The notes beneath the pieces were generated by a model, which ran no database searches, was not told the origin of the DNA, and worked only from the letters and a program-made list of their open reading frames with translations. The position numbers and the translations under genes were made by a program. Of a stretch of DNA of 64,000 nt, positions 1-64,000 are shown one piece after another (the first letter of the stretch is position 1; each line of letters begins with the position of its first letter). This DNA is from an uncultured Ignavibacteria bacterium (GTDB lineage: Bacteria; Bacteroidota; Ignavibacteria; SZUA-365), in contig CAJXVM010000003.1 of assembly GCA_913061095.1 (NCBI GenBank), positions 124,001 to 188,000 on the forward strand. Direction: 5' to 3'.

Positions 1-818
1 AGCGCCGCTGGCTTCCCGCCCTCGCCTCCGCGGAGAGCATCGGCTGCTTCGGGCTGACCGAACCCGATCACGGATCCGATCCCGGCGGCATGGTCACGCG
101 CGCCGTGCGCGACGGCGACTCGTTCGTGCTCAACGGCGCGAAGATGTGGATCACCAACGGCACCATCGCCGACGTGGCCGTGGTCTGGGCGAAGCTCGAC
201 GGCGAGGTGCGCGGTTTTCTGGTGGAAAAGGGCACTCCCGGATTCACCGCCCCCGAGATGAAAGGCAAACACTCGCTACGGGCGTCCGTGACATCGGAGC
301 TTGTATTCCAGGACTGCCGCATCCCCGCGGAAAACATATTGCCCGGGGCGAAGGGACTCAAGGCGCCGCTTTCCTGCCTGACACAGGCCCGATACGGGAT
401 TTCGTGGGGTGCCATCGGGGCCGCGACCGCCTGTTACGAAACCGCGCTCGACTATGCGAAAACGCGCACACAGTTCGACCGGCCTATCGCCTCCTTCCAG
501 CTCGTGCAGCAGAAGCTGACCTTCATGGAAACCGAGATCACAAAGGCGCGACTGCTGTCGCTGCATCTCGGGCGCCTGCAGGACCAGCAGAAGGCGACAT
601 TCTACCATGTCTCCATGGCCAAGCGCAACAACGTGGACATCGCACTGCAGATCGCGCGCATGGCCCGCGACGTGCTCGGCGCCAACGGCATTCTCGACGA
701 ATACCCCGTCATGCGCCACATGAACAACCTCGAAAGCGTGCGGACATACGAAGGCACGCATGACATTCATACACTGATCATCGGACAGGCGATCACCGGC
801 ATCGCCGCGTACACATAG
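1..818 (+). CDS. gcdH: glutaryl-CoA dehydrogenase, C-terminal part (5' end outside window)
   Basis: The frame is open from base 3, so the gene starts upstream of the window; the ATG at 90 is internal. Before it the frame reads CFGLTEPDHGSDPGGM, the FAD/substrate loop of acyl-CoA dehydrogenases in the form typical of glutaryl-CoA dehydrogenase. The C-terminal helical domain contains ARYGISWG, a KRNN segment and TYEGTHDIH, whose Glu is the expected catalytic base, and it ends in a GQAITGIAAY segment as in GcdH. The family oxidatively decarboxylates glutaryl-CoA to crotonyl-CoA in lysine/tryptophan degradation, using FAD. The arginine that separates decarboxylating from non-decarboxylating members lies outside the window, so the exact reaction is inferred from overall similarity. 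It ends 24 bases before guaB. Confidence 0.85.
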   Translation, partial: RRWLPALASAESIGCFGLTEPDHGSDPGGMVTRAVRDGDSFVLNGAKMWITNGTIADVAVVWAKLDGEVRGFLVEKGTPGFTAPEMKGKHSLRASVTSELVFQDCRIPAENILPGAKGLKAPLSCLTQARYGISWGAIGAATACYETALDYAKTRTQFDRPIASFQLVQQKLTFMETEITKARLLSLHLGRLQDQQKATFYHVSMAKRNNVDIALQIARMARDVLGANGILDEYPVMRHMNNLESVRTYEGTHDIHTLIIGQAITGIAAYT

Positions 819-2315
<1,497 letters not shown>

Positions 2316-2324
2316 AACGGCAAA

Positions 2325-2449
2325 TTATCCACACGATACGCGTTTTGCTAGAGGCCACTTCGGGATAAAAACAGTCCCAATTCATGCTGTTTTGGCCTGT
2401 TTTTGCTGTTTCCACACAGTTATCCACAGTTTTCCCTCACTTATCCACA
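2325..2449 (+). promoter_or_regulatory. cluster of three perfect DnaA boxes
   Basis: Three exact copies of TTATCCACA, all on the + strand, lie at 2325-2333, 2420-2428 and 2441-2449. They are in the 205-base gap between guaB and the next probable start codon. The last two are only 12 bases apart and a weaker relative (GTTTCCACA) lies at 2408. The sequence between boxes one and two is locally rich in A/T runs (ATAAAAA, TTTTGG, GTTTTTG) for such a GC-rich window. TTATCCACA is the high-affinity DnaA site of bacteria in general. The cluster could be part of a replication origin, a DnaA-titrating locus, or a DnaA-controlled promoter for the downstream gene. The sites are seen; the role is inferred. 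Confidence 0.6.
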
Positions 2450-2520
2450 CCCCTGTGCGTACAACGAGTCCACGGCGGTTGCCAGATGCAGACGAAGCGG
2501 AGCGACGCAGACAGGTCGCG

Positions 2521-3576
2521 ATGCGGGTGCTGCAGCGACACCTCTCCGAAGGTGTCTGCGACGCGCTGCTGGTGACACATCTGCCGCATGTGCGGTATCT
2601 CAGCGGGTTCACCGGTTCGAACGGCTGGCTGCTCGTGCGGAAACGCTCTGCCGTGCTGCTCACCGATCCGCGCTACCGCGAGCAGGCGGAAGAGGAAGTG
2701 GCCGGCGCGCGCGTGCATATTGTGGCCGGTCGCACGATGACCGCGGCGCTGGCCGAGGGGCTTCTGCGGCGCGTACGCGAACTGGGCGTGGAGGCGGCAC
2801 ATCTCGATTACATCACCTTCACCAATCTGCGCAAGACACTCGATCCCGTGCGGCTCGTGCCGCTGCATGACGCCGTCGAGGAGCAGCGAAGTGTGAAATT
2901 CCCCGACGAAATTTCATTCATCCAGCGTGCCGTGCGCATCAGCGAACGGGTGTGGGAGGAAGTGCTGCCTCTCCTGCGTCCGGGCGTGCGGGAGTTCGAG
3001 ATCGCCGCGGAGATCACCTATCGGCAGCGGCTGCACGGAGCGGACGGCGATGCCTTTCCTCCCATCGTCCTCTTCGGCGCCCGCAGCTCCCTGATTCACG
3101 GACAGCCTTCCGCCGCGCGGCTGCGCGCGGGCCAGCCGGTACTGATGGATTTCGGCTGCCGGGTAAACGGCTACGTCAGCGACATCACGCGCACGGTATT
3201 TCTCGGCTACGCATCGCGACGGATGCGAGCCATCTACCGCATCGTCCGGGACGCGCAGGAACTCGGACGCAGCGAAATACGCGAAGGACTCCCGGCGGAT
3301 GCTCTCGACCGAATCGTCCGCTCATACATCGCGGAGCAGGGCTTCGGAACATACTTCGAGCATGGGCTCGGTCACGGTATCGGACTGGAAGTGCACGAAC
3401 AGCCGACACTCTCCTGGCGAAGCAGCGAGCCGCTTGAAGCAGGTAACACGGTCACCATCGAGCCCGGCATCTATCTCCCCGGCGTCGGTGGGGTACGCAT
3501 CGAAGACGATATGCTCGTGACCGCCTCCGGCGCGGAGTCTCTCACCAGCCTGCCACGCGAACTGGTGGTGCTGTGA
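2521..3576 (+). CDS. M24 family metallopeptidase (Xaa-Pro aminopeptidase-like)
   Basis: A pita-bread-fold aminopeptidase that removes N-terminal residues from peptides with proline at position 2. The N-terminal creatinase-like domain holds DALLV and VRYLSGFTGSNG. The C-terminal catalytic domain keeps all five dinuclear metal ligands: Asp in LMDFGCRVNGYVSD, Asp in SDITRT, His in HGLGHGIGLEVHE, Glu in TIEPGIY and Glu in VRIEDD. The frame is open back to 2263, overlapping guaB, but that extension has no family similarity and runs through the DnaA-box region. ATG 2521 gives 351 aa, the usual length; GTG 2455 and TTG 2479 are alternatives and none has a clear ribosome site. The downstream glycosyltransferase starts at the stop codon. 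Confidence 0.88.
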   Translation: MRVLQRHLSEGVCDALLVTHLPHVRYLSGFTGSNGWLLVRKRSAVLLTDPRYREQAEEEVAGARVHIVAGRTMTAALAEGLLRRVRELGVEAAHLDYITFTNLRKTLDPVRLVPLHDAVEEQRSVKFPDEISFIQRAVRISERVWEEVLPLLRPGVREFEIAAEITYRQRLHGADGDAFPPIVLFGARSSLIHGQPSAARLRAGQPVLMDFGCRVNGYVSDITRTVFLGYASRRMRAIYRIVRDAQELGRSEIREGLPADALDRIVRSYIAEQGFGTYFEHGLGHGIGLEVHEQPTLSWRSSEPLEAGNTVTIEPGIYLPGVGGVRIEDDMLVTASGAESLTSLPRELVVL

Positions 3577-3578
3577 TC

Positions 3579-4961
3579 ATGCCCGACACGCGCAACATCC
3601 ACCGAGTGCTCATCGTGGCGTACTACTTCCCGCCGCTGGGACTCAGCGGTGTGCAGCGCACGCTGAAATTCGTGAAATACCTCCCGCAGTTCGGCTGGGA
3701 GCCGGTCGTGCTGACCGTCGAAGACCGCGGATACTTCGCGAAGGATGACTCGCTGCTGAAGGAACTCGAGGGATTGCCGGTCGAGGTCATCCGCACACCG
3801 TCGATGGATCCGCTGCATTTCTTCCGCCGAAAAAACGTCGTGCGCATGCCCTCGGGAAAATCACTCGGTCTGCTCGGCAAACTCAGCCAGGCCGTGTTCA
3901 TCCCTGACAACAAGGTCGGCTGGAAAAAGTACGCGGTGGACGCGGCCATGCGCGCCACGGAGCAGCACCCCGTCGATGCCATTTTCGCGACCGCGCCGCC
4001 GTATACGGATTTCCTCATCGGCGCCGAACTCAAGCGCCGCACGGGACTGCCGCTCGTCCTCGATTACAGGGATGCGTGGCTGGCCAATCCCCTGCACAGC
4101 TACATCACGCCGCTGCACCGTTCGATGCACCGGCATCTTGAACAGCGCGTCCTCCGCACGGCCGACCGCATCATTGCCATCAACCGTCCGATCAAGGAGC
4201 AGACACTCACCGCCTATCCTTTTCTCCGTCATCATGACGTACAGATCATTTCGCAGGGATTCGACCAGGCGGATTTCGAGGGTCTGCAGCGCAGGCGCCG
4301 CGACGATGGCGTCCTTCGCATCCTGCATGCCGGCACGTTCTACTATAATCGCACGCCGGCACATATGCTCCGCGCGCTCAGGGCCGTGTTCGATGCGCAT
4401 CCCGCCCTGCGCGGCCGCATCGAGCTGCACCTGGCCGGGAGCCGGCGCGACGAAGACGTGCGACACGTGGAATCGCTCGCGCTTGGCGATGCAGTGCACA
4501 TGCATGGATACCTGCCGCATCGCGAGACCATTCAGCAACTGCTCGACGCCGACGTTCTCTGGCTCATGATCGGGCACGGCCGGGGCGAGGAGATGATGTC
4601 CACCGGCAAGCTGTACGAATACCTCGGCGCCTGCCGCACAATTTTCGCAACCGTTCCCGAGGGCGCGGCGCGGCAGGTGCTCGCAAAGTGCGGCGGGGCA
4701 GTATTCGCGCCGCCCGACGACGAAGACAGCATTGCGGAGCAGCTTGTCTCCTTGTATGAACTTCACAAAAATCATAGATTGCCTGCTCCGTCGTACGCAT
4801 ATGCGGAGCAATTCGAGCGGCGTGCGCTGAGCGGACAGCTCGCCACTCTGTTCGCCTCCCTTCTCGAGGCGGATCCGCACGGCGCCCGTATTCGCACCCG
4901 GGTTGCGGGGCGCGCTCCAGCGCATGATCACGATACTCCCACATCGTCTGATGCATCATGA
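3579..4961 (+). CDS. GT4-like glycosyltransferase
   Basis: A protein of about 460 aa with the GT-B two-domain layout of family 4 glycosyltransferases. The N-terminal Rossmann domain begins with VLIVAYYFPPLGLSGVQRT and contains LVLDYRDAW, a typical acceptor-side motif. The C-terminal donor domain has ILHAGTFYY, HLAGSRRDEDVRHV, MHGYLP and a STGKLYEYLGACRTIFATV stretch that carries the nucleotide-sugar-binding Glu residues. It probably transfers a sugar to a polysaccharide, glycan or lipid on the inner face of the membrane; donor and acceptor are unknown. A GTG at 3573, overlapping the previous stop, is an alternative start. The 3' end overlaps purD by four bases, so the genes are translationally coupled. 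Confidence 0.85.
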   Translation: MPDTRNIHRVLIVAYYFPPLGLSGVQRTLKFVKYLPQFGWEPVVLTVEDRGYFAKDDSLLKELEGLPVEVIRTPSMDPLHFFRRKNVVRMPSGKSLGLLGKLSQAVFIPDNKVGWKKYAVDAAMRATEQHPVDAIFATAPPYTDFLIGAELKRRTGLPLVLDYRDAWLANPLHSYITPLHRSMHRHLEQRVLRTADRIIAINRPIKEQTLTAYPFLRHHDVQIISQGFDQADFEGLQRRRRDDGVLRILHAGTFYYNRTPAHMLRALRAVFDAHPALRGRIELHLAGSRRDEDVRHVESLALGDAVHMHGYLPHRETIQQLLDADVLWLMIGHGRGEEMMSTGKLYEYLGACRTIFATVPEGAARQVLAKCGGAVFAPPDDEDSIAEQLVSLYELHKNHRLPAPSYAYAEQFERRALSGQLATLFASLLEADPHGARIRTRVAGRAPAHDHDTPTSSDAS

Positions 4962-6241
4962 ACATCCTCGTTATCGGCAACGGCGGCCGTGAGCACGCCA
5001 TCTGCTGGAAACTCAAGCACAGCAAGGACATCACCAATCTCTTCATCGCGCCGGGGAATGCCGGCACGGCATCACTCGGCCGCAACGTCGCGATCAAACC
5101 CACCGACATCCCCGCCCTCCTGGCGTTCGCCCGAAAGGAATCGATCGATCTCACCATCGTCGGGCCGGAAGCTCCGCTCGCGGAAGGCATTGTCGATACG
5201 TTCCGCGCCGAGGGACTGCGCATCTTCGGTCCCACCCGCTCCGCGGCGCAGCTTGAAACAAGCAAGGCCTTCGCGAAAGATTTCATGAAGCGGCATCATA
5301 TTCCGACCGCGTCCTATGAGGTATTCCGCGCGGGTGAGGAAGAGCGTCTGGCGCAGCACCTGCGCGCCGCCTCCTATCCGCTGGTGCTGAAGGCCGACGG
5401 ACTCGCGGGCGGCAAGGGCGTGCTCATCGTCGAAACCGAGAAGGAAGCGCTGCAGAATGCCACGGCCATGCTGCGCGGTGACGCGTTCGGTGAAGCCGGC
5501 GCAACGCTGGTAGTGGAGGAATTCCTCCGCGGCATCGAGGCGTCGGTATTCGCGCTGACCGACGGCACGCGCTTCGTGACGCTCGCTCCGGCGCAGGATC
5601 ACAAGCGCATTCTCGATAATGATCTGGGCAAGAACACAGGCGGAATGGGGGCCTTTGCACCGACACCGCACATGCCGACGGAAATTCTCGCCGATGTGAA
5701 AATCCGCATCATCAAGCCGGTGCTCGACGGCATGCGCGCCGACGGCATCCCCTATACCGGCGTTCTGTATGTCGGTCTGATGCTCACCGAGGACGGACCC
5801 AAGGTCCTTGAATTCAACTGCCGCTTTGGCGATCCGGAAACACAGGTCGTGCTGCCCCTGATCGATTACGACCTCGCCGTGCTGCTGCGAGACATCGCCG
5901 ACGGCACGCTGCAGCTGAGCCGTCTTCCGCTGCACGACGCAAACGCTGTCTGTGTGGTCATCGCTTCGAGCGGGTATCCCGGCTCCTACGACACCGGCAA
6001 AGTCATCTCCGGGCTCGACAGCATCGACGAGGAGAAGGAAGGCGTCCTCGTCTTCCATGCGGGCACGCGCCATGATGGCGACCGCATCCTTACTTCCGGC
6101 GGACGCGTCCTCGGCGTAACCGCGCTCGGGGAGGACCGGGACTTCGCCGCGAGCATCCGTCTCGCATACAACGCCGTCAGCCGCATCCGCTTCGATGGTG
6201 CCTATTACCGCACCGATATCGGGCGCAAGGCCCTCGACTGA
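4958..6241 (+). CDS. purD: phosphoribosylamine--glycine ligase
   Basis: A 427-aa protein of normal length for GAR synthetase, an ATP-grasp enzyme that joins phosphoribosylamine to glycine in the second step of de novo purine synthesis. Visible signatures are the start MNILVIGNGGREHAICW, the VGPEAPLAEGIVD segment, the ATP-grasp lid PLVLKADGLAGGKGV, the AQDHKRI motif, NTGGMGA, and the metal-binding end LEFNCRFGDPETQ. It starts inside the ATGA overlap with the glycosyltransferase gene. Its position with guaB nearby suggests co-expression with nucleotide synthesis, but the neighbours are functionally mixed. Confidence 0.97.
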   Translation: MNILVIGNGGREHAICWKLKHSKDITNLFIAPGNAGTASLGRNVAIKPTDIPALLAFARKESIDLTIVGPEAPLAEGIVDTFRAEGLRIFGPTRSAAQLETSKAFAKDFMKRHHIPTASYEVFRAGEEERLAQHLRAASYPLVLKADGLAGGKGVLIVETEKEALQNATAMLRGDAFGEAGATLVVEEFLRGIEASVFALTDGTRFVTLAPAQDHKRILDNDLGKNTGGMGAFAPTPHMPTEILADVKIRIIKPVLDGMRADGIPYTGVLYVGLMLTEDGPKVLEFNCRFGDPETQVVLPLIDYDLAVLLRDIADGTLQLSRLPLHDANAVCVVIASSGYPGSYDTGKVISGLDSIDEEKEGVLVFHAGTRHDGDRILTSGGRVLGVTALGEDRDFAASIRLAYNAVSRIRFDGAYYRTDIGRKALD

Positions 6242-6275
6242 ATCGTGTACGCATCAATCACCATCCGCACACGCC

Positions 6276-6662
6276 ATGAGCAGGACGCAGAAATCTCTCG
6301 CTGAAAAGTGGGGTATCATTCCCTGGCTGAAAATCCGCATCGACCGGGAGCCCGCTTTCCTCAAGGACCTTGTCGAGCCGCTGTGCGACGACAACAAGAT
6401 CGTCCGGCAGGGCGTCTGCGACATCGCGTTCGTCGCGCCCACTTCCGCCGCCGAATGGAAGCAGAAAGCACGGCGCCTGAAACCCGCCATCGATCCCGAC
6501 GGTGTCATCTGGGTCATTTATCCGCGGGAGCCATTCCGGGAGAAATACGATTTCGATGGCAGTCTCGAGGAAATGGTGGAGATCGTTCAGGATCTCGGTC
6601 TGCGCAACGGTCGCCGCGCCTCGGTCAACGACGAACTCAATTCCGTCTGCTTCCACCTCTGA
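6276..6662 (+). CDS. small cytosolic protein, DUF3052-like
   Basis: A 128-aa soluble protein with no signal peptide or membrane segment. The sequence KWGIIPWLKI near the start and the later DPDGVIWVIYPRE resemble the beginning and the glycine-tryptophan-proline strand of DUF3052-type proteins, but the similarity is weak and the function of that family is unknown. ATG 6276 is chosen because the sequence upstream in this frame has no family-like content. The gene lies 34 bases after purD and 15 bases before the epimerase gene, so it probably belongs to the same transcript. Confidence 0.6.
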   Translation: MSRTQKSLAEKWGIIPWLKIRIDREPAFLKDLVEPLCDDNKIVRQGVCDIAFVAPTSAAEWKQKARRLKPAIDPDGVIWVIYPREPFREKYDFDGSLEEMVEIVQDLGLRNGRRASVNDELNSVCFHL

Positions 6663-6677
6663 CGGTGGGATGTCCGC

Positions 6678-7781
6678 ATGGCACGTATCCTCACCGTCAT
6701 CGGCACCCGTCCGCAGTACATCAAGTACGCTGCGATCGCCGCGGCAGGATCGCTGCCGTGGGAGGAGATCCTCGTGGATACGGGGCAGCATTATGACAGC
6801 GCGCTTTCTCGCGTGTTTCTCGAGGAATATGCGCTCCCCCGCCCGCGGCATACACTGGAGGCCGGTGACCTGAACGGCCTTCCCCGCCTTGCATCGCTGC
6901 TGCGCCAGCTGGATCCCCTCGTCGCCGAACACACGCCCGACGCGCTGCTCTGCTTCGGTGATACCGACAGCACGCTGGCAGCCGCGATCGCCGCCGTACA
7001 GCATGGCGTTCCCGTGCTCCACGTTGAGGCCGGTGAACGCAGCCGTGACCGTGACGGCAGGCGCATTCATCCCTCAACCGCGCCCGAGGAGGCCAACCGC
7101 ATTACCACCGATCACCTCTCCTCCCTGCTGCTCTGCTCCACCGCCGGCGCGGCGGAGAACCTGGCGGGCGAGCAGGTCCAGGGCGACGTGCGCCTCTGCG
7201 GCGACATCCTGTTTGATCTTTTCCTGCAGGTCCGCGACCGCCTGCCCGCTCCGGCGCAGGTATTGCGTGGCAAGGCTGATGACATCGATCCCGCCGCACC
7301 ATACGCACTGTGCACGGTGCACCGTGCCGTCAACACCGACGACACCGACCGTCTGCGCCTGCTGATCCAGACACTTGATTCACTGGATATCCCCGTCCTT
7401 CTCCCCCTGCATCCCCGTACACAGGCTCGCATGCGCGAAGCCGACATCCATCCCACGGACGGTGCGCTGCTGCTGCTGCCTCCACTCGGACATCGCGACA
7501 CGCTCTCCCTTCTGCGCGACGCCCGTGTCGCGATCACCGACTCGGGCGGATTGACGCGCGAGGCGTTCTGGAGCGGCGTACCTTCGATCTGTCTCGACGA
7601 CGCCACGGCCTGGCATGAGCTCTGCGGCATCGGCTGGTGCACGCTGACCGGCGTCAATCCACGCCTCATCCATGCCGCACTGGCAGAATCTGCGCCGGCG
7701 ATCCATCCCGACGGGCTCTTCGGCGACGGAAACGCCGCCTCCCGTGTCATCACCGCAATATCGGATTTCCTCAATCGCTGA
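6678..7781 (+). CDS. wecB: UDP-N-acetylglucosamine 2-epimerase (non-hydrolysing)
   Basis: A 367-aa GT-B fold enzyme that interconverts UDP-GlcNAc and UDP-ManNAc for surface polysaccharide synthesis. Clear family motifs: the start VIGTRPQYIKYA, the TGQHYD loop, GDTDSTLAAA, HVEAGERS and TAPEEANRI (MPEEINR in most members), CTVHRAVN with the catalytic His region, and TDSGGLTREAFW close to the C-terminus. The HVEAG to PEE spacing is longer than I expect (DRDGRRIHPS), which may mark a subfamily. With the glycosyltransferase at 3579 it suggests a small glycan-synthesis group. No terminator is visible after the stop. Confidence 0.9.
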   Translation: MARILTVIGTRPQYIKYAAIAAAGSLPWEEILVDTGQHYDSALSRVFLEEYALPRPRHTLEAGDLNGLPRLASLLRQLDPLVAEHTPDALLCFGDTDSTLAAAIAAVQHGVPVLHVEAGERSRDRDGRRIHPSTAPEEANRITTDHLSSLLLCSTAGAAENLAGEQVQGDVRLCGDILFDLFLQVRDRLPAPAQVLRGKADDIDPAAPYALCTVHRAVNTDDTDRLRLLIQTLDSLDIPVLLPLHPRTQARMREADIHPTDGALLLLPPLGHRDTLSLLRDARVAITDSGGLTREAFWSGVPSICLDDATAWHELCGIGWCTLTGVNPRLIHAALAESAPAIHPDGLFGDGNAASRVITAISDFLNR

Positions 7782-7893
7782 GCCGTCCACGGTCACCCGT
7801 TGCCGGATGCGGGATGACGCAGGCACGATCTCTTCGCGGTCTTCGCAGCGGCACCGCCGGGCATCGCTCCGAGAAGAATCATGTTTCGGCGGG

Positions 7894-7924
7894 GGCATGC
7901 TTCGACGGGCTCCGCGTGACGAGG
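7894..7924 (+). repeat. dispersed intergenic repeat, type B
   Basis: The stretch GGCATGCTTCGACGGGCTCC, continuing to GACGAGG, nearly repeats at 50715-50744; the core GCTTCGACAGGCT also appears inverted at 48769-48786. It lies in the 154-base gap between the convergent wecB and membrane-protein genes, just outside the stop of the latter. It resembles REP-like intergenic elements. Confidence 0.55.
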
Positions 7925-7935
7925 CTACCTCGCCG

Positions 7936-8445
7936 TCAGAGTGAACCGTCGCTGGGATATTCGCCGGCCAGGTGCCTGCGCATGAAATCAAAGATGCTGC
8001 CGAGCAGCGAAAGAGAGCCGATTACAATCACGGCGATGATCCACGGTTTCGAGGCATCATGCAGCGTGTAGCTGCCCCAGTACGCAACGTCCTGCCACGG
8101 CGAATCGAATCCGAGCCAGATCACGATGATCAGCAGCAGCAGGACGACGAGCGCATGCAGTGTCATCGCCAGCCAGCGTCCCCGGCGCGTCAGAGAGGTC
8201 AGCATCTGGAACTTGTAGAGAAAGATGAAGAAAACCAGGATTCCCACAATGCCGACGGATATCGCGACGAGACCGCGGATATCCTGATCTTCCGGCCAGA
8301 GCCGCAGCGCGCTCAGAACACAGAGCGCTGCGACGGTCAGGGGCAGCGTCAATGAAATGGCAAGCAGAAACGCACGGGAATAGAAGCGATTCCTGCGCTC
8401 CTGCAGGCGCTGCCGTTCATCTGCAGATACTGTCCGTTCATCCAT
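7936..8445 (-). CDS. small integral membrane protein of unknown function
   Basis: A 169-aa protein with four predicted membrane-spanning segments (about residues 25-48, 58-80, 92-112 and 134-155) and short charged ends. The third segment is a long aliphatic run (ALVVLLLLIIVIW). I do not recognise a family. It is the last gene of a - strand group and starts 25 bases after the stop of the phospholipase D-like lipoprotein, so it may be co-transcribed with it. Confidence 0.65.
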   Translation of the reverse strand: MDERTVSADERQRLQERRNRFYSRAFLLAISLTLPLTVAALCVLSALRLWPEDQDIRGLVAISVGIVGILVFFIFLYKFQMLTSLTRRGRWLAMTLHALVVLLLLIIVIWLGFDSPWQDVAYWGSYTLHDASKPWIIAVIVIGSLSLLGSIFDFMRRHLAGEYPSDGSL

Positions 8446-8470
8446 CAGAAGATTTTCCGTTCGTTCTGAC

Positions 8471-9694
8471 TTACATTCCGCTGCCGTTGTCCCGCCTGCG
8501 GGGCTCGTAGGTCTTCTCCGGATCCATCACCGAGACGTACGGACCGTCCCAACTGCGGCTGAACTTGTCGCACAGTATGCCGACGTATGCACTCGAGGTC
8601 AGCATGATGCCGGCATTGCGTGATGCCAGGAAAGAGTCGCGCGACCAGTTGCCGGTACCGATCCAGGCCCTGTCGGTGTCGACAAGCAGATACTTGCAGT
8701 GCTCTACCCGCGCAAAGGTGATGAAACCGCTGCTATGCTCAGGGATGGAAGAAATCCTGACCGTTACGTTCGGTGTCTCCTGCAGGGCTTTGAGGTCCTG
8801 CTGCTGGTCCGGATTCAGGGACCAGTCGGAGACGAGCACATGCACCTGCACACCGCGCTCCGCCGCCGCACGCACTTCCGCCTCCAGCGGCGCATGGGTG
8901 CGATACGATAGCAGGGCAAGGCTGATGGAGTCCTGTGCACCGCGTATCAGTCGCTGCAGGGCCTCCTGATCCCAGATCAGTCCGTCCGGCAGCATATTGT
9001 GCGGACTGAACACCGGTGTGATCTCATGCCGTCCGAGTGAATCCTCGATGATGACCGGAAAGGCTTCGGTGAAGATGCCAACGGAAACGGCCGCCTCACC
9101 GATGTTGGCACCGCCGGCAAGCTCCCAGTCGAAATTGAACAACTGTGAAAATGCCGCAGCAACAGGCATGGAGCGGATACGTACGCCCAGTTCGTTGATA
9201 TGCGTCAGCGCCCGCCAGTCCCAGTTCTGGCTGCCCACAAAGACCGTTCGGTCATCGACGATGAAATATTTCGCGTGATGCACGCCGCCGGAGATTCCGC
9301 TGACATCATAGATGCGCACATCCGCCCCCGGTGTCTCGCGGAGCCGAAGCAGGGTGGCGGGATAGATTTCTTCGAATTTTCTTTCCGCGAGAATGCGGAC
9401 CTGCACGCCGCGCGCTCCGGCCTCGATGACGGCATCGATCATCGGCTCAAGCGCCTGGCCGGCACTGTCGGCAATGTAGAATTGCGCGATATCAAGTGTC
9501 CGTTTAGCACTGTTGATCATCTCGAGCCAGATGTCTTCCGTCCGGGGGATATCAGGGCTGTCGAGGTTCGTTTCCACGGGGATGCTCTCCACCAGCGTCA
9601 TCGACGCAGGTGGAATCGCCTGTTGCTCCTCCCCGCCGCAGGCGGAGAAAAAAAGAGCGACAAGGAAAGACAGGAAAAGGTGCCGAAGATGCAT
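8471..9694 (-). CDS. phospholipase D-like lipoprotein with two HKD motifs
   Basis: A 407-aa envelope protein. Residues 1-19 form a lipoprotein signal with a lipobox (FFSAC), so Cys19 is probably lipidated. Two phospholipase D / nuclease half-domains follow. The first has H140, K142 and D147 in HHAKYFIVDD, followed by GSQNW; the second has H332, K334 and D339 in EHCKYLLVDT, followed by GTGNW. Both HxK(x)4D motifs are intact, so it should be catalytically active on phosphodiesters (lipid or nucleic acid; the substrate cannot be told). Its ATG overlaps the stop of the aldehyde dehydrogenase gene by one base, so the two are coupled. Confidence 0.9.
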   Translation of the reverse strand: MHLRHLFLSFLVALFFSACGGEEQQAIPPASMTLVESIPVETNLDSPDIPRTEDIWLEMINSAKRTLDIAQFYIADSAGQALEPMIDAVIEAGARGVQVRILAERKFEEIYPATLLRLRETPGADVRIYDVSGISGGVHHAKYFIVDDRTVFVGSQNWDWRALTHINELGVRIRSMPVAAAFSQLFNFDWELAGGANIGEAAVSVGIFTEAFPVIIEDSLGRHEITPVFSPHNMLPDGLIWDQEALQRLIRGAQDSISLALLSYRTHAPLEAEVRAAAERGVQVHVLVSDWSLNPDQQQDLKALQETPNVTVRISSIPEHSSGFITFARVEHCKYLLVDTDRAWIGTGNWSRDSFLASRNAGIMLTSSAYVGILCDKFSRSWDGPYVSVMDPEKTYEPRRRDNGSGM

Positions 9695-11058
9695 TATTTC
9701 ATCCAGATGGTTTTAATATTGACAAATTCCTTGATGCCGTAATGAGAAAGTTCGCGTCCGTAACCGGAGCGGCCGATCCCGCCGAACGGAAGGCGCGGAT
9801 CGGATTTTACCAGTCCGTTGACGAACACGCTTCCCGCCTCGATGCGCGGGATGCATCGCTCCGCACGCGCACGGTCACGGGTCCACAGGCTGGCACCGAG
9901 ACCGAACGCGGTGTCATTCGCGATATACAGCGCTTCCTCCTCGTCGCGCACGCGGATGACCGCTGCGGCGGGGCCGAAGGTTTCCTCTTCGTACATAGGC
10001 ATGCCGGCGCGCACGCCGGCGACCACGGTCGCGGGATAAAACACCCCGGGCCGGTCGAGGCGCGCGCCGCCCAGCAGCAGTTCAGCGCCCATATCGACCG
10101 AGCGCCGCACCTGCGCATCAAGTTCGCGCAGCAGGTCTTCGCGGGCCATGGGACCGATTTCCGTATCCTCTTCGAGGGGGTCGCCGACTTTCATACCGCG
10201 CAGTGCATCGAGGAAGCGTTCCAGGAAGCGGTCGGCGATCGCATCGTGAAGGATGAACCGTTTCGCGGCGATACAGCTCTGGCCGGTATTCAGCATGCGT
10301 GCCGTGGCTCCGGTCGAGGCCGCCGCATCGACGTCGGCGTCGTCGAGCACGATAAACGGATCGCTGCCGCCCAGTTCAAGCACGGTTTTCTTCAGCCGCA
10401 TCCCCGCGCGCTCCGCCACCTTGCCGCCCGCATGCTCCGAGCCCGTCAGCGTGGCTGCCACGACATCGGGATGATCAATCACGGCACTGACCGCGGAGGA
10501 TGGGATAAGCAGCGTCTGAAAACAGCCGTTCGGGAAGCCCGCCTCGCGGAAAATCTCCTCGATCAGCAGCGCACAGCGCGGCACGTTGGATGCATGCTTC
10601 AGTAAAGCGGTGTTGCCGGCCATCAGCGCGGGCGCGGCGAAGCGGAACACCTGCCAGAACGGGAAATTCCACGGCATGACCGCCAGGACAACGCCGAGCG
10701 GATCGAAACGGACATAGCTTTCCGATGCATCCGATGGCATCGCCTCCCCTGCGAGGATGTCAGCTGCATGTTCGGCGTAATGCTCGCACACCCAGGCACA
10801 TTTTTCCGCCTCCGCGCGCGACTGCGTGATCGGCTTCCCCATCTCGAGCGTCATCGCGCGCGCATGGGTATCGACATTCTCACGCAGCGATGCGGCAGCG
10901 CGGCGCATCATCGCCGCACGTTCCTCCATCGATGTAACGCGCCAGGAACGAAACGTTTCTGCAGCTAGTCTGATCGCGTCCTCTGTCTGCGACGCCTCAA
11001 ACGGTGAGAATTCCTCGAGTATATTGCCGGTGGCGGGATTCACGGATGTGAATGACAT
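9694..11058 (-). CDS. NAD(P)-dependent aldehyde dehydrogenase (succinate-semialdehyde dehydrogenase-like)
   Basis: A protein of about 454 aa of the aldehyde dehydrogenase superfamily. It has the cofactor-binding VMPWNFPFWQVFRFAAPALMAG region, the general-base Glu in LELGGSDPFIV, the nucleophilic Cys in NTGQSC, and EETFGPAAAV and PFGGIGRSGYGRE near the end. The ordering and the short length resemble NAD-dependent succinate-semialdehyde dehydrogenases (GabD/Sad group). The frame is open to 11244, but that extension is cysteine-rich and unlike the family; ATG 11058 (MSFTSVNPATG) is preferred, with ATG 11070 as alternative. It is transcribed divergently from the next gene and overlaps the lipoprotein gene downstream by one base. 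Confidence 0.9.
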   Translation of the reverse strand: MSFTSVNPATGNILEEFSPFEASQTEDAIRLAAETFRSWRVTSMEERAAMMRRAAASLRENVDTHARAMTLEMGKPITQSRAEAEKCAWVCEHYAEHAADILAGEAMPSDASESYVRFDPLGVVLAVMPWNFPFWQVFRFAAPALMAGNTALLKHASNVPRCALLIEEIFREAGFPNGCFQTLLIPSSAVSAVIDHPDVVAATLTGSEHAGGKVAERAGMRLKKTVLELGGSDPFIVLDDADVDAAASTGATARMLNTGQSCIAAKRFILHDAIADRFLERFLDALRGMKVGDPLEEDTEIGPMAREDLLRELDAQVRRSVDMGAELLLGGARLDRPGVFYPATVVAGVRAGMPMYEEETFGPAAAVIRVRDEEEALYIANDTAFGLGASLWTRDRARAERCIPRIEAGSVFVNGLVKSDPRLPFGGIGRSGYGRELSHYGIKEFVNIKTIWMK

Positions 11059-11272
11059 TGACGTCCTCATCAAGGATTGGGGAATTACGGATTGCAAGAT
11101 GGGGAATAGACGGGAGAGTGGCAAATCAACTGCCGCGCGAGGGAACCGAGCTCCCTGTTGACGCATATAAATCAGTGTGTTCGTGCAGCATGCGGCGCAT
11201 GCGTGTTTGTTGCAACTGGAGCACATAGTCTGTATTTTGGCCATGTTTCGTCTTTACTCAATATCCATCCCG

Positions 11273-12421
11273 ATGCTCATGAAAACGCTCGCCTCCTCCC
11301 TCCTGCTTCTCGCTTTCATTCTCACCCCCCTCTCGCAGGCTTCCGCCCAGATCGCGTTCGGCATGGAATATTCGGTCGCTCCCGCGGACGCCTATGCGAA
11401 AGTGACGCTGCCCGCGACCGCGCTCGCCGACATGATCGCGGATTCTCCCGACGGCATCACGCGCAAGGATGTGTGCCTCGGAGAAACCCCGGAGGGCACC
11501 CTCAGCGGCTATCAGGCCGATTTCGACGGCGATGGACGCGAGGAAATGTGGATGCTCTACCATACGGGCCTGGAAGAGGGAGGCTGCAATGTCGCTCTGG
11601 TCATCTCACCCGCCGGTGGCGGGAAATACCAGCTCATGGACCTGATGAGCTTCCCCGGAAAGGACGCGATCATTCGACCCATTATCACGCTTGATGAAGG
11701 CGTGCAGATGTATCTGCAGAGTACGCAGCACTACGGCGACGACATGAAGCAGGTCAAGGGTTCGGTTCTGGCGTACACACAGACCGCGTTGATTGTACTG
11801 ACCTCGTGGGTGGAGCGGGAAGGGATGCATGAAGACTCCTTCATCAACGAGGAAGTCGATGCCGTGTTCTCCGACATCAACTTCGACAACATCAAAGAAC
11901 TGGTCGTCCGTTTCAGTGTGCATGAAACCGGCGGCGCTGCGCCGACGTCGAACAACATGGTCGACCAGTTCATCCTGACGCTGGATTACCTGCCGAACCA
12001 CATGCGATACGGCGTCTATGATTCGGTGGGCTACGACAAGCTGCAGGAAGCTGAGACGATGGCGAAACTCGGCCGCACGAAACTGAACCGCGATGAGACG
12101 CGCATCGAGGGCATCATCGACATGCGTGAGGCTCTGCAGATCAATCCCTTCATGACCTGGGCACGCGTACGGCTCGGTGAATTTCTCCTGCATGATGGGA
12201 AATATGCCGACGCGGAACAGACGCTGCTTCTGGCCAAGACCTTCGATCCCGAGTACAACAAGACATACCGCATCCTCGGGAACACCTATCTCCGGCTTAA
12301 CGATCTGCAGAAGGCGCTCGCGGCCTTTCAGCGCTACATCGAACTCGGTCCGGAATCCAATTACTACCGCAAGAAAGTCGAGCACAACATCAAGCAGATC
12401 ACGATCCCGAAACGGCGCTAA
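11273..12421 (+). CDS. secreted protein with C-terminal TPR-like repeats
   Basis: About 382 aa. A signal peptide is clear (MKTLASSLLLLAFILTPLSQASA, cut before QIAF). The middle part (about residues 30-270) is a beta-rich, FG-GAP-like region with DFDGDGREEMW, which suggests calcium-binding or propeller-like repeats. The last 120 residues look like tetratricopeptide repeats (LGEFLLHDGKYADAEQTLLL; NTYLRLNDLQKALAAFQRYI). The exact function is unknown. Starts at 11243 and 11279 are also possible and none has a strong ribosome site. The SPOR-domain gene follows 31 bases downstream, which suggests an operon acting in the envelope. Confidence 0.75.
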   Translation: MLMKTLASSLLLLAFILTPLSQASAQIAFGMEYSVAPADAYAKVTLPATALADMIADSPDGITRKDVCLGETPEGTLSGYQADFDGDGREEMWMLYHTGLEEGGCNVALVISPAGGGKYQLMDLMSFPGKDAIIRPIITLDEGVQMYLQSTQHYGDDMKQVKGSVLAYTQTALIVLTSWVEREGMHEDSFINEEVDAVFSDINFDNIKELVVRFSVHETGGAAPTSNNMVDQFILTLDYLPNHMRYGVYDSVGYDKLQEAETMAKLGRTKLNRDETRIEGIIDMREALQINPFMTWARVRLGEFLLHDGKYADAEQTLLLAKTFDPEYNKTYRILGNTYLRLNDLQKALAAFQRYIELGPESNYYRKKVEHNIKQITIPKRR

Positions 12422-12452
12422 CAGCATTTCCACAGGAAGAAGGTGATCATCC

Positions 12453-13613
12453 GTGCCTGATTTCAACTTCGCCAAGGGAAGCGGTTCGCGGAAGCAAGGC
12501 GCATCAAGCGAACGCCGCAGTCTGCTGGATAAATATCCAGCCCGCGATCTTTCCCACCTGGAAGAGTCCTCCGAAGAATCCTCGAAACAGCAGGTCTCCA
12601 GTGCCGCAGCGGCGGATCGCTCCGCTGAGGCGGACACACCGGGACGCCCCGCGACGGAACACGCGGACGAAGCGGCAGATACGACTGAGCCCGGCGGTCA
12701 GGGAACAGCCGGGGATGGCGCAGGCGGCGAGGCATCAACCGATGACACAAAGCAAGCCTCCGCCGCTTCCAGTGCAGCCTCCGGTGGTCCTTCCAGCAAA
12801 TGGCCGCTCATTGCACTTCTCGCCGTCGTGCTGTTTCTGGTCCTGATCGCCTTCATCTGGCACGTTGATCCCTGGCCTTCCCTTCGCGAAGGGATTGCAG
12901 GGCTGTTCCGCGCCGATGATGCCGGGGAGGTCACCGCGTCTCCGACATCGGATGTGACGCCCCCCGCGGAGGAAGAGGCAGACATTCCGATGCGCTCCTG
13001 GGATTACTTCCTCCAGGTTTCTTCGTGGAAAGATCTTGGCAAGGCAGACCTCGACGCGGAGCGCTATCGCGCGCAGGGGCTCGATGTCATTGTGGAAAGT
13101 GAGTTCATCCCCTCCAAACGCGGCACGTTCTATCGTGTGCGGCTCGGACCATATGCCTCCGCCGAGGATGCACGGAGTGTCGGGGAGCAGTACGCGTCCA
13201 TTCTGCCGGCCGGCGTGTTTCTCGACAGCACGCGACTGGACGATGACGAGTATGTGCAGTCGGATGAACAGCACACGGAGACCGCGACTGAGCAGCATCC
13301 CTCCCGGTCCCGCGGTGACAGGCGTGAAGCCATCCCTGGCGGATCGGAATTCGATCTGCTCGATCAGCCACTGAGCGGATGGGCGGTAAAAGTATCCTCG
13401 TTCAAGGAGAACGACATCGCCCGCTCGGAAGCGGAGCGGCTTCTTGCACAGGGATATCCGTCGTTTATCACTCGAAAGAATATCAGCGGCACGACTTGGT
13501 ACCGTGTGCTCGTCGGTCCGTTCACCGAAAAGCACGATGCAGACCGCTACATGGAGCTGCTGAACGTAACCTACGGAAACGAAGCATATACAGTGAATCT
13601 CGCGACATATTAA
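12453..13613 (+). CDS. membrane-anchored protein with two SPOR domains
   Basis: A 386-aa protein. Residues 1-110 are polar and low in complexity (Ala/Glu/Ser/Gly-rich, probably cytoplasmic), followed by one membrane segment (WPLIALLAVVLFLVLIAFIW). After it come two SPOR domains, one at about 185-260 (DYFLQVSSWKDLGKADLDAE, then FYRVRLGPYAS) and one at the C-terminus (WAVKVSSFKENDIARSEAER, then WYRVLVGPFTE). SPOR domains bind glycan strands lacking stem peptides and usually mark cell-division proteins. The GTG at 12453 is chosen because AGAAGGTGA lies about seven bases upstream. Two SPOR domains in one protein is less common than one. Confidence 0.85.
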   Translation: MPDFNFAKGSGSRKQGASSERRSLLDKYPARDLSHLEESSEESSKQQVSSAAAADRSAEADTPGRPATEHADEAADTTEPGGQGTAGDGAGGEASTDDTKQASAASSAASGGPSSKWPLIALLAVVLFLVLIAFIWHVDPWPSLREGIAGLFRADDAGEVTASPTSDVTPPAEEEADIPMRSWDYFLQVSSWKDLGKADLDAERYRAQGLDVIVESEFIPSKRGTFYRVRLGPYASAEDARSVGEQYASILPAGVFLDSTRLDDDEYVQSDEQHTETATEQHPSRSRGDRREAIPGGSEFDLLDQPLSGWAVKVSSFKENDIARSEAERLLAQGYPSFITRKNISGTTWYRVLVGPFTEKHDADRYMELLNVTYGNEAYTVNLATY

Positions 13614-13877
13614 CGACGTCGGCTGCCGCATCCCCTGTGGCGGGACGCGATTGTGTTAGGCATTTGTTTGGATTTCCATTACATTATATGACTCGCCGTA
13701 ATGCATGAAGTTCATTCCTGCATTGCGTCACGGGCATCTGCTCCCCGAACCTCGTTACCTTTTCAGGGTATCGGTGTCTACCATATTACGGGGGGCTGCC
13801 CGCCCAAGGCCCAGATTCAAAAGCAAATACTCTGCAGCAATGAAAAACACGTTCCACTTAACCAACAGGAGCTCCGT

Positions 13878-15914
13878 ATGAAAAAACTGATTCTGTTCGC
13901 TGTCCTGGCGTTCCTTGCCGGATCCGCGCAGGCACAGCAGACAACCGTCGCCACGCCGGCAGGCACACAGCCGGGCATTCTCAATCTCAACGAGGCCGCT
14001 GCGGTCACCATCGACCAGCAGTTCACCCCGCTGATCGAACCGGCGGCGGACGTCCGCGTCACGAATTCCGGAAATACCCTGCGCAAGACGCAGTATGCAA
14101 ATAACGATCTCTTCGAGATCGGTCTCATGGCGAACACCTACGCCATGATCGGCGAAAGCCGCACGCAGGTTGCCTGTGATCCGAAGACGAACCAGGTCGC
14201 GGTTATCTTCCGCGGCAACGACCGCTCGTCGAGCGGCGACGGCAACACGCTGTACATCCGCTACTCGAACGATCACGGCGCCACCTGGTCGTCTCAGGGC
14301 GACAATATCGCGACGTCACCGGCGCCGCGCTATCCGAATGTCTTCCTGCCGAACGACGGCAGCGGAGCCAATACCTCCGTGCTCTGGCCGCAGGTCACGC
14401 AGTTCGGCAACGGCTCCGAAGGCTTCGGCGAAGTCTACGCCATGAAGTCAGACATCGGCAATGGCAATCCGAGCTACAGCCAGATTTCAACGCCGCCGAA
14501 CTGGTCGATCCCGTCTTCGATCGTCATGGACCAGTCCACGGGCGATCTGTTCAGCATGGCCATGGCCGTGGAACCCTCCAACGGCGAAGGCACCGGAGAG
14601 TATTACGTGCTCCGTTCGCAGGATGACGGCGCCTCCTGGGCCCCTGTCACCTTCGACAACCCGGCATTCACCGGCGACCTGGTGCCGCAGGGCTACTTCG
14701 CGTCCAACCTCCGCCTCGACATCTCGCCTGACGGCAGCACCATGATCGCCGCCTTTGCCCTGATCATCGAGAGCGAGCCCGGCCGCGCCTTCCTGCTCGA
14801 CGAGAACCACGAAGTCGCATGGCGCATCTCCACCGACAAGGGTGCGACCTGGGGTGAGCTCCAGCGCATGCGTCCTGCCGACCTGACGAACAAGCCGGAT
14901 CCCTTCAATGCCAAGTTCAGCATGGCATGGGACTTCGATCTGATCATCGATCACAATAACCGCCCGCATTTCCTGACAGTGTGTTCCGCGGACCTGAACC
15001 CGTTCTCGCCCTTCGACGAGGCGCCGACGGATTCCACGATCAGCCTGATCCATGTGGACTCGACGTTCGCCACGGAATTCACCATCGATGACGAGCAGAA
15101 CTGGCAGATGTATCCGATCGGTCCGGTCCTTCGCGTCCGCACCGACCGCCAGTCCTTCACTGCCGCTTCGCAGGATGACGCCGCCTATGTCTTCCGCAAC
15201 GAGCCCAAGTGGGCCCGCAGCTACGACGGCAAGAAGATTTACGCAAAGTGGATCTCCCCGCTGCGCACCTGGACAATCGCCAACGTCGCCGGTCAGCCGA
15301 CCCTGTTTGCCGACACGATTCACCAGATTTACGTCAACGGCCGCATGGTCGACAATCCTGCAGACAAGCCGGGCTGGACCTACGACTGGGATTTCGCCAA
15401 TCCGATGGCGAACACGGTGGCGATGGACAGTGTGATGCGCATCACCAACCTTGAAGAGGTCGATGCGAAGTTCACCAAGCTCGCACACTACGCCGGCGAT
15501 GAAGGCGAACTGCACATCATCTTCACAGAGTGGGGCATCGGCGAAACGCTCGATGACGACCCGCTGTTCACCGACCAGGTTGTCTGGTACGTACAAAACG
15601 TCACCGTGCCGACGATGCCATCATCCGTCGAACAGCTCGACGCCACACCGGGTGATTTTGATCTCGCACAGAACTTCCCCAATCCGTTCAACCCGAGCAC
15701 GGAAATCACCTTCACCCTGCCGAAGGCCGCACAGGTCTCGCTGCGCGTGTTCAACCTTCTCGGACAGGAAGTGGCGACGCTGGTCGATGAATACCGCACC
15801 GCCGGTACGCATCGCACAACCTTCGACGCCCAGAACCTCCCGAGCGGCATGTACATCTACCGCCTCGAGAGCGGTGCGCAAAGCGTCTCCCGCAGGATGA
15901 TGCTCAGCAAATAA
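13878..15914 (+). CDS. T9SS-secreted Asp-box (BNR/sialidase-like) beta-propeller protein, copy 1
   Basis: A 678-aa protein with a signal peptide (MKKLILFAVLAFLAGSAQA). Its body has Asp-box motifs typical of six-bladed sialidase-like propellers: SNDHGATW, SQDDGASW and STDKGATW. The last 75 residues form a type A T9SS sorting domain (NFPNPFNPSTEITF, then LRVFNLLGQEVATLV, then GMYIYRLES), so it should be exported by the type IX system and anchored or released outside. The strong block VAVIFRGNDRSSSGDGNTLY is shared with both following genes. I see no set of sialidase catalytic residues that I can assign, so a hydrolase activity is not claimed. The start ATG follows AGGAGCT; a longer open frame from 13701 is rejected. 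Confidence 0.85.
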   Translation: MKKLILFAVLAFLAGSAQAQQTTVATPAGTQPGILNLNEAAAVTIDQQFTPLIEPAADVRVTNSGNTLRKTQYANNDLFEIGLMANTYAMIGESRTQVACDPKTNQVAVIFRGNDRSSSGDGNTLYIRYSNDHGATWSSQGDNIATSPAPRYPNVFLPNDGSGANTSVLWPQVTQFGNGSEGFGEVYAMKSDIGNGNPSYSQISTPPNWSIPSSIVMDQSTGDLFSMAMAVEPSNGEGTGEYYVLRSQDDGASWAPVTFDNPAFTGDLVPQGYFASNLRLDISPDGSTMIAAFALIIESEPGRAFLLDENHEVAWRISTDKGATWGELQRMRPADLTNKPDPFNAKFSMAWDFDLIIDHNNRPHFLTVCSADLNPFSPFDEAPTDSTISLIHVDSTFATEFTIDDEQNWQMYPIGPVLRVRTDRQSFTAASQDDAAYVFRNEPKWARSYDGKKIYAKWISPLRTWTIANVAGQPTLFADTIHQIYVNGRMVDNPADKPGWTYDWDFANPMANTVAMDSVMRITNLEEVDAKFTKLAHYAGDEGELHIIFTEWGIGETLDDDPLFTDQVVWYVQNVTVPTMPSSVEQLDATPGDFDLAQNFPNPFNPSTEITFTLPKAAQVSLRVFNLLGQEVATLVDEYRTAGTHRTTFDAQNLPSGMYIYRLESGAQSVSRRMMLSK

Positions 15915-16000
15915 GCTGCATCGCATCCACGACGATGCGCGGCCGTTGATATCAGGTCTCTGACCGCTGTCACCGTCCGTATCGCATCCCGATCATACAT

Positions 16001-16030
16001 CGGCCCTCCGCTTCGGAGGGCCGTTTTTTT
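16001..16030 (+). terminator. rho-independent terminator
   Basis: A perfect ten-base-pair stem CGGCCCTCCG / CGGAGGGCCG with loop CTT is followed directly by seven T. It closes the first Asp-box gene. Confidence 0.9.
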
Positions 16031-16158
16031 CTCCATCCTGTTACCGATTTCCTTATCCGGTGTCTTGAAGATAAACAGGGACCGTCACGCCGCGCGGCTG
16101 GGTGGAAACGCCGGCAGGCTTCCTGTGATCCGCCATCCAAGAAACCGGAGATGATCTC

Positions 16159-18225
16159 ATGAAGAATTGCATCGCCCTCCGCATGCTGCTCTGTGCACTG
16201 ATATTTGGTGTGGGCCTGTCTGCTCCCCTCACCGCACAGCAGTACTCCGCTCCCGACCTCCGTGGCAAACGTCCCGTGTTCCACCCGAAGCATGATCCCG
16301 CCGGCACTGAATTCATGCCGGTGCACGGTCACTTTCCCGAAATGCAGATCCCGCTCGAGCCGCTGGCTTCCGACCGGAGCACGCACCGCGCCGCGCTGAC
16401 GAAAACCGCCGTGCCGGTCGGACAGTACGAAATCGGTGTCATGGCCAATACCTGGTGCATGATCGGCGAGAACCGCTGCCAGATCGCGCATGATCCGCAC
16501 AGTGGGACGACCGCCGTGGTGTTCCGTGGCAACGACCGTTCCTCCAACGGCGACGGCAACACGCTCTACATCCGTTATTCCGACGACGGCGGCGGAACCT
16601 GGAGTGCGCAGGGCGAGAACGTTGCCGTTTCTCCCAATCCCCGCTATCCGAATATTTTTCTGCCGAACACGGGGAGCGCTGCGCATACCGCGTTGACCTG
16701 GGCGCAGGTCGTGCAGTTCGGCGATGGCACCGAGGGATTCGGCGACGTCCATTCCATGAAAGCCGGCATCGGCGGTACCGCGCCATCCTACGCACAACTC
16801 GCCACACCGCCGAACTGGGACGTGCCCTCGCGCATCGTGATGGATCAGACCAACGGCGACCTCTACTGCATGAGTGAAGCCATTGAGCCCGCGAACGGAG
16901 ATTACACCGGTGAGGTCATGCTCCTTCGCTCCACCGACGGCGGTCAGCAATGGCAATACGTGAGTCTGGATCACCAGGTGTTCACCGACGATCTGATTCC
17001 CGACGGGTACTTCGCCACCAATCTGCGGCTTGATCTCTCGCCCGACGCAAGCACGATGATCGCCGCCGTCGCATTCATTAAGGAGAGCGAACCCGGACTG
17101 GCGAATATCCTCGACGATGACCACGAAATCGCCTGGCGCATTTCCACCGACCACGGTGCGACCTGGGGTTCCCTGCAGCGCCTGCGTCTCAGCGACATCC
17201 CCGGTCCGCCCCAACCATTTGACGCAAAGCTGCACATGTCATGGGATCTGGACGTCGTTCTCGACCACCTCAACCGTCCCCACTTTCTCACCGTCTGCTC
17301 CGCGGATCTGAATCCCTTCGATCCCTGGGCCGAAGCGCCGACGGATTCCACGATCAGCCTCATCCATATCGATTCCACATTCGTGACGGAAATCACTTCG
17401 GCGGAAGACGAAGGCTGGCGCATCATTCCCATTGGTCCCGCCCGCCGCGTGCGCATCGACCGCATCTCGTTCACGGCCGGACGTGACGATGACGCGCCCA
17501 TGGTCTTCCGCAATGAGCCGAAATGGGCCCGCGACTGGGAAGGGACGCGCATTTACGCACAGTGGATCTCGCCTCTCCGGAGCTGGACCGTCGCGAACGT
17601 CGCCGGACAGCCGACGCTGTTCCAGGACACGATCACACAGATCTACGTCAACGGGAGGCATGTCGACAAAAGCACCGCGGAGCCGTACGCGCGTTCGTGG
17701 GACTTCCGCTATCCCGATCACAACACGGTCGCGATGGACAGTCTCATGCGTGTAACTGCGCTCACGGATGTCGCTGCCAAGTACACGAAGATGGCCTATT
17801 ACGCCGGCAACCTCCATGAATTGCACATCATTTACGTGGAATGGGGTGTGGGAGAAACGCTTGATGACGATCCGGTGCTTTCCGACCAGATCGTGTGGTA
17901 CGTCCAGGAAGTGCAGTTCCCACCCATGCTCATGGATGTGGAGCAGCTCGATCCGACGCCCGGCTCGTTCGTCCTGAAGCAGAACTACCCGAATCCCTTC
18001 AATCCATCGACCGTGCTGGAGTTCACGCTGTCGGGGATGGCGCATGTTTCCCTGCGCGTGTATGACATGCTGGGACGCGAAATTGCCGTACTCGCCGACG
18101 CATCAATGCGTGCCGGCACGCATCGCGCCACCTTTGACGCGGCCGGACTGCCGGGCGGCATGTATATCGCGCGCCTCGAGAGCGGCGGGAAGACCGAAAC
18201 GCGAAAAATGATGCTTGTGAAATAA
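16159..18225 (+). CDS. T9SS-secreted Asp-box protein, copy 2
   Basis: A 688-aa paralogue of the preceding gene, colinear over its whole length. It has a signal peptide ending near LTAQ, Asp-boxes (SDDGGGTW, STDGGQQW, STDHGATW), the shared FRGNDRSSNGDGNTLY block, the HFLTVCSADLNPFDPW segment, and a T9SS type A tail (NYPNPFNPSTVLEF, then LRVYDMLGREIAVLAD). The region after the signal differs from copy 1 and matches copy 3 (LPVFHPTYDPA-like: RPVFHPKHDPA). Copies 2 and 3 also have almost identical T9SS tails, so they are the more recent pair. It has its own terminators on both sides and is probably transcribed alone. Confidence 0.85.
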   Translation: MKNCIALRMLLCALIFGVGLSAPLTAQQYSAPDLRGKRPVFHPKHDPAGTEFMPVHGHFPEMQIPLEPLASDRSTHRAALTKTAVPVGQYEIGVMANTWCMIGENRCQIAHDPHSGTTAVVFRGNDRSSNGDGNTLYIRYSDDGGGTWSAQGENVAVSPNPRYPNIFLPNTGSAAHTALTWAQVVQFGDGTEGFGDVHSMKAGIGGTAPSYAQLATPPNWDVPSRIVMDQTNGDLYCMSEAIEPANGDYTGEVMLLRSTDGGQQWQYVSLDHQVFTDDLIPDGYFATNLRLDLSPDASTMIAAVAFIKESEPGLANILDDDHEIAWRISTDHGATWGSLQRLRLSDIPGPPQPFDAKLHMSWDLDVVLDHLNRPHFLTVCSADLNPFDPWAEAPTDSTISLIHIDSTFVTEITSAEDEGWRIIPIGPARRVRIDRISFTAGRDDDAPMVFRNEPKWARDWEGTRIYAQWISPLRSWTVANVAGQPTLFQDTITQIYVNGRHVDKSTAEPYARSWDFRYPDHNTVAMDSLMRVTALTDVAAKYTKMAYYAGNLHELHIIYVEWGVGETLDDDPVLSDQIVWYVQEVQFPPMLMDVEQLDPTPGSFVLKQNYPNPFNPSTVLEFTLSGMAHVSLRVYDMLGREIAVLADASMRAGTHRATFDAAGLPGGMYIARLESGGKTETRKMMLVK

Positions 18226-18246
18226 AACAGTGCACCGTTCACTCCA

Positions 18247-18285
18247 TGGCCCCCTGCTCCCGGGCGGGGGGCCACGGTTGTTTTT
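18247..18285 (+). terminator. rho-independent terminator
   Basis: Stem TGGCCCCC (18247-18254) / GGGGGCCA (18267-18274) with a 12-base GC-rich loop, followed by CGGTTGTTTTT. It lies just after the second Asp-box gene. Confidence 0.75.
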
Positions 18286-18402
18286 CCATGACGGAAAGAT
18301 TACTGTACAGGCAGCGGCTCCGTCCCGGAAATTTGTTGGTAGACAGAAAGACAGGGGAAACCCCCGGGAACCGCAGCTGCACAGGAGCAAGGAGGAGGTA
18401 TT

Positions 18403-20595
18403 ATGCGTTTCCTATTCGCCTGTTTCGCAATTCTGTTACAATGTATATCGATGTCACTCTCGGCGCAGCAGCATCCGCCGAACAGCGGGGAACGACTGCC
18501 CGTGTTTCATCCGACGTACGATCCTGCCGAGGCCGAGAAATCCGACATCTCGGGTCATCTGCCGGGACAGCGCGTATTTCCCGAACCCCACCGAAAAACC
18601 CATCCCCATGAATACGCCCCCATTCACGATCCGAAACACAGGGATACTGCTCCGCTGACGACGCATCTGCCGGGGCTGCAGCCCCCGCCTGAAATCGAGA
18701 GCAATAGTCATGGAACGCCCTCGCTGAACGGCAGCGCTTCAGCGGAGAAGACGCGACTGCAAAAAGAGACCGACCATATTCACGGCAATCAGCATGAGAT
18801 GGGACTGATGGCAAACACCTGGTGCACGATCGGACAGAACTTCGTACAGATCGCATGCGATCCGCTCACCGAGAGAATCGCGGTCGTCTATCGGGGAAAT
18901 GATCGAGCACGATACGATGGCGACGGGCGTCGACTTTTCCTGCGCCATTCCACCGACAACGGGCTTTCGTGGGCCAGTCAAAGTGACAACATCGCTTCCA
19001 TCTCCAATCCCCGCTTTCCGTCCATCTGGCTCCCGCTGCAGGAGCGTCCCCCTCATATCGCGGTTATCAACGCGCAGCCGGTGGAGCGGACGGACAGCAC
19101 GGAAATCCTCGGGGAAATCCACGCCATTCGCACCGACCTGCAGTTCGGCAATCCACTGTACTCGATGCTCGGCAACCCGCCGTCCTGGACTCCGCCCTGT
19201 GAGATCATGGAAGATCAGGTCAGCGGTGATCTCTATTCCATGGCCGGCATCCTCGATGCACAGGACGGTTCCTTTCTCGGCAGCGTGCATCTGCTTCGAT
19301 CCACTGACGGAGGGGAGAATTGGAATGCCGTCAACATGCAGGCGCCGGTCTTTCGCAGCGCCGATGTCCCGGACGGATTCACTGCAGTCAATCTGCGGCT
19401 CGACCTCTCACCCGACGGCAGCACCATGATCGCCGCCGTGGTGTATGTCCGTCACAGCTCGCCCGGCCGCGCGAAACTGCTCGACAGCCGTCATGAGATC
19501 GCCTGGCGTATCTCGACGAATCGCGGTCAGAGCTGGCAGTCATGGAAGCGGCTTCGTCTAGCGGATCTCCCGAATCCTCCCGCCCCGTTCGATGCGAGGC
19601 TGACGATGAGCTGGGAGATGGATGTGGTATTTGATTTCATGAACCGCCCGCATTTTCTGACGATCTGCTCCGCGGATCTGAATCCCTTCGACATCTTCGA
19701 TGAGGCCCCGACGGATTCGACCATCAACCTGGCGAGTGTTGATTCCACGTTTGCCACGGAAATCCTGATGACTCCGGAGGGAGGATGGCGCATACTGCCC
19801 GTCGGTCCCGTCCGCCGGGTGCGTACCGACCGATACAGTTTTACCGTGCACTCCCCCGAATCCGAACCCTGGCTGATTCGCAACGAGCCGCAGTGGGCGC
19901 GCAGTTACGACGGCAACAAGCTGTTCGCGAAATGGATCTCACCGCGCGCAAGCTGGACGATCACCCAATCACGCGACATCCCCATTTTGTACCCCGATTC
20001 CATCACACAGGTGTATGTCAACGCACGCCTGGTCACAGGCGGGACGAGCAACAACTGGGTACGTCCCTGGGACTTCACCAATCCCGCGGCGAATACGACA
20101 GTCATGGACAGCAGCATGCGCGCCACCTGGGATGAACGCGTTGGGGCCAAGTTCAGCAAGATGGCGTATTATTCCAGCTCGTGGGACCGTGTCCACATCA
20201 TCTACACGGAATGGGGAATTGGTGAAACGCTCGATGATGATGCTTTCTGGACGGACCAGGTCGTGTGGTATCTGCGGAAGGTGGATCTCCCGCTGCATAC
20301 CCTTTCATCCGGCGAGGATGCACATCCTGTGCGGAAGTTCTCGCTCTCGGCAAATTATCCGAATCCCTTCAATCCCTCGACCGTGCTGCAGTTCACGCTG
20401 CCGCGGGCGGCACATGCTTCCCTGCGCGTGTATGACATGCTGGGACGCGAAATCGCCGTGCTCGCCAATGCATCGATGCATGCCGGCACCCACCGCGCCA
20501 CATTCGACGCGGCCGGACTGCCGGGCGGCATGTACATCGCGCTTCTCGAGAGTGGCGCACAGACCGCGATGCGGAAAATGATGCTGCGCAGATAG
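18403..20595 (+). CDS. T9SS-secreted Asp-box protein, copy 3
   Basis: A 730-aa third paralogue, the longest. The signal peptide (MRFLFACFAILLQCISMSLS) is followed by an extra polar, His/Pro-rich stretch of about 80 residues that contains two PLT-x-HLPG-like segments and has no match in copies 1-2. The propeller part retains VVYRGNDRARYDGDGRRLFL, Asp-boxes STDNGLSW, STDGGENW and STNRGQSW, and HFLTICSADLNPF. It ends in a T9SS type A domain nearly identical to that of copy 2 (MYIALLESGAQTAMRKMMLR). AAGGAGGAGGT upstream is a strong ribosome site. Role unknown: an extracellular binding or hydrolytic protein is the reasonable guess. Confidence 0.85.
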   Translation: MRFLFACFAILLQCISMSLSAQQHPPNSGERLPVFHPTYDPAEAEKSDISGHLPGQRVFPEPHRKTHPHEYAPIHDPKHRDTAPLTTHLPGLQPPPEIESNSHGTPSLNGSASAEKTRLQKETDHIHGNQHEMGLMANTWCTIGQNFVQIACDPLTERIAVVYRGNDRARYDGDGRRLFLRHSTDNGLSWASQSDNIASISNPRFPSIWLPLQERPPHIAVINAQPVERTDSTEILGEIHAIRTDLQFGNPLYSMLGNPPSWTPPCEIMEDQVSGDLYSMAGILDAQDGSFLGSVHLLRSTDGGENWNAVNMQAPVFRSADVPDGFTAVNLRLDLSPDGSTMIAAVVYVRHSSPGRAKLLDSRHEIAWRISTNRGQSWQSWKRLRLADLPNPPAPFDARLTMSWEMDVVFDFMNRPHFLTICSADLNPFDIFDEAPTDSTINLASVDSTFATEILMTPEGGWRILPVGPVRRVRTDRYSFTVHSPESEPWLIRNEPQWARSYDGNKLFAKWISPRASWTITQSRDIPILYPDSITQVYVNARLVTGGTSNNWVRPWDFTNPAANTTVMDSSMRATWDERVGAKFSKMAYYSSSWDRVHIIYTEWGIGETLDDDAFWTDQVVWYLRKVDLPLHTLSSGEDAHPVRKFSLSANYPNPFNPSTVLQFTLPRAAHASLRVYDMLGREIAVLANASMHAGTHRATFDAAGLPGGMYIALLESGAQTAMRKMMLRR

Positions 20596-20616
20596 ACCTC
20601 TTCCCCCGGAAACACC

Positions 20617-20646
20617 GCGGGGCGGACTAATGGTTGTCCGCCCCGC
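20617..20646. terminator. strong hairpin between convergent genes
   Basis: A perfect 11-base-pair stem GCGGGGCGGAC / GTCCGCCCCGC with an eight-base loop lies between the stops of the third Asp-box gene (+) and the lipoprotein gene (-). There is no T-run, so intrinsic termination is only likely, not certain. Confidence 0.5.
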
Positions 20647-20679
20647 ACTGTATACCTCATGGATTCGTACTGAGGGTAT

Positions 20680-21432
20680 CTACAATTCTCCTGCCCCCTT
20701 TTTGAAATTCGCCAGCAGCGCACCGGACACGCGAAGGCTGTCGAGGATCTGTTCGAAGCCCTCGTGCCGTCCTTTCCGCCGCGCATCCTCGAGGAGACGC
20801 TGCTTGACTACCTTAGCGAACACGGTGGGGGAAATATGCGCATCACCCTGGGCGACAAAGGTTCCGAAAACGCCGTCCCGATAATAGTACCACACGTGGA
20901 ATCCCTCGATGATATCGCCACTGAGCGCAACTCGTGCGACGAGTGAATCGGCCTTGCGATGCGACAGTCCGTGTTCTTCCGTGAGATAATTCATGCACAG
21001 CGTATAATGATTCTCACCGCGGCTGACGCGATGGGGCTCCGGGAGTTTCGCGGTAATGTCGTGCAGATGCCGGTGCTCAGTGTCAATGCGTTCCTGCAGG
21101 GTCAGGATATCCTCGAGCAGTCCGCAGCAGGATCTGTCGTCCTCGGTTTCGATGTGATGCTCCAGCCGGGAAACCTCCCGTGCGTTCAGACCGAAATCCG
21201 GATCGATGCGCAGTGCCAGCCTGCGCTCCGGTTTGACTGTCTGGTTGTAGGCCTGGACAATGTCGCGGATTTCTTCCTGCAGAGAGGCAATCGAGGCGGA
21301 ACGCGTTTCCGCTTCTCGTGCCATCTGCTGGAATTCGTCGATGCTCATGTCTTTGCCGCCACAGGACGTCATCAGCCCCGCTGCGACCAACACAAGAACA
21401 CCGAAGTACACACGCGATAGACGGCGGTTCAT
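20680..21432 (-). CDS. lipoprotein of unknown function
   Basis: A 250-aa protein with a lipoprotein signal ending in the lipobox LMTSC. The next 100 residues are charged and probably coiled-coil (RSASIASLQEEIRDIVQAYN). The C-terminal half contains NHYTLCMNYLTEEHGLS and EGFHVWYYYRDGVFGTFVAQ, which suggests a folded domain I cannot name. It follows the Nudix gene by nine bases and is probably in the same operon. Confidence 0.7.
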   Translation of the reverse strand: MNRRLSRVYFGVLVLVAAGLMTSCGGKDMSIDEFQQMAREAETRSASIASLQEEIRDIVQAYNQTVKPERRLALRIDPDFGLNAREVSRLEHHIETEDDRSCCGLLEDILTLQERIDTEHRHLHDITAKLPEPHRVSRGENHYTLCMNYLTEEHGLSHRKADSLVARVALSGDIIEGFHVWYYYRDGVFGTFVAQGDAHISPTVFAKVVKQRLLEDARRKGRHEGFEQILDSLRVSGALLANFKKGAGEL

Positions 21433-21441
21433 AGGCAGACT

Positions 21442-22041
21442 CTATTGTGTGACATCGTTTGCGTTGAGCAGGTCCGGCCGGCGCAGAAAGAGATACGAAA
21501 ACGCCACGACAACGAGCGCGTGGTCGATGACTCCATCGAGGATCAGCTGCGGGACAGCCCGCAGCGGAACGAGCCGGACATTGATTTCCTCCTCGTCATC
21601 GGGGCGCGGCGCCGTGGCAGGGCGAGCGTTCCGGACGAGGAATGAATGACAGTGATTGCTCTGTATCGCCGGGTTCGGCGCGATGATGCCGAGTTCTTCG
21701 AGCGCATCACCGTCATACCCGCTCTCCTCGCGCATTTCGCGACGCGCGGCATCGGCGGGAGAGACATCTTCCATATCTACAATTCCGCCGGGGATCTCCA
21801 GCGTCACATCACGTGTGCCGTGGCGGAACTGCTCGATCATCACAACTTCATTCTCCGCGGTCAGCGGAATGATATTGCACCAGTCTGCCCCCTGCAGAAC
21901 GTAAAACGTTCCGCGGCGTCGATGATTGCGGCGCTGATGTTGATGGACCGTGAAGACGCGGCAGTCCTGTACCATGGAGGAATCCACGGTTTCCCATGAC
22001 GCAATCTGACCGGAATGTGGAGAAGCTTCGGCAGTGGACAT
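21442..22041 (-). CDS. Nudix hydrolase (ADP-ribose pyrophosphatase-like)
   Basis: About 199 aa. The Nudix box is GGIVDMEDVSPADAARREM followed by REESGY; the REMREESG core is intact, but the loop before it has one residue more than the GX5EX7REUXEEXGU consensus. MIEQFRHG and LEIPGG are typical of ADP-ribose / nucleoside-diphosphate-sugar pyrophosphatases, which split ADP-ribose to AMP and ribose 5-phosphate. ATG 22041 is used; a GTG frame start at 22083 exists without family support. The metabolic partner is not evident from neighbours. Confidence 0.85.
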   Translation of the reverse strand: MSTAEASPHSGQIASWETVDSSMVQDCRVFTVHQHQRRNHRRRGTFYVLQGADWCNIIPLTAENEVVMIEQFRHGTRDVTLEIPGGIVDMEDVSPADAARREMREESGYDGDALEELGIIAPNPAIQSNHCHSFLVRNARPATAPRPDDEEEINVRLVPLRAVPQLILDGVIDHALVVVAFSYLFLRRPDLLNANDVTQ

Positions 22042-22217
22042 AGATTGCTGTGCCGGAGAGAGACGTCCTCCTCTCCGGCACACCTTTCAAAAACATGCAT
22101 TCACTGTTTTCACGAGCACGGGGCTGTGAAGGGCTAACAAATTGCGAATATTTTCGCCGAAAACAAACGCTGAAGAATCTATTTTACCGTCCTTTTTCCA
22201 GACGCTTTTGAAACGAA

Positions 22218-22895
22218 TTACAGTTCGATGGTCTCGCCGAATTGCATGACGCGGGCGTTGAAGCCCTTCTCGGCGACCTTGATCCTGAATTCATCCGGAT
22301 CCGCCTCAATGACGGGAAATGTGTTGTAGTGCATGGGAATTGCCAGGCCGGGTTTGACGAATTCCACGGCCTTGACGGCATCATCGATGCCCATAGTGAA
22401 ATTATCTCCGATCGGCGCGATCATGCAGTCGATGGCGTCGCGTTCACCGATGAGCTGCATGTCGAGGAAGAGACCGGTATCACCGGTGTGATAGACCGTC
22501 TTCCCGCCCATGGTGATGACCACACCCGCGGGTTCCCCCATATACTGGCCGTCAGGTGACGAAGATCCGTGATGGGCGATGGTCCATTTCAGCCGGCCGA
22601 AGGGAAAGTTGTACGCGCCGCCGATATGCATGTTATGCGCCTTCGCGCCCTGTGCGGCGGCATAGCTGGCGAGTTCATTGACGGCGATGACCAGCGCGTC
22701 ATGCTTTTTCGCAATGTCGAGTCCGTCACCGAGATGGTCTCCGTGCGCATGCGTCAGCACCACGAACTGCGCCTCGATGTCGTCTGCCTTCATCGGTGCG
22801 GTCGGATTGCCGCTGAGGAAGGGATCGATGACGAGCGTATGTGTTCCGTCATCGAGAATAAACGATGAATGGCTGAGATACGTCAGTTTCAGCAT
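22218..22895 (-). CDS. UPF0173-type metal-dependent hydrolase (metallo-beta-lactamase fold)
   Basis: A 225-aa protein of normal length for the UPF0173 group. It starts LKLTYLSHSSFIL and holds the metal-binding THAHGDHLGD motif, further His/Asp ligands in HHGSSSPDG and TVYHTGDTGLF, and MHYNTFP near the end. Members are cytosolic hydrolases of uncertain substrate. A clear ribosome site CGGAGGAAT precedes the ATG. Single gene; divergent from the gdhA gene that follows. Confidence 0.92.
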   Translation of the reverse strand: MLKLTYLSHSSFILDDGTHTLVIDPFLSGNPTAPMKADDIEAQFVVLTHAHGDHLGDGLDIAKKHDALVIAVNELASYAAAQGAKAHNMHIGGAYNFPFGRLKWTIAHHGSSSPDGQYMGEPAGVVITMGGKTVYHTGDTGLFLDMQLIGERDAIDCMIAPIGDNFTMGIDDAVKAVEFVKPGLAIPMHYNTFPVIEADPDEFRIKVAEKGFNARVMQFGETIEL

Positions 22896-22942
22896 GGTAT
22901 TCCTCCGTGTTCATGTGTCGTCGGATGGGATATTCAATATAG

Positions 22943-24463
<1,521 letters not shown>

Positions 24464-24484
24464 TTGCTTTTCCGCCTTTCGTGA

Positions 24485-24514
24485 AAGAGGCTGTCCTTTC
24501 GGGGACAGCCTCTT
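24485..24514. terminator. bidirectional hairpin terminator
   Basis: Stem AAGAGGCTGTCC / GGACAGCCTCTT (12 base pairs, six-base loop) lies between the convergent gdhA and ATP-grasp genes, followed on the + side by CTGTTTTA. Confidence 0.8.
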
Positions 24515-24519
24515 CTGTT

Positions 24520-27500
24520 TTACTGCTGGGGTACGACCACTTCGTTGTCGAAATTATACATATCGCGGTTGCCGGGCGCCTCCTTCATTACGACGCCGCT
24601 GCTCGACTGACCATCGACACGCACCTCCATCTGCTGCGGGGCGCGCATATGCCGCACGAATTCCTTCTCCGCGACCAGTTCGAGTGACTGCAGCCAGTCC
24701 CAGTCGATACGGTCCTCCTCCCGGAAATGCCGCGTTGTGAAATACGCGATGTGAAAAGACGTCAGGTTCTGAAAGAAATGCGACCCCTGTGACGGATCCG
24801 GAAGCATGTTCGGCAGTGAGGTCTCGACGATGGCATGCGCGCCCGAAATACCGGTGAAACGCACCGGAATGCCGAGCCAGGGATCCGCTGACCCCCACCG
24901 GCCCGGACCGATCAGCAGGTACGGCCGCTGTTCGGCCACCAGCTGCCGGTTGAGGTCCGTGATCTCGCGTGCCATCTCCATCGTTTTTGCATTGTCGAAC
25001 TTTTCGGGAATCACATACACGATATCCTGCAGGCGATAGATCCCGTTGCCGAGTACGTTCTGACTGCGCAGCAGCAGGTCATCGTCGCTGATAGCGTCCA
25101 GATCGATCTCCACACTTCCCTCCTCCTTGACCATCGGACGCACCTGCAGGAAATCAAACTCGGATACATCGTCGAAGTGCTTGCCGAGCACTCCGGCGAA
25201 CTCGATCTCCACCGGACAGTTCATTGCGGTTTCGCAAAGCTGCATCAGCAGACGCAGCACTTTCGCGAGCGGAATGAACTCGGACTGCAGGATCGGCGCG
25301 AAGTTCATGACACGCAGTCCCTTGCGAAACGTCCCCTCGTACAGCGTATCATCCTCCGCGCAGTAGGTGGACGCGAGATACTCAAGGGTCTCATGCCGCT
25401 CGGCATCCTTGACGTCGAGCAGTTCGAGGTTCTCTTCCTCACTGGGCTCCTCATTCAGCGGATCGGATTCGAGATCCAACGCCCAGAATTTCTTCTGGGA
25501 ATTGGAAAAATAATCCTTGCGCGTGGCGAACTGCGGGAGAATCGTGGGATACAGGGGACAGAACTGCGCACTGACGCCGCCGTCGACGATGGTCTTGCCG
25601 AGGCCGAGTGCAAGATTGACAATGCCGTCAGACTGCTTTGCATCACCGAAGGGATAGTAATTGAATGAGCGCGCCACGCCTGAGTAATGCGGATAATAGT
25701 AACGGTCAAATCGCGTTCCGGCCATCTCCTGGATGATGACGGCCATCTGTTCCTCTTCGATGCGATGCCCCGTCGCCTCAATATAGTTTTTTGCGCTTTT
25801 CAGATATGTCGATGCATAGACGTACTTGACCGCCTGCAGGAGCTCTCGAAAACGTACATCCGCATCCTCGTTGCTGTTCGGAAGCATGACGGTGGCGTAA
25901 ATGCCGGCGAACGGCTGGTACAGCGTATCCTCGAGCAGGCTCGACGAACGAACGGCGAGCGGATGCCGGTTGCGCCGCACGATGGCGCGCAGATCATCCT
26001 CGACACTCTCCGGGAAGCGTCCCCGCATGAACGCCTGCACGATTTCACTGTCGGGGATGTTCTGCACCACGACCGGCAGCAGATCGTTGAGTTCCATGAA
26101 CTGTGCGAACACCTCCGTACAGAGAATGATCGACCGTGGGATTTTTATCCGTACGTTCGCGAAATACGATGGATGCAGATAATTCTTGAGGATGTTGTCG
26201 ATGAATGCGAGCCCGCGGGCCTTTCCACCGAGCGACCCGCGCCCGATGCGCAGGAACGTCGCCGGCGAATCGGCGTCCTCGGTGGAATACTCGGCGATCA
26301 TACCGCGCTCGTCGAGTATGACCAGTTCGTCGATTTTCCGGATGATATACTCGCGCAGATCGTCGATCGATTCGAATTCAGTGATCTTCACTGGCTTGAT
26401 CTCCTGCGCGAGACGGAACCGCGTGCGCGCGAGCAGCCAGTTGGAAAAATGATCCCGCGAGGCGTGATATCGCAGTGACGCATCCGGGATGGAGCGCAGT
26501 TTTTTACGGAGCTGCCTGATCGTGCGCGCACGATCAACCTCCGTGCCGTCGGGCATGCGGAACACGAAATCCCCGAAGCCGAAATTGTTGAGCATGAAAT
26601 CGCGCACTTCCTGCAGCAGCGTGCGGGAGCGCTTGTTGGAGAATGCCGCATTGAGACTGAGGATTTCATCTTTGAGATCCTCGCGGGAGGACTGCACCAG
26701 CACGGGAAGTTCCGGACTTTTCTCGCGCACGCGACGGATATATTCGATGCCGGCGCGCTCATCCTCTACACCATTGATGGGGAATTTGATGTCCGTGATG
26801 ATACCGAGCAGTTCCTTGCGGTACTTGTGGAAATACCGCCATGCTTCCTCAAAGGTCGTGGCATGCAGAATTTTCGGCCGCGCGCGCTGGCGCAGCAGCT
26901 TCTCCGCAAAGTTCTTGCCCTCCTCGATGAGCATCTGTCCCTGCTTGATCAGCTCGGTATAGATCAGCGGCAGGAATGAAGAATAGAACTGCGGGGAATC
27001 CTCGACAAGGATGATGGCGCGGACGCCGAAATCCTTGCAGTCCGTGCGCGCGTTGATCCAGTCTTCGAGCAGCTTGATGATGGCGAGGAAGAGCTTCCGG
27101 TCGCCCGACCAGATGAAGACGCGATCAAACATGTCGATGGCGCCCTGGTTGAGCAGCATCTGCAGTTCCTTGCTCTGATAGCCGAGCAGGGCCACCGGGA
27201 TATCGGGATTCTGTTCTTTTGCGGCGGCACAGAATGTGTCGAGCCGCATGTCGCCAAGGCGCATCATGGTGATCACGAGATCGAACTGGTGCTCCGCCAG
27301 CGCATCCAGCGCCGCTTCGCCGGAGTATACGCGTGTAATGGACGGCGCGTAGTGAAGGTTCAGTTCGAGGTACTCGCTGAAGATGGCCTCGGTCAGCTGG
27401 CCGTCGTCGACGAGCGTGTAGAAATCGTAACGGCTTGAGACGAGCAGGATATTGTTGACGCGGAAGCGCATCAGATCCTTGAAGTCGAGATCATGCGGAC

Positions 27501-27576
27501 TGATGTCGCGCTTGGAAAACCCCGATTCGATAATGACATCCCGAAGCTCGTCCCGTTTTATGCGTCTGCGTTTCAT
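24520..27576 (-). CDS. receiver-receiver-ATP-grasp (PEP synthase N-domain) giant protein, copy 1
   Basis: A 1018-aa soluble protein. Residues 41-170 are receiver-like, but the acidic pocket is lost (VSS at 46-48) and the phospho-acceptor position is Met104 (FDLVITM). Residues 186-330 form a second receiver with VEDS (191-194) and Asp262 in IITD, so it could be phosphorylated. Residues about 445-815 are a PPDK/PEP-synthase ATP-grasp domain: GGKARGL, AVRSSSLLED, PFAGIYAT, VIIQEM, SGVARSF and LQVRP. The phospho-His swivel and PEP-binding barrel of true PEP synthases are absent. Instead there is a conserved end module with LIGPGRWGS (888-896) and GSHFFQNL (931-938). It is convergent with gdhA. 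The function is unknown; see findings. Confidence 0.85.
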   Translation of the reverse strand: MKRRRIKRDELRDVIIESGFSKRDISPHDLDFKDLMRFRVNNILLVSSRYDFYTLVDDGQLTEAIFSEYLELNLHYAPSITRVYSGEAALDALAEHQFDLVITMMRLGDMRLDTFCAAAKEQNPDIPVALLGYQSKELQMLLNQGAIDMFDRVFIWSGDRKLFLAIIKLLEDWINARTDCKDFGVRAIILVEDSPQFYSSFLPLIYTELIKQGQMLIEEGKNFAEKLLRQRARPKILHATTFEEAWRYFHKYRKELLGIITDIKFPINGVEDERAGIEYIRRVREKSPELPVLVQSSREDLKDEILSLNAAFSNKRSRTLLQEVRDFMLNNFGFGDFVFRMPDGTEVDRARTIRQLRKKLRSIPDASLRYHASRDHFSNWLLARTRFRLAQEIKPVKITEFESIDDLREYIIRKIDELVILDERGMIAEYSTEDADSPATFLRIGRGSLGGKARGLAFIDNILKNYLHPSYFANVRIKIPRSIILCTEVFAQFMELNDLLPVVVQNIPDSEIVQAFMRGRFPESVEDDLRAIVRRNRHPLAVRSSSLLEDTLYQPFAGIYATVMLPNSNEDADVRFRELLQAVKYVYASTYLKSAKNYIEATGHRIEEEQMAVIIQEMAGTRFDRYYYPHYSGVARSFNYYPFGDAKQSDGIVNLALGLGKTIVDGGVSAQFCPLYPTILPQFATRKDYFSNSQKKFWALDLESDPLNEEPSEEENLELLDVKDAERHETLEYLASTYCAEDDTLYEGTFRKGLRVMNFAPILQSEFIPLAKVLRLLMQLCETAMNCPVEIEFAGVLGKHFDDVSEFDFLQVRPMVKEEGSVEIDLDAISDDDLLLRSQNVLGNGIYRLQDIVYVIPEKFDNAKTMEMAREITDLNRQLVAEQRPYLLIGPGRWGSADPWLGIPVRFTGISGAHAIVETSLPNMLPDPSQGSHFFQNLTSFHIAYFTTRHFREEDRIDWDWLQSLELVAEKEFVRHMRAPQQMEVRVDGQSSSGVVMKEAPGNRDMYNFDNEVVVPQQ

Positions 27577-29193
<1,617 letters not shown>

Positions 29194-29220
29194 TCCTCCC
29201 GGACGCGTTCCGCTATTCAG

Positions 29221-29258
29221 AAATCCCCTGCTCCGATCCGTCGGGGCAGGGGATTTTT
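29221..29258. terminator. bidirectional hairpin terminator
   Basis: A 16-base-pair stem (29221-29236 with 29241-29256, one G-T pair, loop TCCG) around TCCCCTGC / GCAGGGGA, ending in a T-run. It separates the convergent second gdhA and ATP-grasp genes. Confidence 0.85.
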
Positions 29259-29292
29259 AATACGATATCGCAATCGCAATCGATATCGTATT
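29259..29292. repeat. perfect 12-bp inverted repeat
   Basis: AATACGATATCG and CGATATCGTATT flank a ten-base spacer CAATCGCAAT. It sits directly after the gdhA terminator and one base before the stop codon of the - strand ATP-grasp gene. It may act as that gene's terminator hairpin or as a protein-binding palindrome. Confidence 0.6.
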
Positions 29293-29293
29293 C

Positions 29294-32200
29294 CTACTTG
29301 ATGGAATTGGATTTCAATACGACGCCGTGCCCGCTCTGTCCGTCAACGATGATCTCAATGTCATCCGCCGCCACGACATGACGCAGATGATCGGTTTCCT
29401 CGATGGCTTCCAGTGCGTTGAGCCACTCCCAGTCGATGCTGTGCGCTTCGTTGTAATGCCGCAGAGTGAAATACGTGATGCGGAACGAGGTCAGATTCTG
29501 AAAGAAGTGCGATCCCTGCGAAGGATCGATGATCATGTTGGGGAGACTCGTCTCCACAATCGCCGTCGCGCCGGAGATGTCGGAGAATACCACGGGAATA
29601 CCGAGCGAAGGATCGGATGAGCCCCAGCGCCCCGGACCGATCAGAAGATACGGCCGCTTCGCCGACAGGAGTTCGTTGTTGATCTTGTTGATCTCGCGCA
29701 CCATCGCACGCGTCTGCATGGCGTCGAAGCTGTCGGGCTTGACGAACACCACGTCCCGAATGTGCTTTATGCCGTTGCCCAGCGTCTGCTCACTCTGAAA
29801 CAGAATTTTTTCCTCGTCGATATCGTCGAAATTGACGTTGAGATGTCCCTCCTGCTTCACCATCGGACGCAGCTGCAGGAAACTGAACTCCGCGGGTTTC
29901 GCGTTGTCAGGACCGAGCTTCACGGCGAACTCGATTTCCACCGGACAGTTCACTGCCGTCTCACACATGTTCACGAGCAGTGTAATGACCTGGTTCAGCG
30001 GAATAACTTCGGATTTCAGGATCGGTGCGAATGTGAGAATGCGCGGTCCGCTGCGGCTGACGCCTTCGTAGAGGCGGTCGTCCTGTCCGAAATATGTCGA
30101 CGCCGTGTACTTGAGCGTCCCGTGCTCCTCGGCGGCGGCGAGATCGAGATGCACAAGATTCTGGTCTTCCCGCGGGTATTTCCGGATGATGTCGGACTCC
30201 AGGTCGAGCGTGTAAAACTTGAGCTGCGAGTTGTGAAACAGGTCGCGCGTGGTGCCGAACTGCGGATACACCGAAGGATAGGCCGGCGAGTACTGCAGAC
30301 TCGTACCACCGTCAACAATGGTCTTGCCGAGTCCCAGCGCGAGATTCACCACACCGTCCTTCTGCGTCGCTTTCCCGAAAGGATAGTAATTGAACGACCG
30401 CGCTACTCCCGAGATTTGCGGATAGAAATACCGATCATGCTTCTCCCCCACCATTTCCTGGATGATCACGGCCATGCGCTCTTCCTCGATGCGGTTGGCC
30501 GTGGCCTCGATATAATTCTTCGCCCGCCGGAAATACGTTGACGCGAACACGTACTTGATTGCCTGTGTGAGATTGTGAAAGCGAACAGACGGGTCGGGAC
30601 TGCTGTTCGGGATCATGATCGTCGCGTAAATCCCGGCGAACGGCTGGTACATGGCGTCTTCGAGCAGCGACGAAGAACGCACGGCAAGCGGGAAACGTGC
30701 CTTGTCGAGAATGGCGCGTATGTCGCCAAGCACCGTGGGAGGCAGATCGGCGTGGAGAAAGGCGCGCAGGATCTCCTGGTCGGAAATATTCTGTACGGCC
30801 AGCGGCAGAAGATCATTCTGTTCGATGAACTGCGCGAAGACATCCGTGCCAAGCACGATGGTCCGCGGGATGGAGATGCGCACGCCCGGGAAATAATCCG
30901 GCGCGAGATACTTGCGCAGCAGGTTGTCGGTGAAGGCCAGACCGCGCCCCTTGCCGCCGAGTGATCCCGCCCCGATACGCAGAAACGTATCCTCCGGATC
31001 GTACTCACTGCGTGCGAAATCAGAGATCACCCCTTTCTGGTCCTGGATCAGGTGATCACTGATCGCCTTGAGCAGGTAAGTGCGCAGATCATCCATCGAA
31101 TCAAACTGACTGACTTTCACCGGCTTGAGCTTGTTCGAGAGTTCGAATCGTGTGCGCGCCTTGAGCCAGTTGCTGAAGTGGTCACGCGCCGCGTGAAATT
31201 CCAGTGACGCATCCGGAATGTAGCGCAGTTTCTCACGCAGTTCACGCAGATTCCGCGCGCGTGTCACCTCCGCCCCGTCGGGCATGCGGAAGATGAAATC
31301 TCCGAACCCGAAATTGTCTTTCATGAAATCACCGAGGGACTGCAGCAGCATCCGCGAGTTCTTGTCGGCAAATGTCATTCCCTCCTGCTCGATCTGCAGG
31401 CGGAGGTCGGTGTCTGAAGACTGAATGAGAATCGGCAGTTCGGGATACTCCTCCCGCACCGTGCGCGAGAATTTGAGCCCGGCCAGGTCGTCACGCTCTC
31501 CCTCACAGGGGAAGGCCATGTCGGCGATGATACCGAGCAGGGTGCTGCCGTATTTGCGGTACAGCGTCATCGCCTCTTCGTAACTGCTGGCAAGGAATAT
31601 CTTCGGCCGTGCGCGCTGCCGCAGCAGCTTGTCCGCAAAATTCTTTCCTTCCTCAATGAGCGCCTGCACCTGCTTGATCAGTTCGGCATAAATCATCGGC
31701 AGATAGGAGGAATAGAACCAGGGGGAATCTTCCACAAGCAGAATCGTTCGCACCCCGAACTCGAGGCAGTCCACCGGCGCGTTGCGGATATCCTCAAGCA
31801 ACTTGATGATGGCGAGAAACAGCTTGCGGTCGCCCGACCACACGAATACGTTGTCGAACTGCGAGACATCGGCCGTTTTCATGTACAGGTCGAATTCCGC
31901 TGACTGGAATGACAGCAGTACGACGGGCAGTTCGGGATGCTGCCGCTTGAGATTGCCGCAGAAGGAGGCGAGATCCATGTCGCCGAGGCGAAGCATGGAA
32001 ATGATCAGGTCGAATTCCTGCGACTCCAGCAGGCGCAGCGCCGCCTCGCCCGAATTCACGCGCGTGATATGCGGCGCATAATGGAGATTCAGCTCCGAGT
32101 ACTCATTGAAAATCGCTTCCGTCAACTGGCCGTCTTCCACCAGCGTGTAATAGTCGTACAGACTGGACACCAGCAGGATGTTATTGATGCGGAAGTTCAT

Positions 32201-32305
32201 CAGGTCCTTGAAATCGAGCTGATGCGTCTTCGGCACCTCGCCGCCGACACCCGATTTTTCAATCAGGTCGGTGACTTCGTCGATCTGTGCGCGTCGGGGA
32301 AGCAT
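29294..32305 (-). CDS. receiver-receiver-ATP-grasp giant protein, copy 2
   Basis: A 1003-aa paralogue of the gene at 24520, colinear throughout. The first receiver is again degenerate (LLVSS at 44-48; Met104 in FDLIISM) and the second intact (VEDS 191-194; Asp262 in IIAD). The ATP-grasp motifs are GGKGRGL (about 450), AVRSSSLLED, PFAGIYAT, VIIQEM and LQLRP, followed by LIGPGRWGSSDPSLGIP and DPSQGSHFFQNL. No phospho-His swivel or PEP barrel follows. The gene starts only 12 bases after the stop of the third glutamate dehydrogenase gene, with AGGAAA before its ATG, so the two are almost certainly co-transcribed. This ties the protein to GDH by operon as well as by neighbourhood. Biochemical role unknown. 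Confidence 0.85.
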   Translation of the reverse strand: MLPRRAQIDEVTDLIEKSGVGGEVPKTHQLDFKDLMNFRINNILLVSSLYDYYTLVEDGQLTEAIFNEYSELNLHYAPHITRVNSGEAALRLLESQEFDLIISMLRLGDMDLASFCGNLKRQHPELPVVLLSFQSAEFDLYMKTADVSQFDNVFVWSGDRKLFLAIIKLLEDIRNAPVDCLEFGVRTILLVEDSPWFYSSYLPMIYAELIKQVQALIEEGKNFADKLLRQRARPKIFLASSYEEAMTLYRKYGSTLLGIIADMAFPCEGERDDLAGLKFSRTVREEYPELPILIQSSDTDLRLQIEQEGMTFADKNSRMLLQSLGDFMKDNFGFGDFIFRMPDGAEVTRARNLRELREKLRYIPDASLEFHAARDHFSNWLKARTRFELSNKLKPVKVSQFDSMDDLRTYLLKAISDHLIQDQKGVISDFARSEYDPEDTFLRIGAGSLGGKGRGLAFTDNLLRKYLAPDYFPGVRISIPRTIVLGTDVFAQFIEQNDLLPLAVQNISDQEILRAFLHADLPPTVLGDIRAILDKARFPLAVRSSSLLEDAMYQPFAGIYATIMIPNSSPDPSVRFHNLTQAIKYVFASTYFRRAKNYIEATANRIEEERMAVIIQEMVGEKHDRYFYPQISGVARSFNYYPFGKATQKDGVVNLALGLGKTIVDGGTSLQYSPAYPSVYPQFGTTRDLFHNSQLKFYTLDLESDIIRKYPREDQNLVHLDLAAAEEHGTLKYTASTYFGQDDRLYEGVSRSGPRILTFAPILKSEVIPLNQVITLLVNMCETAVNCPVEIEFAVKLGPDNAKPAEFSFLQLRPMVKQEGHLNVNFDDIDEEKILFQSEQTLGNGIKHIRDVVFVKPDSFDAMQTRAMVREINKINNELLSAKRPYLLIGPGRWGSSDPSLGIPVVFSDISGATAIVETSLPNMIIDPSQGSHFFQNLTSFRITYFTLRHYNEAHSIDWEWLNALEAIEETDHLRHVVAADDIEIIVDGQSGHGVVLKSNSIK

Positions 32306-32317
32306 GGATTTCCTGGA

Positions 32318-33604
32318 TTACACCCAGCCGCGAAGCTTGCAGGCCTCGGCCACGCGGGCAATGGCGATCATGTATGCTGCATCGCGCATGGGGATGTTGC
32401 GACGCCGCGCCATCTGCGACACGGCGTAATAGGCTTCGGTCATCTTCGTATCGAGTTTGCTGATAACCTCGTCACGTGTCCAGTAATAGTTCATGTTGCT
32501 CTGCACCTGCTCGAAGTAGCTGCAGGTCACGCCGCCGGAATTCGCGAGAAAATCGGGGATGAGCCAGATGCCGCGCTCTTTAATCACCGCGTCGGCAGGC
32601 GGCGTGGTCGGACCATTCGCCCCCTCCGCGATGATCTTCACACTGTCTTTGATTTGCTTGACCGTGTCGCGATTGATCTGGTTCTCCAGCGCGGCGGGGA
32701 TGAGCACTTCCACATCCTGCTCGATCCACGAATCCCCGGGCAGCACTTCATAGCCGGCGTCGGCGGCCTTCGCACGGCTGATTTCCCCGTACGAGTTTGT
32801 GATCGTGCGCAGCTCCTTGAGCTGCACACCGTCTTTCTTGCGGAAGCAGAACGCGGCCTGCTCCTTCTGATCCCAGCTCGAAACGCAGGTTACCGTGCCC
32901 CCGTATGAGGTCAGCAGGTCAATTACATGCTGTGCAACATGGCCGAAGCCCTGCACCGATGCCGTAGTATCCTCGATGCGCAGACCCAGTTCACCGAGCG
33001 CTTCTCGCACGGCAAAGACGACGCCGTAGCCGGTGGACTCGGTCCGACCGAGCGAACCGCCGAGCCCGATGGGCTTGCCCGTGATGGCTCCGGGAGCACG
33101 ATGGCCGACGAGATGCTCATATTCATCGAGCATCCACAGCATATGCTGCGACGAGGTCATCACGTCGGGTGCGGGCACGTCGCTTTCCGGACCGAGAATC
33201 TCGATGATCCGTCGCACCCAGCCGCGGCAGAGCGCCTCCTGCTCACGCATCGAAAGATTATGCGGATCGCAGATCACACCGCCCTTGCCGCCGCCGAGCG
33301 GCAGGTCCACAAGCGCGGTTTTCCACGTCATCCACATCGCCAGCGCACGAACCGTGTCGACGGTTTCCTGCGGGTGAAAGCGAACGCCGCCCTTGGCGGG
33401 ACCCCGCGCGGTGTTGTGCTGGATGCGGAATCCGCGAAAGACCTTGTAGCTTCCGTCATCCATGCGGATGGGAATGTTGAAATGCAATTCCCGATCGGGG
33501 ACGCGCAGGAGTGTCCGTGTTGCCTCGTCGAGCGTGAGCTGCTCGGCGATGCCGTCAAACTGCTGCTGTGCCATCCGGAAGGGATTGAAGGATTCTCCAC
33601 TCAT
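32318..33604 (-). CDS. Glu/Leu/Phe/Val dehydrogenase family protein (glutamate dehydrogenase-like)
   Basis: A 428-aa amino-acid dehydrogenase of the GDH family but of the shorter, archaeal/Bacillus RocG-like branch, not colinear with the two GdhA. Motifs: ARGPAKGGVRFHP, DLPLGGGKGGVICDP with the catalytic Lys, DVPAPDVMTSSQHMLWM, GLGGSLGRTESTGYG, the Rossmann motif QGFGHVAQH and AEGANGPTTP. The QGFGHVA motif (His for the usual Asn) is a variant and the coenzyme cannot be assigned safely. ATG 33604 is chosen because GGAGAC lies seven bases before it; the frame runs open to 33865 but the extension is unlike the family. Downstream, 12 bases away, is ATP-grasp copy 2; upstream, divergent, is ATP-grasp copy 3. 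Confidence 0.93.
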   Translation of the reverse strand: MSGESFNPFRMAQQQFDGIAEQLTLDEATRTLLRVPDRELHFNIPIRMDDGSYKVFRGFRIQHNTARGPAKGGVRFHPQETVDTVRALAMWMTWKTALVDLPLGGGKGGVICDPHNLSMREQEALCRGWVRRIIEILGPESDVPAPDVMTSSQHMLWMLDEYEHLVGHRAPGAITGKPIGLGGSLGRTESTGYGVVFAVREALGELGLRIEDTTASVQGFGHVAQHVIDLLTSYGGTVTCVSSWDQKEQAAFCFRKKDGVQLKELRTITNSYGEISRAKAADAGYEVLPGDSWIEQDVEVLIPAALENQINRDTVKQIKDSVKIIAEGANGPTTPPADAVIKERGIWLIPDFLANSGGVTCSYFEQVQSNMNYYWTRDEVISKLDTKMTEAYYAVSQMARRRNIPMRDAAYMIAIARVAEACKLRGWV

Positions 33605-33854
33605 GCCTGTCTCCATGCCGTATTCTGAAGTGCGTGTGTGCAGGATCTGTCGGCCCGTCACCGGTGCAGCTACCCTGCCGGTACGCGGCCGTCGCGTGGG
33701 AACGGACGTTCGACGCTGTCGTTGCAAGGTATGACTTTTCGGAACAAGTCTCAATTCCGCACCGTTTTCTCCGTTAATTTCCGCAGCATCTTTCGCCTCG
33801 CGCGTGCAATGATTATTTTCCAACCACGAAAACGATACCAGATGCAGGCGTTGT
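33605..33854. promoter_or_regulatory. divergent promoter region
   Basis: A 250-base gap between the third glutamate dehydrogenase (-) and the third ATP-grasp gene (+). It must hold promoters for both. I see an A/T-richer patch at 33770-33840 but no convincing promoter or operator motif. Confidence 0.35.
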
Positions 33855-36800
33855 ATGGACCGCAAGGAAAAATCGCTCGGTGATCTGCTCTACGCGCTGG
33901 GAGAACGCGCGAAGGAGCTGAACTGTCTCTATCACGTCGAGGAGGTGCTCGCGCAGCATGACCGCAGCTTCGACGAAGTGTTCGAAGGCGTGCTCGAGGC
34001 CATCCCTCCCGGCTGGCAGTTTCCCGACATCTGCCGTGCGCGGATCCGCTACGGCGGCAAATCCTACACCTCCCCCGAATTCGTGGAATCTCCCTGGCGC
34101 CTCTCCGCCGACATCGTCATCCAGGACCGGGTGGAAGGAACGATCGAGATATTCTATACGCGGGAAGTCGGTCCGGCCGACGAGGGACCGTTCCTCAAAG
34201 AGGAGCGCAAACTGATCAACACGATTTCCGAGCGTCTCGGGCACCACATTCTTCACCACCGTCTGCACAACGTTTTCTCCGAGTGGCAGTCTCTCAAGCA
34301 GCAGCTCGCCGAGAAGAAGCGCGAGGAGTGGAAGGTCATCCTGCAGATGCTCCGGCGCACCGATCAGAATCTCTACACGCGCATTTCACGGAAAATGCTC
34401 AACCGTCTCTGCTGGGCGGGCATCAAGACCGCCTGCGATCTCATGCAGCGCTTCAGCGCGCGCAACGAAAACGATCCGGACGTGTTCGGCGAAAGCAACC
34501 GTCCCCGGCAGCGCGAGCAGCTGCACAATTTCATCGCGCAGAGCGACGAGATCTTCCAGATCGCCGCGGAGCACCTGAGCGAAGAGGAGATCCTCTATCT
34601 CATCCAGAAGTGGATCAAAGACGACAAGGCGTCCTTCCTCGTCAACTCGGTGGAGAACCTCGATACATCGCTCGCCGAGATCGTCGACGCCATCAGCCGT
34701 TACTATCACATCTTCCCCGAGGGCATCGAACTTTCGCCGTCCACCGAAAAGGGGCTGCGCGTTTCACTGATCCGGCGCTTCTTCACCGAGCAGCTGCCGT
34801 ACATCAACATCGCCAAGGATTATCTCGGCGTGCATGATTTCTTCGACCTCACCAAGCGCATCATTTTCCACCAGAAAAGCCATGGGAAGCTCGGCGGCAA
34901 GAGCTCGGGGCTGTTCCTCGCCTGGCATATCATCCGTCAGGAGCAGGAGCGATCAGGACGCTTTCAGAACGTGCGCATCCCGAAGACATGGTACATTACC
35001 TCCGACGGGATTCTCAACTTCATCCACTACAACAACCTCGAGGAGGTATTCAACCAGAAATACCTCGACATCGAGCAGGTGCGGGAAGAATACCCGTCCA
35101 TTATCCAGGTATTCAAGAATTCGTATTTCTCGCCCGAATTCATCAAGGGTCTCGCGGTGGCACTGGACGACTTCGGAGACCACCCGCTGATCGTGCGCAG
35201 CTCGTCGCTGCTCGAAGACAGCATGAACGCCGCGTTTTCGGGAAAATACAAAAGCCTATTCCTCGCCAACGCCGGCACGAAGGCGCAGCGCATCGCTGCG
35301 CTGCTCGACGCCATCGCGGAGGTATACGCGTCCACCTTCGGTCCCGATCCGATCGAGTACCGCGCCGAACGCGGACTGCTGGATTTCCACGAGGAGATGG
35401 GAATCATGATTCAGGAAGTCGTCGGCGTCCGCGTGGGCAAGTACCTGATGCCGACCTGGTCGGGCGTGGCATTCAGCAACAACGAGTTCCGATGGTCGCC
35501 GCGCATCCGGCGGGAGGACGGACTGATCCGCCTCGTACCGGGTCTCGGCACGCGCGCGGTCGATCGCATCGGCGACGACTATCCCGTGCTGCTGGCGCCC
35601 GGTCAGCCGTCGCTGCGCGTCAACATCACTCCTGACGAGATCGTGCGTTACTCGCCGAAGCGCATCGACGTGATCAATCTCGAGAAGGAGACCTTCGAAA
35701 CCGTCGACGTGCTCGACCTGCTGCGAGACGTGGGAAACGAGTATCCGGGCATCAACAGCGTGGTATCGCAGTACGACGGCGACACCATCCGTCAGCCCTT
35801 CGGATTCGACCTGGATTTCGACAACGACCTGTACGCCGTGACCTTCAACGGACTGATTTCCAATACGGATTTCGTGCGGGAAATCCACGAAATGCTGACG
35901 CTGTTCAAGGAGAATCTCGAGACGCCGGTGGACGTGGAGTTCGCCTCCGACGGGAAGCATCTGTACCTCCTGCAATGCCGTCCGCAGAGCTTCTCGCAGG
36001 AAAACATCCCATCGCCCATCCCGCAGGACATCCCGCGGGACCGGAAGGTTTTCACGGCGAACCGGTACATCTCCAACGGACGTCTGCCGGATATCACGCA
36101 TATCGTGTACGTCGATCCCCGGCGTTATTCCGAGTTGTTTGAGCGCAACGATCTCGTGACCGTGGGACGCATCATCGGCAAGCTCAACAAGCTGCTGCCC
36201 AAGCGGCAGTTCATCCTCATCGGTCCCGGCCGGTGGGGCAGCCGCGGCGACATCAAGCTCGGCGTCAGTGTCACTTACTCCGACATCAACAACACGGCGC
36301 TGCTCATGGAGATGGCACGCGAACAGGGCGGCTACCTGCCGGACCTTTCATTCGGCACGCATTTCTTCCAGGATCTCGTGGAGGCATCGATCCGCTATCT
36401 CCCGATCTATCCCGACGACGATGACGTGCTGTTCAATGAGTCCTTTCTGACGCGGAAAAAGAACATCCTGGCCGACCTGCTCCCGGACTACGCGAACTTT
36501 GCTGACACGGTGCACGTGGTGGATGTGCCGAGGAGCACCGACGGCAAGGTGCTGCGCGTACTGATGAATGCCGATCTGGAACAGGCCGTCGGCTACCTCG
36601 ATGATCCTTCCACCGCGCCGCCCGAAGTCAGGGAAGCGCCCGCGCCGACACAGCGCATGAACGACGACCACTGGGAGTGGCGGATGCGCATGGCCGAGCG
36701 CATCGCCTCGGACCTCGATCCGAAGCTCTACGGCGTCAAGGCGTTGTACCTGTTCGGCAGCACGAAAAACGGCACCGCGGGTCCGGCGAGTGACATCGAT

Positions 36801-37019
36801 CTGCTCGTGCACATCGACTGCACCCCTGAGCAGAAATCCTGCCTCGAAAGCTGGTTCCGGGGATGGGGCATGAGTCTCGCCGAAGTCAACTTCCTGCGCA
36901 CCGGCTACAAGGTTGACAATCTCATCGACGTCCATTACGTCACCGACGAAGACATCGCCGAACGCAGTAGTTACGCCGCCAAGATTGACGCCGTCACCGA
37001 CGCCGCGCGGCCTCTATAA
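33855..37019 (+). CDS. GAF-ATP-grasp (PEP synthase N-domain)-nucleotidyltransferase fusion
   Basis: A 1054-aa soluble protein, the third member of the ATP-grasp group. Residues about 15-145 look like a GAF sensory domain (LSADIVIQDRVEGTIEIFYT, then ERKLINTISERLGHHIL). Residues 150-330 are helical. The ATP-grasp part has LGGKSSGL (346-353), LIVRSSSLLEDSMNAAFSGK (445-464), MIQEVVG and LLQCRP (705-710). ILIGPGRWGS (787-796) and FGTHFFQDL (833-841) show the same end module as the other two. A nucleotidyltransferase domain follows: LFGSTKNGTAGPASDIDLLV, with Gly-Ser 968-969 and Asp980/Asp982 of the GS...DxD motif. It therefore joins a sensor, an ATP-binding core and a nucleotidyl transfer domain. 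It is divergent from a GDH gene. Function unknown. Confidence 0.82.
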   Translation: MDRKEKSLGDLLYALGERAKELNCLYHVEEVLAQHDRSFDEVFEGVLEAIPPGWQFPDICRARIRYGGKSYTSPEFVESPWRLSADIVIQDRVEGTIEIFYTREVGPADEGPFLKEERKLINTISERLGHHILHHRLHNVFSEWQSLKQQLAEKKREEWKVILQMLRRTDQNLYTRISRKMLNRLCWAGIKTACDLMQRFSARNENDPDVFGESNRPRQREQLHNFIAQSDEIFQIAAEHLSEEEILYLIQKWIKDDKASFLVNSVENLDTSLAEIVDAISRYYHIFPEGIELSPSTEKGLRVSLIRRFFTEQLPYINIAKDYLGVHDFFDLTKRIIFHQKSHGKLGGKSSGLFLAWHIIRQEQERSGRFQNVRIPKTWYITSDGILNFIHYNNLEEVFNQKYLDIEQVREEYPSIIQVFKNSYFSPEFIKGLAVALDDFGDHPLIVRSSSLLEDSMNAAFSGKYKSLFLANAGTKAQRIAALLDAIAEVYASTFGPDPIEYRAERGLLDFHEEMGIMIQEVVGVRVGKYLMPTWSGVAFSNNEFRWSPRIRREDGLIRLVPGLGTRAVDRIGDDYPVLLAPGQPSLRVNITPDEIVRYSPKRIDVINLEKETFETVDVLDLLRDVGNEYPGINSVVSQYDGDTIRQPFGFDLDFDNDLYAVTFNGLISNTDFVREIHEMLTLFKENLETPVDVEFASDGKHLYLLQCRPQSFSQENIPSPIPQDIPRDRKVFTANRYISNGRLPDITHIVYVDPRRYSELFERNDLVTVGRIIGKLNKLLPKRQFILIGPGRWGSRGDIKLGVSVTYSDINNTALLMEMAREQGGYLPDLSFGTHFFQDLVEASIRYLPIYPDDDDVLFNESFLTRKKNILADLLPDYANFADTVHVVDVPRSTDGKVLRVLMNADLEQAVGYLDDPSTAPPEVREAPAPTQRMNDDHWEWRMRMAERIASDLDPKLYGVKALYLFGSTKNGTAGPASDIDLLVHIDCTPEQKSCLESWFRGWGMSLAEVNFLRTGYKVDNLIDVHYVTDEDIAERSSYAAKIDAVTDAARPL

Positions 37020-37883
37020 CAACTCCCTGCTCGCCTGGTCCGGACGGGCGGGATCGAAGCGCACGAGCGCCAGCTCCCGCCGGTGATGCGCGGCGGTGTA
37101 GCTCCATGTGCGGCCGATCTGCTGTTTCCAGGATCCCGTGATGGAAGCTGATTCGTGGATGTGTCCGTGAAGGGTGATGAGCGGCTGCAGGCGGTCGATG
37201 AAGCGGCGGATGGCGATGCTGCCCACATGAACGTCGAGGGGAACGTGGTCGATTTGTTTTCCGTCGAGCGCGGCGCGGTCGAACAACGTCTGATACGGCG
37301 GCGAGTGAAAAAGCATGATCGCACGCTCCATGCCGCGCCCCGCCGTGAGGCGTTCGAGATCCTCCTGTATAGTGCCGTAACGGAGTTCGAGCGTATCCAC
37401 CGGCACGGAATGCATGCCGTGTTCCGGGGAGATACAACCGGGATCGACATAGCGCGAGACGTCGTAACGCTCCCAGTCCTTGAGCTGAAACGGCGTCGGC
37501 GGCACGTGCGCGTACCCGAACACCTCATACTCCCGCCAGTCCGCGCGCATATTGTGCATGTATGTCCACAGCCCAGTGTATCGTGCGTCGAACAGCTGCC
37601 GTTCCTCCGCTCGCGGATCGTCGTTGCCGAGAATCAGAAAGACGGGGGGATAATGCTCTCCGAGCTGCTCGCGAAGCAGTGCCAGCCGCGCGGCGAAAAA
37701 GTCCCCGATAAAATCCGCGACCTCGGGATACAGTCCCTTTGCTGAGCGCGCATGCGCAGGCAGCAGGTCACCGCCGAGGAAAACGGCAGCCGGCCGCTCG
37801 GCCGCGATGCGATCGAAGAGCGCGTCGTAGCGATGCCGGTGGCCGTGGAGATCCGATGCGAAGAAACAGAGCATCGCCGCCAT
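37014..37883 (-). CDS. calcineurin-like metallophosphoesterase
   Basis: A 289-aa cytosolic phosphoesterase. The dimetal motifs are complete: SDLHGH, GGDLLP, GNDD, FHSPPY and GHIHES. Substrate unknown. Its last codons overlap the convergent ATP-grasp gene by six bases, so there is no room for a terminator between them. The outer-membrane protein gene ends directly upstream, without a gap in transcription direction, so both are probably on one transcript. ATG 37874 is a possible alternative start. Confidence 0.88.
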   Translation of the reverse strand: MAAMLCFFASDLHGHRHRYDALFDRIAAERPAAVFLGGDLLPAHARSAKGLYPEVADFIGDFFAARLALLREQLGEHYPPVFLILGNDDPRAEERQLFDARYTGLWTYMHNMRADWREYEVFGYAHVPPTPFQLKDWERYDVSRYVDPGCISPEHGMHSVPVDTLELRYGTIQEDLERLTAGRGMERAIMLFHSPPYQTLFDRAALDGKQIDHVPLDVHVGSIAIRRFIDRLQPLITLHGHIHESASITGSWKQQIGRTWSYTAAHHRRELALVRFDPARPDQASRELL

Positions 37884-38507
37884 CTACCGCCGCATCTGGA
37901 AATAATATTGCATGGAAAGCGCGGTCCAGGAGTAGCCGTCGTTATCGTCTCCGCGAATGATCAGATCCCATTTATCGGTGCTCGTGTACGCAACGCCGAA
38001 AAGGAGGCGGATGCCGAGCCGACGCCAGGATATTGTCTCCACCCCCGCGGCGGCGGCATAGAGCCAGTGGGCGGAAGCGGGTTCACCGACCGTAACGGGG
38101 CCCTCGCGCAGATCCGGACGCATTGACAGCACCCCTCCGCGGAGTTGGAACACCGGAAAAACGGTGCCGCGCAGCGTCGGGATGCGCAGCTCGAGCATGA
38201 GTCCGCCATGCACGAAGTCGGTGTTGGATTCAAGGGATGCCTGCGTGCTGCGCAGAAGCCCGCCGCCGGCAAATGCCCCGAACGCCGCATTGCGGTGAAA
38301 CACGTAGGTGAATTCGAGATTCCCGAGCGGACGAAAATGATAATCCTGGCTTTCCTTTGTGAGATCACTGCCGAGCACGCCGACGCCGCCTTCAACCCCG
38401 AAACGCCAGGAGTAGAGCCGGGGTGCGAAAGGATAACCGCGCAGCTGTGCGTCCGCCTCCGGCGCGACAAGCAGCACAAGGAGAATGAGGAGCGCGAAAG
38501 ATTTCAT
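37884..38507 (-). CDS. predicted outer-membrane beta-barrel protein
   Basis: A 207-aa protein with a signal peptide (MKSFALLILLVLLVAPEADA). The mature part is glycine- and aromatic-rich with alternating strands (RFGVEGGVGVLGSDL; FHRNAAFGAFAGGGLL) and ends in SMQYYFQMRR, close to the C-terminal aromatic signal of outer-membrane barrels but with extra charged residues. It looks like a small barrel protein of the kind common in this phylum; no specific role. ATG 38507 is chosen for the signal; the frame is open further upstream to 38813 but that part overlaps nth on the other strand. Confidence 0.7.
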   Translation of the reverse strand: MKSFALLILLVLLVAPEADAQLRGYPFAPRLYSWRFGVEGGVGVLGSDLTKESQDYHFRPLGNLEFTYVFHRNAAFGAFAGGGLLRSTQASLESNTDFVHGGLMLELRIPTLRGTVFPVFQLRGGVLSMRPDLREGPVTVGEPASAHWLYAAAAGVETISWRRLGIRLLFGVAYTSTDKWDLIIRGDDNDGYSWTALSMQYYFQMRR

Positions 38508-38613
38508 GAGAATCCCGTACATTGGCGAGAAATCAGGCGTCGCGCCGTCGCGACGAGGGCAGACCTGCGATGACGTGCGTACATATACTTTCGGATTATA
38601 AGAAAAAGCCATC

Positions 38614-39288
38614 ATGACCGCAACGAAGCATACATCCCTCCTCCAGACAGAATCCCCCGCCGAACAGAAGGCGCGCATGCGCAAAATCCTCCGCGCGCTG
38701 CGGAAGGAATTTCCCGTGCCTGCCTGCGCACTGCTGCACGAGGACGCCTTCCAGCTGCTCGTGGCCACGATTCTCTCGGCCCAGTGCACCGACGAACGCG
38801 TAAACATGGTCACGCCAGAGCTCTTCGCCCGCTATCCCACGCCCGAAGCCATGGCTGATGCGGCGCAGGAAGACATTGCGGGAATCATCCGCAGCACGGG
38901 CTTTTTTCAGAACAAGTCGAAAAACATCAAGGCCTGCTGTCGGTCCATCGTCGAGGAGCACGGCGGCGAGGTGCCATCGACGATGGAAGAACTCACGGCG
39001 CTGCCGGGGGTGGGACGCAAGACAGCGAACGTCGTGCTGGGAAACGCCTTTGGCGTGCCGGGCTTTCCTGTGGACACGCACGTGAAGCGCATCACCAACC
39101 TGCTGGAGTTCACCGCGTCCGATAATCCGGAAGTGATCGAGCGGGAACTCACCGCCATCATTCCGAAAAAAGACTGGACCGACGCCAGCCATCTTTTCAT
39201 CCTCCACGGACGCAAGACCTGCATTGCCCGGCGTCCCCGCTGCGGCGAATGCGTCATCGCGAAATGGTGCCCCTCGGAGCGACAGTAG
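38614..39288 (+). CDS. nth: endonuclease III (DNA glycosylase/AP lyase)
   Basis: A 224-aa base-excision repair enzyme that removes oxidised pyrimidines and cleaves the abasic site. The helix-hairpin-helix LPGVGRKTANVVLG contains the catalytic Lys and VDTHVKRI the catalytic Asp. The four-Cys cluster C-X6-C-X2-C-X5-C (CIARRPRCGECVIAKWC) binds a 4Fe-4S centre. The length is normal. It is a single gene on the + strand, divergent from the outer-membrane protein gene. Confidence 0.96.
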   Translation: MTATKHTSLLQTESPAEQKARMRKILRALRKEFPVPACALLHEDAFQLLVATILSAQCTDERVNMVTPELFARYPTPEAMADAAQEDIAGIIRSTGFFQNKSKNIKACCRSIVEEHGGEVPSTMEELTALPGVGRKTANVVLGNAFGVPGFPVDTHVKRITNLLEFTASDNPEVIERELTAIIPKKDWTDASHLFILHGRKTCIARRPRCGECVIAKWCPSERQ

Positions 39289-39313
39289 GCAGTACGCAGG
39301 AGGTTTAACAAAC

Positions 39314-39360
39314 GTCATCCCGAGATCACGGATGACACAATAGCGCCGAGCCAACGGCTC
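39314..39360. repeat. dispersed intergenic hairpins (type A repeat, inverted)
   Basis: Two elements. GTCATCC / GGATGAC (39314-39336) forms a hairpin. GCCGAGCCAACGGCTC (39345-39360) is the inverse of the type A repeat found at 43336 and 59938. It lies between nth and the convergent peptidase gene, 12 bases from the latter's stop. Confidence 0.55.
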
Positions 39361-39371
39361 CGCGGGCCTGC

Positions 39372-40448
39372 CTATTCCGCCGAGAGCCGCAGCAGCTCAA
39401 CGACCATCGTAAGCGCCTTTTTCATATCCTCGATATGAATGTGCTCTTCGGTGGAGTGCTCGAGGCGCGCGCCGATGCCGACCACGGCCATCTCGATCCC
39501 CATGTTGTTGTATATCGATGCATCAGTGAAGCCGGTGATGAACGTCGTCGTCGCATCCACGCCGGCGGTCTTCAGCGCTTTCTTCGCCATCTCCACCGTC
39601 CATGAATCCTCCGGGATGTCCACGGCCTGGCAGAGATTGTCCACCGTGATCACCGGCTTCGCGCCCACGCCCTCCACCTCGCGTCGGATGACATCCTCCA
39701 TCTCCCTGGCCAGTGCCTCGGCCTTCTCATGCGTGAGCGAACGGCACTCAGCCAGGAAACGCGCCTTGTCGGGCACACCGTTGCGGATCATCCCGCCCTC
39801 GATCACGCCCACGTTCGCGGTCGTCTCCTTGTCCAGGCGTCCCAGCCGCAGCGCGCTGATGGCCTTCGACGCGGCCACGATGGCGGATATCCCCTTCTCA
39901 GGTTCCATGCCGGCATGCGCCGCGCGTCCCTCGATGTCCACATCGATCGCGAAATACGACGGTCCACCGATCACGATGGTGTCGAGCGTGTCGTTGTCGA
40001 GCAGGAAGCCCTTCTTCGCGGTGAGCCTGCTGTAGTCGAGGTTCTTCACGCCGAGCAGGCCGACCTCCTCCTGCCGCGAGATAGCGACTTCCACCGGAGG
40101 ACGCACCTCGGCGATGCGCAGGGCCTCGAGCATTTCGGCGATGCCCGCCTTGTCGTCCGCGGCGAGGATGGTGTCGCCCTTCGAGCGGATGACGCCGTCA
40201 GCGAGCACCGGTTCAATGCCCACGCCCGGCTTTACCGTATCGGCATGGCACGACAGCAGGATCGGATCCTTCCCCTCGCAGCCCTTCGCGGGGAAACGCG
40301 CGATGAGATTCCCGTATGCATCGGTCTCCGCCTCCCCGCCAAGTGCCTCGAACTCTTTTTTCAGGTAGGATATCATTTCGGCCTCGTTCCCCGACTCGCT
40401 CGGGATGCGGACCATTTCCATGAACTGCTCAATCATGCGGTCGGACAT
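39372..40448 (-). CDS. M20/M42-type metallopeptidase (PepT/YqjE-like)
   Basis: A 358-aa cytosolic di-zinc aminopeptidase. Metal and catalytic motifs: LLSCHADTVKPG (His, Asp), ILAADDKAGIAEML (bridging Asp), ISRQEEVGLLG (catalytic Glu pair), and the lid domain with AHAGMEPEKG (His). The closest match is to tripeptidase T-like proteins of the YqjE group. ATG 40448 follows GGAGAA at the right spacing; a TTG four codons upstream is rejected. It follows the lipoprotein gene at 40480 by 31 bases, so they may be co-transcribed. Confidence 0.88.
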   Translation of the reverse strand: MSDRMIEQFMEMVRIPSESGNEAEMISYLKKEFEALGGEAETDAYGNLIARFPAKGCEGKDPILLSCHADTVKPGVGIEPVLADGVIRSKGDTILAADDKAGIAEMLEALRIAEVRPPVEVAISRQEEVGLLGVKNLDYSRLTAKKGFLLDNDTLDTIVIGGPSYFAIDVDIEGRAAHAGMEPEKGISAIVAASKAISALRLGRLDKETTANVGVIEGGMIRNGVPDKARFLAECRSLTHEKAEALAREMEDVIRREVEGVGAKPVITVDNLCQAVDIPEDSWTVEMAKKALKTAGVDATTTFITGFTDASIYNNMGIEMAVVGIGARLEHSTEEHIHIEDMKKALTMVVELLRLSAE

Positions 40449-40479
40449 GAGATTCTCCAAGTATTTGATGAAACGGCGA

Positions 40480-41337
40480 TCAGTTGAACGTCACGAAAAT
40501 GTCTTCGCTGACATCAACTTTCATACCGGGGATGTCCTTGAGAATGTTCTGCACCGCGGCGGGACCTTTCTCCTCGGCCGCCTCAAGTTCCTTGAGTTTC
40601 TCCGGATCGTCGATGAGCTTGTCGAAATCGATATCCATGATGGTGATTTTCGGTCCGTCGACAAACTGCGCGTTCGTCTCCACGATGTCGCCGCGCACCT
40701 GTACGACCATGCTCACATGCATCCCGCGCATGAACTGTGCCATCTGCTCGAAGCCGCCGAGCTGAATCTGGTTCTCGGCATCTTCCGCTTCCTCCTCGAC
40801 CTCGACCTCGGTTTCGATTTCTTCTTCCTCCTCTTCATCCGTCTCGGGTGGTGTGATGGTCAGGCGCGCGGGAGAGCCTGGCTCGAAAGCGAAGAAAATA
40901 TGCTCGTTCTCTTCACCCTCCACGGGCTCTGCCTCCTCCGCCTCGCCGGGCATGGTCGGCATGGACTCCCCCGGATCCTGTTTTACGCGCAGGGTGTTGA
41001 TATCCGTAAAGCTGAACACGGCGACGTAGCCCGTGCCGCTGGCATCACTGACTTCCTCATACGAAACCAGTTCGACCCCCTCGCCCATTTCGGCAGCCTG
41101 ATCGAGCGCCTTTTCGCGCGAGAAGAGTTGATCGGGAGCCTCGTTCTCGACATCCTCTCCGCCCATCGACTTGGCCATCCCCTGCATAATACCGACGACC
41201 ATGTTGTTCATCACAACGCGCTCCTGCACGGTGCCGCTTCCGTCCTTTTCCACGGTGATCAGCATGTGCGTCTCAATGCAGCCGGTGGTCAGCACGCCCA
41301 GAAGCACTGAGAAAAACACTGTGTATATGCGTTTCAT
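40480..41337 (-). CDS. acidic lipoprotein of unknown function
   Basis: A 285-aa protein with a lipoprotein signal (lipobox LTTGC). The folded part starts MLITVEKDGSGTVQERVVMN, a pattern seen in several envelope lipoproteins of unknown role. It is interrupted by a strongly acidic stretch (TDEEEEEEIETEVEVEEEAE) at about residues 165-184 that may bind cations or act as a flexible linker. Another conserved-looking block, KITIMDIDFDKLI, follows. No family can be named. Confidence 0.7.
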   Translation of the reverse strand: MKRIYTVFFSVLLGVLTTGCIETHMLITVEKDGSGTVQERVVMNNMVVGIMQGMAKSMGGEDVENEAPDQLFSREKALDQAAEMGEGVELVSYEEVSDASGTGYVAVFSFTDINTLRVKQDPGESMPTMPGEAEEAEPVEGEENEHIFFAFEPGSPARLTITPPETDEEEEEEIETEVEVEEEAEDAENQIQLGGFEQMAQFMRGMHVSMVVQVRGDIVETNAQFVDGPKITIMDIDFDKLIDDPEKLKELEAAEEKGPAAVQNILKDIPGMKVDVSEDIFVTFN

Positions 41338-41499
41338 ATGATCTCCTGCGATGAATGTGTACGTGTTATCCCGTGAAGATACAGATTTCCCTCATGCAAT
41401 GGAATTGGCTGCAGTCGATACAGCGGCTTCGCACTCCTCAGCTGCAGCGGGAACTCCCCGGTCAGACACGTGCTCGCGCACGCAACGGCATCGGAGAAA

Positions 41500-43233
41500 T
41501 CAGTGTGTCGAATCCTCCGCGTTGACGAGGTAGCGCTTGATCTTCTGCGTGGTAGTCTTCTCGAACTCCGTTTCCTTGATCTGCACGCTGCGGATCTGCT
41601 TGTGGACCGGCAGCTTGTGGTTGAGTTTGCGGATCTCCCCGTCGAGCAGCTGCTGTACGAACTCCGGTGTCACCGCGGTCTCGCTCTCCTCCGCGTACTC
41701 ATACACCGCGGTGGCGTCGGGCACGATCATCACCGCGATGCGCTCGTCGCCGTCCTCTTCCGTCTTCCCGTACACCACCGATTCGAGCACGAAGGGAATG
41801 CGGTTGACGTGATCCTCGAGTTCTTCGGGAAACACGTTCTCCCCGTTGCGCGCGATGATCACGTTTTTCTTCCGTCCGTTGATATGCAGGAAGCCGTCGG
41901 AATCAATGAACCCGAAATCACCGGTGGCGAACCAGCCGTCGCGCAGCACCGCCGCGGTTGCCTCCTCGTTGCGGTAATAGCCGAGCATGACACTCTCGCC
42001 CGATGCGAGAATTTCCCCGCGTCCCTCATCGTCGGGACTGGCAATGCGCAGGCTCACACCGGGGAGCGGAAGCCCGGCCGCTTCGTCTTTGAAACGGCGC
42101 AGGCGGTTGAGCGCGAGGATCGGCGCGGTTTCGGTCAGACCGTATCCCTGAATGAACTGGAATCCCAGTGCGCGGAATCCCTGGGCGACTTCGATGTCAG
42201 GCGCCGCGCCGCCGGCGATGAGAATACGGATATTCCCGCCGAAACGTTCGTGGACTTCGCTGAAGATTTTCCGGCGCACACCGGAGACGCCGAGGCGCTC
42301 GAGCACACCGGTGAGGGCCTGCAGGGGACGAATGATCGCGGCCGTCAGTTTTTTCTCCGCGATGGCCTGCGTGATGCGGCGGTACATTTTATCGAAAAGC
42401 AGCGGCACGCCGAGCAGAATCGAGGGACGCACGGAGAGCATATCTTCGGCCACGGTTTTGAGCGAGCGGGCATAATGCGCCGACGCACCTTTCACCAGCG
42501 GACAGAGGAAGCCACAGGTGCATTCGTAGGTGTGATGGATGGGAAGCACCGAAAGAAAGCGATCCTCTTTGAGGATTTCCACCATCTGGAGCATGCCGCG
42601 CAGATTGGTGCAGATGTTTTTCTGTGACAGCATCACGCCTTTCGCGTGTCCCATCGATCCGGATGTAAACACCAGCACTGACAATGCGGTCGGATCGATC
42701 GTCGGCAGATCGGTGCCGTTTGCGGCGACATCCTCCCCGTCGATCAGTTCCTTCATCGAATGAATACCGTCGCGCAGGGCGGGCAGGTCCATGTCGATGA
42801 GCAGCTCCAGGTCGCGCACCTCGTGCACGAAACCGGCGAACATGTCGCGGAAACTTTCCGAGAACACCGCCGCACGGGCGTTGGACGCATGGAGGATGGT
42901 GAGGATCTCATTGTCCTGCAGGTTGCGGTCAATCGGTACCGCGACGCAGTTGAAGGACGCGATGGCGAGGTAGGCGATGCCCCACTGCACGCGGTTTTCC
43001 GCGATGACCGCCACATGATCGCGATCCCTGATACCCAGCTTTTTCAGGGCTTTTCCGAAGCGGATGACATGGCGATAGAGCTGCGCATAGGTGACCTGCT
43101 GGATAGGGGTGGGATTCAGATCCGCCAGCGCAATGCGGTCGGGATGCTCGAGCAGTCCGTTGCGCAGGATATCCTGGAACTGCCGGACATCCGGAACGGG
43201 ATACAGGGGATAGTCTTCCAGCGGCGTATTCAT
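41500..43233 (-). CDS. long-chain acyl-CoA synthetase (AMP-forming)
   Basis: A 577-aa adenylate-forming enzyme that activates a fatty acid to acyl-CoA with ATP. Motifs: the P-loop LVFTSGSMGHAKGVMLS, the fatty-acid gate region SVLPIHHTYECTCGFL, the A5 motif GYGLTETAPILALN, the hinge GWFATGDFGFID, and LHINGRKKNVII. The size and the PIHHTYE motif fit the long-chain (FadD15/FAA-like) branch. Single - strand gene; neighbours do not reveal the substrate. Confidence 0.92.
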   Translation of the reverse strand: MNTPLEDYPLYPVPDVRQFQDILRNGLLEHPDRIALADLNPTPIQQVTYAQLYRHVIRFGKALKKLGIRDRDHVAVIAENRVQWGIAYLAIASFNCVAVPIDRNLQDNEILTILHASNARAAVFSESFRDMFAGFVHEVRDLELLIDMDLPALRDGIHSMKELIDGEDVAANGTDLPTIDPTALSVLVFTSGSMGHAKGVMLSQKNICTNLRGMLQMVEILKEDRFLSVLPIHHTYECTCGFLCPLVKGASAHYARSLKTVAEDMLSVRPSILLGVPLLFDKMYRRITQAIAEKKLTAAIIRPLQALTGVLERLGVSGVRRKIFSEVHERFGGNIRILIAGGAAPDIEVAQGFRALGFQFIQGYGLTETAPILALNRLRRFKDEAAGLPLPGVSLRIASPDDEGRGEILASGESVMLGYYRNEEATAAVLRDGWFATGDFGFIDSDGFLHINGRKKNVIIARNGENVFPEELEDHVNRIPFVLESVVYGKTEEDGDERIAVMIVPDATAVYEYAEESETAVTPEFVQQLLDGEIRKLNHKLPVHKQIRSVQIKETEFEKTTTQKIKRYLVNAEDSTH

Positions 43234-43335
43234 GGTCGCTCCGTCAGGTGGGATTGCATGAATCGGGATTGATTTGTCGGCAGGACAACATACGAAAAAT
43301 GCGGGACTGGCGCAGTTGGGTGCCGGCCCCTGGCT

Positions 43336-43396
43336 GAGCCGTTGGCTCGGCCCTACACGAACAGGCCGAACCGCTGGCTCGGCCTTACACGAACAG
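43336..43396 (+). repeat. type A repeat, two direct copies
   Basis: Two 29-base copies (43336-43364 and 43368-43396) both contain a hairpin core: GAGCC-GTT-GGCTC, and GAACC-GCT-GGCTC in the second, followed by CGGCCYTACACGAAC. The second copy runs over the stop codon of the ZIP transporter gene. Other copies: 59938-59962 and, inverted, 39345-39360. Confidence 0.75.
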
Positions 43397-44200
43397 CAGC
43401 AGTGACACCGCCATCACGACCATCCCCGCGATGAGTCCGTAGATGGACAGATGATGCTCGCCGTATTGCTGGGCACCGGGAAGCAGCTCGTCGAGGGAGA
43501 TGAACACCATGATGCCGGCAACGGAAGCGAACACGATCCCGAATATGACCTCGCTGAAGAACTGCAGAAGGATGAAATATCCGATGACGGCACCGACGGG
43601 CTCGGCGAGTCCGGAGCTGAAGGAAAGCAGAAAGGCCTTTTTCCGTTTTCCGGAGGCGTAATAGATGGGAATCGATACCGCGATACCCTCGGGGATGTTG
43701 TGTATCGCAATGGCGACGGCGATGGGAACACCGAGCATGGGATCCTCGATGGCGGAAAGAAAGGTCGCGAGTCCTTCGGGGAAATTATGGATGGCAATCG
43801 CGAGTGCCGAAAAGACGCCAACGCGCATGAGACGGCTCATGTCTGGCTGACCGCCGTTCGTTGACGGGATATCCTCGACCATGCGCATCTCATGCGGATT
43901 CTCGGCCGATGGCACGAGTTTGTCGATGATGCCGATCAGCGCGATGCCGCCGAAGAAACCACCGACGGTCACCCAGTTGCCGTCAACCACCCCGAGCACC
44001 TCGACAAGCGAATCCTTCGCCTTGACAAAAATCTCCACCATCGAGACGTATATCATCACACCGGCGGAGAAGCCCATCGACAGAGAAAGAAACTTCGTGT
44101 TGGTGCGTTTCGCAAAAAAGGCAAGCGCACTGCCAATACCCGTCGAAAGGCCTGCAAACAGCGTAAGGGCAAAGGCGAACATCAGATTTGACGATTCCAT
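43385..44200 (-). CDS. ZIP-family metal transporter (ZupT-like)
   Basis: A 271-aa inner-membrane protein with about eight membrane segments. Both hallmark motifs are present, [10 protein letters not shown] and [10 protein letters not shown], whose His and Glu residues line the metal path of ZupT-type importers of Zn, Fe or Mn. It is encoded 12 bases after the stop of a CDF exporter gene, in the same direction, so import and export seem to be co-transcribed. The last codons lie inside a copy of a dispersed repeat. Confidence 0.92.
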
Positions 44201-44212
44201 GCGGTCTCCGTG

Positions 44213-45244
44213 TCAGTGCGATTGTTTGTTTGTGTCGGCATCCCGCCCGGCGTCGGCATCCCGCCCGGCGTCGGCATCCCGCCCGGCGTCGGCATCCCGC
44301 CCGGTGTCGGCATCCCGCCCGGTGTCGGCATCCCGCCCGGCACTGTGATGCCATTCGTCCCCCATGACACATTCCTCATCCTCGAATTCCACCTCGATGG
44401 TGAGATGCTCGATATCGTGTTCGAGGATGATCTTCTTGACCTCCCGCTTGGTGGCCATGACGTCCTGCTTGTCCGCTCCGGCGTCAACGACGACGTGTGC
44501 TGAGAGCACATGACGGGAGCCGTCGAGGGACCAGACGTGCATATGATGCACCGAGGTCACATGCGGCACGGCGCGCATTTTCGTCTCCATGTCGCGCAGA
44601 TCGATATCGTCGGGCACGGCCTGCAGAAAGAGCGCGATGGTCTTCGAAAAATTCCGGAACACGTTGTAGTACAGGATGTACGAGGCGATGAGCAGCGAGA
44701 GAATGGGATCGAGGATGGGGACATCCCAGTACTGCATGACGATGCTGGCGATGAGCACACCAATCCAGCCGAGGACGTCCTCGATCAGGTGCCACGACAC
44801 GACGCGGGTGTTCATCGAGCGGCCCTTGCGGAGGCGGAGTACGGCGACGCCGTTGATCAATACGCCCGCGATGGCGAACCACATCATGCCCTGTGCATCG
44901 GGATGCTGCGGATCGGTGAGCCGCGGAATGGCCTCGCTGATGATGAACACCGAGCCGGCGATGAGGATGACGGCGTTGAGCAGCGCGCCCAGCAGCGAAA
45001 AGCGGCGGTAGCCGTAGGAGTATCGCACAGTGCGGCCCTTGCGGGAGTACCGCTCGAGAAACCAGCTCATCCCGAGAATGAAACTGTCGCCGAAATCGTG
45101 CAGCGCATCGGAGAGAATGGCGAGACTGTTGGTCAACAGTCCCCCGGCGATCTCCGCGAGGGCGAAGAACAGGTTCAGGAAGAATGCGAAGCGGATATGT
45201 CCGCTGTCGGCCTCCTCGGTGTGATGATGATGCGCGTGCGACAT
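44213..45244 (-). CDS. cation diffusion facilitator (Zn/Cd-type efflux) with hexapeptide-repeat tail
   Basis: A 343-aa proton-coupled metal exporter with six membrane helices. The N-terminal HAHHHH stretch is metal-binding. The transport site residues are visible in helix 2 (SDALHDFGD) and helix 5 (HLIEDVLGW). The cytoplasmic domain contains [17 protein letters not shown]. The end is unusual: after the normal cytoplasmic domain it continues with HSA and six repeats of G-R-D-A-D-[T/A] before ending NKQSH. The repeats are encoded by a perfect-length 18-base tandem array, so copy number may vary between strains. The ZIP importer gene follows directly. Confidence 0.92.
44234..44341 (-). repeat. 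18-bp x 6 coding tandem repeat
   Basis: Six adjoining copies of GTCGGCATCCCGCCCGG[C/T] (+ strand view), 18 bases each, total 108 bases, differing in only one position. They encode the acidic/basic GRDAD[T/A] repeats at the C-terminus of the CDF exporter. Confidence 0.97.
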
Positions 45245-45399
45245 GCCGCCCGGATGATGAATGTCATTCCTTTCATGAAATGTAACAATTCGCAGACTTC
45301 GTTAAAAAATGCGGCGGCAGTGAAAATGGACATCCGGATCTCCGCCATGGGCACGGTAACGCGTATGCGTCCGGTCGTTGGCGTGGCGACCAGCGGCGC

Positions 45400-46275
45400 T
45401 CACAATCCGACGACCAGTGTGGCGCCTGCGATGAGCACGATGATGGCGACTGCCTTGCGCGGCAGATGCTGTTCGCGGAACAGGCGGCCGCCGAGCATGG
45501 CGGCGATGAATACCGACAGCCGCTTGACGCCGAGCACAAGGGCGACGGGCGCCATGCTCACCGCCTCGATGTGGGCGAAACGGTACCCGACCGTGCAGAT
45601 GGCGATGAAGACGAACCAGCCTGCGGCGGGACGCGCCTCCCTGAGCATGGGCGCGATGCGGCGCCCCGTGAAGAATGCGAAGAGTAGGAAAAAGAAGGCG
45701 TGGAAAAGATTCTGGAAAGCCAGCATCGACAGCGGCTCGAGCCGGAGGTCAGTGAGCAGGTAGCGGTCGAGCACGGATGTGACGGTGAACAGCAGCAGTG
45801 CCGCGACGATGTAGTGATGCCGGCGTGAGCTGGCGAAGACGGTGAATGGCTGCAGCAGCGATACGCCCGGACGCATTTCCAGCACGTATGTGCCCGCAAG
45901 CAGGAGGAGCAGTCCACCGGTCTCCTGCAACGACAGCGTATCACCGATGAAGATGAATGCCGTCAACGCCGCGAGACCTGGAGTGAGCACCATCATCGGC
46001 AGCGCACCGCTGAGTTCGAGACTCTTGATCGCCTTCATCACGCAGAGGAATGCCAGCGCTCCGAGAAGGGATTTGCCGAAAAGTAGGGTCAGCGGCAGGA
46101 TCTCCAGTGCGGCAACATCGACGGCTGCGAAGAGCGGCAGCGTGAACAGCAGCGTGACCTGCGCGAGCAGCACCGAAAAGTCGAACGCGTCGAGGCGGAA
46201 GAGCACCTTCTTCTGCGAGACGGCCGCGACAGCGGAAAGCAGGGCCGAGCTGAATGCGATGATGAACCAGGTCAT
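45400..46275 (-). CDS. EamA / DMT-superfamily permease
   Basis: A 291-aa membrane protein with about ten hydrophobic helices in two similar halves, as in EamA (drug/metabolite transporter) proteins. Segments such as LALAALTAFIFIGDTLSLQE (first half) and GVKRLSVFIAAMLGGRLFRE (second half) fit the GD.. and ..R.. loop pattern of the family. Substrate unknown. ATG 46275 has GGAGCG at the right distance; the frame start at 46299 would overlap the TonB receptor. It begins ten bases after the TonB receptor stop, so probably the same operon. Confidence 0.85.
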   Translation of the reverse strand: MTWFIIAFSSALLSAVAAVSQKKVLFRLDAFDFSVLLAQVTLLFTLPLFAAVDVAALEILPLTLLFGKSLLGALAFLCVMKAIKSLELSGALPMMVLTPGLAALTAFIFIGDTLSLQETGGLLLLLAGTYVLEMRPGVSLLQPFTVFASSRRHHYIVAALLLFTVTSVLDRYLLTDLRLEPLSMLAFQNLFHAFFFLLFAFFTGRRIAPMLREARPAAGWFVFIAICTVGYRFAHIEAVSMAPVALVLGVKRLSVFIAAMLGGRLFREQHLPRKAVAIIVLIAGATLVVGL

Positions 46276-46285
46276 GACGCTCCGC

Positions 46286-48568
46286 TTACCAAAGTACACG
46301 CATTCGTATGTAGATGTTGCGGCCGGGCTCGCTGACGATCAGTCCGCGCAGAGTGGACAGATGCCGGCGCCAGGCGCGGTCGAAGAGATTCTCCACCCCG
46401 CCCGAAAGCGAGAACCCGACGGAGCCGAAGCGCAGTTGATCGCTGCGCAGGCGCAGATTCACGCGCATCGAGCCGGGCGTGCGGATCTCGCCGGGAGCCG
46501 TGTGCTCCTGATCTGCTGTGAGATCGGCGGAAAGATCGACGGTCACTGCTGGAAGCATCGCCAGACGCAGTCCCGCACGTCCGCTGAGCGGCGGCATCTG
46601 CGGCAGATCGGTCCCGGCGCCGGTGTCCTCGCCCCGCACGAGCGCCGCCGACGCGTAGCCAATGAATCCGTCTGCGAGACGGAACTCCCCGGTTAATTCG
46701 GCACCGTACAGACGCGCTTCCCCCACGTTGGACTTGCGGTACAGCGTGTCATTGACGCGAGCGTCCACCACCAGGTCGCCCATCAAACGCAGAAACGCAT
46801 TGGCGCGCAGCGTGAAATCATCGTCACGCAGTCGGATGCCCGCGTCAAGGAACGTGCCCTTCTCCGCGGCGAGATCCACGTCACCGACATAGGCCGCACC
46901 GCCGAGTTCGATAAACTGGAAGCGCTCCTCGAGCGAGGGCGCGCGAAAGGAACGCGCGGCATTGGCGGTGAGGTCGATGGCGTCGGTCAGATGATACAGC
47001 AAACCCGCATGGGCGCTCCAGGAAATCTCGTCGGATTCCTCGGCCGGCCAGCGCAGCATGCGTCCGGGCGGAGAAGTATTGCGCTCCCCGTCGCGCTCGA
47101 TGTACTGCAGATCATACGACTCGTCGTTTTCAACGTGGATCTGATCGATGCGTCCGCCGACTGTCAGGCGCAGACGCTGCGCGTTGAGGCTGACGTCGTC
47201 CTGCGCGTACAGGCCCAGACTGCGAAAGCGCGCGTCGGGCAGCGGGAGGTCGGCGATCACCGTGTTCGTGGCGCGGACCTCGCGCAGACGGATGCCGCTG
47301 TAACTGCGCTGCCAGCCGTCAACACCGACCGTGAGACGGTGTGCGCCGAAATGCCAGATGGACTGCGCCTGCAGTCCGTTCATGACGTGGTCGGCTGACG
47401 GACGCACGACAACCGCCGCGTTCGGGATGAGTTCGACATTGCGTCCGATGATCTGGCGGAAGACCTGCAGTGAAAGCCCACGCAGCCGGGTACCGAGCGG
47501 ACCGCTGTCATACTCGGCCATCAGGAGTTCGCGATCCTCATCGGGATAGCGGGCGGATGCCTGCTCCGGGAAGGCCGCGCCGCCGGGGATACCGACATCC
47601 TCGGCACGCACGCGCTGATAGCGCAGCCGCATTTCATGCGTGCCGAATGGACGCACCCCCGCGGACAAATTCATACTGCGGTCATGGAAACGACTGTCGC
47701 GCAGCACACCGTCGGGCGTCCGCGCGTCTTCCGCGCCGCGCATTCCGCCGTGGAGGTGCAGATACCAGCGGCTGTCGGAGGCATCGACGGTCAGCGCCGC
47801 CCCGCTGCCGTTGTTGACACTCGTGTAACTGGAATTGAATCCCCCGGAAAGACGGAAGGCGTTGGAATACGTGCCGTTCCGTGTCACGACATTGACCACT
47901 CCACCCGTGGCGCCCGTACCATACATGCTCGACGCCCCGCTGCGAATGACTTCCACGCGGTCGACATCCGTGACATCGACAAGCGAGAGTCCGGCAGCGA
48001 GATTCGTGGCCGTTTCGATACGCGCCCCGTCGACCAGTGTGACGACATTGGCGCGCGAGAGCCCGCGAATGCTGACATCCGTTCCCCAGACGCCATCACG
48101 CAGCAGTGCGATGCCGGGTTCCGCGTCGAGCGCATCGGAAACGCTCACGGGTGCGGAACGGATGAGCTGCTCCGATCCGACCACGCTCACCGGGAAGGGC
48201 GATTCGCGCTGCAGTTCATGGCTGCGCGTGCCCGTGATGGTCACGTCGCCCATGTCCAGCAACCTTGCGGTCATCTGTACGCTGATCGAGACGGAGTCGC
48301 CGCTGCGGAGCTTGATCCGCCGCTGCTCCGAAGCGTACCCGATATGGGAAAAGCGAACGTGCATCTGCCCTTCCTCGAGTCCCCCGAGGAAATAGTGTCC
48401 GCGGCTGTTGGTGACCGTGCCGCGCTGCTGTGCCTCGATATATGCGTGCACGCCTTCCAACGGACGGCCGTCGTCATCGTGCACGGCACCGCGCAGGACG
48501 GCATTCTGGGAATACACGATGTGGATGTTTACGAGGGCGAGGAGCAGAAATGCGATGCGGCGGGACAT
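46286..48568 (-). CDS. TonB-dependent receptor
   Basis: A 760-aa outer-membrane import receptor. A signal peptide (to IVYSQ) is followed by a carboxypeptidase-regulatory-like domain (RGAVHDDDGRPLEGVHAYIE, about residues 25-105). The plug domain is at about 115-230 (GVWGTDVSIRGLSRANVVTL; YGTGATGGVVNVVTRNG), followed by a 22-stranded barrel ending RNIYIRMRVLW, with the terminal aromatic. It is the first gene of a - strand run with EamA, CDF and ZIP transporters, which suggests uptake of a metal or metal chelate. The substrate cannot be read from the sequence. Confidence 0.93.
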   Translation of the reverse strand: MSRRIAFLLLALVNIHIVYSQNAVLRGAVHDDDGRPLEGVHAYIEAQQRGTVTNSRGHYFLGGLEEGQMHVRFSHIGYASEQRRIKLRSGDSVSISVQMTARLLDMGDVTITGTRSHELQRESPFPVSVVGSEQLIRSAPVSVSDALDAEPGIALLRDGVWGTDVSIRGLSRANVVTLVDGARIETATNLAAGLSLVDVTDVDRVEVIRSGASSMYGTGATGGVVNVVTRNGTYSNAFRLSGGFNSSYTSVNNGSGAALTVDASDSRWYLHLHGGMRGAEDARTPDGVLRDSRFHDRSMNLSAGVRPFGTHEMRLRYQRVRAEDVGIPGGAAFPEQASARYPDEDRELLMAEYDSGPLGTRLRGLSLQVFRQIIGRNVELIPNAAVVVRPSADHVMNGLQAQSIWHFGAHRLTVGVDGWQRSYSGIRLREVRATNTVIADLPLPDARFRSLGLYAQDDVSLNAQRLRLTVGGRIDQIHVENDESYDLQYIERDGERNTSPPGRMLRWPAEESDEISWSAHAGLLYHLTDAIDLTANAARSFRAPSLEERFQFIELGGAAYVGDVDLAAEKGTFLDAGIRLRDDDFTLRANAFLRLMGDLVVDARVNDTLYRKSNVGEARLYGAELTGEFRLADGFIGYASAALVRGEDTGAGTDLPQMPPLSGRAGLRLAMLPAVTVDLSADLTADQEHTAPGEIRTPGSMRVNLRLRSDQLRFGSVGFSLSGGVENLFDRAWRRHLSTLRGLIVSEPGRNIYIRMRVLW

Positions 48569-48738
48569 GGGGTAATCCTTTCTTCAACGTGGATGTGTCA
48601 TTCAATCCGAACAGCAGCAGACAGTGCCGCGAAATTCGGCGAAATGACATCCTCGAAATCCCTCACCGGCCTCCTCAAGCCGGCGTGTATACAAACATAC
48701 GAAGCTCTTCTCACGGCACCAAGGGCAAATGGCGATAC

Positions 48739-48794
48739 CGTCATCCCGCACCCTGCGACAACACCACGCTGAGCCTGTCGACGAGTGAGGGTGC
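48739..48794. repeat. intergenic hairpin repeat, type B relative
   Basis: GCACCCT (48748-48754) pairs with AGGGTGC (48788-48794). Between them lies GCTGAGCCTGTCGACGAG, the inverse of the type B repeat core. It starts with CCGTCATCCCG, also seen near 39312. It lies between the TonB receptor and the M28 peptidase genes. Confidence 0.5.
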
Positions 48795-48828
48795 AGCTCA
48801 GGCAGTATCAGTCCCGGCGGGCAGGATC

Positions 48829-50604
48829 TTACAGCTCGACGATCAGCACTACATGCTCTTCCCCGCGAAGCACTTCGACACTGATGCGCTGCCCCGCCTT
48901 GAACTCCGAGAGCCGGTTCATGTACTCGTAGATGCCGCCAACCGGCTTCCCTTCCATCGCCACGATAATGTCGCCTTTCTGCATGCCTGCCAGGTCGGCG
49001 GGACGACCCTTGATTACGGCATCCGCCCGGAGCCCGCGCGTCTCGCTCCCCGAAACGTCGGGCATGATACCGAGTGTCACCTTGAAGCGTTTCGATGTCC
49101 GGGGACGGCTTTTCGGGCCGGCCTCCTGATAGGCCAGCGCCTCGCTGCGTCCGTCGATCCTGAGCAGAATATCCGTGATCAGATCACCGATCTGCTTTTC
49201 ACCCTCGTAGTTCAACAGATCAGCGTCATCGGCGGGAGTGTGATAATCCTGATGCACGCCGGTAAAGAAAAACAGAACGGGAATGTTACGGGAATAGAAG
49301 GCCGCGTGGTCCGACGGACCGTATCCCTCGGGAGAGAGTGCTGCGCTGAAGCCCTGTTCCGCGGTGACCGTGCTGACGAGCGAGTCGAGATCCACCGCTG
49401 TTCCCGTCCCGCCGATACTGACACTTTTCTTCCCCTCTTCCATCCTTCCCACCATGTCGAGATTTGCCATCAGCGTCACCGTGCCGAGATCCACCGGCGG
49501 ATGATCGACAAAGTACTTACTTCCGAGCAGTCCCATTTCCTCGGCGGAGAAGGCGACCGCAATCACGCTGCGCTTGAGTCCCGCGGGACTGGCCGCCAGG
49601 CGCTCGGCGATTTCGATCACCGCCGCGACCCCCGAGGCGTTGTCATCGGCGCCATTGTGCACCGCCGTCGTGTCGGGACGACGCGAACCGGACCCCGGGC
49701 CGCCCATGCCGAGGTGATCGTAGTGTGCGCCAAGCACGATGTACTTGTCTGCGAGCGCCGGATCACTGCCGCGGATCATGCCGACAACATTGTGCGCACT
49801 GATGCTTTTCCTGACCAGCTCCACCGTCGCGTTCACACTGCCTGTGCATGCGGCTGGCAGCGGCTGCTTCGCCTCGACGAGTCGCGCTTCAAGTTCCGCG
49901 ACGGTCGTCTGATGCAGCAGGCGATTGGCGATGCCGCGCGTGATGCTCAGCACCGGGATGTCCATCGAGGATTCCTGCCGCTGATAATCAAGCTCGACCA
50001 GTGCATCATCCTTGTCGAATTTTGGTCCGGCAGTAAACAGCACACCTGCCGCGCCGTGGTCGCGCGCCACCATGGCTTTCTTGCGCAGGGACATGAAGGG
50101 ATCGTAGTCGCCGCTCTCGTCGTCAGGACTGCCGCGCAGGATCAGCACCCATTTCCCCTCTGCGTCCAGATCGGCATAGTCACGCCATGCGCCGGTGTCA
50201 CTTTCGAAATCGAAGCCGAAACCAGCACAGACGACCTCGTCGTTCAGCGTCCCCTCGCCGGAGAATGACAGCGGCATGAAGCTGCTGCCGCGCTCGGCAG
50301 CCTCACCCGCGACAGTGAGCGCACAGCCGTCGCCGGCTTCGATGCCGGTCACGACCTCGAAACTCTGGTAGCCATCATCGCCGAGCAGCTTGAGTCCGGC
50401 CTCGCGGAAGCGGTCGCGGACATACGCCGCTGCAGAATCCCCGCCCGGCGTACCGGGCATGCGTCCCTTGAGCGCATCGGATGCGAGATATTCGACATGG
50501 GCGCGAAGTTCATCAGCCTCGATGGTTTCACTGACCTGTGCGCTGAGATCGCAGGATGCGGCGGCGATGAGTAGGATGAGACTGCTGCGGATCAGGATGT
50601 TCAT
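48829..50604 (-). CDS. secreted M28-family aminopeptidase with PA and PDZ domains, copy 1
   Basis: A 591-aa exported zinc aminopeptidase with a signal peptide near residue 20 (LILLIAAASCDLSA). A possible lipobox-like Cys18 is present but the context is poor. A PA-like insert covers about residues 110-250. The dinuclear site is complete: GAHYDHLG (His, Asp), NGADDNASG (bridging Asp), SAEEMGLLGS (Glu pair), NLDMVGR (Asp) and FTGVHQDYH (His). A PDZ domain lies at the end (PADLAGMQKGDIIVAMEGKP). It is a tandem paralogue of the next gene, about 200 bases away. Probably periplasmic or surface peptide degradation. The open frame continues upstream to 50679 but only ATG 50604 gives a signal peptide. 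Confidence 0.92.
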   Translation of the reverse strand: MNILIRSSLILLIAAASCDLSAQVSETIEADELRAHVEYLASDALKGRMPGTPGGDSAAAYVRDRFREAGLKLLGDDGYQSFEVVTGIEAGDGCALTVAGEAAERGSSFMPLSFSGEGTLNDEVVCAGFGFDFESDTGAWRDYADLDAEGKWVLILRGSPDDESGDYDPFMSLRKKAMVARDHGAAGVLFTAGPKFDKDDALVELDYQRQESSMDIPVLSITRGIANRLLHQTTVAELEARLVEAKQPLPAACTGSVNATVELVRKSISAHNVVGMIRGSDPALADKYIVLGAHYDHLGMGGPGSGSRRPDTTAVHNGADDNASGVAAVIEIAERLAASPAGLKRSVIAVAFSAEEMGLLGSKYFVDHPPVDLGTVTLMANLDMVGRMEEGKKSVSIGGTGTAVDLDSLVSTVTAEQGFSAALSPEGYGPSDHAAFYSRNIPVLFFFTGVHQDYHTPADDADLLNYEGEKQIGDLITDILLRIDGRSEALAYQEAGPKSRPRTSKRFKVTLGIMPDVSGSETRGLRADAVIKGRPADLAGMQKGDIIVAMEGKPVGGIYEYMNRLSEFKAGQRISVEVLRGEEHVVLIVEL

Positions 50605-50672
50605 GATGCGTTCCGAAATGTGGCACATGCGGGCATTCCGGCAGCCGGGCACTCTCACATCGGGCAGGGGCA

Positions 50673-50744
50673 CCGTCACACTGGGCCTGTCGCAGTGTGA
50701 CGGAATCCGAAAAGGGCATGCTTCGACAGGCTGCGCATGACGAG
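50673..50744. repeat. intergenic hairpin and type B repeat
   Basis: CCGTCACACTG / CAGTGTGACGG (50673-50683 with 50693-50703) is a perfect 11-base-pair stem around GGCCTGTCG. The type B repeat follows at 50715-50744 (GGCATGCTTCGACAGGCTGC...). It lies in the gap between the two M28 peptidase genes. Confidence 0.7.
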
Positions 50745-50801
50745 AGAACCGGAGCCGCCGTGTGGCTCCGCATGTAATGTAAAAAGGAAAGCGATACGAT
50801 T

Positions 50802-52604
50802 CTATTTACTAACGAGTCCCACCGTCAGCGTCACTTGCTCCTCGCCGCGGCGCACGACGACGGGCACGTCCTCGCCGGGTTCATGCCGGCTGAGTGCCGT
50901 CATGTAGTCGTAGATGTTCTTCACCTCGGTCTCGCCAAAGCGCACGATCACGTCGCCGTCGTCGAGGCCTGCCTTGTCGGCGGGGCTCCCCGGGCTGGTC
51001 CCGGTAATGCGGAATCCATCGCCCGAGTACGCGTAGTCGGGCATGGTGCCGACATACACGTTGAAACGCGCCACAGGCTGCTCATCTGCCTTCTTGACGC
51101 GGGTGAACGGAATGTCATCCTCCGCGTCGGCGGCGGTGACGGCTTCGGCGACATAGCGGACGACATCGGTCTGTCCTTCGTAATTCAGGAGATGCGCGTC
51201 ATCGCTCGGACGATGATAATCCGCGTGCAGTCCGGTAAAGAAAAACAGCACCGGGATGTCTTTCGCATAGAAGGAGGAATGATCGCTCGCGCCGTGTCCG
51301 TCCTCGATCAGCGCGAGATCGAAGGACTCGGTGTCGTTAAGCTTCTCTACCATCGGCTTCCACAGCGGCGACGTGCCGATGCCCTGCACATTGAGGCGGC
51401 GGTTGTCCTTCGGCAGGCGTCCTACCATATCGAGATTGAACATGGCACGGATACGCTCTATGGGGATGGTGGGATTGCTGACCCAGTGGGCCGACCCGAG
51501 CAGTCCCATTTCCTCGCCGCTGAATGTCATGAACACGAGCGTGCGCGCGGCGGGTGCGGCGGCGAAATGCTGCGCGAGTTCGAGCACGCCGGCGGTGCCC
51601 GACGCATTGTCATCCGCGCCATTGTGGATCATGGGCACGCTGCCGCGGTAGAGGCTGCCGTGCTGTCCCCAGCCGAGATGGTCGTAATGCGCCCCGATCA
51701 CGAACGCCTCCTCCCTGTGCGCGGGATCGACGCCCGGCACGATCCCGATGACGTTGCGTGTCTTCTTGCTGACGAGCTGCACGTTGAATTCCCCCTGAAC
51801 CATGAGCGCGGACGGTTCTTCCATCCTCGGAGCGGGTCCCTTCCCGAACATGTCTTTCTCATGTTCCGTCATTCCCGCCGCGGAGAGAATCTCACGCGCG
51901 GCCGCCACGCCGATGCGTCCGACGGGAATCTGCGCGCGTGACGGTGAACCGTCATAGCGCAGCTTGCGCAGCTGTGTCTCGTTGTCCTCGATGATCAGCA
52001 GGGCCGCCGCACCGCGCTCACGCGCGATAAGCTCCTTGCTGCGGGCGGTGGCGAGCAGGCCCACCGCGCTGTGGGGATTCGCGTCCGCAGGTATCCCGTC
52101 ACGCACGATCACGACCCTTCCCCGGACATCAAGATTCTCGTAATCGTCGATGCCCTCGTCCTCTGCCACGATGCCGTAGCCCGCGAAGGTCGGTGTGCCG
52201 GTGAAGGAGCCGGAGGCTGAAAAGGAATACGGCATGAACTGCATGGTGTCCAGCGGCGTGCGCGCACCCGCGCTTTCCATCGCCAGGGCATTGCGCTGCG
52301 AGGCCACGCCCGTAATCACCTCGAAGACCTGGAAATACGTGCCGTTCTCGCCTCCGGGTTTGAGTCCGTAACGCGCGAACTCCCGCGCGATGTAATCGGC
52401 GGCGAGATCGATCGACGGTGTACCCGTACCGCGTCCCTCGAGTTCATCGGAAGACAGCCACCGCACATGCGCGCGCAGCTCCTCGAGCGCAATGGCGGGT
52501 GTGGACGGTTCCGGCAGCGGCGGGAGCGTGGTCGCCGCATCCTGTGCATTCAGCGGCATGGAGGAAATGAGCAGAAGCAGCGTGGAGACGAGAAGTGATT
52601 TCAT
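50802..52604 (-). CDS. secreted M28-family aminopeptidase with PA and PDZ domains, copy 2
   Basis: A 600-aa paralogue of the preceding gene with the same layout: signal peptide (MKSLLVSTLLLLISSMPLNA), a helical start with DELEGRGTGTPS, PA-like insert, GAHYDHLGWG, NGADDNASG, SGEEMGLLGS, NLDMVGR, FTGLHADYH, and C-terminal PDZ (PADKAGLDDGDVIVRFGE). All zinc ligands are kept. The two copies have clearly diverged in the insert and linker, so they probably take different substrates. Confidence 0.92.
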   Translation of the reverse strand: MKSLLVSTLLLLISSMPLNAQDAATTLPPLPEPSTPAIALEELRAHVRWLSSDELEGRGTGTPSIDLAADYIAREFARYGLKPGGENGTYFQVFEVITGVASQRNALAMESAGARTPLDTMQFMPYSFSASGSFTGTPTFAGYGIVAEDEGIDDYENLDVRGRVVIVRDGIPADANPHSAVGLLATARSKELIARERGAAALLIIEDNETQLRKLRYDGSPSRAQIPVGRIGVAAAREILSAAGMTEHEKDMFGKGPAPRMEEPSALMVQGEFNVQLVSKKTRNVIGIVPGVDPAHREEAFVIGAHYDHLGWGQHGSLYRGSVPMIHNGADDNASGTAGVLELAQHFAAAPAARTLVFMTFSGEEMGLLGSAHWVSNPTIPIERIRAMFNLDMVGRLPKDNRRLNVQGIGTSPLWKPMVEKLNDTESFDLALIEDGHGASDHSSFYAKDIPVLFFFTGLHADYHRPSDDAHLLNYEGQTDVVRYVAEAVTAADAEDDIPFTRVKKADEQPVARFNVYVGTMPDYAYSGDGFRITGTSPGSPADKAGLDDGDVIVRFGETEVKNIYDYMTALSRHEPGEDVPVVVRRGEEQVTLTVGLVSK

Positions 52605-52841
52605 ATCTATTTTATCCTCTTGATGGGCAACAATGTTCTAACAATTCCCGGGCGGAATATGTTTCTGCTTCGGGCAACAGATTTTCCCGTGTCTGCGCCT
52701 GGCTGGTTCATCTGCCGATTGCCTGCCGAGAGGGACCACGGCAGCGGGAGAGGAATATCCTCACTGGAAATACGTATCGAAAATCATATATTGTTTTCAT
52801 TCGTACAGATTGGACTATCCAGCAATCACCGGAGGTATCGC

Positions 52842-53516
52842 ATGGCAGGTATATTCTCGCGCATCACGGATATTTTCAAAGCGAATATCAATGATATTCT
52901 CGACAAGGCCGAAGATCCGGAGAAGATGATCAAGCAGATGGTCATCGAGATGGAGGAGGCGGTCAACAAGGCCACCACCGCCGTGGGTTCGGCCATCGCA
53001 AACGAGAAGCAGCTCGAGCGGCAGCATAAGGAGAAGAAGAAACTGGCGGCGCAGTGGCAGGAGCGCGCGGTGAAGGCAGTCAACGCCGGACGCGACGATC
53101 TGGCCCGCCAGGCACTCGAGAAAAAGAACATGTTCGAGAAGGCCGCAGCGGATCTCGAAGCTCCGGTGGCGGAGGCGAAGCAGACGTCGACGGCCATGCG
53201 TGGACAGCTCGAGCAGCTCAAGGCCAAGCTCGACGAGGCCCGCGTGCGCCAGGGAACCCTGATTGCCCGGCATCAGGCCGCGAAAGCGAAGAAGCAGATT
53301 TCCTCGAGCCTCGCCGGTGTCGGCGACGGCGCGTTCGCCAATTTCGACAAGTACGAACAGAAAGTGCTCCGCGCGGAATCCGAGGCGGAAGCGATGTCGG
53401 AGCTCGCCGGCGAGACCACGTCGCTCGACGACGAGTTCGCCAAGCTGGAAGCCGGAAGCGAGGTCGAGGAAGAGCTGGCCCTGCTCAAGGCCGCGGCGAA
53501 AAAGGAAGAAGAATGA
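52842..53516 (+). CDS. PspA/IM30-family membrane-stress protein
   Basis: A 224-aa, almost entirely coiled-coil protein starting MAGIFSRITDIFKANINDIL, the amphipathic first helix of PspA/IM30, followed by EDPEKMIKQMVIEMEEAVNK. These proteins form rods or rings at the inner membrane and protect it under stress. GGAGG lies ten bases before the ATG; the frame upstream from 52620 is rejected. The next gene follows 36 bases later, same strand, suggesting an operon. Confidence 0.93.
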   Translation: MAGIFSRITDIFKANINDILDKAEDPEKMIKQMVIEMEEAVNKATTAVGSAIANEKQLERQHKEKKKLAAQWQERAVKAVNAGRDDLARQALEKKNMFEKAAADLEAPVAEAKQTSTAMRGQLEQLKAKLDEARVRQGTLIARHQAAKAKKQISSSLAGVGDGAFANFDKYEQKVLRAESEAEAMSELAGETTSLDDEFAKLEAGSEVEEELALLKAAAKKEEE

Positions 53517-53552
53517 TCCGGATGCACGCAATCAATTCAAGGAGCACAGCAC

Positions 53553-54245
53553 ATGGCTAATATCGTCAACGTGACCCGACAGCGCGTAAAGAAATACCTG
53601 CGGGAAATCTACGGGAAGAACTACAAAAACCTCGTTGAGGAAATCGACAAGTCCTTTGTGATCCGCCGCGGCTCCGCCACCGTGCACGTGAGCGTCAAAC
53701 CGCTGAGCAAGGACGACTGCATCGTCAATGCCCTGTCGTATGTCGTGCAGGGCGCGAAAATCGGTCCCAAGCTGCTCGGACTCCTGATGCGCCGCAATGC
53801 TACCTATCCGATCGGTGCGTACGGACTGCTCTTCGATGACACGGTCGTCTTCAGCCACAGCATCGCCGGCGCGAATCTCGACGCGAACGAGCTGCGCACG
53901 ACCATCGCGACGGTCGCCTTCGTGGCGGATGAAACCGACGATGAGATCCGGAAGATTTCCGGCGGACTCCGTGCGGTGGATGCCACCGGACTGCTCGAAG
54001 GCGACGGCGCGCCGAAGAAAAAACCGGCCACCCGCAAGCGCACCGCAAAGAAATCCGCGACCCGGAAATCCGCGACTCGGAAATCCGCGACCAAAAAAGC
54101 GGCGCGAAAGACGGCTGCGAAGAAGGTCCCCGCCAGGAAAGGCGCGACAAAAAAAGCTGCCGCAAAGAAATCTGCAGCCAGAAAATCTCCCGCGAAACAG
54201 GCCGTGAAGAAAACCGCAGCGAAGAAACGCGCAAAGAAGAAATAA
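53553..54245 (+). CDS. YbjN-like domain protein with histone-H1-like basic tail
   Basis: A 230-aa protein of two parts. Residues 1-150 form an alpha/beta domain resembling YbjN / type III secretion chaperone-like folds (KNLVEEIDKSFVIRRGSATV; PIGAYGLLFDDTVVFSHSI). Residues 155-230 are nearly all Lys, Ala, Arg, Thr and Ser in repeats of the type KKSATRKSATRKSATKKAAR and AAKKSAARKSPAKQ, like the tail of histone H1 and bacterial HU-tail or Hc1-like proteins. The tail is probably DNA- or polyanion-binding. The gene lies 36 bases after pspA-like and ends before a good terminator. The link to PspA is by position only. Confidence 0.75.
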   Translation: MANIVNVTRQRVKKYLREIYGKNYKNLVEEIDKSFVIRRGSATVHVSVKPLSKDDCIVNALSYVVQGAKIGPKLLGLLMRRNATYPIGAYGLLFDDTVVFSHSIAGANLDANELRTTIATVAFVADETDDEIRKISGGLRAVDATGLLEGDGAPKKKPATRKRTAKKSATRKSATRKSATKKAARKTAAKKVPARKGATKKAAAKKSAARKSPAKQAVKKTAAKKRAKKK

Positions 54246-54268
54246 GCACCGGCCAGCATCCGGTTCCA

Positions 54269-54307
54269 GACCACCGGCATCTGCGTGTGCCGGTGGTCGT
54301 TTGTTTC
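54269..54307 (+). terminator. rho-independent terminator
   Basis: An 11-base-pair perfect stem GACCACCGGCA / TGCCGGTGGTC with an eight-base loop, followed by GTTTGTTTC. It closes the PspA / basic-tail operon. Confidence 0.85.
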
Positions 54308-54333
54308 TGCCGGGCCGCAACACGGTCAGTGCT

Positions 54334-54362
54334 TTGACAAAGTGCCCGAAATCTCACATATT
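54334..54362 (+). promoter_or_regulatory. candidate sigma70-type promoter
   Basis: TTGACA (54334-54339), a 17-base spacer, then CATATT (54357-54362), 60 bases before the small gene at 54422. The -35 is a perfect consensus; the -10 matches four of six. Confidence 0.4.
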
Positions 54363-54421
54363 GATGCATCTTCGTAGCGAAGCCCCCACGAACGACACGA
54401 TTTGCGATACAGGAGGAACAC

Positions 54422-54679
54422 ATGGCGCCAGGTGTGAAGCAGTGGCCTGATGACAGTCTTGAAAAACGCGCCTACCAGGCGGTCGACGACATCCCGGTCG
54501 TTGAACCGAATGACCGGAACCGCCTCGGGTATCATGTGTTTCTCTATCTGAAAGGCGAGCTTCCGAGCGTGGAAGAGGCGGTGCATGTCGCACAGCCGCG
54601 CCTGCTGATTGATCAGGCGGACGCCGTTCGCCGCATCACGCATTCACTTGAAGCCGGAGAGGGTGGTGAATCGGTATGA
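54422..54679 (+). CDS. small protein of unknown function
   Basis: An 85-aa soluble protein starting MAPGVKQWPDDSLEKRAYQA, no membrane segment. AGGAGGAACAC precedes the ATG, a strong ribosome site, and the four-base overlap with the next gene supports translation. The C-terminal part (VHVAQPRLLIDQADAVRRIT) looks helical. I do not recognise a family. Confidence 0.7.
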   Translation: MAPGVKQWPDDSLEKRAYQAVDDIPVVEPNDRNRLGYHVFLYLKGELPSVEEAVHVAQPRLLIDQADAVRRITHSLEAGEGGESV

Positions 54680-54897
54680 ACGAACAGGATGCCCGCACGC
54701 ATGAGGAAAAACTGCGTGCGGAGCAGCGCACCTGTCCCCAGTGCGGGTATGTCATCGAAAACCCGATGACCGACCGCTGTCCCCGCTGCTTCCACGACAT
54801 CCCCCGCCAGGAAACCAACTGCGGGAGCTGCACCTGGCAGGGCAACTGTGAATTCGCGCATCTCGTCGACGAAGCGAAAAAAAAGAAAAAGTCATAG
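54676..54897 (+). CDS. small zinc-ribbon protein
   Basis: A 73-aa protein with seven Cys, arranged CPQCGY, CPRCF, then CGSC and a final Cys in GNC. The first two pairs form a typical four-Cys zinc ribbon; the others may form a second, incomplete site. It ends in a run of Lys. It overlaps the previous gene (ATGA) and lies 27 bases before the STAS gene. Role unknown. Confidence 0.75.
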   Translation: MNEQDARTHEEKLRAEQRTCPQCGYVIENPMTDRCPRCFHDIPRQETNCGSCTWQGNCEFAHLVDEAKKKKKS

Positions 54898-54924
54898 ACA
54901 ATCACTCACTATCAGAGGCCGTAC

Positions 54925-55296
54925 ATGCAGATCAAAGAACACATTGAAGACGATGTGGTCGTCCTTGCCCTGAAGGGAAACCTCATGGGCGATCCGGAGA
55001 CCACGGAGTTTCGTGAGAAAATCAAGGATCTCGTCCGGGACGGATTCCTGAAAATCGTCCTCGACGTGTCGAAAGTGAAGTGGATCAACAGCTCCGGACT
55101 CGGCGCGATGATCTCCGCACTGACCAGCATCAACAATGCCGGCGGCGATATGCGCATCTCCAACGTTACCGAGAAGATCAAAAGCCTGTTCATGATCACG
55201 CAGCTGATCAAGGTCTTCAAGGTGTTCGAATCCAACGAACGCGCCGTCGCGAGCTTCAAGATCGATCCCGTCAGCGGTAAAAAGACGGAAGAATAG
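54925..55296 (+). CDS. STAS-domain anti-anti-sigma-factor-like protein
   Basis: A 123-aa single STAS domain. The diagnostic loop WINSSGLGAMIS contains the Ser (56 or 57) that is phosphorylated by the anti-sigma kinase in SpoIIAA/RsbV-type proteins. Such proteins bind an HATPase-type anti-sigma factor when unphosphorylated and so release a sigma factor or other target. No partner kinase or sigma gene is seen in this window. The upstream neighbours are two small proteins, and a good terminator follows. Confidence 0.92.
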   Translation: MQIKEHIEDDVVVLALKGNLMGDPETTEFREKIKDLVRDGFLKIVLDVSKVKWINSSGLGAMISALTSINNAGGDMRISNVTEKIKSLFMITQLIKVFKVFESNERAVASFKIDPVSGKKTEE

Positions 55297-55330
55297 CACC
55301 CCGCTTCCCCATCCCCTTTTTCCATGCTGA

Positions 55331-55357
55331 AGGACAGGCCCGATGCCTGTCCTTTTT
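55331..55357 (+). terminator. rho-independent terminator
   Basis: Stem AGGACAGGC / GCCTGTCCT with loop CCGAT, followed by TTTT. It ends the small-protein/STAS transcript and touches the stop of the convergent DUF2723 gene. Confidence 0.9.
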
Positions 55358-57279
55358 CATTCCCCGGCAGCGCGAAGCTGCTCGTTGCGGCGCATCCAGC
55401 TGATGACGTTCGGATCCCCCGGCACGAAATCCAGTGTCCGCTCGAACAGCGGCGCCGCCGTGTCATAGTTTCCCGCGCGATGCTGATACGTCGCATGGCT
55501 GAAAAGCATCGTCGCGTACATCCCCTTGATTCCTTTGACGAGGCGGTCGTCGCTGTCAAATGGACGATACCGCAGCTCGGGCAGCCGAGCCGTGGCCGCG
55601 GCTGGCACGTCCTCGGGACGATACAGCCGCAGGGCCAGTCCCTCCGGCACGCGCACGTATCCCGGCGCGAACTGCTCCTCGATTTCATGCGTGACGTAGA
55701 GGGGACGCTTTCCGTACTGATGATCGAAAAAGCTGTTCACCATGCGGTTGAACGCCGCCTCGATGATCTCGGGGTTGTACGGGAGGTCGTGCTCGAACTT
55801 GTAGAGTTCCTCCTCAAACTGCGCGATCTCGGTTTTCGAGGCCGCATACAGTTCCGGGAAGTTGATCCGGATCTGCTCGAGATACCACGAGCGACGCAGC
55901 AGCTCCTTGTCGATGACGATCACATCCGTGCGCATGTCTTCGACGAGCTGGTAATAGTAGGATGCCGACACCCAGTAATCCCACTGAAACGACAGCACGC
56001 AGGCATCCTCCTCGAAGGAGGCGAACATGCTTTTCGTATAATCCTCCACGAGATAATTGCCGCTCTGGGAGATGCGTCCCCCGCCGAACAGCAGCGGAAG
56101 AATCAACACCGCTCCCGCCACGCCGGCCGGATGCAGCCAGACCTTGAGCTGCCGCTGGCGCGTCTGCAGCACATCCATCACGGCGAAGGCAGCCCACATC
56201 GCGATGACGAAAAAGCCCAGCAGGAAGTACGTGTCGATGTCGTGGATGTCATATCCCGCCGCCCAGAACAGGCAGGTCAGGAAGGCCGTGAGCAGCCAGG
56301 TGCCGAGCCAACCGCCGCGGCGGAAGGTACCGGTGATGCCGGCGAGGGCCGCGACCGCGCCGACGTACATGGTGTCGCGACCGAAGGCCGTGAATGCGTA
56401 CGCGAACTGTTTCTTCCAGGCCTCGAAGCTCGAGAACATCCAGACGCTGTATTGCTTGCCTGTGACGTGCCAGATAAAACGCTCAAGCGCATCAGGATTG
56501 CCCCAGTTGAGAAACGGATCCGCGGCGGCGCGCAGCGGCAGATAGAGGTACGTCAGCAGTCCCGCCGCGAACACCGGCACGGCGAAGGCGACGTCGGTCC
56601 AGAACGACCGGTCGCGCCCGAAACGCCACAGCGCGGTGAGCGCCAGAGCGGGAACGAAAAAGATCGTGCTCATGTGATTGCCGAATGCCAGTCCCAGCAG
56701 GAGCGCCGTGATCAGCAGACGGCGGCGGCGCATGGATGCGTCGTCGGACGGTGTGGTCAGAAGCAGCGCGCTGCTCCAGATCAGCAGCGCAAGCATGAGC
56801 ATGTGCAGGGAGTAAACTTCGATGGAAAGCGCCGTGCGCCAGAAGGTGCCGGAGAAGGCCAGCACAAGCGCCCCGATCACGGCCGCCTGCAGACGATGCG
56901 CGGGATCGGGCGCGCGGACGTTCTCCTGAATGCTTTTCTTCTTGCGCTTGTCTTTCTGCCGCGGCTTCGGCGCAACCCCGAGCAGCACCCAGATCGCCTG
57001 CACCATGATGCCCGCGGAAGCCGCCGAGAGCAGCGCTGCCAGGACGTTCATGCGGAAAATACCGTCGCCGGCGGGGATATATGACCACAGTCCCGCCAGC
57101 AGCGTAAAGAGCGGATACCCGGTTGGATGCGCGATGCCCCAGGTGTGAGCCACCGCCGCGAGCTCGCCGGCATCGATGAAATCCAGCGAGGGAGCCAGCG
57201 TGATGAGATACGCGATGAAGGCAATCACGCCGACGGTGAGCGACGCGTAGGGACGCAGGGATTCAGGACTGCGGGTCAT
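55357..57279 (-). CDS. DUF2723 family membrane glycosyltransferase (GT117-like)
   Basis: A 640-aa protein with about ten membrane segments in the first 420 residues and a soluble tail. The N-terminal part shows DFIDAGELAAVAHTWGIAHP, the acidic catalytic loop of the GT-C fold DUF2723/GT117 family, followed by HPTGYPLFTLL. Members are protein O-mannosyltransferase-like enzymes of Bacteroidota that act on lipid-linked sugars in the periplasm. The C-terminal part has TPR-like features (ATYQHRAGNYDTAAPLFERT). The start overlaps the ABC ATPase stop by four bases. Confidence 0.88.
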   Translation of the reverse strand: MTRSPESLRPYASLTVGVIAFIAYLITLAPSLDFIDAGELAAVAHTWGIAHPTGYPLFTLLAGLWSYIPAGDGIFRMNVLAALLSAASAGIMVQAIWVLLGVAPKPRQKDKRKKKSIQENVRAPDPAHRLQAAVIGALVLAFSGTFWRTALSIEVYSLHMLMLALLIWSSALLLTTPSDDASMRRRRLLITALLLGLAFGNHMSTIFFVPALALTALWRFGRDRSFWTDVAFAVPVFAAGLLTYLYLPLRAAADPFLNWGNPDALERFIWHVTGKQYSVWMFSSFEAWKKQFAYAFTAFGRDTMYVGAVAALAGITGTFRRGGWLGTWLLTAFLTCLFWAAGYDIHDIDTYFLLGFFVIAMWAAFAVMDVLQTRQRQLKVWLHPAGVAGAVLILPLLFGGGRISQSGNYLVEDYTKSMFASFEEDACVLSFQWDYWVSASYYYQLVEDMRTDVIVIDKELLRRSWYLEQIRINFPELYAASKTEIAQFEEELYKFEHDLPYNPEIIEAAFNRMVNSFFDHQYGKRPLYVTHEIEEQFAPGYVRVPEGLALRLYRPEDVPAAATARLPELRYRPFDSDDRLVKGIKGMYATMLFSHATYQHRAGNYDTAAPLFERTLDFVPGDPNVISWMRRNEQLRAAGE

Positions 57280-58289
57280 GCGATCTGCTCCTCGTCGGGC
57301 TGTTCGGTGATGCTGAGGAAGTAATCCTCAAGCGAGCGCCGCGGCGCGAAACCGGAGACGGCGATCCCCGCCTCCACCAGCGCCGCGTTCGTCCGCGCCA
57401 GATCGGCCTCCTCCATGATACAGTGAATGCCGTCGTCGCGCAGGTCGATGTCCTGCACGCGTTCGATACTCTTCAGGATCTCGAGCGCCCGGTCTTCGGG
57501 CTCCGCGTTGACGCGCACGGCGATGCGGTCGTGGCTGAGCAGCTCCCGCACGCGGCCCTGCACGACAAGCTGTCCGCGGTGCAGGATGCACATGCGCGTG
57601 GCGACCTGCTCGATTTCGTTGAGGAGATGCGACGAGAGGAAAATCGTCATCCCGTGCTCACGGTTGAGACGGAGGATGAGTTCGCGGACCTCCTTCATGC
57701 CCTGCGGATCGAGTCCGTTCGTCGGCTCGTCCAGAATCAGCAGCTCCGGATCCGGCAGCAGGGCCTGTGCGATGCCGAGGCGCTGCTTCATGCCGTGCGA
57801 ATAGGCCTTGACGCGATCCTTCGCGCGGTCGGCGAGTCCGACGATGTGCAGCACCTCCGCGATGCGCTCCCGGTCGACCTCCCCGTACAGCGCGGAGACG
57901 ATCTCGAGGTTTTTCTGCGCGCTGAGGTAGAGGTAGAAATCGGGACGCTCGACGAGCCCGCCCACGCGCGCGAGCACGCTGCGATGCTGCCGCACGTCGG
58001 CACCGAATAGTGCAAGGGAGCCGCTTGTCGGAGCGATCAGCGTAAGCAGCATGCGGATGGTCGTGCTCTTGCCGGCGCCGTTGGGACCGAGAAAACCGTA
58101 GATATCGCCACGGTGCACCTCGATGTTCAGCTGGTCGACGGCGAGACGCTTGCCGAAGCGCTTCGAGAGATTCTCGGTGCGCAGGATGATGTCGGATGCC
58201 GCGCCGGCAGTGCTGTCCCCGGCTTCACGAGTGTTACGGAATGCAGGATTCCCGTCGGATGTCAGCGTGCCGGTGTTCGGTGTATTCAT
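57276..58289 (-). CDS. ABC transporter ATP-binding protein
   Basis: A 337-aa cytoplasmic ATPase subunit. Walker A GPNGAGKSTT, Q-loop region, signature SHGMKQRLGIAQ, Walker B LLILDEPTNGLDP and the H-loop in FLSSHLLNEIEQ are all intact. The C-terminal 80 residues are a DUF4162-like regulatory extension, as in ABC-2 exporters. No permease gene is adjacent, so it must pair with one elsewhere or be an orphan. The extra 30 residues at the N-terminus are polar and may not be translated. Tightly coupled to the DUF2723 gene downstream. Confidence 0.93.
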   Translation of the reverse strand: MNTPNTGTLTSDGNPAFRNTREAGDSTAGAASDIILRTENLSKRFGKRLAVDQLNIEVHRGDIYGFLGPNGAGKSTTIRMLLTLIAPTSGSLALFGADVRQHRSVLARVGGLVERPDFYLYLSAQKNLEIVSALYGEVDRERIAEVLHIVGLADRAKDRVKAYSHGMKQRLGIAQALLPDPELLILDEPTNGLDPQGMKEVRELILRLNREHGMTIFLSSHLLNEIEQVATRMCILHRGQLVVQGRVRELLSHDRIAVRVNAEPEDRALEILKSIERVQDIDLRDDGIHCIMEEADLARTNAALVEAGIAVSGFAPRRSLEDYFLSITEQPDEEQIA

Positions 58290-58317
58290 GGCGGTGCTGC
58301 GGATGAAACAACAGTTG

Positions 58318-58884
58318 TCAGAGATAGAGGATCAGGAAGATCGCGGGGATGAGGATGCCGACGCCGGTCAGCCATGCGCCGCGTCCGGTGATGCCCTTCT
58401 TGCCCTTGAGGATGAAGAGTCCCGAAATCGCGAGCAGTATCAGTGCGCCGGCAAAAATGTCGGCGAACCAGGTCCAGAGTCCCCGCGGTGTATTATAGTG
58501 GAGATAATTGGATTCAAAAAACACCGGACGCCGCCGTGCGTGCTCGAGCACGCCCGCCCCGCTCTCGCGATCGACGATCACACTTCCGCCGTCGAGAAAA
58601 ATTTTCAGTGTGGCCCCGTCGGGAAAGTAATGCTTTTTGTAGTTGTTCTCCTCGTCGAACTGCGCGAGAAGCTCGAGCGCGTCATCTTTCGTGAAGTCGT
58701 CCGGTGAGATGCCGCCCTGCACCTGGATTTCCATGCGGGTGATGGAATAGTTGGGATCCCATTCCTTGATATGATTGAGTGCGATGCCGGAAATGGCATA
58801 GATCACGGTCATGCCCGCAAACAGATAGCCGAGATCGCGATGAATCGCCTGGTTCCATTTGCGGATGCGTTGGGTAAGTTTCAT
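58318..58884 (-). CDS. PepSY-associated membrane protein
   Basis: A 188-aa inner-membrane protein. The N-terminal helix region RKWNQAIHRDLGYLFAGMTV and the next segment ISGIALNHIKEWDPNY are typical of PepSY_TM proteins (iron-reductase-like or siderophore-linked). Two further helices are at the C-terminus. The large domain between helices 1 and 2 (about residues 50-120) is soluble and probably periplasmic. The ABC gene follows 28 bases downstream. Confidence 0.85.
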   Translation of the reverse strand: MKLTQRIRKWNQAIHRDLGYLFAGMTVIYAISGIALNHIKEWDPNYSITRMEIQVQGGISPDDFTKDDALELLAQFDEENNYKKHYFPDGATLKIFLDGGSVIVDRESGAGVLEHARRRPVFFESNYLHYNTPRGLWTWFADIFAGALILLAISGLFILKGKKGITGRGAWLTGVGILIPAIFLILYL

Positions 58885-58895
58885 AAAGGCTATTA

Positions 58896-58923
58896 GCTGT
58901 TGGCCGTTGGCGGTTGTTGGTTA
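58896..58923 (+). repeat. GTTGGC-heptamer-like repeat (type C)
   Basis: GCTGTTGGCCGTTGGC followed by GGTTGTTGGTTA, built from near-heptamers of GTTGGCY. A second copy with the same 16-base core is at 63112-63127. Confidence 0.6.
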
Positions 58924-59006
58924 CGTGTCATCCAGAGAACAGGCGAAGCACTGCAGACTGAATCAATCGTGCTCGTGCTCGTGCTTGCATAACCCCAAAT
59001 ATACAA

Positions 59007-59030
59007 AAGGCCGGATATTCACCCGGCCTT
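59007..59030 (-). terminator. rho-independent terminator of the OB-fold lipoprotein gene
   Basis: Stem AAGGCCGG / CCGGCCTT with an eight-base loop; on the - strand it is followed by TTGTATATTT. It lies between the lipoprotein and PepSY genes. Confidence 0.75.
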
Positions 59031-59055
59031 CTGAAAAATCGATCGGAAGCGTAAC

Positions 59056-59769
59056 TCAGTGCGCGTGCTCCTCGGCACCTTCGTCGGCTGTAGGCTGCTT
59101 CGCAACGGGAGCCTCGCTGCCATCCTTCATCTTGTACGTGATGCACTCGATGTGCCACTGGGAGAGGTACGGCTTGCCGCTCTCTTCGAGTTCCTTGCGC
59201 ATGGCGTTGACGGCGTCCATGCCCTGCGGTTCGACGTGTCCGTCATTGCCGGCCGCGACATGCTCGCCTTCGGCCATTTCACCCTCGGCTACCTCGCCCT
59301 CGGGCATTTCGCCTTCCATCTGGTCCATTTCCTTCTCGTGCTCGGCGAGGTCCTGTCCGGCATGATCGTGTGCGGCTTCTTCGTTGCCTTCCTCGGCGGC
59401 CTGGCGGATCTCCGCCTCCCACTCGTCAAGATAGGCGGCGTCGATGCGGGTCTCCTTGAGGACGCCCGTCACCACGATGTCGCTGCCCTCGAGCTCGCGT
59501 GCGAAGGCGGGCATGTCTTCCGGAGCTTCGACGCGGATTTTCTCATTGGTTTCCACGTCAGTCAGATGCACGCGGCGTCCGCCATGCTTACACACATGCG
59601 TGACCGTGCCCTCGAGCACCACTTCCTTGTCGTTCATCGGCTCGGGCTGCTCGAGCAGTGCCGTGACCTTCATCACATCACCGGCGGCAGCGTCGGTATC
59701 CTGCGATTCCTGCTGTCCGCAGGCCGTGAAAAGCAGCGCCATGAGCGTAAAAGTAAGAAGCTGTTTCAT
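59056..59769 (-). CDS. lipoprotein with OB-fold-like domain and His/Glu-rich tail
   Basis: A 237-aa lipoprotein (lipobox FTAC). Residues about 40-105 form an OB-fold-like domain (LEGTVTHVCKHGGRRVHLTD; SDIVVTGVLKET), reminiscent of small DUF4920-type periplasmic proteins. After it comes a stretch rich in His, Glu and Met (AHDHAGQDLAEHEKEMDQME, then MPEGEVAEGEMAEGEHVAAG) that looks metal-binding or flexible. The C-terminus ends EEHAH, so the protein may chelate a metal. It is followed by its own terminator. Confidence 0.75.
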   Translation of the reverse strand: MKQLLTFTLMALLFTACGQQESQDTDAAAGDVMKVTALLEQPEPMNDKEVVLEGTVTHVCKHGGRRVHLTDVETNEKIRVEAPEDMPAFARELEGSDIVVTGVLKETRIDAAYLDEWEAEIRQAAEEGNEEAAHDHAGQDLAEHEKEMDQMEGEMPEGEVAEGEMAEGEHVAAGNDGHVEPQGMDAVNAMRKELEESGKPYLSQWHIECITYKMKDGSEAPVAKQPTADEGAEEHAH

Positions 59770-59937
59770 TCCGTCTCCTTTGTAAAAAATGTGCTGTATA
59801 AAGATACTGGAATTTCGTCCGTGAATATCTTCTAACTTAGTAAAATATGAAGAAACAATGGATTGGGCAATGGAATTCGGGATGTCATCGGGGACGGGAA
59901 AACCCGAGCCGAAGCTTCATTCCGGCCAGAAGAGGCC

Positions 59938-59962
59938 GAGCCGTTGGCTCGGCCCTACGAAC
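59938..59962 (+). repeat. type A repeat
   Basis: GAGCCGTTGGCTCGGCCCTA then CGAAC, identical over 21 bases to the copy at 43336. The hairpin is GAGCC-GTT-GGCTC. It ends directly at the stop codon of hutI. Confidence 0.85.
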
Positions 59963-61222
59963 CTACGCGTTCGCGTAGCGTTTTTCCAGCACGATGCGGC
60001 CGTTTTTCACGACGGTGTTGAGGTGATTGACCCCGTAATGGTAGATGATGCGGTGATACGTGGGTGTGTCGAACATGAGGAAATCGGCCTGCTTGCCCTC
60101 CTCGATGCTGCCGTGTGTGTCGGCGCGGTCGAGCGCGGCCGCAGCGTTGATGGTGACCGCGGTGATGATTTCCTCCATGGTCATGCGCATCTGCAGGGCG
60201 GCCAGACTCATCATGAGCTGAATGTTCTCGCTCATGCAGGAGCCGGGATTGGCGTCGGTGGCGAGCGCCACGGGGAGTCCGGCATCGATCAGGCGGCGCG
60301 CATCCGGAAAAGGCTCACCGAGAAAGAGCGAGACGCCCGGCAGCATCGTGGCAATGGTGCCGCTTTTCTTCATGCGCTCGATCCCCTCGTCGCTGATGTG
60401 ATCAAGATGGTCGGCGGACGCCGCATGCATGTCAGCGGCCAGCTCGGAACCGGATCCCGCCGTGATCTGATCGGCGTGCACGCGCACCTTCAAACCCAGC
60501 TCGCGGGCGCGCGTGAACACCGCATGCGCCTCCTCGAGCGAAAAGGCGTTTTGCTCGACGAACACATCGCAGTACTCCGCCAGCCTGCGCGAGGCCACTT
60601 CCGGCAGCATCTCCTCGAGCACCATGCGCAGGTATTCCTCCCTCCTGTCCTTATAGTCGAAGGGAATGGTATGCGCGCCGAGAAAGGTCGGCACAATCTC
60701 CACGACGTGCAGATCCTTCAATTCATTGATCACCTCGAGCATCTTGATCTCGTTTTCGGTGTCGAGGCCGTAGCCGCTCTTTATCTCCACGGTGGTGGAT
60801 CCGAAACCGAGACAGCTGTCGAGCCGGTGCAGGGCGTATTCGGTCAGCTCCACCTTGCTCGCGGCGCGCGTGGCTTTCACCGTCGTGTTGATGCCGCCGC
60901 CGGACGCCGCGATTTCCGCATACGTGGCACCGGCGATGCGGCGGGCGAATTCCTCTTCCCGCGCACCGGCAAACACCAGGTGCGTATGTGAATCCACGAA
61001 GCCGGGAAGGATGGTCTTGCCCATTGCGCTCACCGTGCGCTCGGCGTCGCTGATGTCGATGCCGTCGGAGGGACCTACGTATGTGATCTTCCCGTCCTTC
61101 ACACCGACGGCGGCATCCTCGATCACGCCGATCTCGCGCATGTCCGCGCCGCGGCGGGCCGCGCCGTTCGAGCCGCCGGCGGTGACGACCTGGTTGGCAT
61201 TGTAGAAAATCAGATCCATCAT
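59963..61222 (-). CDS. hutI: imidazolonepropionase
   Basis: A 419-aa amidohydrolase that opens the ring of 4-imidazolone-5-propionate in histidine degradation. Motifs: [14 protein letters not shown] (metal His pair), [37 protein letters not shown] and [12 protein letters not shown], all in the usual order and at normal length. No other hut gene is in this window. It starts three bases after the stop of aspS (CGGAAGTAAGCC before ATG), so it is co-transcribed with aspS, an unusual pairing. Confidence 0.96.
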
Positions 61223-61225
61223 GGC

Positions 61226-62998
61226 TTACTTCCGGAGTTCGATGTGCAGTTCCTTGAGCTGTTCGGCGGAAGGATGCGACGGTGCGCCGTCCATCAGCGA
61301 CAGGGCGCTGTTGGTTTTCGGGAAGGCGATGACCTCGCGGATGCTCGTGATGCCCGCGAGCAGCGTGATGATGCGGTCGAGTCCGAGCGCGATGCCGCCG
61401 TGCGGCGGTGCCCCGTAGCGGAACGCATTGATGAGGAAGCCGAACTTCTCCTCGATCTCCTTCTCTGAGAGACCGAGCACCGAAAAGATTTTCGCCTGCA
61501 GCGCGCTGTCGTGGATGCGGATGCTGCCGCTTCCCACCTCGCTGCCGTTCCAGACCAGGTCGTAGCAGTCCGCCCGGGCCCTGAGGGGATCGCTGTCGAG
61601 CAGCGGAATATCCTCGGGTTTCGGTCCGGTGAAGGGATGATGCTCGGCGTAATAGCGCTGCGTTTCGTCGTCCCACTGGAACAGCGGGAAATCCACCACC
61701 CATAGAAGGCGATGCGCCCTGCGGTCGACGAGATCCAGTTCCTTCGCCAGCTCCACGCGCAGCGTGCCCAGCGCCTCGAGCGCGAGCTTGCGGCGCGCGT
61801 CGGCGACGATGAGGATGAGGTCGCCGTCCTCTGCGGCCATGGACTCGCGGATGCCCGCGAGCTGTTCGTCGGAGAGAAATTTCGCGATCGGCGACGTGAG
61901 TCCGCCGTCCGCGGCTTTCATCCACACGAGTCCGCCCATCCCCAGCGCCTTGGCGCGCTCGGTGACTTCGTCGAGTTTCTTTCGGCTGAATTCCTCGGCG
62001 CGTCCCTTGACGTTGATGCCCGAGACAATGCCGTCCTTCTCCAGCGCGCCGCTGAACACCTTGAACTCCGCCCCGCGCAGCACGTCGCTGAGCGTGACCA
62101 GCTCCATGTCGAAGCGCAGGTCGGGCTTGTCCGATCCGTAGCGCTCCAGCGCTTCGTAATAATCCATCACCGGGATGGGCAGCTCGAGGTCGACATCCAG
62201 CGTCTCCTTGAGCATGCGCTGGATCAGTCCCTCGATCAGGCGGTAGACGTCCTGCGCGTGCACGAAGGACATCTCGAGGTCGATCTGCGTGAACTCGGGC
62301 TGGCGGTCGGCGCGGAGGTCTTCGTCGCGGAAGCACTTGACGATCTGCATGTAGCGGTCGAAGCCCGAAACCATGAGCAGCTGCTTGTAGGTCTGCGGCG
62401 ACTGCGGCAGCGCGTAGAAGCGACCGGCATGGATGCGGCTCGGCACGAGATAGTCCCGCGCCCCCTCGGGCGTGCTTTTCATCAGCACCGGCGTTTCGAT
62501 TTCGACGAAGTCGTGCTCGTCGAAGTAGCGGTGTACCACCTGGTAGACCTTGCTGCGGAGGAGCAGATTCTTCTGCAGCACGGGACGCCGCAGGTCGAGA
62601 TAGCGGTACTTGAGGCGGAGATCCTCGTAGGCGTCGACGTCGTCTTCGATTTCGAAGGGGGGGATTTCCGAGCGGTTAAGGATCTCGAACGCATCGACGA
62701 TGACCTCGATCCCGCCGGTGGGCATCTCGTCGTTGGCCATGCCTTCGGGACGCGCCTGCACCGTGCCCGTGACAGACAGCACGTACTCCGAACGCAGTTC
62801 ATGCGCCTGCTCGTGCACCTCTGCGTTGTGCTGCGGCGCGAAGACGACCTGTGTGAGTCCGTAGCGGTCGCGCAGGTCGATGAAAATCATCCCGCCGAGG
62901 TCGCGCCTGCCGTCCACCCAGCCGTTGAGCGTGACGGTTTCGCCGGTGTTCGCGGCGCGAAGCGCGCCGCAGGTATGTGTCCGTTGTGTAAACTGCAT
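61226..62998 (-). CDS. aspS: aspartyl-tRNA synthetase
   Basis: A 590-aa bacterial-type class II synthetase. The N-terminal OB-fold anticodon domain starts with [20 protein letters not shown]. Catalytic motifs: the motif 2 [20 protein letters not shown], the [18 protein letters not shown] loop and motif 3 [14 protein letters not shown] near the end. A bacterial insertion (GAD) domain sits between, at about 300-420. ATG 62998 is taken because AGGCGG lies six bases before it; ATG 63004 is the other option and would put AGGCGG directly at the start. Confidence 0.97.
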
Positions 62999-63100
62999 GT
63001 GCATCCGCCTGTTGGTTTCGAATCAAACAATAAATATAGCGATTGGACGGAGGGAGGGCAAAAAGGCCGCCGAAAGCCCGCCGAAGCTTTGCGGAGGCGG

Positions 63101-63130
63101 GTTGGTCGTTGGCTGTTGGCCGTTGGCCGG
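63101..63130 (+). repeat. GTTGGC-heptamer-like repeat (type C)
   Basis: GTTGGTC-GTTGGCT-GTTGGCC-GTTGGCC, four near-identical heptamers in the gap between aspS and the next gene, sharing 16 bases with 58896. Just upstream CCGCC/GGCGG (63080-63100) can form another hairpin. Confidence 0.75.
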
Positions 63131-63228
63131 CAAGGCGGGACGGAGACGGGTTGGTTATGAGATATCCGCATCGTATAATGTTCATACCGTCGCAGAACGT
63201 ACCATCAACAATTCGAGTGGAGGGTCTC

Positions 63229-64000
63229 ATGTTGTTTTTCAATGGTGTATTGAAAGGAATTGTTCTGTTTCTCGCGACGCTGCCGGGGACGCTGCTGTCA
63301 CAGGAAATTGTCTGGGAGCCGGTCCCGCTTGTCCATGGCGGCTATGCGGGACATATGCTCGAAGTTTCACCGGGGCGGTACCTCGTATGCGGTCCCTCCA
63401 CCCTGCACGGCTGTCACGGACGCGGAGTGTTCCTGCTGGAGGAAAACGCCAACGCATTATGGGATGTGTCGCCGGACTGGTATCCCGTGCGCGCATTGCT
63501 GCAGGCCGCGGACGGCGGCATTCTCTGCGGCAGCGCGAGCGGGATCCGGCATTCCGCGGACGGCGAGCAGTGGCAGCTGCGCGCCAACGCGGATATCGTG
63601 GCAATGAACCGCCTGCGGGACGGCAGCATCTGGGCGGCCACCGCCCACGGCGACATGCTGCGCTCCACGGATCACGGTATGCAGTGGGAAGCCCTCCCGA
63701 ACCCTCCTCCACGGGCGAACACCACGCGCCGCATCGATATGAATGAGAAGGGCTGGATCGTCGCGGGGTACAATCCGGGGACCACCTCGATCAGTACCGA
63801 CGGCGGCAGCACGTGGGAGTCAACCGTGCGGATCGACGACAGCACCAGGGTGCCCGCGTATATGACACATCCATCCCTGATTACTCAGCGCGGACGCATA
63901 TTATCCGCCTTCGCCTTCGCCGACCTCCGGGTCTCGTCCCGCAACTGGGACGGGGATGCCGCGCGGCACCGCTTCGCACCGGATTCCGAGGAACTGCATG
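63229..64000 (+). CDS. secreted Asp-box (BNR-repeat) protein, N-terminal part (3' end outside window)
   Basis: The frame from ATG 63229 stays open to the last base (257 codons). GGAGGG lies ten bases before the ATG. The start is a signal peptide (MLFFNGVLKGIVLFLATLPG, then TLLSQ). Asp-box motifs of a beta-propeller follow: SADGEQW, STDHGMQW and STDGGSTW. The overall type matches the propeller of the three T9SS proteins at 13878-20595 but without their conserved blocks, so it is only a distant relative. Whether it has a T9SS tail is beyond the window. Confidence 0.8.
   Translation, partial: MLFFNGVLKGIVLFLATLPGTLLSQEIVWEPVPLVHGGYAGHMLEVSPGRYLVCGPSTLHGCHGRGVFLLEENANALWDVSPDWYPVRALLQAADGGILCGSASGIRHSADGEQWQLRANADIVAMNRLRDGSIWAATAHGDMLRSTDHGMQWEALPNPPPRANTTRRIDMNEKGWIVAGYNPGTTSISTDGGSTWESTVRIDDSTRVPAYMTHPSLITQRGRILSAFAFADLRVSSRNWDGDAARHRFAPDSEELH

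Follow-up and report, generated by a model that had tools for sequence, protein, structure and literature searches.

A GAF–ATP-Grasp–Nucleotidyltransferase Fusion Protein Paired with Glutamate Dehydrogenase in Many Bacterial Phyla: A Candidate Covalent Regulator

Gene Organization at the Locus

The stretch of DNA analysed here (64,000 nucleotides, referred to as the window) carries three glutamate dehydrogenase (GDH) genes which alternate with three genes for giant PPDK_N proteins within 14 kb, at 23060-37019 (Table 1). One of the giants, designated Q, is the main subject of this paper, and the other two, RR1 and RR2, are its paralogues. The open reading frame (ORF) of Q begins with ATG and is a real gene, with full-length homologues (51–92% identity) in many phyla. 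The dN/dS ratio is about 0.03–0.2 in each folded domain, including the C-terminal nucleotidyltransferase (NTase), which is under purifying selection. Among the homologues is a 1627-aa ORF (L076:8285-13165) in which a short PPDK_N paralogue is fused to Q.

Table 1. Genes of the locus and domains of Q, with their positions in the window.
Feature	Position	Strand	Description	Remarks
GDH-B	23060..24463	+	NADP-GDH-like	ATG at about 23123; convergent with RR1
RR1	24520..27576	-	Two receiver domains, PPDK_N, swivel-like module	1018 aa
GDH-C	27799..29193	+	NADP-GDH-like	ATG at about 27850; divergent from RR1
RR2	29294..32305	-	Two receiver domains, PPDK_N, swivel-like module	1003 aa; directly downstream of GDH-A
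GDH-A	32318..33604	-	Archaeal-type glutamate dehydrogenase, partner subfamily of Q	428 aa
Q	33855..37019	+	GAF, helical region, ATP-grasp (PPDK_N), swivel-like module, Pol-beta nucleotidyltransferase	1054 aa
Q, residues ~10-156	33882..34322	+	GAF-type sensor domain	Structural alignment to solved GAF domains
Q, residues 157-340	34323..34874	+	Helical region	No known family
Q, residues 341-724	34875..36026	+	PPDK_N ATP-grasp	PF01326, conservation, fold; K349, R448, Q520, E695, Q707, R709
Q, residues 725-918	36027..36608	+	PGRWGS module, probable diverged swivelling phosphohistidine-type domain	Conservation, weak fold matches
Q, residues 939-1054	36669..37016	+	Pol-beta-type nucleotidyltransferase	G968 S969 ... 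D980 x D982 ... D1025
Metallophosphoesterase	37014..37883	-	Metallophosphoesterase	Convergent with Q, 6-base overlap

GDH-C is 75% identical to GDH-B, and the ORF on the minus strand at 27862-29091 was rejected as a gene, being an antisense ORF over GDH-C. A TTG start of GDH-A at 33865 is probably spurious. A search by consensus found neither Sigma-70 promoters nor terminators between GDH-A and Q. In the RR1/RR2 group the first receiver domain is degenerate and the second is intact, its residues E192, D193, D262, S296 and K315 each being kept in 39 of 40 members, so the His of the swivel-like module could phosphorylate an Asp of the same chain. The metallophosphoesterase adjoins Q in 34 of the 65 testable loci; that it might be the eraser of a modification made by Q is speculative.

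Domain Architecture of Q

The four domains that the original prediction gave to Q, namely a GAF-like start, an ATP-grasp core, a PGRWGS module and a C-terminal NTase, all hold up by Pfam, structure prediction and conservation taken together. The AlphaFold2 model has a mean pLDDT of 82 and a pTM of 0.67. The helical region which follows the sensor domain has no homology with the helical region of the receiver paralogues, and its end (from about residue 306) forms part of the ATP-grasp fold.

The N-terminal domain gave no GAF match in a Pfam scan, and yet in the AlphaFold2 model it has the GAF fold: residues 10-145 align to the GAF domain 3cit with Z 13.1 (rmsd 2.5, 126 residues aligned), and the region also aligns to the GAF domains of NifA (8jrc, Z 11.7) and PtsP (3trc, Z 11.2). 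The same sensor domain (33–35% identity) serves as input in two histidine kinases (HisKA_3 and HATPase) encoded upstream of the GDH and Q genes at related loci (L036:4578-5747 and L044:2387-3634), each of which is adjoined by a gene for a protein of about 210 aa, possibly a response regulator. In EI-Ntr, binding of glutamine to the GAF domain inhibits autophosphorylation (PMC4848567), which makes it a precedent for the GAF-gated control proposed below.

The central domain is recognized by Pfam as PPDK_N (PF01326, residues 345-723, E 2e-55), and the top fold matches of the model are PEP synthase, pyruvate phosphate dikinase (PPDK) and rifampin phosphotransferase (Rph); the ATP-grasp proposed originally is specifically of the PEP-synthase/dikinase/rifampin-phosphotransferase type. 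K349, R448, E695, Q707 and R709 are invariant in all 81 members of the Q family and Q520 is kept in 79; these residues are also conserved in two groups of paralogues, the receiver-type proteins and short ones of about 590 aa.

The PGRWGS module is a real unit, whose motif residues G792-R-W-G795, D799, E819, S832, G834 and H836-F-F are common to Q and both paralogue groups, even though the three groups are only about 20–30% identical across it. H836 (codon at 36360-36362) is invariant in 81 of 81 Q family members. With regard to its nature, Pfam found no PEP-utiliser phosphohistidine domain (PF00391, TSH motif) in Q, and profile comparison between the module and that domain by hhalign detected no sequence similarity (probability 0.1). 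Structural alignments of Q with Rph, PEP synthase and PPDK, on the other hand, pass beyond the ATP-grasp into the His-domain region of these enzymes (5hv3, to residue 915 of the model; 2ols, to 917; 1dik, to 927). The module folded alone reached pLDDT 90.5; Foldseek found nothing for it at E ≤ 0.001, and VIA-align gave weak matches (best Z 5.8), including the His domain of Rph (residues 756-867, Z 5.4) and PPDK (Z 5.0). Many of the VIA-align matches have what SCOP classes as the swivelling beta/beta/alpha fold (the His domains of Rph and PPDK, the C-terminus of pyruvate kinase, RraA, LD-carboxypeptidase and the chaperonin apical domain). In the model H836 opens a helix after a strand, and the catalytic His of Rph, PEP synthase and PPDK likewise stands at the start of a helix after a strand. 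The modelling suggests that the module is probably a highly diverged swivelling phosphohistidine-type domain, although Z scores so low could reflect a mere common arrangement.

The C-terminal domain matches NTP_transf_2 (PF01909) at residues 956-993 with E 6.5e-9 (36.5 bits, cutoff 21), and among solved structures it resembles minimal MNT-type domains (2rff, 8xeo). The original numbering of Ser969, Asp980 and Asp982 is correct. Its statement that GS...DxD is intact is true of Q and of most homologues, but an acidic residue is lost in some: G968 is invariant in the homologues that have the NTase region, S969 is retained in 74 of 77, D980 in 73 of 77 and D982 in 72 of 77, with D980 and/or D982 missing from six (L021, L047, L050, L056, L060 and L075). 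All six are at most about 58% identical to Q, so the loss of DxD in close homologues, which the prediction named as evidence against itself, was not found. D1025, retained in 74 of 76, is a good candidate for the third catalytic acid. Since six of the 77 homologues lack at least one of the NTase acids, nucleotidylation cannot be the sole conserved function, and that Q is specifically a nucleotidylating enzyme is a prediction from sequence. Judged by residue conservation, the strictest constraint in Q is on the core formed by the ATP-grasp and His836, stricter than on the NTase.

Linkage with Glutamate Dehydrogenase

Among the 54 Q-homologous loci with at least 3.5 kb of upstream sequence, GDH lies within 3.5 kb upstream of Q in 52 (46 on the same strand and 6 divergent as in the window), in most cases as the adjacent upstream gene in the same orientation. 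With L042 added, GDH adjoins Q in 53 of the 54 testable loci, L014 being the only exception; in addition, the 16 kb around Q in one genome (G008, locus L103) contain no GDH. The pairing spans more than a dozen bacterial phyla, and Q homologues occur in Ignavibacteriota, Calditrichota, Bacteroidota, Acidobacteriota, Bacillota, Fidelibacterota, Kiritimatiellota, Gemmatimonadota, Spirochaetota and Planctomycetota among others, where single assignments may be wrong because most of the records are MAGs. The recurrent neighbours of Q are metabolic or signalling genes, and in about 21 loci an extra gene of about 590 aa (PPDK_N and PGRWGS) adjoins Q, usually between GDH and Q.

A less biased sample of 118 genomes from the same phylum contained the PGRWGS module 39 times, in 20 genomes, and GDH lay within 7 kb of 30 of these 39 module genes, against about 1% expected. 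Where a sampled genome lacks the module, its GDHs reach no more than 49% identity to GDH-A. In the tree a single clade (100/100 support) unites the Q-paired GDHs; besides them it contains just the GDH of G008, a genome that bears Q but in which this GDH stands beside a receiver-type paralogue. The pairing of Q with one GDH clade is nearly universal. The sister group of this clade includes GDHs linked to receiver-type paralogues, and residues specific to the Q-paired GDHs were listed, none of which could be named as a modification site.

Receiver-type paralogues stand beside GDH in relatives as well (L095, L096, L097, L099, L105, L107 and L109); in Parabacteroides distasonis the paralogue is divergent from gdhA and in Phocaeicola massiliensis it is beside GDH. 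In gut Parabacteroides and Phocaeicola (L143:4088-8572 and L175:5062-9575) the receiver-type paralogue is divergent from a GDH gene and a second GDH lies a few kb off.

Because the linkage is strong, Q and its paralogues very probably work with GDH. The linkage speaks for a shared function and does not by itself make GDH the substrate of Q. That the neighbouring GDH matters, as the original prediction held, is borne out by the linkage in 53 of 54 loci, the dedicated GDH clade and the GDH-flanking paralogues, while the covalent regulation guessed at is something we infer; the divergent arrangement on which that guess drew holds for this family of genomes, but elsewhere the same-strand GDH-Q pair is usual.

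Comparison with Known Systems

Judged by its domains and family scores, Q is not a member of the PEP synthase, PPDK, Rph, EI-Ntr, GlnE/GlnD or MNT families. Rph, PEP synthase and PPDK share with it a PPDK_N ATP-grasp with conserved nucleotide-binding residues, and their swivelling His domain probably has a diverged counterpart in the swivel-like module of Q with its invariant His; unlike them, Q has no PEP/pyruvate barrel, rifampin domain or canonical TSH motif, has GAF and NTase domains and is linked to GDH. EI-Ntr (PtsP) also has a GAF sensor before a phosphohistidine-type machine in a nitrogen context (PMC4848567), but it uses PEP and PEP-utiliser and PEP-binding domains, for which Pfam gave no match in Q, where ATP-grasp and NTase are found instead. 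GlnE and GlnD resemble Q in GS...DxD nucleotidyltransferase chemistry on a nitrogen enzyme, which for Q is only proposed; Q differs from them in architecture and presumed target, and neither a GlnE domain nor the GlnD combination of NTase, HD and ACT was matched by Pfam or NCBIfam at E ≤ 1. The minimal Pol-beta fold of the NTase is that of the MNT antitoxin and ANT nucleotidyltransferases, although in Q it is fused C-terminally to an ATP-grasp protein and no toxin partner is seen. The protein of Bacteroidales annotated as “PEP/pyruvate-binding domain-containing protein” (WP_041525632.1) has the PPDK_N and PGRWGS modules and is adjacent and divergent to gdhA, like Q in the window, but receiver domains replace GAF and NTase is absent. 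By analogy, Q may work by a blend of mechanisms, the His loading of Rph and PEP synthase, the GAF-gated phosphohistidine of EI-Ntr and nucleotidylation of the GlnE type.

Possible Function of Q

The best explanation, to which we give a probability of roughly one half, is that Q would regulate its partner GDH covalently, driven by ATP and gated by the GAF domain, because its input domains are signalling domains and its catalytic parts are transferases. As Q stands beside one kind of GDH in more than a dozen phyla, it probably senses nitrogen status and chemically controls GDH. In this mechanism the GAF domain would respond to a signal of nitrogen status (glutamine and 2-oxoglutarate are conceivable ligands, by analogy with EI-Ntr and NifA), and the signal would gate the dikinase-type ATP-grasp. 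The latter would use ATP to phosphorylate His836 of the mobile swivel-like module, a step that would have its parallel in PEP synthase and rifampin phosphotransferase. Reversible modification of the partner GDH, or of Q itself, would follow, with this phosphoryl group, with a nucleotide supplied by the NTase, or with both, and would switch ammonia assimilation.

Q might instead be a metabolic enzyme which uses ATP to phosphorylate or ligate a product or substrate of GDH (glutamate, 2-oxoglutarate or ammonia), with the swivel module handing phosphoryl on to a substrate that GDH or another protein has bound. Small molecules are the normal targets of PPDK_N/His enzymes, and none of the PPDK_N paralogues here has the acceptor domain usual for such enzymes, a GDH being their partner instead; however, Pfam recognized no acceptor-site domain, and the GAF or receiver inputs and the nucleotidyltransferase suit control better than bulk catalysis, so we consider this unlikely. 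Another reading, less probable still, is an ATP-driven GDH. Here the swivel module of Q, of the receiver-type and of the short paralogues would pass phosphoryl from the ATP-grasp to the active site of GDH or to a substrate bound there, with GDH standing in for the acceptor domain that PEP synthase has and these proteins lack; ammonia assimilation by GDH would thereby be energy-coupled and signal-gated. It is also doubtful that the NTase has Q as its target (through self-AMPylation, or as a switch that binds nucleotide) or acts on some unlinked protein, for instance PII, with the GDH linkage reflecting co-regulation only: its resemblance to minimal MNT-type domains and the loss of its triad in 6 of 77 homologues beside an invariant core speak for this, but throughout many phyla the partner comes from one GDH clade, a pairing tighter than usual co-regulation.

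The PPDK_N domain and the top fold matches might suggest an ordinary PEP synthase, PPDK or rifampin phosphotransferase, but orthology with these enzymes is refuted and such an identity is exceedingly improbable. The PEP/pyruvate-binding barrel (PF02896) had no hmmscan match in Q, whose C terminus is the NTase, so Q is not a PEP synthase; PF00391 had no Pfam hit either, GAF and NTase are extra, and the scores fall far under the NCBIfam cutoffs (TIGR01418, the PEP synthase/PPDK equivalog, 52.9 bits, cutoff 739.75; NF041857, rifampin phosphotransferase, 30.8 bits, cutoff 999). Equally hard to credit is an MNT-type role of Q in toxin-antitoxin systems or defence. The weak matches to MntA antitoxin (NF047752, 25.7 bits, cutoff 60) and to PADLOC PDC-S09 are confined to the NTase motif, whereas the GDH linkage is stable across phyla and the recurrent neighbours are not of this kind. 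The PADLOC matches of the locus were rejected as defence genes, as they cover generic NTase and phosphoesterase motifs only.

Biological Significance

In the open-access literature no description of Q or of its GDH partnership was found, nor anything relevant that connects GDH with PPDK, ATP-grasp, adenylylation or NTase domains, nor a covalent control system dedicated to bacterial GDH. A GAF-gated regulator such as we propose would belong to a known kind of control, the covalent control of nitrogen enzymes, built from unusual parts and apparently directed at an unusual target. GDH is a central ammonia-assimilating enzyme, and the conserved GDH partner in many phyla, together with its receiver version beside gdhA of gut Bacteroidales, provides candidate genes for GDH switching. 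In work of the late 1980s the GDH of Bacteroides fragilis was reportedly inactivated reversibly in vivo by ammonia, with no mechanism given; if this is true, the neighbouring PPDK_N gene would be directly testable as the cause.
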